This document shows positions 1-36,136 of a DNA stretch of 36,136 bases, piece after piece (the first letter of the stretch is position 1; every line of letters begins with the position of its first letter). The notes under the pieces are model-generated. The model saw only the letters and a program-made list of their open reading frames with translations. It was not told the DNA's origin and made no database searches. Made by a program: the position numbers and the translations under genes. The stretch is from assembly GCA_016745055.1 (NCBI GenBank), contig JADGDF010000025.1:1-36136 (forward strand). Direction: 5' to 3'. The stretch is from Thiotrichaceae bacterium. GTDB taxonomy: Bacteria; Pseudomonadota; Gammaproteobacteria; Beggiatoales; Beggiatoaceae.

Positions 1-333
1 GGCAGTGTTCATGACTTTACCTTATTCAAACAAAGTCTCAAGAAAGCTCAACTTGATGTCTCTATACAAGTATTAGCTGATAGCGGTTATCAAGGAATGG
101 GAAAATATCATACTTGTTGCCAAATCCCATTTAAAAAAACTAAGCTTTGCCCTTTGACTGAGGAACAAAAACAGGCTAACCGCCAACTGGCTAAAATCCG
201 TATTACTGTCGAACATGTAATACGAGCTCTTAAAATCTTCAAAATGCTTGCGCTTCGTTACCGAAATCGTCGTAAGCATTTTGCTCTACGGTTTAACCTT
301 ATTGCTGCTATATACAACACATTAATTATTTAA
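1..333 (+). CDS. IS5-type DDE transposase, C-terminal part (window edge)
   Basis: The reading frame is open from base 1, so this is the 3' third of a gene starting before the window. The translation has the pattern of DDE_Tnp_4/IS5-like transposases: GSVHDFTLF, then LADSGYQG carrying the second catalytic aspartate, then RITVEHVIRALKIFK carrying the catalytic glutamate, then YRNRRKHFALRFNLIAAIYN. The stop is TAA at 331-333. About 20 nt further is TTTGCAAGAGGTC (near 348-360), which could be part of the right terminal inverted repeat; the left end is not in the window, so this cannot be tested. No frameshift is seen in the visible part, so the copy may be intact. Confidence 0.85.
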   Translation, partial: GSVHDFTLFKQSLKKAQLDVSIQVLADSGYQGMGKYHTCCQIPFKKTKLCPLTEEQKQANRQLAKIRITVEHVIRALKIFKMLALRYRNRRKHFALRFNLIAAIYNTLII

Positions 334-421
334 TTCTTAACAACTTATTTTGCAAGAGGTCTATTTGAAGATTTTCTCTAATTTCACTGATTTTCACACA
401 CATTACCCATGTGTTATAACG

Positions 422-890
422 TTATGCAGATAAACAGGGCTTTTTGGCTTCAAGGCTCAAGCGACTTTGCTATTCGGCGGTACAATGTTTATCAAGTTCA
501 TGACGGGTGATGTTTTCTGTGGATACGAACCAAATATCCACCAGGATATAACGAAAGCGCAGGCTGTTTTGTAGCGCTTGCGCAAGTAACAAAAGGCAAT
601 AGAGATTTTTGGTAAACAACGCTTTGCGCTTAGGTTTGCCAATTTTTGGCTCAGTGTGATAATTGAGTTTCACGACCAAATGGACACCGACTGGCAATGA
701 CACATTTTTGCTGTGATACAATGCTGAAATGAAGTTAGTACCTTTAACCATGAGGTCTTTAGAATGGTCGTACTACCAACAAATAAACTGAATTACTTCA
801 CGGTCAGATAAATGACCTCCTTCCCACAATGCTATTATCAATGGAATCTTGATCATTTCTATTGTTCTCTCTCCTAAATCTAGCCAGTCA
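422..890 (-). pseudogene. Decayed IS701-like transposase remnant
   Basis: Read on the minus strand, the frames give pieces of a DDE transposase: ALWEGGHLSDREVIQF, then MVKGTNFISALYHSKNVSLP, then a basic stretch with GKPKRKALFTKN, then LRFRYILVDIWFVSTEN and HELDKH. This order resembles IS701/DDE_5-like transposases, in which the segment before the last catalytic residue reads FRYVLxDxWFxSxEN. The pieces lie in different frames with stop codons between them, and the N-terminal third with the first aspartate is missing. The copy is therefore dead. A related remnant lies at 29043-29650 and keeps the missing N-terminal part. Confidence 0.7.
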
Positions 891-1036
891 TTGAACTACC
901 TGATTTATGTTTCTCAGCGTTAGAAAGCATAAATTGTAATATTATAATGGTAAATTTTATGTATATTAAATCTAATATGATAGAAATCATAATAAGACAC
1001 AAAATATTAATAATGTAAGCATAAATTAATTAATGG

Positions 1037-1065
1037 TTGATATAACAAATAGGGATGCCTATTAT
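1037..1065 (+). promoter_or_regulatory. Sigma70 promoter of the tusE-like gene
   Basis: TTGATA at 1037-1042 and TATTAT at 1060-1065 are separated by 17 nt, close to the sigma70 consensus. They sit about 50 nt upstream of the ATG at 1117, which has an AGGAG ribosome binding site. Confidence 0.65.
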
Positions 1066-1116
1066 ACTAGTCATTAAATAGTTGATAAATTTTGTTGGTT
1101 ATTAGGAGAATTTGTT

Positions 1117-1449
1117 ATGCAAGTCGAAGTTAATGGTAAAGTTATAGAAACTGATGCCCAAGGATATTTAGTCAATTTGGATGATTGGAGTAAAGATTTA
1201 GCAGGTGTATTGGCACAAAAAGATGAATTGGAGTTGACCTCTGCACACTGGGAAGTCATTGATATGATCAGAGACTTTTATCAACAGCATGGAACAGCAC
1301 CTGCCATGCGCATATTGGTTAAATTAGCTAAAAAGTCTTTAGGTGCGACTAAAGGCGATAGTAAGTACTTATACTCACTTTTTCCGTATGGGCCTGGTAA
1401 GCAAGCTGCACGATATGCAGGTTTGCCTAAACCGACGGGTTGTGTGTAA
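1117..1449 (+). CDS. tusE: TusE/DsrC-family sulfur-transfer protein (single C-terminal Cys)
   Basis: A 110-residue protein of the DsrC/TusE/DsvC family, cytoplasmic carriers that take up sulfur as persulfide on a C-terminal cysteine. The family signature is clear: NxDDW near residues 20-24, then HWEVIDMIRDFY, and the flexible C-terminal arm GLPKPTGCV. The penultimate residue Cys109 is the conserved CysA. The second cysteine of true DsrC, about ten residues earlier, is replaced by alanine (YGPGKQAARYAG). That fits a TusE-like or regulatory/carrier paralogue, not the DsrC that forms the trisulfide of dissimilatory sulfur metabolism. No dsr or tusBCD genes lie beside it; it has its own promoter and stands alone between transposon debris and the phosphate operon. 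The exact role (tRNA 2-thiolation or sulfur oxidation) cannot be settled here. Confidence 0.85.
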   Translation: MQVEVNGKVIETDAQGYLVNLDDWSKDLAGVLAQKDELELTSAHWEVIDMIRDFYQQHGTAPAMRILVKLAKKSLGATKGDSKYLYSLFPYGPGKQAARYAGLPKPTGCV

Positions 1450-1597
1450 GAGCTGCCAGAAATAAGTTTTTATATTTCTAGTAAAGTCAATGGGTTTCTA
1501 TCTCGGAGTCAAGACAGATAACTCATTGAAATATAGTAAATTCATAAAATGATACGCACTAGCGTGAGTTGTTTTCTTGAGAAAAGATTGAATAATG

Positions 1598-2050
1598 TTA
1601 TTTGATGCCTTGTTCTTTAAGCAATTTACGTTGAGTTTCTACCCACGCCCTGATTCTTTCTCGTATCTCTAAGGAAATTTGGCGAAAAACGTGTAATTTT
1701 GCTTCTTCATCACCTTCTGTTGCTGCCGGATCAGAAAAACTCCAATGAATTTTTTTTATATCCCCTGGAAAGGTTGGACAGCTATCTTTTGCTCTGTCAC
1801 ACACCGTGATAATGTAATCGAAGCGTTGAGCAATAAAGTCGTTCACATGTTGGCTTTGTTGGTGAGAAACATCAATATGATGTTCTGCCATGGCTTTAAC
1901 TGTAAGTGGATGCATACCTTTGGGATTACTCCCTGCACTAAATACAGAAAAATCTTGCTCGCCAATGGTACGTAAAAAACCTTCTGCCATTTGAGAACGA
2001 GCTGAGTTGCCTGTGCATAAAAACAAGACTTGAACAGGGTAATTTAACAT
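1598..2050 (-). CDS. arsC: Arsenate reductase, LMW-phosphatase type
   Basis: A 150-residue protein of the low-molecular-weight tyrosine phosphatase fold, most like thioredoxin-coupled arsenate reductases, which reduce arsenate to arsenite. The P-loop CTGNSARSQ begins at Cys12. The further redox cysteines Cys84 and Cys91 (VCDRAKDSC) are spaced as in the three-cysteine relay of the S. aureus type, and FSDPAA near 105-110 carries the general-acid aspartate. The gene starts 2 nt after the end of phoU, so it is almost certainly translated as the last gene of the pst-phoU operon. Co-induction with phosphate uptake makes sense, since arsenate enters through phosphate transporters. A plain protein phosphatase is the alternative, but the cysteine triad argues against it. 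Confidence 0.85.
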   Translation of the reverse strand: MLNYPVQVLFLCTGNSARSQMAEGFLRTIGEQDFSVFSAGSNPKGMHPLTVKAMAEHHIDVSHQQSQHVNDFIAQRFDYIITVCDRAKDSCPTFPGDIKKIHWSFSDPAATEGDEEAKLHVFRQISLEIRERIRAWVETQRKLLKEQGIK

Positions 2051-2052
2051 AA

Positions 2053-2763
2053 TTATTCCCCTGCTTCTTTGTCTATATGTTCTAAGCTAGTGTGACGAAT
2101 ATCTTTACCTTTAACGAAGTAAATTACATATTCGCAAACGTTGCGTGAATGATCTGCAATGCGCTCTAGCGAACGAGCGGACCATAACAAGCTCAATGCA
2201 ATGGGAATGACACGAGGGTCTTCCATCATGTAGGTAATCAGTTGCCGACTGATGTTTTCATATTCGTTATCCACTTTGGAATCCCCATGAATAATTTCTA
2301 AAGCAACTTTTATATCCATCCGTGCAAAAGCATCCAATGTTTGATGGACAATCGTTTGCACATGGGCACTTAAATGCGCAATAGTGCTATGATGCTTTAG
2401 ATTCGCATCTTCCAAAGATTTGTGCATCGCCATTCTAGCTATACGTTTTGATTGATCAGCAATTCTTTCTAAATCAGTAATGGTTTTAATCACGGCCATC
2501 ACAAAACGTAAATCGCTAGCAGCAGGTTGGCGTCTGGCGAGAATACGTACTGCTGTATCGTCAATACTCACTTCTAATGTATTAATACGATAATCGTTGG
2601 CATATATCTTTTCAGCCAGCGCTCTGTCTCGATTGGCCATTGACTGTAAGGCTCCTTCTAGTTGTTCTTCAACTAGACCGCCCATTGTCAGTACTTGATT
2701 ACGTAACTCATTTAATTCTGCATTAAATTGCTGTGATATATGTTGTTGGGTAAACTCTTCCAT
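2053..2763 (-). CDS. phoU: Phosphate signalling and transport regulator PhoU
   Basis: A 236-residue, all-helical protein, the usual PhoU length. It shows the two PhoU-domain repeats with metal-binding E/DxxxD-type motifs: DTAVRILARRQPAASDLR and VMAVIKTITDLERIADQSKRIA in the first half, and SLLWSARSLERIADHSRNVCEYVIYFVKG in the second. PhoU links the Pst transporter to the PhoR/PhoB two-component system and restrains phosphate uptake and Pho gene expression when phosphate is plentiful. It lies 40 nt downstream of pstB, with GAGG before the start, and is followed at 2 nt by arsC. phoB and phoR are not in the window. Confidence 0.95.
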   Translation of the reverse strand: MEEFTQQHISQQFNAELNELRNQVLTMGGLVEEQLEGALQSMANRDRALAEKIYANDYRINTLEVSIDDTAVRILARRQPAASDLRFVMAVIKTITDLERIADQSKRIARMAMHKSLEDANLKHHSTIAHLSAHVQTIVHQTLDAFARMDIKVALEIIHGDSKVDNEYENISRQLITYMMEDPRVIPIALSLLWSARSLERIADHSRNVCEYVIYFVKGKDIRHTSLEHIDKEAGE

Positions 2764-2803
2764 CCAAAACCTCGGGGTTGGTTTTATTCCTATCGTAAAA
2801 ATA

Positions 2804-3643
2804 TTAGCCGTAACGCCCTGTAATGTAATCTTCTGTTTGTTTTTTTACAGGATTGGTAAAAATTGTGCTAGTGTCATCAAATTCAATTAATTCACCCAAA
2901 TACATAAAGGCTGTGTAATCTGAGACTCGCGCAGCTTGTTGCATATTATGTGTCACAATCACAATGGTGTAGTCATTTTTTAACTGAGTGATGAGTTCTT
3001 CAATTTTCAACGTTGAAATTGGATCAAGCGCAGAAGCAGGTTCATCCAATAATAGCACTTCTGGTTCAATGGCAATGGCTCTAGCAATGACTAATCGCTG
3101 TTGTTGTCCACCAGATAAGCCTAATGCGTTATCATGCAAACGGTCATTGACTTCTTCCCATAATGCAGCACCTCGCAGTGATTTTTCAACGATCTCATCT
3201 AAAACACGACGATTGTTAATGCCTTGTAATCTCAAACCGTAGGCAACATTCTCATAAATTGACTTTGGAAAAGGGTTTGGTTTTTGAAACACCATGCCAA
3301 CCCGCTGACGTAAATCCGCGACATTGACTGAAGGGTGATAAATGTTATTACCATCAAGCAAAATTTCACCTTCAATGCGTACGCCATCAACAAGCTCATT
3401 CATGCGATTAAAACAACGTAGCAGTGTCGATTTGCCACAGCCACTGGGTCCAATATAGGCCGTTACCCGTTTTCTGGGAATGCGCATATTAATCTTTTGT
3501 AAAGCATGTTTGGCATTGCCGTAATAAAGGTCAAGGTTTTTGACTTCTAAGCATATGTCTTCTTTATCAAGATTTAACCCATTTTCTTCACGACCCAGCG
3601 AAGACATATTAATATGAGTTAAAGGAGGGGTTTCTTGTGTCAT
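2804..3643 (-). CDS. pstB: Phosphate ABC transporter ATP-binding protein PstB
   Basis: A 279-residue ATPase of the high-affinity phosphate importer PstSCAB. All motifs are present: Walker [10 protein letters not shown], a Q-loop at VFQKPNPFP, signature LSGGQQQR, Walker [12 protein letters not shown] and H-loop VTHNM. The C-terminus [10 protein letters not shown] is typical of PstB. The N-terminus carries roughly 30 extra residues before the [10 protein letters not shown] core. The chosen ATG has only a weak ribosome binding site (an A-rich stretch), so a slightly later start is possible. It is preceded by a 167-nt intergenic region filled with inverted repeats. Confidence 0.95.
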
Positions 3644-3655
3644 AGTTTTTTTGAG

Positions 3656-3806
3656 AATTCAGGAGTGGCAGAAGTTCAGGAATTGCAGGAGTTCAGTAGA
3701 TAAATTTTGAACTGGAGTGCAAGATTTATCTTGCAAATAGCAAATTAAAAACAGCAAATTAAAATTTGCACTCCTGCGTTTTATAATTCTGAACACCTGC
3801 AACTCC
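3656..3806. repeat. Nested inverted repeats between pstA and pstB (TTCAGGAGTTCAG family)
   Basis: Outer arms 3679-3696 and 3789-3806 match at 16 of 18 positions as inverted repeats (left arm GGAATTGCAGGAGTTCAG). Inside them GGAGTGCAA (3714-3722) and TTGCACTCC (3766-3774) form a perfect 9-bp inverted pair. The left flank repeats TTCAGGA units several times. A related unit lies at 18021-18044. The block would form a long hairpin in the pst messenger and may affect the ratio of pstA to pstB; that role is inferred. Confidence 0.6.
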
Positions 3807-3810
3807 AAAA

Positions 3811-5454
3811 TTATGTTGTTTCCAAAGATTTATACTGTTCCCGTAAACGGTTTCTTATCCAGATTGCAGCTAAGTTCAGCATCACAATGACTGCAACCAG
3901 TAAAAATGCTGTTGCATAAACTAAAGGACGTGCAGCTTCTACATTGGGGCTTTGAAAACCAACATCATAAATATGAAATCCCAAATGCATAAACTTACGT
4001 TCTAAATGTAAAAAAGGATAGTTAGCATCTGCAACTAATGAGGGCGCAAGTTTAACAACACCGACGAGCATAAGTGGTGCAACTTCACCAGCCGCCCGTG
4101 CAATCGCTAAAATTAAGCCAGTCATCATGGCTGGACTCGCCATAGGTAATATAGTACGCCATAAAGTTTCAGCTTTCGTTGCTCCCAATGCTAAACTACC
4201 TTCTCGAATCGCACTTGGAATCCGACTTAAACCTTCTTCTGTTGATACAATCACCACTGGCACTGTTAAAATGGCCAAGGTTAAAGAAGACCAAAAAATA
4301 CCTGGTGTACCAAAAGTCGGCGCTGGTAAAGCCTCTGGATAAAATATCTGATCAATAGAACCGCCTAGAAAATAGACAAAGAAGCCAAGTCCAAATACAC
4401 CATAAACAATTGAAGGCACACCTGCTAAGTTATTCACAGCGATACGAATTGTCCGAGTGAGAAATCCTTGTTTAGCGTATTCACGTAAATAAACAGCAGC
4501 AATGACGCCAAATGGTGTGACGACAATTGCCATAATGATGACCATCATCACTGTACCAAAAATAGCAGGAAATACCCCACCTTCAGTATTGGCCTCGCGG
4601 GGATCTGCGGTTAAAAATTCCCAACCTTTTTCAAAATAGTGTCCTACTTTTTGAGTCAAACTTAAACTATTTGGACGGATAATGCGCACAACTTTAGACA
4701 TTTGGATATCAATTTCTTGCCCATCCATAATTTCAACTGTGAAACTGTCACGCGCCGCACTTGTGTTTAATTCTCCTAATTCATTGGCTAATTTTTCGTA
4801 GGCCAAATTCAGCACAGATTTTTCTTCTTCAATATTAGCGTGTTTAACTGGATCTGTATCATTACTTAATTCCAATCGTCTTTTTTGCAGTCGTAGTTGC
4901 TCTAAACCATAATTGATTTTACCAATTTCTCCACGTTCAATTTCATGCAAAGCTTCATGGATTTTTAAAGTACGCGCTAAACGCTGTTGTAATTCTCCCC
5001 ATGCTGTTTCTCCCTCGCTGACAATTTGGCCATTTTCCTTAACTGCTTTTAAATAGCCATAAAAATTTCCCCATTCGTGACGTTCAATCACAACTAAGTT
5101 TTTAGGATGGTGAATATTGCTTAAATTTTGTGCTAATACCCAACGAAAATCAAGCTTATTGATTTCTCGATTACCAATCTTAATTAGGTAACGGGTAATT
5201 GAATCACCTTCTACCTGAATTTTTGGTTCTTTATAAGCAGGAACCGTTTCCTCATCACGAAGTTCACCAATAAGACGAATTTGTTGGCCTTCAGGCGTTA
5301 AGTAATTAGCTTCCATCACAGCAGCAGGCCAAAAGTGACCTAGACCACGTACTGCAATTAACATCAATAAACCAACCACGACAACGATACTAATTGTCAC
5401 TGCTGAGGCTGTCAGCCATATCCAGGGGGCACCGCTTTTCCACCAATTTCTCAT
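3811..5454 (-). CDS. pstA: Phosphate ABC transporter permease PstA (long form)
   Basis: A 547-residue inner-membrane subunit of the phosphate importer. The C-terminal half (about residues 290-545) is the permease domain, with GTVMMVIIMAIVVTPFGVIAAVYLREYA, AVNNLAGVPSIVYGVFGLGFF, and the ATPase-coupling EAA-like loop EGSLALGATKAETLWRTI. The N-terminal half has one membrane segment (about 12-35) and then a large, probably periplasmic region up to about 285 with a charged, coiled-coil-like part. That extra region makes it almost twice the length of E. coli PstA; such long forms are known in other gammaproteobacteria and pair with a long PstC, as here. Between it and pstC lies the two-gene nucleotidyltransferase module. 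Confidence 0.93.
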   Translation of the reverse strand: MRNWWKSGAPWIWLTASAVTISIVVVVGLLMLIAVRGLGHFWPAAVMEANYLTPEGQQIRLIGELRDEETVPAYKEPKIQVEGDSITRYLIKIGNREINKLDFRWVLAQNLSNIHHPKNLVVIERHEWGNFYGYLKAVKENGQIVSEGETAWGELQQRLARTLKIHEALHEIERGEIGKINYGLEQLRLQKRRLELSNDTDPVKHANIEEEKSVLNLAYEKLANELGELNTSAARDSFTVEIMDGQEIDIQMSKVVRIIRPNSLSLTQKVGHYFEKGWEFLTADPREANTEGGVFPAIFGTVMMVIIMAIVVTPFGVIAAVYLREYAKQGFLTRTIRIAVNNLAGVPSIVYGVFGLGFFVYFLGGSIDQIFYPEALPAPTFGTPGIFWSSLTLAILTVPVVIVSTEEGLSRIPSAIREGSLALGATKAETLWRTILPMASPAMMTGLILAIARAAGEVAPLMLVGVVKLAPSLVADANYPFLHLERKFMHLGFHIYDVGFQSPNVEAARPLVYATAFLLVAVIVMLNLAAIWIRNRLREQYKSLETT

Positions 5455-5526
5455 ATTTTTGTAACCGAAGTATATATAGAATTCAATAATCAGAATTAAA
5501 ATAAATTTTGTTAGCTTTAAGACAGG

Positions 5527-5967
5527 CTACTCTAGATGCTCCAAATCAGCTAGGTCTTGTAACCTACCTACAGCTTGCTTATTTTTCTTAAGACCTTTAA
5601 TATCAATAAAATTTATGCTTAAATCATCTATTTCCAATGAAATTTTTGTCTTATAACATTCTTCAAAATCTACACCAGTGGCCTGGGTTAAAATATCAAT
5701 TCTATGGGGTGGATACCCCAACTGAATCACATTACCTGGTATTAAAAAATCTTGCTCACTCAAGTCAAGTTGAGAAAATCCAAACTCTCTTAACGTGTTT
5801 AATATATTCTTCGCGTTATCTGGATGTATTGAAATCCAAATATCCATATCTTTGGTATAGCGCGGATTTCCATGAAGCGCTAATGCATATCCACCTACTA
5901 CAAGATATTTAACCTTGTTTAAATTGAGTAATGCGATAAACTCTCTGAAATCCTTGTTTAGTACCAT
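5527..5967 (-). CDS. Nucleotidyltransferase-fold protein (MNT/AbiEii-like), toxin-like
   Basis: A 146-residue protein with the start of a minimal nucleotidyltransferase fold: VVGGYALALHGNPRYTKDMD, i.e. a GG motif at residues 25-26 and D40-x-D42, as in polymerase-beta-type enzymes. Downstream are RIDILTQATGVDFEE and INFIDIKGLKKNKQAVGRLQDLADLEHL; a KxxxxRxQDLxDLE tail is common in small nucleotidyltransferases of toxin-antitoxin or abortive-infection modules (AbiEii-like, DUF6036-like). It overlaps the upstream small gene by 59 nt, which suggests coupled translation. Likely role: transfer of a nucleotide to RNA or a protein target as a toxin-like partner; this is inferred from fold and arrangement. 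It has no known link to phosphate transport although it sits inside that operon. Confidence 0.7.
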   Translation of the reverse strand: MVLNKDFREFIALLNLNKVKYLVVGGYALALHGNPRYTKDMDIWISIHPDNAKNILNTLREFGFSQLDLSEQDFLIPGNVIQLGYPPHRIDILTQATGVDFEECYKTKISLEIDDLSINFIDIKGLKKNKQAVGRLQDLADLEHLE

Positions 5968-6100
5968 ATTTCCAAGTGTTATACTCAGCTCTAATAGTTT
6001 CTAACGCTGCTAAACGCATGGCGTAAGATTGCGATTGCCAGTAGGCAAAATCACTTTTTTCTTCACCTAATTTGACAATGTTAAGCGCACTTTTATCCAT
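5909..6100 (-). CDS. Small conserved partner of the nucleotidyltransferase (antitoxin-like)
   Basis: A 63-residue protein (64 if the GTG at 6103 is used) with the segment YWQSQSYAMRLAALETIRAEYNTW and ending QRVYRITQFKQG. Short proteins with a similar RLAALExxR helix often stand directly before DUF6036-like nucleotidyltransferases, so this is probably the first gene of that two-gene module. The ATG at 6100 has GGAA close upstream and lies 15 nt after the pstC stop; the gene overlaps the nucleotidyltransferase by 59 nt. The antitoxin role is inferred from size and order only; no DNA-binding motif can be seen. Confidence 0.6.
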   Translation of the reverse strand: MDKSALNIVKLGEEKSDFAYWQSQSYAMRLAALETIRAEYNTWKYGTKQGFQRVYRITQFKQG

Positions 6101-6115
6101 CACTTCCGCTCTTGC

Positions 6116-8398
6116 TTATAAATTACTATACTTTCGTCTTAAACGATGTCGAACTACTTCTGCTATGGTATTAAGAAAGAAAGTAAAAATAAATAACACT
6201 AAACCTGATAAAAACAAAATTCTAAAATGAGTACTGTGTACTTCAGACTCGGGCATTTCAACCGCAATATTGGCTGACAAAGTTCGTAGGCCTTGGAAAA
6301 TACTGAAATCCATCACGGCTGTATTGCCTGTTGCCATTAAAACAATCATGGTTTCACCAACAGCGCGTCCCATGCCAATCATCACAGCGGAAAAAATACC
6401 TGGACTGGCTGTTAAAATCACCACGCGTGTCATGGTTTGCCAAGGTGTGGCGCCTAATGCTAGAGAACCTGAGGTTAAATGTTTAGGCACATTAAACACA
6501 GCATCCTCAGTAATTGAGAAAATACTAGGAATAACAGCTAGCCCCATGGCTAACCCAACAACTAAGGCATTGCGTTGGTCAAAATCTATACCAACAGAAT
6601 TTAACCATTGTGGCATATCCCCTTCAAAGAACCATAATTCCAAAGGAGGGCTGAGTAAGAATGATATCCAAGCAACGAAAATAACCACAGGAATGAGTAA
6701 TGCAGCTTCCCAGCCGTCAGAGATATGGTACTTCACTATTTTTGGCATAAAGCGCCACCCATAAGCGGTGAGGAGAATCCCCATGGGCAATAGCAATAAC
6801 AGAGCAAATATTCCAGGTAAATTTGCTTCAACAACCGGAGCCAACCATAAACCCGCTAGAAAACCTAAAATGACTGTTGGCAAAGCTTCCATAATTTCAA
6901 TGGTTGGCTTAACTGTGCCACGCATAGCAGGTGACATAAAGTAAGCCGAATAAATCCCTCCAAAAATTGCAAGTGGTACAGCAATTAACATGGCATAAAA
7001 AGCAGCTTTAAGTGTTCCAAAGGCTAGAGGGGTCAAACTGAATTTAGGTTCAAAATCATTGGAGGCAGAAGATGATTGCCACATATGTTTTGGCTCTTCA
7101 TGGTCTTCATACCACACCTTACTCCATAAGGCAGACCAAGAGACTTCTGGATGTTCATTCTCTATATTCCAAACATGAAATTGATTGGCATCATCTTCTG
7201 CTAACAGTCTTTTAGCACGCGGTGCCACCGCAATATGCGTTATATTTGCATTAGTAATTGGTTCAACTAATAAAGTGCGATGTGCAGTCGAATGGTAAAT
7301 ACCAATTTGACCTTCACTATCCGCTGTGAGAAATCCTTTGCGTCTTTCTTCAGGAGAAATATCAACAATGGGCGTATTTTGGGCATCAAACTCGCGAATT
7401 TTAGCTAAACTTTCTCCGCCATTTTTGTCTCTTACAGGAAACCATTGGGTAATTTTGCCGCGAGAATCACCAACTAATAAGGAAATATTACCCGTTAAAA
7501 ATGTTAGACTAGTTAATTGGGTACCATTTTCCACCAACTGAACTTGCTGTAACACCTGAGGTTCAGTTTTATCTCTGATATCAACGCGGGTACTTAACCC
7601 TGCTTTATCAGCTAAATAAACAACTTTTTGTTCCTTATCAAGCAACAAGTAAGCAATCTCTAGCTTTGGAAGTGGTAGTTCTCCGCCATCTCTTTCTAAA
7701 GTAACTGACTCGTCAAAAAAATCCACTTCTTTGGTAAAGCCAGCCACTATTAAACGATGATCAGGCGTAATCGCCACTAGAGTATTTTCTTCTTCACCCA
7801 TCTGCACGGCTAATTGGGTCAATGCCTGCCCTTGCTCGTCCACTTCAATAAGGTCTTCCCCCATTGGATATTGGATACTTGGATGAATAGTACGGTCATT
7901 ATCACCAGACTCATTGAGAGTGAATTTAACATCATAATGGTGTTTCACCACTAACGCTTGGCCATTATCAAACCCAAACGCAACGACTTGTTGAGCCGAA
8001 TCAGCGTGGTTAAAACTGGTTAATTTCGCATCGGTTGGAGTAGGTAAGGCAATGTCTGAAATAATACTGCCATCTGCCAAATAGAAAAATACGGCATGCG
8101 CTTTATCAGTAAAGCGAACACCGACTTCACTTTTTTCTTCTGCCGCGAGATACAAAGTGTTACCCGCTGTCTGCGAAGGCACTTCATATTGATGTGCTTC
8201 TTCCATGCTAGCAGGCAATAAAAGTGGTAAAACCACATAGAGTAGGTAAAAGAAAATCAACATAATGGTAATAATGACGCTAATACCGCCAAGTGTCATA
8301 CCATATCTAGCGATTTTATCTTTCAACATCCGCCATTGGCGACGACGCAAAGTGGCAGGATCATTTGAGGAGATAGTTTTATTTGGTGCAGTCATCAT
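6116..8398 (-). CDS. pstC: Phosphate ABC transporter permease PstC (long form with propeller-like domain)
   Basis: A 760-residue inner-membrane subunit of the phosphate importer. After one membrane segment (about 35-62) comes a roughly 380-residue, probably periplasmic region with repeating strand patterns ending in GKITQWF, GQIGIYHS and NQFHVWN, which looks like a WD40-type beta-propeller. The permease domain follows (about 460-760), with the coupling loop TSGSLALGATPWQTMTRVVI and GMGRAVGETMIVLMATG. E. coli PstC is about 320 residues, so the propeller is extra, as in some other gammaproteobacteria. The gene heads the operon; its start is almost touching a PHO box and no clear ribosome binding site is seen before the ATGATG, so translation of a very short leader is possible. 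Confidence 0.93.
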   Translation of the reverse strand: MMTAPNKTISSNDPATLRRRQWRMLKDKIARYGMTLGGISVIITIMLIFFYLLYVVLPLLLPASMEEAHQYEVPSQTAGNTLYLAAEEKSEVGVRFTDKAHAVFFYLADGSIISDIALPTPTDAKLTSFNHADSAQQVVAFGFDNGQALVVKHHYDVKFTLNESGDNDRTIHPSIQYPMGEDLIEVDEQGQALTQLAVQMGEEENTLVAITPDHRLIVAGFTKEVDFFDESVTLERDGGELPLPKLEIAYLLLDKEQKVVYLADKAGLSTRVDIRDKTEPQVLQQVQLVENGTQLTSLTFLTGNISLLVGDSRGKITQWFPVRDKNGGESLAKIREFDAQNTPIVDISPEERRKGFLTADSEGQIGIYHSTAHRTLLVEPITNANITHIAVAPRAKRLLAEDDANQFHVWNIENEHPEVSWSALWSKVWYEDHEEPKHMWQSSSASNDFEPKFSLTPLAFGTLKAAFYAMLIAVPLAIFGGIYSAYFMSPAMRGTVKPTIEIMEALPTVILGFLAGLWLAPVVEANLPGIFALLLLLPMGILLTAYGWRFMPKIVKYHISDGWEAALLIPVVIFVAWISFLLSPPLELWFFEGDMPQWLNSVGIDFDQRNALVVGLAMGLAVIPSIFSITEDAVFNVPKHLTSGSLALGATPWQTMTRVVILTASPGIFSAVMIGMGRAVGETMIVLMATGNTAVMDFSIFQGLRTLSANIAVEMPESEVHSTHFRILFLSGLVLFIFTFFLNTIAEVVRHRLRRKYSNL

Positions 8399-8404
8399 GC
8401 TATT

Positions 8405-8438
8405 AGTGTACTGAAAAATTGTGACATTTGTATGACAT
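8405..8438 (-). promoter_or_regulatory. PHO box and putative -10 for the pst operon
   Basis: On the minus strand TGTCATACAAATGTCACA contains two TGTCA elements spaced exactly 11 nt apart (plus-strand TGACA at 8433-8437 and 8422-8426), the classic PhoB direct-repeat pattern. A possible -10, TACACT, lies at 8410-8405 and would put transcription start very close to the pstC ATG at 8398. This supports PhoB activation under phosphate starvation, although phoB itself is not in the window. Confidence 0.75.
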
Positions 8439-8620
8439 GCTAGTCGCTTTTTCTGTGTAAATCCACTTAATATCTACTGTTAAATTTTAGTTAGTCACAG
8501 ATCGTTGTTTCGCAATTTTCGTAATTAGTGTCTAAGCTGATTATAAAATATGCACTTAAAAAATTCACTTACAATTATAGCTAAATAATATGATTTATAT
8601 GCCACTATTTGAGGGGAAAA

Positions 8621-9364
8621 ATGAAAATTATTGCATGTATGTTGTTTATGTTAATTCTTTTTGGAAACCAGCAGAATCTCTTTGCTTCAAATGATTATTT
8701 TGTATGCAAAGGAGATTGTGATGTTATATCTTTCTATCCAAATGGTTTCAATGCTTACCTTCCACCTTACAGGATTACCAACGTTTCAGTTTGGGTTCGT
8801 GAACCTTATGATCTTTCTAATGGAAATGAAGTTATTATAGAATTTGATGCACAAACAGGGGGCTTTGGGGCAGGAATAAATTTATTGTTTTTTAATGACG
8901 AGCAGACATTTTCTGGGATTATATCTGGTTCTACTTATCCTGCTGCCCATACTCGTATTCATTTAACTCAAAAACAAAAAGGGTTACCTAAAAGGGGTTA
9001 TATTGGTTTTTCGGGGCTCAGTAGTGGTGGGCTGAGTACAAGACCAAGTACTGTTAGCTATTATAATTTTACTGTCACTACGGTAAAAAATGAAAATTAT
9101 GAAGAGGGTTTGGAGGCTGGCAAAACACAATGCAAGCATGATCCTGCCTCTTGTGGCATCATTATTTCTTCTCAAGCAGAGAGTTGTATGCCGAATAAAG
9201 CTTCATTTTCTCTCAACAGTGGTTTATTAAACATTCCTGTGTTAGAAGTAGAAGATTTGTTTGGGAATATCACTGATTATCAGGCAAAACTCTCACTTTT
9301 GCCAGGTAAAGAACAATTATTTTCTGTGACTCAAGCTGCACCACGTTCTGATGAACAAGATTAA
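8621..9364 (+). CDS. Secreted protein of unknown function
   Basis: A 247-residue protein I do not recognise. The ATG at 8621 follows GAGGGG by a few bases and gives a signal peptide (MKIIACMLFMLILFGNQQNLFAS), so it is probably exported. The mature part begins with a cysteine-containing segment (YFVCKGDCDVISFYPNG), followed by a beta-rich region with EVIIEFDAQTGGFGAGINLLFF. A hinge follows, YEEGLEAGKTQCKHDPASCGI (about residues 165-185); similar GxxAGxxxCxxxPASCGI segments seem to recur in exported proteins of filamentous sulfur bacteria (from memory, not checked). The C-terminal domain (190-247) is strand-rich. It stands alone and convergent with hflD. Confidence 0.65.
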   Translation: MKIIACMLFMLILFGNQQNLFASNDYFVCKGDCDVISFYPNGFNAYLPPYRITNVSVWVREPYDLSNGNEVIIEFDAQTGGFGAGINLLFFNDEQTFSGIISGSTYPAAHTRIHLTQKQKGLPKRGYIGFSGLSSGGLSTRPSTVSYYNFTVTTVKNENYEEGLEAGKTQCKHDPASCGIIISSQAESCMPNKASFSLNSGLLNIPVLEVEDLFGNITDYQAKLSLLPGKEQLFSVTQAAPRSDEQD

Positions 9365-9451
9365 TCGTTGAAAGATTTTTGGTCGATGTCAGTATCGCAT
9401 AAAATCGTTGGATGATTTGCGTATGTATAAATTATATTTTTCTCATGATTC

Positions 9452-9494
9452 AGGTTTTTTTGGTGCCACGCAGCAGGAGATACCAAAAAAACCT
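9452..9494. terminator. Bidirectional terminator-like hairpin
   Basis: AGGTTTTTTTGGT at 9452-9464 and its exact complement at 9482-9494 form a 13-bp stem with a 17-nt loop, lying between the convergent secreted-protein gene and hflD. The run of T on either strand suits termination of both. Confidence 0.6.
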
Positions 9495-9556
9495 ATTAAG
9501 TTTAGCGTTTACATTATTGTATATATGAAAATATCTAATACATTTATGTGCGGAAA

Positions 9557-10165
9557 TTAATCAAGTAACAACCTTTCAGCCGTATACGCAATTTTTTTGC
9601 GAGAAAACAGTAATTGCCAGCGTCTCCCGCCTTTTTGTTGCCATAACACCGCAGAGCGGATGCCCGCTAATAATAACGACCTAATTTTATTAGCATTATG
9701 GGCACTTTGTAAATAACGCGGCTCACCTGTGACTTGAATTCGGTAATTAAACGTACTCAAGGTTTTCGAATAAAGGTGAGCCAAAACTTCTAGCACACTG
9801 GTATCAGTAATATGACAAAGTGATGCTTGGCGATTTGCTTGTTCTATACCAGAACTCATCGTCTTTAACATGGCCGGTTGCTTAATGAGCTTTCGTTCCA
9901 AAACGATAATCCCCAAAGCATAGCGCAATAAATCCATGTTGCGGCCTTGCTTACTACCGTTGAGTTGAGATTGTAAGACTTTTAATCCCATGTTAACACC
10001 GTTGATACCGCCATAAATTTCTTCCACTGAATCGGCATCCACTTTTAGTATGCTATTAATACTACTCTCAAAAGGAGCTTGATCCAGCAATCCTTGTTGT
10101 GCAACTTGTCTTACCAATTCAACCGCTTGAAAAATGCCTGCGAGTGCAAGCGTACTTTGTTCCAT
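9557..10165 (-). CDS. hflD: High frequency lysogenization protein HflD homologue
   Basis: A 202-residue, mostly helical membrane-associated protein of the HflD (YcfC) family. It opens with TLALAGIFQAVELVRQVAQQG and has the conserved core VEEIYGGINGVNMGLKVLQ and DLLRYALGIIVLERKL, ending GIRSAVLWQQKGGRRWQLLFSRKKI. In E. coli HflD binds phage lambda CII and affects lysogeny; its normal cell role is poorly known. The ATG at 10165 matches family starts and is preceded by AAGGTG; a GTG at 10171 would add two residues. It lies 28 nt downstream of prlC and is likely co-transcribed with it, whereas in enterics it follows mnmA. Confidence 0.9.
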   Translation of the reverse strand: MEQSTLALAGIFQAVELVRQVAQQGLLDQAPFESSINSILKVDADSVEEIYGGINGVNMGLKVLQSQLNGSKQGRNMDLLRYALGIIVLERKLIKQPAMLKTMSSGIEQANRQASLCHITDTSVLEVLAHLYSKTLSTFNYRIQVTGEPRYLQSAHNANKIRSLLLAGIRSAVLWQQKGGRRWQLLFSRKKIAYTAERLLLD

Positions 10166-10193
10166 GCCCACCTTGATTTTTTGCCCCTAGAAA

Positions 10194-12227
10194 TTATGCT
10201 GCAATACCGCAACGTCTGAGTAATGCATCTATTTTAGGGCCTCTGCCACGAAATGCAACAAATAAAACCATTGGTTCTTGCGAACCTCCCTTTTCCAGTA
10301 TATTTTGCATAAATGCTTGACCCGTTTGACGGTCAAAAATGCCATTTTCTTCAAATTTCTCAAATGCATCGGCAGAAAGTACTTCTGCCCATTTGTAACT
10401 GTAATACCCTGCCGCATACCCACCTGCAAAGATATGAGAAAAACTGTTTTGAAAACGGTTAAACTCAGGTGGTTTTAACGCTGTGACTTGAGTACGTACC
10501 TCATTTATCAGTGCTTGAACGTCGATGTCAGGCGTGTACTCTTTGTGTAAACGAAAATCAAATAAAGCAAATTCAAGCTGTCTAGCCATAAATAAGCCGG
10601 CTTGAAAATTCTTGGCTGCATATAATTTATCAAATAAATCCTGTGGTAATAACTCACCAGTTTCATAATGGGCTGAAAATAAGTCTAGTGCCTCTTTTTC
10701 CCAACACCAGTTTTCCATAAATTGACTGGGTAATTCTACCGCATCCCAAGCTACACCATTGATGCCTGCCACTGGAGGATGTTCAATTTTTGTTAACATG
10801 TGGTGCAAGCCATGACCAAATTCGTGAAATAAAGTTCTAATTTCTTCATGCGTCAGTAAGGCTGGTTTTTCACCAATGGGGGGCGTAAAATTACACACTA
10901 AATAGGCAACTGGCACACGCAAACTTTGTTTGGAACGTTTACGATTAATGCATTCATCCATCCAAGCACCACCACGTTTACTTTGTCGTGCATATAAATC
11001 AAGATAAAATTGGCCGCGTAATTCACCCACTTCATCGTATATCGAAAAAAATTGTACCTCTGGATGCCAAACATCAATATTTGTTTGTGCTTGTACTGTA
11101 ATACCATATAATTTTTGCGTAATCGCAAATAGACCAGGCAACACCTTGGACAGTGGGAAATAAGGTCGTAAAATTTCCTGGGAAATAGCATATTGGTGTT
11201 CACGCAATTTTTCTGAATAATAAGGTACATCCCACAGAGCTAAATCTTCCAAACCATCACGAGTTTTAGCAAAGGCTTTTAATTCCTCAGCCTCTTTTTT
11301 AGCCATTAATTTAGTTTTAGCTGATAAGTCATTTAAAAACTGCATGACTTGATCTGCACTTTCGGCCATTTTGGTATACACAGAATATTCAGCGTAGTTG
11401 TCAAAACCCACTAAATTGGAAAGTTCATGTCGCAAAACTAAAATTTCTGCAATCACCGAAGCATTGTCTCGTTGCCCTGCATGAGGTCCTTGACTTGAAG
11501 CACGAGTTACGTAAGCTTCATACATTTCCCGCCGTAATTCACGATTGCTGGCATAACGCATGATTGGCAAATAACAAGGAGCATCCAAAGTCAGTAACCA
11601 ACCTTCCATATTAGCTTGGGTCGCATTTTGGGCAAGCAATTCTAAAACAGTGTCAGACAGTCCAACTAATAAAGATTTATCAAATACTTGCTTCTGCCAG
11701 GCTTTGGTAGAATCTAATACGTGCTCAGAAAATTTAGTGAACAAGGCAGATAACTGATTTTGAATTTCCATAAATCGCGCTTGCTTATCTGCATCTAAAT
11801 CAATGCCGGACAGACGAAAATCTCGCAAAGCATCTTGAATAATTTTCTGTTGAGCATCATCCAATTGCTCATATTCAGCGCTATTAGCAATTGTTTGGTA
11901 AATTTTGTACAAACGTTTATCTTGCTTAATTTCATTACGGTAAGCGGTAACCAATTGGAGAGCTTCTTTATACACAGGGCGCAACGCTTCGGTATCTGCC
12001 ACATTATGTAGATGTTCAATGGGAGACCAGGTGCGATCCAATCGATCTTTGAACTCATTCAAAGGTGTGATGGCATTATTCCAAGTGTAATGTTCTACGT
12101 TTTTCAATAATTCATCTGCGTTTTGATGATTTTCTGCAATCACTTGTTGAATAGCAGGTATAACATGTTCAGGTGCAAGCTGTGAAAATGGTGGCAATCC
12201 TTGCATGTCAATTAAAGGATTCGACAT
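10194..12227 (-). CDS. prlC: Oligopeptidase A (M3 metallopeptidase)
   Basis: A 677-residue cytoplasmic zinc peptidase of family M3, the usual length of oligopeptidase A, which degrades signal peptides and other short peptides. It starts MSNPLIDMQGLPPFSQLAPEHV, as other PrlC proteins do. The zinc site LFHEFGHGLHHML (HExxH form, about residues 471-483) and downstream EAGLF-like region, NFQAGLFMARQLEFALFD, are present, as is the C-terminal GGYAAGYYSYKWAEVLSADAF signature. The ATG has AAGGAA about 7 nt upstream. It appears intact and is followed by hflD. Confidence 0.96.
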   Translation of the reverse strand: MSNPLIDMQGLPPFSQLAPEHVIPAIQQVIAENHQNADELLKNVEHYTWNNAITPLNEFKDRLDRTWSPIEHLHNVADTEALRPVYKEALQLVTAYRNEIKQDKRLYKIYQTIANSAEYEQLDDAQQKIIQDALRDFRLSGIDLDADKQARFMEIQNQLSALFTKFSEHVLDSTKAWQKQVFDKSLLVGLSDTVLELLAQNATQANMEGWLLTLDAPCYLPIMRYASNRELRREMYEAYVTRASSQGPHAGQRDNASVIAEILVLRHELSNLVGFDNYAEYSVYTKMAESADQVMQFLNDLSAKTKLMAKKEAEELKAFAKTRDGLEDLALWDVPYYSEKLREHQYAISQEILRPYFPLSKVLPGLFAITQKLYGITVQAQTNIDVWHPEVQFFSIYDEVGELRGQFYLDLYARQSKRGGAWMDECINRKRSKQSLRVPVAYLVCNFTPPIGEKPALLTHEEIRTLFHEFGHGLHHMLTKIEHPPVAGINGVAWDAVELPSQFMENWCWEKEALDLFSAHYETGELLPQDLFDKLYAAKNFQAGLFMARQLEFALFDFRLHKEYTPDIDVQALINEVRTQVTALKPPEFNRFQNSFSHIFAGGYAAGYYSYKWAEVLSADAFEKFEENGIFDRQTGQAFMQNILEKGGSQEPMVLFVAFRGRGPKIDALLRRCGIAA

Positions 12228-12293
12228 TATATATTCCTTATCGTTAAATTCTTTTAAACTAAGCTAACTATCATTGAGATGATATAAGCAACG

Positions 12294-12321
12294 AACTTTA
12301 GTCTGCTTTGACTGAATATAC
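12294..12321 (+). repeat. Short relic resembling the IS200-like right-end sequence
   Basis: ACTTTAGTCTGCTTTGACTG followed by AATATAC closely resembles 30912-30941, the junction of the tnpA 3' end and right end of the IS200/IS605-like element. It lies in the 287-nt gap between prlC and tRNA-Val, which otherwise contains only AT-rich sequence and the tRNA promoter. It may be a leftover element end. Confidence 0.35.
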
Positions 12322-12467
12322 AAGTAGCACAGATCATTTTAAATTTTATCCAGAATATACTGAGATTAAAATATTTTTTTAAAGTTTATAACTCTGACTG
12401 TAACGTTTTCATGTTTTTGATAGATTATAAACTTGACTTTTAATTATACCCAAAGCAAAAAATGGGC

Positions 12468-12496
12468 TTGTACTTCTGTGAAAGTTTCGTTAGAAT
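12468..12496 (+). promoter_or_regulatory. Sigma70 promoter of tRNA-Val
   Basis: TTGTAC at 12468-12473 and TAGAAT at 12491-12496, with a 17-nt spacer, about 19 nt upstream of the tRNA 5' end. Confidence 0.6.
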
Positions 12497-12514
12497 TGCC
12501 GCTTAGTTTAAAGA

Positions 12515-12589
12515 AGGCGCGTAGCTCAGTGGTAGAGCATCACCTTGACATGGTGGAGGTCGGTGGTTCAATCCCACTCGCGCCTACCA
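12515..12589 (+). tRNA. tRNA-Val (anticodon GAC)
   Basis: A complete cloverleaf can be drawn: acceptor AGGCGCG/CGCGCCT, D-arm GCTC/GAGC, anticodon arm with loop TTGACAT (GAC at 12547-12549), T-arm around GGTTCAATCC, discriminator A and an encoded CCA. It reads GUC/GUU valine codons. Confidence 0.97.
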
Positions 12590-12729
12590 GCTAGTAGTAA
12601 GCAGACAGTATAAGAATACAGTAGTCCTCAACTCCTTTCCTTCCTCCTCTAATTTTATGTAGTTTCCCCTTAATTTACCTAATCCAAATTTACCATGTAA
12701 TAGGCTAGACTGCCTGACATTAGGCTAAC

Positions 12730-13497
12730 CTACCACATTTTCCATGATGGATTCCCCGATTGCCACAGTGTTTCTAAATGTTGTTTATCGCGTAAAGTAT
12801 CCATGGGCTGCCAAAAACCATCATGTTTGTAGGCAGAAAGCTGACCCTCTTTGGCTAAATCCATCATAGGTTCTTTCTCCCAAGTTGTTTCATCTCCTGC
12901 AATATAATCAGTAACTTTGGGAGAAAGTACGAAAAATCCACCATTAACCCATGAATTAGAGTTTTTAGGCTTTTCAGCAAAATTTGTCACTTGATCATTA
13001 CTTAAATTTAATATGCCAAAGCGCCCTGTTGGTTGGGTTGCTGTGACTGTTGCTAATTTTCCTTGCTGCTGATGAAAAGCAATTAACGCCGTAATATCAA
13101 TATTGCCAACACCATCGCCATAAGTAAAACAAAAGGGGTCTTTTCCTAAATAATGCCGTACTCGCTTCAGTCGACCACCTGTCATCGTTTTTTCACCCGT
13201 ATCGACTAAAGTAACACGCCAAGGGTCTGCTGTATGATAATGCACTTCCATTTGATTGGTGGTCATATCAAAAGTAACGTCGGACATATGTAAGAAATAG
13301 TTAGCAAAATATTCTTTAATCACATAGCCCTTGTAGCCTAGGCAAATGATAAACTCATGAATACCATGCGCTGAAAAAATTTTCATGATATGCCATAAAA
13401 TGGGTTTACCTCCAATTTCTACCATAGGTTTGGGCTTAGTCACGGTTTCTTCACTAAGACGAGTGCCTAGTCCACCAGCAAGAATCACTGCTTTCAT
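12730..13497 (-). CDS. rfbF: Glucose-1-phosphate cytidylyltransferase
   Basis: A 255-residue nucleotidyltransferase that makes CDP-glucose from glucose-1-phosphate and CTP, the first step toward CDP-activated dideoxy sugars for surface polysaccharide. It begins [18 protein letters not shown] with the nucleotide-binding loop and continues [31 protein letters not shown] and [19 protein letters not shown], all typical of RfbF/DdhA. The ATG at 13497 overlaps the stop of the upstream glycosyltransferase (ATGA), so the two are translationally coupled; the further upstream start would lie inside that gene. The next enzyme, CDP-glucose dehydratase, is not in the window. Confidence 0.95.
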
Positions 13498-14306
13498 GAG
13501 GAGTTTCTTAACCAATTAAAAAGTTGAATTTTCCAAGTGGGTGGTATGATAAATATAGAAATATACTGCAAAAAATTATAAAGTTTATCAAATAAGGTCA
13601 TGTAATAAGCATCGTTTTGCGCATATTTTTTACGTATTATTAAGGTCTCTAATTCCATTTTTTTAAGCGAACGAAATGTTACAGAATTTGGGGTTTGCCG
13701 ATAGTCCAAAACTACTTCTTGTAAATTGGCCAATCGGTAACGACTACCTATGCGCAAGGCCATTTCCAAATCTTCAGCAGGTGCATATTCCACAGCATAA
13801 TTACCTAATTCATCTAAGCTGCTTTTGCGAATCATTGTGGCTGGTAATGCAACGGGAGAATAACGAAAGATAGTTTTACGTAAACTAGCATCATCGGGCG
13901 CATACTTTCTAATGCTTAAATAACCTGTTTCATCGAAAAACTGTAAAAAACCACCCACAATACCTACTTTTGGATTTTGTTCCATAAAATAGTACTGTTT
14001 TTCCAAACGTTGAGGATAGGAAATATCGTCTGCATCTTGCCAAGCAAAATAGTCACCTTCAGCAAAACTAATGCCGCGATTACGGTTGCCTGCCACACCT
14101 AAGTTTATATCATTTTGATAAGCGCGAATTCTATTGTCTTTAATGACATAAGACTGAATAATTTGCCAAGTTTTATCAGTAGAGCAATTATCCACGATAA
14201 TAAGCTCAAAATCTTGAAAAGTTTGATTTAAGATACTGTCAATGGCTTTGGCAATATAAGGCTCAGCATTATAAGCAGGTAAAATAACGGAGATAGCAGG
14301 TTTCAT
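13494..14306 (-). CDS. Family 2 glycosyltransferase
   Basis: A 270-residue inverting GT-A glycosyltransferase. The N-terminal domain has [57 protein letters not shown] with the nucleotide-sugar/metal site DADD (about residues 92-95), then YPQRLEKQ. The second half carries [12 protein letters not shown], the usual acceptor-side ED motif. It likely adds one sugar to a surface polysaccharide or O-antigen in the cytoplasm; donor and acceptor cannot be read from the sequence. It is coupled to rfbF by an ATGA overlap. Confidence 0.88.
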
Positions 14307-14424
14307 AAATGTTTAACTAAAAAATAATAGAGAGAGTATACCTATAATGCTATCATTTTTCATTCTGTAACTTTTTTTCCTAAGCAATTTTAGAAAAATA
14401 ACTACAGAATCAAATAGATTACGC

Positions 14425-14484
14425 TATAATTCAATAGGTAATTATTCACAGTGACTACTTTTTTAAAATTTAATTTAATAAGGA
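14425..14484 (+). promoter_or_regulatory. Putative -10 and ribosome binding site for the RiPP operon
   Basis: TATAAT at 14425-14430 is a perfect -10 hexamer about 60 nt before the ATG at 14492, but I see no good -35 at the usual spacing, so an activator or an alternative sigma may be involved. AAGGA at 14480-14484, 7 nt before the ATG, fixes the start. Confidence 0.4.
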
Positions 14485-14491
14485 TATATTT

Positions 14492-15052
14492 ATGGCTGAT
14501 ATGAAAAAAACTCCTCTTGCTTTAGCTATTGGTACTGCATTCACCGTAAGTTTAGCACAAAGTCCTATTGTCAATGCTCAAGATAACCCATTTTCAATGA
14601 GCGAACTGTCAAGTGGTTATATGGTTGCTAGCGAAGGTAAATGCGGTGGTAGTATGGACGGTATGGATGGCAAAGACATGGAAGGTAAATGCGGCGAAGG
14701 CAAATGCGGTGGTGATAAAGCTCAAGCTGGCATGGATGGAAAAGGCATGGAAGGTAAGTGCGGCGAAGGCAAATGTGGTGGCGATAAAGCTCAAGCTGGC
14801 ATGGACGGTATGAGCAGCATGGATGGTAAAGGCATGGAAGGTAAATGCGGCGAGGGCAAATGCGGTGGTGATAAAGCTCAAGCTGGCATGGACGGTATGA
14901 GTAGTATGGATGGTAAAGGCATGGAAGGTAAATGCGGCGAGGGCAAATGTGGTGGTGATAAAGCTCAAGCTGGCATGGATGGTATGAGTAGTATGGATGG
15001 TAAAGGTATGGAAGGTAAATGTGGCGAAGGCAAATGCGGTGGTGATAAATAA
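14492..15052 (+). CDS. hvfA: RiPP metallophore precursor, HvfA/bufferin type, with eleven EGKCG motifs
   Basis: A 186-residue, exported precursor. Residues 1-29 form a signal peptide (KKTPLALAIGTAFTVSLAQS, probable cleavage after VNA). The NPFSMSELSSGYMVA segment (32-46) matches the conserved region before the core in HvfA/BufA precursors. The core is built from EGKCG pentapeptides: one at 48-52 and five EGKCGEGKCG doublets, at 64-73, 87-96, 116-125, 145-154 and 174-183. All eleven cysteines (51, 67, 72, 90, 95, 119, 124, 148, 153, 177, 182) lie in these motifs. Spacers are Met/Asp/Gly-rich (MDGMSSMDGKGM). In the Haemophilus HvfA system EGKCG cysteines are converted to copper-binding oxazolone-thioamide groups. 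It is followed at 50 nt by its modifying enzyme. The copper-binding function here is inferred from that family. Confidence 0.9.
   Translation: MADMKKTPLALAIGTAFTVSLAQSPIVNAQDNPFSMSELSSGYMVASEGKCGGSMDGMDGKDMEGKCGEGKCGGDKAQAGMDGKGMEGKCGEGKCGGDKAQAGMDGMSSMDGKGMEGKCGEGKCGGDKAQAGMDGMSSMDGKGMEGKCGEGKCGGDKAQAGMDGMSSMDGKGMEGKCGEGKCGGDK
14801..15049 (+). repeat. 87-nt tandem repeat inside hvfA
   Basis: Units start at 14801, 14888 and 14975; the last is cut short at 75 nt by the stop codon. Each codes for a 29-residue unit MDGMSS-MDGKGM-EGKCGEGKCG-GDKAQAG. Shorter relatives lie upstream at 14732-14800. The copies differ by only a few silent changes, showing recent duplication or conversion. Confidence 0.9.
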
Positions 15053-15102
15053 AAATTAGCCTCATGCCAAGTACATCATAAGACTCACAAGAGAACTTTG
15101 TT

Positions 15103-15948
15103 ATGAATTTTCCCGTACATGGTGCGGGACTTGGCTTCCGGCGAGACTTAACCGACTCGCTGGAGCAACAGTCCCCAAAACAAATTGATTTTATGGAAAT
15201 CGCCCCCGAAAATTGGGTTGGCCTAGGTGGGCGACTAGGCAAGCAGCTTCATTCCTTTACTGAGCGTTATCCATTTATTTGTCATGGTCTTTCTCTCAAT
15301 CTCGGTGGTTTTTCTCCCCTTGACGAATCCTTCTTGCAACGTTTAAAGCAATTTTTGGACACGCATAAGATTCGTTGTTACAGTGAACATCTAAGCTATT
15401 GCGGCGATGAAGGTCATTTGTACGATTTATTACCCATTCCTTTTACTGAGGAAGCCGTGTATCACGTTGCCAAACGTATTCAACGCGCTCAGGACATTCT
15501 TGAAAGACGCATGGCGATTGAAAATATTTCGTACTACGCAGCACCTGGCAAGCAAATGGACGAAATTGATTTTGTGAATGCGGTATTATCAGAAGCAGAC
15601 TGTGATTTACTGCTGGATGTCAATAATATTTACGTCAACAGTGTTAATCATAAGTATGATGCAGAAACCTACTTAAAAGCGTTACCTGCAGAGCGGATTG
15701 TTTATTGCCACATTGCAGGTCATTATAACGAAGCCGAAGATTTACTGATTGATACCCACGGTTCAGATGTGATTGATCCGGTTTGGCAGTTACTTGATGT
15801 GACTTATGAGCATTTCGGTGTAATTCCGACTTTATTAGAAAGAGATTTTAATATTCCGCCGCTTGCCAACTTACTGCAAGAAGTGGATGTCATTGCCTCA
15901 GCGCAAACCCGTTTTACGCCGGAAGAACATCATGCAAAAACTGCCTGA
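15103..15948 (+). CDS. hvfB: Multinuclear non-heme iron oxidase (DUF692), RiPP-modifying
   Basis: A 281-residue TIM-barrel enzyme of the DUF692/MNIO family (MbnB, HvfB, BufB). It opens GAGLGFRRDLTDSL and has IDFMEIAPENWVGLGG, HGLSLNLGG (His61), CYSEHLSYCG (Glu95, His96), MAIENISYYAAPG (Glu140), LLLDVNNIYVNSVNH (Asp172, Asn174), YCHIAGH (His203, His207), DTHGSDV (Asp217, His219) and TLLERDFNIP (Glu246); these are the candidate metal ligands and conserved residues. Such enzymes use a di- or tri-iron centre and oxygen to turn cysteine into oxazolone plus thioamide or related products. It lies between the precursor and the DUF2063 partner, which it overlaps by 17 nt. Its size is normal and nothing is missing. 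Confidence 0.93.
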   Translation: MNFPVHGAGLGFRRDLTDSLEQQSPKQIDFMEIAPENWVGLGGRLGKQLHSFTERYPFICHGLSLNLGGFSPLDESFLQRLKQFLDTHKIRCYSEHLSYCGDEGHLYDLLPIPFTEEAVYHVAKRIQRAQDILERRMAIENISYYAAPGKQMDEIDFVNAVLSEADCDLLLDVNNIYVNSVNHKYDAETYLKALPAERIVYCHIAGHYNEAEDLLIDTHGSDVIDPVWQLLDVTYEHFGVIPTLLERDFNIPPLANLLQEVDVIASAQTRFTPEEHHAKTA

Positions 15949-16693
15949 ATTTCAGCAACAACAACGGATATTCACCGCTTATATTCGTGATCCAGAAAAA
16001 AATCCTGCCCCTCAAAATATTGAACCACGCAGGATGGCCGCTTATCATGAATTGTTTTATAACAACGTCCAAGGTTTGTTAGCCCATACTTACCCTGTGT
16101 TGCATAAAATATTATCGGAAGAACAATGGCATCATCTAATTCGTGATTATTTTGCAGTTCATCAAGCGCACACGCCTTTGTTTCCCTACATGCCTCAAGA
16201 GTTTTTGCGTTACCTAGAAAATGAACGCGGTGAATACCCAAATGATCCTCCTTTTCTGTATGAATTAGCTCATTACGAATGGATAGAGTTGGCTGTTTCT
16301 ATTGATAATCGAGAAATTAATTTACAAGGCGTTAATAAAACTGGAGATTTATTAACGGGTCAGCCAGTGTTAAATCCATTAGTATTACCACTGATGTACC
16401 AATTTCCCGTTCATCAAATTCGTCCTGAATTTCAACCGCAGACTTTTTCTGAGCAACCCACTTATTTGTTGGTTTATCGTGATTTGTCAGATAAAGTTAG
16501 CTTTATTCATCTAAATGCAGTCAGCGCTTGGTTAGTTCAAAAGCTAAAAGAGAGTAACTATACAGGTAAAACAGCATTGGAAGAAATAGCCCAAGAATTA
16601 AACCATCCTCAACCTGAAGTGGTAATAACGGGCGGCTTGGCAATTTTACAAGCTTGGTTAAAACGTGATGTGGTATTAGGCGTTAAAATATAA
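15932..16693 (+). CDS. hvfC: DUF2063 partner of the MNIO enzyme
   Basis: A 253-residue protein of the DUF2063 family (HvfC/BufC), the usual partner that delivers the precursor's leader to the DUF692 enzyme. The N-terminal domain has LPEFQQQQRIFTAYIRDPE, RRMAAYHELFYNNVQGLLAH and TYPVLHKILSEEQW, a typical DUF2063 opening; the C-terminal half includes LLVYRDLSDKVSFIHLNAVSAWLVQ, a RiPP-recognition-like winged fold in this family. The ATG at 15932 has GGAAG about 7 nt upstream and overlaps the end of hvfB by 17 nt. A terminator follows, so the operon is just precursor, enzyme and partner, without the DoxX-type fourth gene found in some such clusters. Confidence 0.9.
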   Translation: MQKLPEFQQQQRIFTAYIRDPEKNPAPQNIEPRRMAAYHELFYNNVQGLLAHTYPVLHKILSEEQWHHLIRDYFAVHQAHTPLFPYMPQEFLRYLENERGEYPNDPPFLYELAHYEWIELAVSIDNREINLQGVNKTGDLLTGQPVLNPLVLPLMYQFPVHQIRPEFQPQTFSEQPTYLLVYRDLSDKVSFIHLNAVSAWLVQKLKESNYTGKTALEEIAQELNHPQPEVVITGGLAILQAWLKRDVVLGVKI

Positions 16694-16723
16694 TAACACT
16701 TGGACAGGCTAGATAGAATATAG

Positions 16724-16755
16724 CGAAACCCACAAATATATGAGTTTCGTTTTTT
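16724..16755 (+). terminator. Rho-independent terminator of the hvfABC operon
   Basis: CGAAACCCA and TGAGTTTCG pair (one mismatch) around an 8-nt loop, followed by a run of six T. The rest of the 285-nt gap to the sulfotransferase shows no coding or RNA signal. Confidence 0.7.
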
Positions 16756-16978
16756 ACCCAGCCTAATGTTTGTTTAAACCCAATGTTGTTCGATTGGTTT
16801 TTATACTTTTTTTAAGTCTATTTTGGTATGAGTTAGTCCATTTACCAGATTTGTATTTGAGTGAGAATTAGTTTGCTAACAATCACTCATAAACTTTGCA
16901 AATATTTTCCAGCAGGCTAAATATTAGCAAACATTATTACAAACACAAGTACACCTAACTTTAAAAGTAAAAAATTTC

Positions 16979-17920
16979 TCAATTTGCTTCAACTTCATAG
17001 CCCAAATCTTTTACCGCTTGGATTTCCTCAGCAGAGAAAATACTTAAATCTTGAGCTTTGTAACGACCGATGTTGGGTGATGCTTTAATCATTGCGCTGA
17101 ATTTTTCTATGTCAACTTTTTCAGGCGGTACACTAGCAAATTCAAGTAATTTCTGGATAGTTTGCTGGGGTTGGAGGCAAATATCTTCATATTTTACGAC
17201 TAAAAATCGATCTTTAAGTTTTTCATTTGCGAGATTCGCCGCTTTTTGGTTCGTTTGAATCCAATAATTCAAAGAAATTTTGGGCACTTCATCTGGTGTT
17301 CTAGCTGGTTTTAAATTAAATGCTTTGGCCCAAAATGTACTTTGGTATTGATTGTGGCTGTATGCCATATCCAAACCATGACGAATGACGTGAACGTAAC
17401 GCAGATTAGGAAAATAGTCAGCTAAATAAGGTAAAAATGCATGAGAAGCCGGATCTTTCCATCCCCAACCAATGGCATCACTACGATCTGTTTTATACCC
17501 TAAAAAGCTGTTTTTTAAAATTCGGGTGCCATGAATAGCGCTAAAAAGGTGGATTAACTTATCTTTTTTCTTACGAAAATGACGATAATTTTTTAATGCG
17601 GCTGTCATAAAAATTAAATCTTTTTTAGTCCGTACTGGCGCGCCTAACATCACTTTTTCTAAAATTGATAAACCTTGCCTGATTTTTTCAGGATGTTGCT
17701 CGTGATTTTTAGCAAACCAGGCAGGTCTTCGCAATAAAAAATTAAACCATAAACTATCTAATGCCCCATCCTTTTGGTCAGAACCACTCATTTCTCCCAT
17801 ATAATAACCTGCTGTTTGTAAAATTTGGGTGATAAGACGTGTGCCACTGCCACCAACAGCGCCAATCACTAAAGGACTAATGTTCTTAGCGGATTGGGTA
17901 AAATCTTTATTGTTCGACAT
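16979..17920 (-). CDS. Sulfotransferase family protein
   Basis: A 313-residue protein with the PAPS-binding marks of sulfotransferases: a 5'-phosphosulfate loop GAVGGSGTRLITQIL near residues 20-34, GWGWKDPASH in the middle, and the 3'-phosphate site RYVHVIRHGLDMAYSHNQYQ. It ends VVKYEDICLQPQQTIQKLLEFA, as many bacterial members do. It probably transfers sulfate to a carbohydrate or other small acceptor in the cytoplasm; the acceptor cannot be inferred. The ATG at 17920 has GGAG 7 nt upstream and is preferred over a TTG four codons earlier. It is a single gene, with the SQR-like gene upstream on the same strand. Confidence 0.8.
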   Translation of the reverse strand: MSNNKDFTQSAKNISPLVIGAVGGSGTRLITQILQTAGYYMGEMSGSDQKDGALDSLWFNFLLRRPAWFAKNHEQHPEKIRQGLSILEKVMLGAPVRTKKDLIFMTAALKNYRHFRKKKDKLIHLFSAIHGTRILKNSFLGYKTDRSDAIGWGWKDPASHAFLPYLADYFPNLRYVHVIRHGLDMAYSHNQYQSTFWAKAFNLKPARTPDEVPKISLNYWIQTNQKAANLANEKLKDRFLVVKYEDICLQPQQTIQKLLEFASVPPEKVDIEKFSAMIKASPNIGRYKAQDLSIFSAEEIQAVKDLGYEVEAN

Positions 17921-18020
17921 TAGTTTCTCCAAATATAGAGTTAATGCAGTATTCAGGGGCCAGAATATAGAATTCAGAATACAAGATTGACACGTTAGGT
18001 TTAGAAACTATGCTGTTTTC

Positions 18021-18044
18021 CTGAACTCCTGAACTCCTGAATTA
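18021..18044 (+). repeat. Tandem CTGAACTC repeat of the TTCAGGAGTTCAG family
   Basis: CTGAACTCCTGAACTC then CTGAATT forms about three 8-nt units and overlaps the stop codon of the SQR-like gene. The complement matches units at 3656-3696. Further AATTCAG pieces lie at 17950-17980, so the 17933-18041 gap seems made of decayed copies. Confidence 0.5.
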
Positions 18045-19169
18045 ATAGTAACTACGCAAATACCACCACTCAAAGAAACGCTTTGACCAATGGAGTAAAA
18101 TTGATTTAGGTAATAAAATGTTTCGTTTGGGATCGCGGTAAACCAACATACCATTACTAAATGCATCGACAATACACACTAGTTCAGGTTTAAAACGGTA
18201 ATCTGCTGGCTGCTTTTTAATATCGGCTAACAAATTTTTAACGGCTGAAATTGCTTGCAAATCTGCAATATGGGCTTGTTTTGGTAACCAACCAGGGCCA
18301 GGAAAACTGCCGCTATCCCCTGCCACAAAAATATTTTCGATACCAGGAATACGACATTGTTCATTTGCTTGAATAAAACCACCTTCTGACAAAGGTAAAT
18401 CGCTATTAGCCAACCAGGCAGGTCCTGTCATACCTGGCATAAATAAGGTTAAATCACTGTGGACTTCCCCTCCTTCAGTCTTGATCCCATCCACTTTAAA
18501 CTCTGAAATTTTATGTCCTAAATGCTTTTGTATACCGCGTTTATCCATTTCTTGCAATAGAGCTTTAACCGCAGCATCTCCTAAGCGTTTACCAGGTTCA
18601 GTTGCAGGACTAAAAAATACAAGTTCAAAATCTTGGCGTCTTTTTTGTTGATGTAAAAGTGTATCAATACCAAATAAGAATTCAAAAATAGGCCCACCAC
18701 GCATTGCCGCAGGTTCTTTAGGATTCGTACTAAAGCCAAAAGCTAAAGTTCCGCCATTGAGTATAGCAAGGCGTTGACTATAAGATTGTACAGTTGTAAA
18801 GCTTTCACATGGGATAAAGGCATGTTCTATGCCTGGTATTTTTTTAAGAAATTTTCCACCAGAGCCAATGATTAAGCTATCAAAAGCAATGGTACCTTCA
18901 TCAGTATATACTTGCCGCGCTTTGGTCGATAAACCTGTTACATTGGCTTGATGGTGAAAAACATCATAGTCTTGAAAAAATTTATCAAGAGAAACCGTTA
19001 AGTCTTCTTCAGTACGTAGACCTGCAGGTACCCAAATTAAGCTTGGATAATAAAAAAGGCTTGAGCGTGGTGAAATCAGAATAATTTTTTCTTTCCAACC
19101 TTCTTTACGTAAAGTTCGGATGGCAGTAAGTGCTGCAAATCCTGAACCTAACACAACGATTTGATGCAT
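18042..19169 (-). CDS. SQR-like FAD-dependent disulfide oxidoreductase
   Basis: A 375-residue flavoprotein of the sulfide:quinone reductase / flavocytochrome c / NDH-2 superfamily. The FAD loop VVLGSGFAALTAIRTL opens the protein; LIIGSGGKF (about 99-107) and GIENIFVAGDSGSFPG (about 276-291) are the second and third FAD contacts, and the amphipathic C-terminus KRFFEWWYLRSYY suits membrane attachment. Only three cysteines occur (121, 272, 332). The middle region where SQRs and flavocytochrome c usually carry a redox cysteine reads AAMRGGPIFEF, with none. Its substrate is therefore uncertain: it may be an unusual SQR or another quinone reductase. The ATG has AGGA 8 nt upstream. Neighbours do not help assign it. 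Confidence 0.75.
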   Translation of the reverse strand: MHQIVVLGSGFAALTAIRTLRKEGWKEKIILISPRSSLFYYPSLIWVPAGLRTEEDLTVSLDKFFQDYDVFHHQANVTGLSTKARQVYTDEGTIAFDSLIIGSGGKFLKKIPGIEHAFIPCESFTTVQSYSQRLAILNGGTLAFGFSTNPKEPAAMRGGPIFEFLFGIDTLLHQQKRRQDFELVFFSPATEPGKRLGDAAVKALLQEMDKRGIQKHLGHKISEFKVDGIKTEGGEVHSDLTLFMPGMTGPAWLANSDLPLSEGGFIQANEQCRIPGIENIFVAGDSGSFPGPGWLPKQAHIADLQAISAVKNLLADIKKQPADYRFKPELVCIVDAFSNGMLVYRDPKRNILLPKSILLHWSKRFFEWWYLRSYY

Positions 19170-19300
19170 GGTAGTATCCTTTGCAGTAAGATAGAAAACA
19201 GGAAGTTTTCATGTTGTGGACATAATAAAAGGTATTGTTTTTTATAGTTTTGTAGTAATTTTGGTGGAGGCTTGCTTTTATAAATAGGGTAGGCTAATTG

Positions 19301-19645
19301 TTAAAATGTTCGACCGTTCCAACCCCACATGGAACCGGTAAGGTCAGCAAAATCAATATATATTCGTTCCTTGGGGATTTGCAACTGATTTTCCATAAAA
19401 AGGCATAAAGCTTGAGAAAATACTTCGGTCTTTTCAGTGGGTAAACGAATACTTTTTAAGGTCAGCAATGCAGTAGGATTATCTAAACCAGCAAATAGCA
19501 TGGGTACATTGGATTGCAACGCAACCATCACATAGCTTTCTGGTTTAGATAATAACTTTGATATTTCTGTAGAAGCCGCCTTTACTAAGCTATTTTGTTG
19601 TTCTGAAGACATATTCAAGTTTGTTTGTATCTGAAAATAAGGCAT
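19301..19645 (-). CDS. MIF-like tautomerase
   Basis: A 114-residue protein of the macrophage migration inhibitory factor / tautomerase superfamily. The initiator Met is followed by proline (MPYFQIQTNL), the catalytic residue after Met removal. TLKSIRLPTEK in the middle, IYIDFADLTGSMWGWNGRTF at the end and the overall length match MIF homologues, which tautomerise phenylpyruvate-like keto acids; a cell role is unknown. The start at 19645 has GGAG upstream, inside the tail of the DUF4124 gene; a longer frame exists but would lack the N-terminal proline. Confidence 0.88.
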   Translation of the reverse strand: MPYFQIQTNLNMSSEQQNSLVKAASTEISKLLSKPESYVMVALQSNVPMLFAGLDNPTALLTLKSIRLPTEKTEVFSQALCLFMENQLQIPKERIYIDFADLTGSMWGWNGRTF

Positions 19646-19650
19646 CTTGG

Positions 19651-20097
19651 TTACTCCATCATACTTTCTTGAGTCTTTTTCTGACAATAATCGTCAACAT
19701 ATTTTTGGGCATTTGTTAATTCTTGTTGATGTTTTTCAGAAGACATTTCCTGATATTTTCCTGATTCGTCTTTAAACACTAGGTATTCACCACTTTGCAA
19801 CAGCTTTAAATGTTTTTTGGCACGATTGCAAGAAGCCACTATTGGGTCTTCATTTTCTTCTGTCGCGCTATTTTCATTCGTCGTTTCCTCTGTTTGTTTT
19901 ACATCATCAACAGTAGGTGGTTTAACAGGAAAACGATTTTTAATCGTTTCAACATCAGTTTGTTCTTTAGGTGGAATTTGGCTAAACTGCACATTACCTT
20001 CTTCGTCCACCCATTTGTACATTTGAGCAGCGAAAGTAGATAAGCTTACAGTCCCTAGTATAAATGTAAATACAATTGGAATAAACCGGTTCATCAC
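19651..20097 (-). CDS. DUF4124-domain exported protein
   Basis: A 148-residue protein with a signal peptide (NRFIPIVFTFILGTVSLSTF, cleavage near FAA-Q) and the DUF4124 motif MYKWVDEEGNVQFSQIPP, a short beta unit common in gammaproteobacterial periplasmic proteins. A glutamate/threonine-rich linker (about 60-85) leads to a helical part with two cysteines (ASCNRAKKHL and DDYCQKK), which may form a disulfide. Function unknown. Its stop lies 5 nt before the tautomerase ATG, so the two form an operon. Confidence 0.85.
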   Translation of the reverse strand: MMNRFIPIVFTFILGTVSLSTFAAQMYKWVDEEGNVQFSQIPPKEQTDVETIKNRFPVKPPTVDDVKQTEETTNENSATEENEDPIVASCNRAKKHLKLLQSGEYLVFKDESGKYQEMSSEKHQQELTNAQKYVDDYCQKKTQESMME

Positions 20098-20203
20098 TAC
20101 TTCCTTTTGGATAGAAATACAAAATATAATACCACTTTATTTAGTATTTGTGTGTAAGCTAAACTGCTCATAAAAATAAACATGGTTTTTACTGGTGATT
20201 ATC

Positions 20204-22123
20204 ATGCCATACGCTATTCGTAACTCACATATTCAACACCTGCCAACCCTAGTTGCCAATCAAATTGCCGCAGGTGAGGTTGTTGAACGTCCTGCCTCAG
20301 TTGTTAAAGAATTGCTAGAAAATAGTTTGGATGCAGGTGCCACAGAAGTTGAGATTGAGATTGAGAAAGGCGGCATTAATTTAATACGAGTAAGAGATAA
20401 CGGGTGTGGTATTCGTGTTAATGAATTAGCATTAGCATTGAATCGTCATACGACTAGCAAAATAAAATGCATTGAAGATTTAGAGAGTCTCAGCAGTCTA
20501 GGATTTCGGGGTGAAGCCTTAGCCAGTATTGCGGCCGTGGCGCGCTTGACTTTAATTTCGCATTTTCACGAAGCAAACACAGGCTACACGCTTCAAATTA
20601 ATGATATACAAGAAATGTCTGAACCTGTTCCCATTGCTAGTCCTGTCGGGACATGTATTGAAGTCCATGAATTATTTTACAATACACCCGCAAGACGTCG
20701 ATTTTTACGCACCCCACAAACAGAATTTAACCATATTCAAGAAACGGTTAAAAAATTGGCACTTAGCTGTTTTAATGTTGGATTTTCTTTGAAACACAAT
20801 CGTAAAGTGTTGACGAGCTTACCGCCAGCAACAACAGAAAGTTTGCAACAACAACGAATTGCAAAATTGTGTGGGCAGGAATTTCTTGAACATACATTGG
20901 ATGTACATGAAGATCGGGAAGCTCTGCAATTACATGGCTGGATTTCCATGCCTACTTATTCTCGTAGCCAAGCAAACATGCAATACTTCTTTCTCAATGG
21001 GCGTTTCATTCGGGATAAATTAATTAATCATGCGGTGAGGCAAGCTTATCGTGATGTACTTTATCGTGATCGCCATGCTTGTTATGTCCTATATCTAACT
21101 TTAGATCCAAAGTTAGTGGATGTAAATGTGCATCCCACCAAACATGAAGTCAGGTTTGCTGAAAGTGAGCAAGTACATCATTTTATCGTGGCAACTTTAC
21201 AACGTCATTTGGCAACCACGATGCCAAAAACTGAGGAAAATACCCAACCCCAATCAATTGTGGCAACTGAGCCTGAAAAAATAACCAAAAATACTGAATC
21301 TACGTTACCTTCTCTTACTTATCACATTCAGCCAAAGCCTACACGTTCTGCTGTACAAGAAACTTTGCAAACTTATCAAACACTTGCTGCACCAAACTCA
21401 TCAAAAATCACTGTGCCACAAGTTTCAAACGCTTTTGAATCTGAAAAAACTGAAAATTTTACTGAAAAAATCACTGTGCCACAAGTTTCAAACGCTTTTG
21501 AATCTGAAAAAACTGAAAATTTTACTGAAGCCATAATGCCACCTTTGGGATATGCATTGGGGCAACTTTTAGGTATCTACATTTTAGCTGAAAATAAAAA
21601 AGGTTTGGTATTAGTAGATATGCATGCAGCGCATGAAAGAATTACTTATGAACAATTAAAAGTTGTCTGGCAAACTAAAAAGAATAATGACGTTCAACAA
21701 TTGCTCGTGCCAGAAACCCTATCTCTCAATGATCAAGAAATAGCCACCGCAAAACAATATGAAACTTTTTTCAAAAGATTAGGTTTTAAATTTGATTTCT
21801 CAGATAAAAAACACCTTTTAATCCTTGAAGTCCCTAATGTACTGCAAAAAACAAATATTGGAACACTGGTTCAAGATGTATTAGCTGATTTAATTTATTT
21901 AGGTGTCAGTGATCGTATTGAGGAACAAATTTTAACCAAATTAGCGTCTATTGCTTGTCATCGCTCTGTTAGAGCGAATCACCAATTAAATTTGGCAGAA
22001 ATGAATAACTTATTGAGACAAATGGAACATACTGAGCGAAGCAACCAATGTAATCATGGACGTCCAACCTGGATACAATTAACTCAAAAAGAGTTAGATG
22101 CTTTGTTTATGCGAGGAAAATAG
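20204..22123 (+). CDS. mutL: DNA mismatch repair protein MutL, endonuclease type
   Basis: A 639-residue mismatch-repair protein. The N-terminal GHKL ATPase has IAAGEVVERPASVVKELLEN, DNGCGI, HTTSKI, GFRGEALASIAAV and the later VHPTKHEVRF. A low-complexity linker follows (about 350-445) holding a perfect 21-codon duplication. The C-terminal domain carries the metal-dependent endonuclease marks: DMHAAHERITYE (from about 472), ACHRSVRA, CNHGRP and terminal LFMRGK. This is the form in bacteria that lack MutH, where MutL itself nicks the new strand. ATG 20204 is favoured (GGTG upstream); GTG 20195 is an alternative. A terminator follows. Confidence 0.96.
   Translation: MPYAIRNSHIQHLPTLVANQIAAGEVVERPASVVKELLENSLDAGATEVEIEIEKGGINLIRVRDNGCGIRVNELALALNRHTTSKIKCIEDLESLSSLGFRGEALASIAAVARLTLISHFHEANTGYTLQINDIQEMSEPVPIASPVGTCIEVHELFYNTPARRRFLRTPQTEFNHIQETVKKLALSCFNVGFSLKHNRKVLTSLPPATTESLQQQRIAKLCGQEFLEHTLDVHEDREALQLHGWISMPTYSRSQANMQYFFLNGRFIRDKLINHAVRQAYRDVLYRDRHACYVLYLTLDPKLVDVNVHPTKHEVRFAESEQVHHFIVATLQRHLATTMPKTEENTQPQSIVATEPEKITKNTESTLPSLTYHIQPKPTRSAVQETLQTYQTLAAPNSSKITVPQVSNAFESEKTENFTEKITVPQVSNAFESEKTENFTEAIMPPLGYALGQLLGIYILAENKKGLVLVDMHAAHERITYEQLKVVWQTKKNNDVQQLLVPETLSLNDQEIATAKQYETFFKRLGFKFDFSDKKHLLILEVPNVLQKTNIGTLVQDVLADLIYLGVSDRIEEQILTKLASIACHRSVRANHQLNLAEMNNLLRQMEHTERSNQCNHGRPTWIQLTQKELDALFMRGK
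21403..21528 (+). repeat. Perfect 63-nt tandem duplication in mutL
   Basis: Two identical copies (21403-21465 and 21466-21528), each encoding KITVPQVSNAFESEKTENFTE-type 21-residue units in the linker. The reading frame is kept. Confidence 0.95.
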
Positions 22124-22145
22124 AGAAAGCATTTTGAATCCAAAT

Positions 22146-22178
22146 CTGGCAAGCTTTGAAAACCTGCCAGTTTTTTTT
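22146..22178 (+). terminator. Rho-independent terminator after mutL
   Basis: CTGGC...GCCAG stem with an imperfect extension (CTGGCAAGCTTT against AAACCTGCCAG), followed by eight T. The stem resembles the palindrome at 33718-33750. Confidence 0.75.
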
Positions 22179-22242
22179 GTATGAAATTTTTATTGCCTAA
22201 TTTTGAAAAATAATTCATATAGTTAATACATTTTTTGCCAAT

Positions 22243-22713
22243 TTACATTAGCTTACCCATTACAGCAATAATTGAAGTTGTGATACCTAAAATTAAGTTT
22301 GTCAATACAATATATCGAATACGATTCATGTGTTGTCCACCTAAAGGAAAATTAGCTTCAGCGACTGCTTGTTTTAGCTTGGAAAAAGGAACGAAAAAAA
22401 TGTAGGTAAATAAAACGGTCATTAAACCACCCAAAGTCCACATGATATGTAAATAAACAGGTGCTTTTGCCATGCCACCGTGAGAACCAAATGTTATCCA
22501 AGCACCAGAAACCCATAATAAAACAATCGCAATCCATACCCAGATAAAAAATCGGCTAAATATTTGCGTAAGAAATGGTAGACGTTGAGAGGGTTCTAAC
22601 AAGTTTTGCGCCGTTGGACGTAATATCATATGCGCGAAAAACATACCACCAATCCATACGATGATGGCAAGCAGGTGAATCGTCAATAGACTGTAGTAAA
22701 TATTTGTGGCCAT
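22243..22713 (-). CDS. CopD-family membrane protein
   Basis: A 156-residue protein with four hydrophobic segments. LLTIHLLAIIVWIGGMFFAHMILRP at the N-terminus is typical of CopD-like proteins (copper resistance D domain) and the related HemJ fold; later segments are FFIWVWIAIVLLWVSGAWI, LHIMWTLGGLMTVLFTYIFF and YIVLTNLILGITTSIIAV. Conserved histidines in segments 1 and 3 could bind haem or metal. The ATG at 22713 (GGAA upstream) fits family starts; a longer open frame to 22809 adds an unrelated hydrophobic tail. Function is uncertain, and no link to the hvf operon 6 kb away can be shown. Confidence 0.75.
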   Translation of the reverse strand: MATNIYYSLLTIHLLAIIVWIGGMFFAHMILRPTAQNLLEPSQRLPFLTQIFSRFFIWVWIAIVLLWVSGAWITFGSHGGMAKAPVYLHIMWTLGGLMTVLFTYIFFVPFSKLKQAVAEANFPLGGQHMNRIRYIVLTNLILGITTSIIAVMGKLM

Positions 22714-22821
22714 TATTTTTCCAGAATTACTTAGAAGAAAAGTCTGATAGTGTACCACAAGCGCTATGTAGCACATCGTTTGAAACGCAAATAAATAATA
22801 ACTCCCCATATTACAAAAAGT

Positions 22822-22950
22822 ATGAGTGAACTAAAAATTGTAACAACCAAAAACAATGAGATAAAAATTGCAAAAGAATTAAGTATAATCAATACTATTA
22901 GTAGACTTATTCCTTCCAATAAGCCCATGTTTTTATACACAAATATTTAG
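22822..22950 (+). CDS. 42-codon small ORF, unknown
   Basis: An ORF of 42 residues (MSELKIVTTKNNEIKIAKEL...) lies before the asparagine-synthetase-like gene. It has no clear ribosome binding site and contains no glycine, so it does not look like a lasso precursor. Listed only because it is the sole small ORF at the position where a precursor would be expected. Confidence 0.15.
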   Translation: MSELKIVTTKNNEIKIAKELSIINTISRLIPSNKPMFLYTNI

Positions 22951-23050
22951 TTTTTTTGCCCACTCTACAATGGCAGTGACTCTAAGGTGTATGACGCTAT
23001 GCTTATACACCCTATATTGGTGCAGGATTTTTAAAAATAATAAAACAATT

Positions 23051-24682
23051 ATGAGTGCAATTTACGGCATTATTAATAGAAATCAACAGCCAATTTCTCC
23101 AGAAGTTCTGAAAACCATGATGGAAGCTGTCAGTTTTTATGGTACAGATGGTAGCAGAGTGTGGCAAGAAGGTACAGTTGCATTAGCTCACCAAATGCTG
23201 CACCACCCCAGAGTCGCTCCATGAAAAATTGCCAATGCAGTATTCTAATTTAATTATTACTGCTGATGCTCGCATTGATAATCGTGAGGATTTATTTAGC
23301 AATTTAAAAATAGCAAAAAATAGCAATATAACAGATAGCCAATTGATTTTACACGTTTATCAAAAATGGAGCATGGATTGTCCTTTCTACTTGTTAGGAG
23401 ATTATGCTTTTGTAGTTTGGGATGGGCAGCAATTGTTCTGTGTGCGAGATCATATTGGAACTAAACCGTTTTATTATTATGTGGATAGCAAACAATTTGT
23501 TTTTGCCAGTGATATACGGGCACTGTTGGCATACTTACCTCGTCCGCTTGATGAAGCTTATGCTGAGCAACTACGTGAATTGCTTCAGCAAGCTATCAAA
23601 GCTAGAATGCGTTCTGCATTTCCAATTGGTGCTCATTTAAGTGGCGGTTTAGATTCTTCTTCAATAGCAGTCTTGGCTGCCCGTCAAAGTCAGTCACTAC
23701 AAGCTTATTCTTGGTCACTGCCTCCACAGCCAGAAGACTGTCCACTTACAGATGAACGGGCTGAAATAGAAAAAATTTGTGCCCAAGAACCTAATATTCA
23801 GATGCATTACACTTCCTTAGACCCAGAAGAACAATTTGCTATATTTAAGCGTGATCCCAGTTGCGAACCAACAGCAGACCTATTAATAGAAAATACCTTA
23901 TGTCGCAATGCAGCACAGCATGGTCAAAGAACATTGCTTTCTGGCTGGGGTAGTGATGAAGTGGCTGCTTTTAATGGGCGTGGCTATTTTGCAGAATTGT
24001 TTGTGAAAGGATATTGGCATACGCTTTATCAGGAAGGCAAACAACGTAGCCAAGCATTTGATGAATATTTATTTAATGTGTTAATAAATAGGATTATTTC
24101 ACCTTTACTGCCCAATGTGATTTATTGGCATTGGTGGAAAAACCTATCACGTTTTCCAAATTGTCTGATTCCTGAATTTAGAGAGCGTATGCAGCAAATT
24201 TCCCCAATAACTAAACAGCGTATTCGAGAGTTACCGAGTGTACGGTGCAACCAATTACTACTCTTACACAATGGTCATATCACCAGACGCCTTGAAGATT
24301 GGGCAATTAATGGAGCCATGCACCGTGTTGTCTATGGTTATCCCTTATTAGATCGACGTATTTTAGATTTTTGTCTTAGCATTCCGCCCAGCCAATTTTT
24401 TAAAAAGGGTTGGAAACGGTTTCTGTATCGCAATGCTATGACTGGCATTTTACCCGTTCAGGTACAATGGAAAAATTTAAACATGAACCAGCTTTAGAAG
24501 CACGTAACAAAGCTAATTTCAGAACCAACTTTGTTCAAATTTTGGAATCACCAATACTGGAAGGAAGGTATGTTGATTTTGCCTGTCTCCACAAATTGCT
24601 CGCAGCCAAAAAAGATAAACTGAAACAGAAAGCTAAAATAAGAAAATTATTGACCCTTGAAAACATTTGCCAAAATAAATGA
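23051..24682 (+). pseudogene. Asparagine-synthetase-like (lasso cyclase-type) gene with two frameshifts
   Basis: Three frames together give one asparagine-synthetase-B-type protein. Part 1 (from ATG 23051, MSAIYGIINRN) ends at a TGA at 23222; part 2 continues in the next frame as HEKLPMQYSNLIITADARID, DHIGTKPFYY, the ATP site LSGGLDSSSIAVLAA and SGWGSDE; part 3 resumes after an A5 run at 24471-24475 as KFKHEPALEARNKANF to a TGA at 24682. Each break is cured by adding one base. Position 2 is Ser, not the catalytic Cys of the glutaminase, as in lasso-peptide cyclases (McjC type), which close a macrolactam using ATP. The next gene is an ABC exporter 7 nt downstream. Recent decay, slippage or sequencing error are all possible. 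Confidence 0.8.
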
Positions 24683-24689
24683 TCAAAAT

Positions 24690-26471
24690 ATGTTGCGAAG
24701 CTATATAAAAGTATTGATTGACTATGCTGGTTGGCAAATGGCACTAGCACTTGGTTTATTAATTTTGATAGGACTAATGGAAGGCATTGGGTTATTGATG
24801 TTAGTGCCTTTCCTCCATTTGGTTGGTTTTGCCCCAGAAGGTAGTGCCCCTACCGGCATTATCACAATAGCTAATCAACTATTTGAAATGATTAATCTAC
24901 CTCTAACTTTACCAACCGTTTTATGCCTATATATTGGTCTCATTTCTTTTCAAGCCTTTTTAGTCCGGTGGCGCGAGGTGCTGCTCACTGAGATACGCCT
25001 CGGTTTTGTCGATCATTTGCGAATCCGATTGTATAATGCTATAGGTCAAGCTAATTGGCTATTTTTATTAAGAAAACGTAGTTCCGATCTTACCCACGTC
25101 TTAACTTCGGACATCAATCGAGTAGGGCAAGGGACTTACTTTTTCCTGACTATTATTGTATCCGGATTTGTAGCCTTAATTCATATTATGGTCGCCCTTC
25201 AACTCTCAGCAATTATGACCATTATCGCCTTGTTAACTGGTGGTTTGCTGTTGTTAATTTTATGGCCGCAAATAAATCGTGCTAGAATCTTGGGAGAAAC
25301 ATTAACTAGTGCTAATCGGGAAGTATTTGGGACAGTTTCTGAGTTTTTGGATGGCATTAAGTTGGCGAAAAGCTACGGAGCTGAAGCACATTATAGCCAA
25401 ACTTTTACCGAGATGATTGTAAACTTACGTCAACAAATGCTGGATTTTACCCGCAGCAATTCTTGGGTTGGTATGATTTATCAGATCGGTGCCGCTATGA
25501 CACTCAGCGGTTTGCTTTATATTGCGGCAGTAATATTGCGCCTTCCCGTTGCAAAATTGCTAGTTTTTATCTTAGTTTTTGCCCGTTTATTGCCAATGTT
25601 ATCAAGATTGCAGCAAAGCTATCAACAGCTTGTTCATATGCTACCGGCCTTTGCTGTCACAATGGAAATGCAGGAATATTGCGAGGCAGAAGCAGAACCT
25701 ATTTTGATAGATAACAGTTGGACACCCTGCCTAAATCAGGAAATTAGACTCCAAAATATCCATTTTCGCTATGATAAACAAGGCGATAAGCAAGTTTTAT
25801 CCGATCTAAATTTAATTATTGCGGCACAGCAAACAACGGCTATCATCGGCTCATCTGGCGCTGGTAAAAGCACGCTAGCAGACTTATTAATAGGTTTATT
25901 AATACCAGATGCCGGTGAAATTTTAGTGGATGGACAATTACTTAAACCACAACTAATCCGTAATTGGCGAAAAAGCGTTGCTTATGTACCACAAGAAACT
26001 TTTTTATTTCATGATACAATACAAGCTAATTTGCGCTGGACACACCCGCAAGTTACTGACGAAGAACTGTGGCAAATTTTGCGTTTGGCTGCGGCAGATA
26101 AATTTATAGCTGAATTACCAGATGGTTTTGATACCGTAGTTGGTGATCGAGGAATACGCCTGTCTGGAGGGGAACGCCAACGCATTGCCCTAGCACGCGC
26201 TCTATTATGCAAGCCATCACTATTAATTCTTGATGAAGCCACTAGTGCCCTAGATACTGAGCATGAACGCCGCATTCAACAGGCAATTGATTCCTTACAT
26301 GGTGAACTCACTATCGTAGTGATTGCACACCGACTTTCAACCGTGCGTCATGCCGATAACATAGCGGTGATGGAAAATGGTCAAATTGTAGAAATGGGAA
26401 GTTGGGAAGAATTAGAAACTCGTAAAGAAGGACGATTTCGCACTTTATTACAAGCAACGGCTATTGGCTAA
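24690..26471 (+). CDS. ABC exporter, fused permease and ATPase (peptide exporter type)
   Basis: A 593-residue half transporter. The first 330 residues hold about six membrane helices, beginning GWQMALALGLLILIGLMEGIG. The ATPase domain has Walker A GSSGAGKST, Q-loop VPQETFLFHD, signature LSGGERQR, Walker B LLILDEATSALD and H-loop IAHRLSTV. It lacks a C39 peptidase domain. The architecture is that of McjD-like and lipid/peptide exporters, and the gene directly follows the cyclase-like pseudogene, so export of a modified peptide is the best guess. The ATG at 24690 lies 7 nt after the upstream stop. The gene is intact although its neighbour is broken. Confidence 0.88.
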   Translation: MLRSYIKVLIDYAGWQMALALGLLILIGLMEGIGLLMLVPFLHLVGFAPEGSAPTGIITIANQLFEMINLPLTLPTVLCLYIGLISFQAFLVRWREVLLTEIRLGFVDHLRIRLYNAIGQANWLFLLRKRSSDLTHVLTSDINRVGQGTYFFLTIIVSGFVALIHIMVALQLSAIMTIIALLTGGLLLLILWPQINRARILGETLTSANREVFGTVSEFLDGIKLAKSYGAEAHYSQTFTEMIVNLRQQMLDFTRSNSWVGMIYQIGAAMTLSGLLYIAAVILRLPVAKLLVFILVFARLLPMLSRLQQSYQQLVHMLPAFAVTMEMQEYCEAEAEPILIDNSWTPCLNQEIRLQNIHFRYDKQGDKQVLSDLNLIIAAQQTTAIIGSSGAGKSTLADLLIGLLIPDAGEILVDGQLLKPQLIRNWRKSVAYVPQETFLFHDTIQANLRWTHPQVTDEELWQILRLAAADKFIAELPDGFDTVVGDRGIRLSGGERQRIALARALLCKPSLLILDEATSALDTEHERRIQQAIDSLHGELTIVVIAHRLSTVRHADNIAVMENGQIVEMGSWEELETRKEGRFRTLLQATAIG

Positions 26472-26504
26472 AAGTGTTGTACTAACCATTTAAAGAAACT
26501 CACT

Positions 26505-27872
26505 ATGCTTTCAACAACATCAATTAAAAAACCAAATGTCCAATACTTCTGGACTATAGTATTGTTAGTTATTGGATTTTCTATTTTCCTAAAATTGCCG
26601 ACTTTTACTTTTGGTATTGAACATATGAAAGGCAAGCATTTTGAAGGCGATGAGATACGTTTTTGGTATTTGGCTAAAAATTGGGCTACAATCGGACATT
26701 ATACATTACAAGGTTCACCTCTGTTTGAAAACTTTCCTTTCTATGAACCTTATTATGCTTATCGCAAAATGCCCGTGCACCCACCCTTATTTATAGTATT
26801 ACTTCGTCCTTTTGTCCAATATGAGTTTACTCACTATGAAAAAATCCCCCAAGGTCTTGGTCCTGATGCGGTTAGAGCAATTTACGCAAAAATTGCCCCC
26901 AATTATGCTGTTATAGCTTCTTGGGTTGGCCATTTGCTGGCCATTTTAGCCGTTGCTTTAATTGGTAGATATTTGCTCATTTACCATAAATTATCTTTGT
27001 CAGCGCTATCACCTTTATTTTGGTTACCATTATTAGGGGTTGCTACTGATCCAATTATGACTTGGGTATCAACTAAGATTTGGATTGACAATTTACATGC
27101 TGGTTTAGCAGCTTTGGCAGTGGCATTTACTATGATAGCGAGTAGTTCACGACATTCCCAAATAACATATATTTTAGCAGGTATTATGCTTGGTTTGGCG
27201 TTGCTGGCTAAAATCACTGCCATGATGATCATACCAATTATTATTTTCATTATCTTTGTGCATGAAATTGAGTCCAGAAAACGTATGCAAGCTCTCTTAT
27301 TTGGCATTATACCTGTATTAATTTTAGCTTCACCTTGGTATATACCGCGTTACTTGCCCAAAATTGTGGAAATCTCTGCAATACCTAACCCATACGCAGG
27401 AACATGCGAATTTTGTAAAACCACTAACACCAGACCATTTTACTATTTTTTACTAAAATTACCTTTAATAGCACCACTTGTAATTGTAGGATTAAGTTTT
27501 TACATTATATTATTTTTTAATTATGTCAAGAAATTGGCAATACTTGATAATTTGCGCTTCTTTATACCAGCGGTATGGTGCTTGTTTATCTTAATGATAA
27601 TCACCCTTTATCTATCATTTTTTAATGGTTCGTTCATCATGCGCCGCATAACTTTGTTAATACCGAGTTTATATGTCATGTTTTATATGTTGATTATTTA
27701 CTCAGAAAAATTTAGACCACTAAGAAAATATCAACAACTTTTGCTTTTTTTGGGAGGTATCAGTATAGTTTACGGTAGTATCAGTGGAGGTTTTTACTTG
27801 TTCCATGGCATTAGTTTTGCCGAATTTTTCAGTTTTGCCGAATTAACTGGTATGATTAAACTATGGAATTAA
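26505..27872 (+). CDS. GT-C glycosyltransferase (GT39/ArnT-like), membrane
   Basis: A 455-residue integral membrane protein with about ten hydrophobic segments. The first loop has HFEGDEIRFWYLAKNW, whose Asp-Glu pair fits the catalytic acid of GT-C enzymes, followed by KMPVHPPLFIVLLRPF, a PMT/ArnT-like segment. The C-terminal half has FIMRRITLLIPSLYVMF. Such enzymes move a sugar from a polyprenyl-phosphate donor to an acceptor on the periplasmic face. It follows the ABC exporter by 33 nt on the same strand, so it may belong to the same transcript. The acceptor is unknown. Confidence 0.75.
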   Translation: MLSTTSIKKPNVQYFWTIVLLVIGFSIFLKLPTFTFGIEHMKGKHFEGDEIRFWYLAKNWATIGHYTLQGSPLFENFPFYEPYYAYRKMPVHPPLFIVLLRPFVQYEFTHYEKIPQGLGPDAVRAIYAKIAPNYAVIASWVGHLLAILAVALIGRYLLIYHKLSLSALSPLFWLPLLGVATDPIMTWVSTKIWIDNLHAGLAALAVAFTMIASSSRHSQITYILAGIMLGLALLAKITAMMIIPIIIFIIFVHEIESRKRMQALLFGIIPVLILASPWYIPRYLPKIVEISAIPNPYAGTCEFCKTTNTRPFYYFLLKLPLIAPLVIVGLSFYIILFFNYVKKLAILDNLRFFIPAVWCLFILMIITLYLSFFNGSFIMRRITLLIPSLYVMFYMLIIYSEKFRPLRKYQQLLLFLGGISIVYGSISGGFYLFHGISFAEFFSFAELTGMIKLWN

Positions 27873-27881
27873 AGTAAAAAA

Positions 27882-28958
27882 CTACAATTTTCTAAGTAAC
27901 TGCCATTGTTTTAAATACCATGATGGCTGTAGTAATTTCAAGAGCACTTTTGGAGAAGTCAACAAATAACTCAAAGAATCTACAAAATAGCCTTTTAAGT
28001 TTAATAATTTAGCAAACCACGGATAACGCATACGATATTGAAAACGCTGATAATCACGCATTGCTGATGCTGTAAATGGTATCTCATCAGGCAAGGACTG
28101 AGCTAGAAGCTTATAAGCCATCGTCACATAACTATGAAATAATTTAGCTTTACCGTGTTGTTTAAAATGGGCAGCTAACCTTTGCCAATCCAATTGTTTC
28201 TCTAATGATTTACGCAACATAGCAAATTCATAAAGCTGCATTAAATTGATTGTTGCCATACTATAATTTGCATCCATCATATATGTGTGGATGATATTAT
28301 GTTGGATTCGATGCTGTGGTGAGGGTACTCTCACCTTGATATCACTAAATGACAAAGGTTGCGCATTATGCCAAACTTCTGTGGTTGGCAATATTTGAGT
28401 ACCAATTCTCACCATACGCGGATGTAATTCCAGAGAAGCGATAGAACCCTCACAAACTAATGGAACATATTGGTGGTGATAAGTAGCATAAGTATAGCCA
28501 GCGAGTGATTTATAACCAAGCTTTTCTAAAGCTGTTACTGATATCATCAGCTTATCTTCTGGTATCAATAAATCAATATCAGTCATCATGCGAATACCAA
28601 CATCCGCATAAACACCGGTTATTAAACTGGCAACACCTTTCATCAATAGCGGTTCAATACCCACTTGATTAAGTTGCATTACTATATTACACAGTTGAGC
28701 AAGAATTTTTTGATTTCTGTCTCGATTAGCTTCCAACATCATTTCCAAAAAAGTTATCAATCCATTATCTGGCAGTGCATCTAGCAAGCCTTTTTTAGAT
28801 AATGTCCAATACAACGCTGGTGTTACTAGGTGTTGACTAGATAGCTTAATAACTTTTTCCCACCTAATTTCTGTTTGAAACTGTTTCTGGAGAGCTTCAC
28901 GATTGTCTTCAAAAGCAAGACAACGACAAACTAATTGAAAAGTATCTAACTCATTCAT
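27882..28958 (-). CDS. Uncharacterised nucleotidyltransferase (PF14907-like)
   Basis: A 358-residue protein resembling the uncharacterised nucleotidyltransferase family found in lasso-peptide and polysaccharide loci. The core is LLMKGVASLITGVYADVGIRMMTDIDLLIPEDKL (positions roughly 100-133), with a KG start and the metal-binding D-x-D in MTDIDLL; LELHPRM follows. N-terminal helices (EIRWEKVIKLSSQHLVTPALYWTL) are typical of the family. It is convergent with the glycosyltransferase, only 9 nt apart. Its role in a peptide pathway is inferred from company in related clusters, not from its sequence. Confidence 0.75.
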   Translation of the reverse strand: MNELDTFQLVCRCLAFEDNREALQKQFQTEIRWEKVIKLSSQHLVTPALYWTLSKKGLLDALPDNGLITFLEMMLEANRDRNQKILAQLCNIVMQLNQVGIEPLLMKGVASLITGVYADVGIRMMTDIDLLIPEDKLMISVTALEKLGYKSLAGYTYATYHHQYVPLVCEGSIASLELHPRMVRIGTQILPTTEVWHNAQPLSFSDIKVRVPSPQHRIQHNIIHTYMMDANYSMATINLMQLYEFAMLRKSLEKQLDWQRLAAHFKQHGKAKLFHSYVTMAYKLLAQSLPDEIPFTASAMRDYQRFQYRMRYPWFAKLLNLKGYFVDSLSYLLTSPKVLLKLLQPSWYLKQWQLLRKL

Positions 28959-29042
28959 GTCAATAATAAAATCAAAATTTTTTCACAAAAAGCTTAGGAT
29001 TTTCGTACCAATTTATATGATAATCTAATTCATGCTACGCAC

Positions 29043-29650
29043 TCAATGAGCTTGTTGCAAATTTCGTAATTGAGAAAGAGGCAGCTGAACGGCGTTGAGA
29101 TACAATTTATTTTTCAAGGCAAAATAATTGAATTTATTCTTGATTTTAAGCTTGAACTTGATGTGAGCGAGAAGCAAAAAAGTGGTTAGTTTGTGTGGTA
29201 TGTGTTTTAGTTGGTGATTTCCCAGATATCGGTAAGCACATAGTGGATCTTCGGTTGGTTTTTAGCGGCTTGTGCTGACAATAGTGGTTCTTGTTAAACA
29301 GAGCTTTAGGTTTGCGCTTACCTGTTTTCGGGGCGATTTCACAATCTAGTTTCATGACCAAGTGAACCTCTACAGGTAGGGAAATGTCTGTGATACACCG
29401 CTAAAATGAAATTAATACCCTTTGATGGCTTTTCCAGAGTGCTGTCGTCAACGATTAAAATGCCCTCATCTCTTTCGATTTCTTGACGCACAACCACAAA
29501 TCCTGTCTGTGTGGGCTATGCCAACAACATAAGTGTGATTGCATCATGGCTTACCTCTCCATCCAGCAATCTTGATAAGTCTGTTGCGGTTGTGGCTACA
29601 AAAGAACTAATGTGGGAATCAATATAACGTTCTAAATTTTCGTGGTTCAT
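29043..29650 (-). pseudogene. IS701-like transposase pseudogene
   Basis: Starts MNHENLERYIDSHISSF at 29650 and passes through DLSRLLDGEVSHDAITLMLLA, a stop, and then the catalytic region EGILIVDDSTLEKPSKGINF and LAVYHRHF. Later frames give KRKPKALFNKNHY, HYVLTDIWEITN and a C-terminal KNKLYLNAVQLPLSQLRNLQQA. Several stops and frameshifts make it inactive. It covers the part missing from the related remnant at 422-890, and the shared pieces have diverged, so these are two independent old copies. Its start overlaps the stop of the small ORF upstream (ATGA). Confidence 0.75.
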
Positions 29651-29835
29651 TTGGAAAATTTAACATAAATTATTTCATGGGGCGTAACGTGAATTATGAT
29701 GTCAGTATATGCTTGCTCTTTTATCACACCGTTCTCTCTCATTTTTTCCTGACCATTTTCATCCTTTATGACATCGTAATAAAGACCACGTTTACCAGAT
29801 AATTTGAACAGTTTATGGTTTTTACTCGTGGCCAT
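29647..29835 (-). CDS. Small protein of unknown function, perhaps 5'-truncated
   Basis: A 62-residue ORF rich in charged residues (KLFKLSGKRGLYYDVIKDENGQEKMRENG, then a strand-like tail TDIIIHVTPHEIIYVKFSK). I do not recognise it. The frame stays open upstream of the ATG (FEIEDIFGYKPWEILK) up to the edge of the GC-rich block at about 29886, so the original gene may have been longer and cut by that block. No ribosome binding site is evident before the ATG. Confidence 0.4.
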   Translation of the reverse strand: MATSKNHKLFKLSGKRGLYYDVIKDENGQEKMRENGVIKEQAYTDIIIHVTPHEIIYVKFSK

Positions 29836-29885
29836 CTTCAGAATTTCCCATGGCTTGTATCCAAAAATGTCTTCAATCTCAAACG

Positions 29886-30243
29886 CTGCGAGACATGGAA
29901 AGGCAAAAGGCCGTTGTTGAGTAGTGAAGCCGACTAGCTGGGGTCCAAAAATACGGGAAAACAGGACAGGAGGGCGATAGTCCTTCTGTGCGTTTTTCGG
30001 GATTTTTGAACAGGCCCAGCATCAAGTCATGGAGGATTCGGGTGACGGAGGTGCGGCGTGAAACGGAGTACGGAGTCGCCCGTATGGAGACCTGGACGGG
30101 TCGAGGCAATCAACTAGTGTCTCGCTGACGTGAGTCGCTCTAAGGGATAGCGTGAGCGTCACGAAATCTCTGCGTGACTCCGGAGCTGGGTGGAAAGCAG
30201 TACCATTGTCCAGTAACTGAAAATGTGAGTGATAGATTGGTAC
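29886..30243 (+). ncRNA. GC-rich structured block, probable group II intron 5' fragment
   Basis: About 360 nt clearly richer in G and C than everything around it. ORFs in it are short, overlapping and without protein character. On the plus strand several hairpins can be drawn: TACGG...CCGTA near 30070, and CGTGAGTCGCT with AGCGTGAGCGTCACG near 30128-30162. Segments such as GTGCGGCGTGAAACGG (30048) and GGAGCTGGGTGGAAAGC read like the structured RNA upstream of an intron-encoded reverse transcriptase. No domain V and no reverse transcriptase are present, so it would be a 5' fragment. The assignment is by appearance only. Confidence 0.4.
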
Positions 30244-30422
30244 GATTACCATTTTTTAATGATATGACTGAAAAAGAACTCATGACTGTAATAAAGACTG
30301 TGAAGAATAGTTCAAAGGTCTTAAGGTAATGTTTTAGGGGTAAATAAAATCATAAATCAGAAGAATATTTCATATATTTTATCTTTTGCTATACTCACTC
30401 GCCATTTATTGTCTCCTTTTGG

Positions 30423-30973
30423 GAGGGTTAAAACCCTTACCTTTAGGTGAAAAGCTTTAGCATAAGGAAAAGAGTATATAATAGCAAGATGGGCTATAGA
30501 CACGGCTCTCATACAAAGTTTTCGATACATATTCATGTGGTATGGATAACAAAGTATCGTAAGAAAGTACTCAAAGGGGAAGTAGCCACTTTCATAAGAG
30601 ACAGTATTGGTGAGGAATGTAGCAAAATGAAAGTAGATATACTCAAAGGATATGTATCCAAAGACCATGTTCATTTGTTACTATCTATTCGACCGCAGAC
30701 AGCTCAGTCGGCTAGTTCAAAAATTGAAGGGAAAATCTTCATTTAAGGTTTTATCCAAATTTGAACATTTGAAAAAGACATTTTTGGGGCGTCATTTATG
30801 GGTGAGAGGCTACTTTGTTCATAGTAGTGGCAATGTCACTGACGAAACAATCAAAATGTATTTGGACAATCAAAAGCATGATGATGACGATTTTCAAATA
30901 GAATGCTCAATACTTTAAGTCTGCTTTAGATGAATATACCCGCTTTAGCTGTTACATATAAAGGGCTTTAGCC
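30423..30973 (+). mobile_element. IS200/IS605-like insertion element, decayed
   Basis: Bounded roughly by a hairpin AGGGTTAAAACCCT at 30424-30437 and another, GGCTTTAGCC, at 30964-30973; IS200/IS605 elements carry subterminal hairpins instead of inverted repeats. A TATAAT at about 30475-30480 lies just before tnpA. No tnpB is present. Exact ends cannot be fixed without another copy. Confidence 0.55.
30489..30918 (+). pseudogene. tnpA: IS200/IS605 TnpA (Y1 HUH transposase), frameshifted
   Basis: The ATG at 30489 begins MGYRHGSHTKFSIHIHVVWITKYRKKVL, the usual TnpA opening. The HUH motif lies in YVSKDHVHLLLSI. Near 30702-30712 the frame changes: frame 1 runs on as TAQSASSKIEGKIFI to a stop, while the family sequence continues in the next frame as LSRLVQKLKGKSSFKVLSKF, HLWVRGYFVHSSGNVTDETIKMYLDNQKH with the catalytic tyrosine. 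A single indel therefore separates the HUH and tyrosine halves, and the gene should not give active transposase unless frameshifting occurs. Confidence 0.85.
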
Positions 30974-31070
30974 GGTGGTTGTTCACTCACTCTGAATTGG
31001 GATTATCCTCATTTTCTACTGCTTAAGCGTGCTTTCAAAATATCCATTGTGTTTGTAAGTAACTATTCTT

Positions 31071-31087
31071 TGCACCAAATTAGTGCT
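31071..31087 (+). promoter_or_regulatory. NtrC-like enhancer site upstream of amt-kinase
   Basis: TGCACCAAATTAGTGCT matches the NtrC pattern GCACC-N5-GGTGC with one mismatch (AGTGC). It lies about 100 nt upstream of the sigma54-like promoter, the normal enhancer distance. Confidence 0.5.
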
Positions 31088-31173
31088 TTAAAATACATTT
31101 ATGTGGCACTTTAGGGGATAAAACCACCTCTAATTAAGTTTAAAATGACCTATTTTCCTAGGTTTTCTCTATA

Positions 31174-31188
31174 TGGCACAAATTTTGT
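31174..31188 (+). promoter_or_regulatory. Sigma54-like promoter of amt-kinase
   Basis: TGGCAC-AAATT-TTGT agrees with TGGCAC-N5-TTGC except for T in place of C in the -12 element, normally nearly invariant. It ends 51 nt before the ATG. A second TGGCAC at 31104 has no -12 partner. Confidence 0.45.
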
Positions 31189-31238
31189 GTTACACATTCA
31201 TTATAGAATTTAAACTGAAATTCTAAGGAGATAAGCTC

Positions 31239-33548
31239 ATGGAAATGGTTCACTTAGGGTGGGTCATGCTATGTGCCGTGTTGGTGATCCTCATGCAAGC
31301 AGGTTTTATGTGCCTTGAGAGTGGATTAACACGCAGTAAAAATAGTATTAACGTAGCAATAAAAAATCTAGCTGATTTTAGTGTATCCATCGTATTATTT
31401 TGGTTATTGGGTTACGCATTGATGTTTGGCGATTCTTGGCTGGGTTGGTTAGGCATCAGCGGATTTATGTTTGAAGCCAACCAAGCAACGCCACAATACA
31501 ACGTTTTTTTCCTATTTCAAACAGTGTTTTGTGGTACGGCTGTCACTATTATTTCTGGGGCTGTAGCTGAACGTATGCGTTTTCAGGCCTACTTACTGGT
31601 TACCGTGTTGGTTTCTGGTTTTATTTACCCAATTTTTGGTCATTGGTCTTGGAATGGTGCGAATGTTGGTCAATTTACAGGATGGTTAGGTGAATTAGGT
31701 TTTGTTGATTTTGCCGGTTCCACTGTGGTTCACAGTATAGGAGGATGGGTTTCGTTGGCAGTTGTCATTATTATTGGCCCAAGAATTGGCCGCTTTCCAA
31801 AAAACAAAAATCAGGCTGCTCGGGAAATTCCTGGCCATAGCTTACCTATTGCAATATTAGGTGTATGGCTGTTATGGATTGGTTGGTTTGGCTTTAATGG
31901 TGGTAGTTTTCTATCTTTAGAACAAGGTATTGGAGGGGTGTTACTTAATACTTTACTAGGGGGTGCAGGGGGTATGTTTGCTGGCATGTTGATGAGCTGG
32001 TATCAACAACGGCAAATTGAGGTAAAAACTTTAATAAACACTTGCTTAGCGGGTTTAGTTGCTATTACTGCGGGTTGTCATCTATACTCTTCCGCTTCAG
32101 CATTAGTTGTTGGGGGCATTGGTGGTGTGATCATGCAATTAACCCAAACCCGTATTTTACTATGGCGCATTGATGATGCAGTCAGTGCATTTTCAGTCCA
32201 TGCAGCAGCTGGTGTCTGGGGAACACTCGCAGTGGCTTTATTTGCGCCTTCAGGTAGTTTTGGGCCAGGCATTGGTATGTTAGAACAATTTTCTATCCAA
32301 CTATTGGGTGTCACTGTTTGTGCAGTATGGTCTTTTGGCACTGCTTATTTTGCTCTACAACATATCAATAAATATTATCCATTGCGTATTACTCGTAAGC
32401 AGGAACAACAAGGTCTTAATGTCAGCGAACATGGGGTACACACAGAATTTGCAGAGTTGATCGATACCATGAAAGTACAAGCTGCAACGGGAGATGCAAG
32501 TTTACGGGTATATGCTGAACCCTTTTCTGAAGCCAGCCCTATTGCTCATCACTACAATCAAGTACTGGATAAATTAGGTAGAGAAACTGAAAATGCCCAA
32601 CAAATGGCTAATGTAGCACAACAAGCCCGCCAACAATTGGAATCTACCCATGTAGAATTGCAATCTCAGTACAACGAATTATTAGTTACAAAACAATTGG
32701 CCAGTTCACATGCGCAAGAAATCGACAAGCTGCAAGAACTCAGTGCAGCCTTGAATGAAGCAAAAGAAGAAGCGGAACAGGCGAATTTACATAAAAGCCG
32801 CTTTATTGCCAATATGAGTCATGAACTTCGTACCCCTTTGAATGCTATTATTGGTTATAGCGAAATCCTGAAAGAAGAAGCTGAAGATTTAGGCGAAAAT
32901 AGCATGGTTGGGGATTTGAAAAAAATCAGGGCTGCAGGTAACCATTTATTAGGTTTAATCAACGATATTTTAGATTTATCCAAGCTAGAAGCCGGTAAAA
33001 TGACTTTGTACTTGGAATGGTTTCACGTTGAACATTTATTGCGTGAGGTTAGCTCTACCATTCAACCGCTAATGGATAAAAATGCTAATCATTATGACTT
33101 ACAAATTGAGACTAAGCCTGGAAAAATTTACTCAGATTTAACCAAATTACGTCAAATTTTGTTCAACTTGCTCAGTAATTCCGCTAAGTTTACTGAAGAA
33201 GGGACAATTCGTTTGCGGGTTGAAAGATGTAACTTTGAAACTCAAGATGAATGGTTAATTATCGAAATTGTTGATACTGGGATTGGTATGACAGAAGAGC
33301 AACAGTCTAAGCTATTCAGTGCCTTTACTCAAGCTGATGCCTCTACAACTCGCAAATATGGTGGAACTGGATTAGGGTTAACCATTACTAAGAAATTTGT
33401 ACATTTGCTTGGCGGGGATATTCAAGTCCAAAGTATTGAAGGCCAAGGGAGTTGTTTTACCGTTCGATTACCCGTAGAAACACCTGCACCACCACTGGCT
33501 GGATCTATTGAAATTAAACATCACTCTGAGATGGTAGCAGCGGTTTAA
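31239..33548 (+). CDS. Ammonium transporter-histidine kinase fusion
   Basis: A 769-residue membrane sensor. Residues 1 to about 380 are a complete Amt/Mep/Rh domain: [22 protein letters not shown] at the first helices, FGHWSWN, the pore histidines His165 ([10 protein letters not shown]) and His321 ([11 protein letters not shown]), and [10 protein letters not shown]. Residues about 385-515 form a helical, glutamine-rich linker with coiled-coil character. The kinase follows: H-box [23 protein letters not shown] with phosphorylatable His528, N-box [10 protein letters not shown]1 DTGIGM and G2 GGTGLGL. No receiver domain is attached and no response regulator gene lies nearby. Amt-kinase fusions are known (for example Amt5 of Kuenenia) as ammonium sensors. 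The start has AAGGAG upstream; sigma54/NtrC-like sites precede it. Confidence 0.93.
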
Positions 33549-33677
33549 ACAACGTGTACTAATGAGCGCTTGAAAATAGCCAAAATCTTGCAGGCTTTCA
33601 TAGAATTCTCCAGTATCCTAGAACGATGGGCGAAACCATATTGCAGCCTTGATATATTTCTTCAGTGATTAGATCAA

Positions 33678-33785
33678 CTAGGAATAGGAATTAAATAACT
33701 TCCATAAGTTTTCAATCAGACCTGGCAGGTTTTTAAAACCTGCCAGGTCTTGTTTCTGATTTTATTTAATTCCCGTTCCTATTGG
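33678..33785. repeat. Nested palindromic element after the amt-kinase
   Basis: A 33-nt palindrome at 33718-33750 has perfect 16-nt arms (AGACCTGGCAGGTTTT) around one base. It is enclosed by a second, imperfect inverted pair, GGAATAGGAATTAAATA near 33680-33697 and TATTTAATTCCCGTTCCTAT near 33762-33782. It could be a MITE-like or REP-like element and also end transcripts of both convergent genes. Confidence 0.7.
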
Positions 33786-33788
33786 TCA

Positions 33789-34484
33789 TTATCGCAAACC
33801 AAATTTCATTTTTATAATTTGATATGTGTGTTGGTGAGATAAAATTTCAGTGACAGATTTAAACGGTGGTGTAAAATAAAAAGTACTAATCATTATTAAT
33901 AAAAATAAAGCTGTCGAAACTTTATAACGCAAACTGATAATTTTTAGTGCACTTCCAAACGATTTTTTAAGGCGTCGGTTGACTAAATTAACGCTGTAAA
34001 TTTCATCAAGTAGTAAATGCGTCAAATAACCCATGGTGACAAAAAAGCCACTTCCCCAAGCGACAAAAGGACGAATATCAAAAAATTGATGGCAAATGGC
34101 AGTAGTTATTAGTCCAAAGCAAAGCGCAGCAATCACAGAATGAAAATTGCCACGATGTACAGTTAGTGCGTGAAAAATGTAAAAAACACCATAACGCACC
34201 GTAATAAATATTCCTAACCAAAATAGAACTAAGGCAGGAAAAGTTACAAAATAGTTTTGTGAGAAGGCGCTTAAACTCGCAATCGAAATTCCCAACAGAC
34301 TAAATATCCATCGAGTCGCTTTAGAATTGTGGGAATCAACATCAGGTAAAAAGCCTGCGGTTGTCCCTAATAACCAGAAAAGTACGGCAGCTTTGAGTGT
34401 TGCAAGTTCGACAACCAATAAACCACTGGCTAAAAAACCGCTAACTGCAGCGGAAACAGTAAGATGGGTATTAAAATTCGCCAT
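33789..34484 (-). CDS. YdjM-like inner membrane metal-dependent hydrolase (PF04307-like)
   Basis: A 231-residue membrane protein with the motifs of the YdjM/LexA-binding putative hydrolase family: a short N-terminal helix MANFNTHLTVSAAVSGF, GFLPDVDSHNSK with an acidic metal site, VHRGNFHS, and GYLTHLLLDEIYSVN. Five or six membrane segments can be seen. The family is thought to be membrane-bound hydrolases of unknown substrate. The ATG at 34484 fits family starts but lies only 4 nt after the CCA end of tRNA-Gln and has no Shine-Dalgarno sequence. Confidence 0.85.
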   Translation of the reverse strand: MANFNTHLTVSAAVSGFLASGLLVVELATLKAAVLFWLLGTTAGFLPDVDSHNSKATRWIFSLLGISIASLSAFSQNYFVTFPALVLFWLGIFITVRYGVFYIFHALTVHRGNFHSVIAALCFGLITTAICHQFFDIRPFVAWGSGFFVTMGYLTHLLLDEIYSVNLVNRRLKKSFGSALKIISLRYKVSTALFLLIMISTFYFTPPFKSVTEILSHQHTYQIIKMKFGLR

Positions 34485-34488
34485 GATG

Positions 34489-34562
34489 TGGCTGGGGGAC
34501 CAGGATTCGAACCTGGGTTGATGGAGTCAGAGTCCACTGTCCTACCACTAGACGATCCCCCA
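34489..34562 (-). tRNA. tRNA-Gln (anticodon CTG)
   Basis: Full cloverleaf on the minus strand: acceptor TGGGGGA/TCCCCCA, discriminator G and encoded CCA; anticodon arm GTGGA-CTCTGAC-TCCAT with CTG; T-arm with GGTTCGAATCC. It resembles E. coli tRNA-Gln. It lies between rpsI and the YdjM-like gene on the same strand. Confidence 0.95.
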
Positions 34563-34637
34563 ATCTTTGAAAGTTGGAAAAATTTTTTGATAGAACAGGG
34601 GTGTGATTAAATAATGACGAACCACACCTCGTAGAGT

Positions 34638-35030
34638 TTAACGCTTGGAGTATTGAGGACGCTTACGGGCTTTATGTAGACCGACTTTCTTACGTTCAAC
34701 TTTACGGGCATCACGAGTGACAAATCCCGCTTTTCTCAAAGCACCACGAAACGTTTCATCGTATTCCATCAAAGCGCGGGTTAGTCCGTGACGAATAGCG
34801 CCTGCTTGGCCTGTACTTCCACCACCGCATACTGTGACTTTAATATCAAAGCTATCTAATCTATCTACTACATGTAAAGGTTGTCTGACAACCATACGGG
34901 CAGTTTCACGACCAAAATACTCATCCAAAGGACGATCATTAACGGTAATACTACCTTCACCCATTTTTACAAAGACGCGGGCAGTCGAACTTTTACGGCG
35001 TCCGGTACCATAATAATAAGTTTGTGTCAT
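34638..35030 (-). CDS. rpsI: 30S ribosomal protein S9
   Basis: A 130-residue S9 protein: [15 protein letters not shown] at the start, [22 protein letters not shown] in the core, and the basic tail [17 protein letters not shown] that reaches the ribosomal P site. The ATG at 35030 follows the rplM stop by 4 nt, giving the standard L13-S9 operon. Confidence 0.98.
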
Positions 35031-35034
35031 TGTA

Positions 35035-35469
35035 TTAACCATTTAGTTTTAATTCAATAGGTTGCTGTGCTTGATGCTGATGTTCGGTACCTGCATAAAC
35101 TTTAAGTTTACGAAACATCGCACGTCCCAGTGGTCCTTTAGGTAACATACCTTTAACTGCATGTTCAATGATTCTAGTAGGTGCTTTTTGACGTTGTTTT
35201 TGCAAGCTAATTGACTTAATACCGCCTGGATAACCACTATGATGATAATATATTTTATCTGTTTCTTTGCGACCCGTTACGTAAACTTTTTCAGCATTAA
35301 TAACGACAATATAATCTCCTGTATCGACATGGGGAGTATATTCTGGTTTATGTTTTCCACGTAAACGTCTTGCAATTTCTGTTGCCAAACGACCTAATAC
35401 GAGGTTATTGGCATCAATGACAAACCAATCACGTTTTACAGTTTCTGGTTTGGCGCTAAAGGTTTTCAT
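35035..35469 (-). CDS. rplM: 50S ribosomal protein L13
   Basis: A 144-residue L13 protein starting [20 protein letters not shown], with [35 protein letters not shown] and [14 protein letters not shown]. The ATG at 35469 has TTGGAG about 8 nt upstream; the longer frame to 35505 is the leader. It is the first gene of the rplM-rpsI operon. Confidence 0.98.
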
Positions 35470-35670
35470 GCAGTTGGCTCCAAAATGATAGCGCTTAAAA
35501 TTCAATTTTTATAAATTCTAAGAAAATTCAAACAGTAAATATTATGAATTTCAATAGCTATTGTCAATAGCTAACTTGTTTATTTTTCCCTGAATTCTTG
35601 TTTTTCTCAAGCGCAGCTTAAGAAAATGCACTTAAAACTTGAAGTAAAGGATTCAAAGGTATGCTGATTT

Positions 35671-35694
35671 AACCTCTGCTTGGCAGAGGTTTTT
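35671..35694 (+). terminator. Hairpin with T run on the plus strand
   Basis: AACCTCTGC and GCAGAGGTT pair perfectly around TTG, followed by a few more T on the plus strand. The flanking genes are both on the minus strand, so its direction does not fit an obvious transcript. The rest of the 35470-35728 gap is AT-rich and shows nothing else clear. Confidence 0.5.
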
Positions 35695-35728
35695 GAAAAA
35701 CACTATTTGGATTATTGCTACAAACTTA

Positions 35729-35947
35729 TTATGCAGATAAATCATTGCCACAAAAATACGCCTTATTTTTAATCAATAAATAAGCAACTAAAATGTAGAA
35801 TGACAGCATTATTCCTAAAGAAGTGTACATTGCATTTGGTGTAAATATCATGTCCATTGCCTCTTGTCGCACTGAAAGTCCACGAATTTCTCTTCCCACT
35901 TCATACGCGTGTCTTACTCCAGATAAATCATTTAAGGCCATGAACAT
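35729..35947 (-). CDS. Small membrane protein of unknown function
   Basis: A 72-residue ORF with a hydrophobic segment near its C-terminal end (YTSLGIMLSFYILVAYLLI). The frame remains open upstream through RFLGKSLNVSVFQHIITMF up to and into the transposase region at about 36000, so the ATG at 35947 may be internal and the gene may have been cut by the insertion. I do not recognise the family. Confidence 0.4.
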   Translation of the reverse strand: MFMALNDLSGVRHAYEVGREIRGLSVRQEAMDMIFTPNAMYTSLGIMLSFYILVAYLLIKNKAYFCGNDLSA

Positions 35948-36000
35948 GGTGATAATATGTTGAAATACAGATACATTTAAACTTTTACCTAAGAACCTAT

Positions 36001-36136
36001 TTAAAGTTTTTTTAGAATGATAGCCAAAAAAGCTAGCATAACGAACTGTAGACTAGAATTGAGGTTTCTTTCGCAGTTTTTCCAAAGTCTTCGACACTTA
36101 TCTAACCAAGCAAAAGACCTTTCAACAACCCACCGC
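36001..36136 (-). CDS. IS5-type transposase, C-terminal end (window edge)
   Basis: The minus strand frame from the window end reads RWVVERSFAWLDKCRRLWKN, then CERNLNSSLQFVMLAFLAIILKKL and stops at 36001. RWVVERSFAW carries the last catalytic glutamate of IS5-type (IS427-like) transposases. It is a different family member from the one at 1-333, and its 5' part lies outside the window. Confidence 0.85.
   Translation of the reverse strand, partial: RWVVERSFAWLDKCRRLWKNCERNLNSSLQFVMLAFLAIILKKL

Follow-up and report, generated by a model that had tools for sequence, protein, structure and literature searches.

An hvfABC-type operon with eleven EGKCG motifs in a Thiotrichaceae bacterium is a fairly long member of the captophorin family

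A short operon from a Thiotrichaceae bacterium encodes a peptide precursor with eleven EGKCG motifs, most of them in directly adjacent pairs. This raises the question of whether the system is unusually expanded, with a metal-binding geometry of its own, as the original prediction had it, or belongs within the normal range of a described family. We analyzed the 36,136-nucleotide stretch of DNA that carries the operon (the window) and compared its genes with those of relatives and of published systems. We conclude that the operon was correctly read, that it is intact, and that it represents an ordinary, if rather long, example of an already known, very large family.

Operon layout and precursor repeats

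The precursor gene, hvfA (14492 to 15052, + strand), encodes 186 aa that include a candidate Sec-type signal peptide, a conserved NPFSMSELSSGYMVA leader, and 11 EGKCG motifs. It is preceded by a likely ribosome-binding site, AAGGA, read directly from the sequence at 14480 to 14484 (+). Profile matches identified the following genes on the same strand as hvfB (15103 to 15948), encoding a 281-aa MNIO (DUF692, PF05114) that is the predicted 5-thiooxazole-forming enzyme, and hvfC (15932 to 16693), encoding a 253-aa DUF2063 / NGO1945 C-terminal-domain partner protein (PME1, RRE). All three open reading frames (ORFs) are intact. As originally described, hvfB and the DUF2063 gene follow the precursor in tight coupling, with a 50-bp gap between hvfA and hvfB and a 17-nt overlap between hvfB and hvfC, which starts with the ATG at 15932. 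A probable intrinsic terminator, judged from its position, lies at 16724 to 16755 (+), and the end coordinate first given for the operon, 16755, is the end of its hairpin and T6 tract (TTTTTT). Terminator-like sites were not above the shuffled expectation in number, and a sigma-70 scan found promoters to be no more numerous than in shuffles.

Translation of 14492 to 15052 (+) bore out the predicted motif content exactly. EGKCG starts at residues 48, 64, 69, 87, 92, 116, 121, 145, 150, 174, and 179; ten of the eleven motifs form five EGKCGEGKCG doublets (beginning at residues 64, 87, 116, 145, and 174), one motif is single, and each of the 11 cysteines lies within an EGKCG. The lone first motif (residues 48 to 52) occupies 14633 to 14647 (+), and the first doublet (residues 64 to 73), which was also found by exact pattern match, occupies 14681 to 14710 (+). 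Three tandem 87-bp units at 14750 to 15010 (+) encode 29-residue units, from residues 87, 116, and 145, that are identical in protein (EGKCGEGKCGGDKAQAGMDGMSSMDGKGM), and translation and repeat comparison place the last doublet (EGKCGEGKCGGDK) at 15011 to 15049 (+). Tandem Repeats Finder reported an 87-bp period in this gene, with 3.7 copies and 94% matches. The three full units differ at 8 nucleotide sites, and 8/8 differences are synonymous, compared with an expected synonymous share of 18% for random single changes in the 87-bp unit (p about 1e-6), so the repeat is genuine coding sequence under selection.

The precursor N terminus has a charged start, a hydrophobic stretch, and a VNA-Q site recognized by eye, together with a leader motif common to relatives; leader residues P33 and F34 were invariant in a 30-sequence alignment. 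AlphaFold2 predicted disorder both for this precursor (mean pLDDT, 49) and for a Pseudoalteromonas control with 17-residue repeats (mean pLDDT, 43), and these models lend no support to the published beta-helix or to a special geometry. Elsewhere in the window, mutL (20195 to 22123) carries a perfect in-frame 63-bp tandem duplication at 21403 to 21529 (2 copies, 100%), which lengthens the linker ahead of the C-terminal dimerization domain by 21 residues.

Family membership and closest known systems

The HvfA/oxazolin family now goes by the name captophorins, and the operon has the features of this type: a repeated EGKCG precursor, an adjoining HvfB MNIO carrying Lys-Cys-group residues, and a DUF2063 HvfC/PME1 protein. 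The precursor matched the NCBIfam domain model KCGExKCG_twice (NF050137) with 69 bits (cut-off, 19.5). Its 75.4 bits to the full-length HvfA equivalog, NF050188, fall under a cut-off of 95 that belongs to a narrow curated model and is not a published defining feature of captophorins. HvfB scored 448.5 bits against NCBIfam NF003818 (cut-off, 360) and 358 bits against PF05114, and its alignment with 3bww, a Histophilus MNIO of solved structure, runs along its length (262 bits) and retains the ERDF motif as well as the conserved His/Glu/Asp segments. In FonB, the preference for Lys-Cys substrates is set by two Arg close to the N terminus and by the Asp-Phe of the ERDF motif (PMC13097082); R13-R14 and D248-F249 of HvfB correspond to FonB R15/R16 and D249/F250, paired by motif only. 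HvfC scored 300 bits against NCBIfam NF050145 (cut-off, 142), was matched by PF09836 and PF22106, and showed a weak match of 26 bits to 3dee (NgoC).

Other assignments were rejected. For a bufferin (BufABC), the score to NF050167 was 277.6 bits, below the cut-off of 310, and the operon has neither DUF2282 nor a 6/12-Cys precursor domain; for a methanobactin, the MbnB-type MNIO model TIGR04159 gave 41 bits against a cut-off of 325. A type-2 (EF-hand) EGKCG precursor was set aside, as no Pfam domain was found in the precursor. The genome search returned one MNIO gene, one DUF2063 gene, and one DoxX gene; the operon itself has no DoxX gene, and the one copy located by the search lies away from it on contig 13. 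Across the order, the same 9 of 43 genomes hold both over-cut-off HvfB matches and EGKCG-repeat matches.

Among characterized systems, the oxazolin operon (HvfABC) of Haemophilus influenzae likewise combines a signal-peptide precursor bearing AEGKCGEGKCG pairs with an HvfB MNIO and HvfC. Its HvfA has three AEGKCGEGKCG and six cysteines, whereas the window precursor has eleven (PMC13419390), and the window operon, unlike that of H. influenzae, is without a linked DoxX (HvfX) gene. Fontiphorin (FonABC) from Fontimonas thermophila shares the minimal three-gene layout without DoxX, the EGKCG repeats, and the Lys-Cys-type MNIO residues, but has seven sites rather than eleven and other spacers (PMC13097082). 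Type-1 precursors of the Buf_EGKCG/oxazolin group also vary in repeat number, with two EGKCG in each repeat and up to 58 Cys, although their repeat is of 17 residues and that of the window is of 29 residues with a Met-rich spacer (PMC12452194). Bulbicupramide (MmrABC) from Microbulbifer resembles the window in its repeated two-Cys cassettes; MmrA has three of these, compared with five doublets and one single motif here (PMC12538549). Each MmrA cysteine is modified, and Cu(I) is bound by a product of one cassette, 12 residues long and carrying two thiooxazoles (PMC12538549).

Frequency of pairing and of eleven or more motifs

A family survey had been set beforehand as the test that could refute the claims of unusual expansion and paired geometry. 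We sought relatives with the degenerate DNA of the doublet in a one-genome-per-species collection. An earlier scan had found none, because its patterns were taken from the precursor start and from lineage-specific spacers; a plasmid tblastn search with the precursor also gave no match, possibly owing to low-complexity filtering. Among the matches listed, the exact doublet occurs in at least 79 of the 369 class genomes. The same matches yielded 141 distinct complete doublet-bearing precursors, a set that was selected for doublets and includes the window's own precursor: 13 of the 141 carry at least 11 EGKCG, 19 have at least five doublets, and the largest number of motifs is 15. A second sample, free of selection for doublets, comprised precursors chosen by HvfB neighborhood across the class. 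An ORF with at least two KCG was present at 38 of the 50 HvfB loci examined, giving 37 complete precursors, of which 28 contain one or more adjacent pairs and 3 have at least 11 KCG (median, 6). Published EGKCG precursors, with two EGKCG per 17-residue repeat, reach 506 residues and 58 Cys (PMC12452194).

Based on these counts and the published precursors, adjacent pairing is the norm of the family, and eleven sites lie in the upper part of its normal range, with precursors of eleven or more forming a regular minority of about 8 to 9%. The survey thus went against the original prediction fully on pairing, which is commonplace, and only in part on number. The term "unusually expanded" does not hold, and pairs of motifs are canonical rather than a distinct geometry, as seen in the KCGExKCG_twice domain, H. 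influenzae HvfA, the MmrA cassettes, and the Cu(I)-binding 12-mer.

Some relatives depart from the simple repeat plan. Four precursors have EGKCG motifs on both sides of a long EGKCG-free insert, which contains EF-hand-like DxDGDG in three of them (L085, L160, and L173) and is Met-rich in the fourth (L009); these precursors mix both published precursor types. An EGKCG precursor with EF-hand-like sequence was also found on an IMG/VR contig (L143:11399-11845), directly past viral tail and lysis-like genes. No MNIO was recognized by eye among the ORFs listed near it, and this stretch probably belongs to the host, at the border of a prophage.

Predicted chemistry and the roles of doublets and spacers

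Very likely, the locus represents a minimal but complete hvfABC (captophorin/oxazolin) operon, and its product should be a copper-binding modified peptide from a family that has been described before. The predicted multi-site copper-binding RiPP is therefore retained as the most probable reading, without its two novelty claims. The oxazolone-thioamide chemistry that was proposed for it is outdated; two groups have revised the product to a 5-thiooxazole (PMC13097082, PMC13419390). The same core genes are found in the experimentally characterized FonA, HvfA, NgoA, and MmrA systems, for which a mass change of about -4 Da for each Cys has been reported, along with copper binding (PMC13097082, PMC13419390, PMC12538549).

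By analogy with these characterized relatives, HvfC would hold the unprocessed precursor and present it to HvfB, and in HvfA the signal peptide appears to act as the leader for recognition (PMC13419390). HvfB, a putative mixed-valent di-iron MNIO, would then convert the Lys-Cys of each EGKCG to a 5-thiooxazole by a four-electron oxidation with loss of four hydrogens, working site after site along the precursor up to eleven times. Sec would export the peptide, the signal peptide would be removed, and the mature chain would bind Cu(I) in the periplasm through thiooxazole thiolate groups, with the doublet as a natural small chelating unit. A copper-buffering role would follow the same analogy, and a copper-protective role has been doubted for the Microbulbifer system (PMC12538549). 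The repeat number has probably risen by tandem duplication of the 87-bp unit, with purifying selection on the protein sequence. It is very improbable that the precursor instead stays unmodified, as a Cys/Met/Asp-rich metal-binding protein or the remnant of a decaying operon: the lack of a DoxX partner in the operon would fit such a reading, but the three intact ORFs, the hvfB/hvfC overlap, and the synonymous-only repeat differences all speak against it.

The doublet itself might be set by the enzyme, if HvfBC works efficiently only on two adjoining motifs, in which case the pairing would imply no special copper chemistry. In vitro, FonBC acted on a substrate with two repeats but left a one-repeat substrate unmodified, and turnover was sensitive to Glu6, which lies between the motifs (PMC13097082). 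However, isolated motifs occur in many precursors, including that of the window, and an MmrA cassette in which either Cys had been mutated still received one modification (PMC12538549); Cu(I) binding by the two-Cys 12-mer also leaves room for a role in metal binding (PMC12538549). We regard this account as plausible but somewhat doubtful.

The spacers allow a further variant, in which their methionines add thioether Cu(I) ligands and so create two kinds of binding site. Doublets in the window precursor are spaced by 23, 29, 29, and 29 residues, compared with a commonest spacing of 15 to 17 (141 precursors, matches listed), and the 139-residue repeat region contains 17 Met (12.2%), against a median of 0.8% in the 141 doublet-bearing precursors among the matches listed. 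Met above 10% recurs in 8 of the 37 HvfB-neighbor precursors (the window included), from different genera and at up to 20%, so that Met-rich spacers unique to this operon are ruled out. The spacer protein was also kept between repeats while the DNA drifted, but this conservation may stem from young duplication. Most family members lack spacer Met, as do most relatives in the same order (e.g., L002, L003, and L004), and we found no metal data for Met-rich members. A hybrid site is unlikely, and we read the Met-rich spacers as recurrent spacer variation. It is likewise unlikely that a subset of captophorins including this one would form a mixed thioether/thiooxazole Cu(I) store whose capacity or exchange differs from that of Met-free members. 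With three 29-residue units of the same protein sequence, the precursor lends itself to studying how a single MNIO works through many sites on one peptide and whether the Met-rich spacers play a part.

Other genes of the window include a second candidate peptide locus at 22970 to 28958. An asparagine-synthase-like gene there has lasso-peptide cyclases as its nearest match (319 bits to NF033535; cut-off, 525). It seems to be broken into two ORFs around 23224, and an ABC exporter comes after it, with a PF14907 nucleotidyltransferase on the opposite strand. No lasso precursor or protease was recognized in this region, which is possibly a degraded lasso-type RiPP cluster. Further downstream, a single ORF of 769 aa (31239 to 33548) encodes an ammonium transporter (Amt) fused to a histidine kinase.
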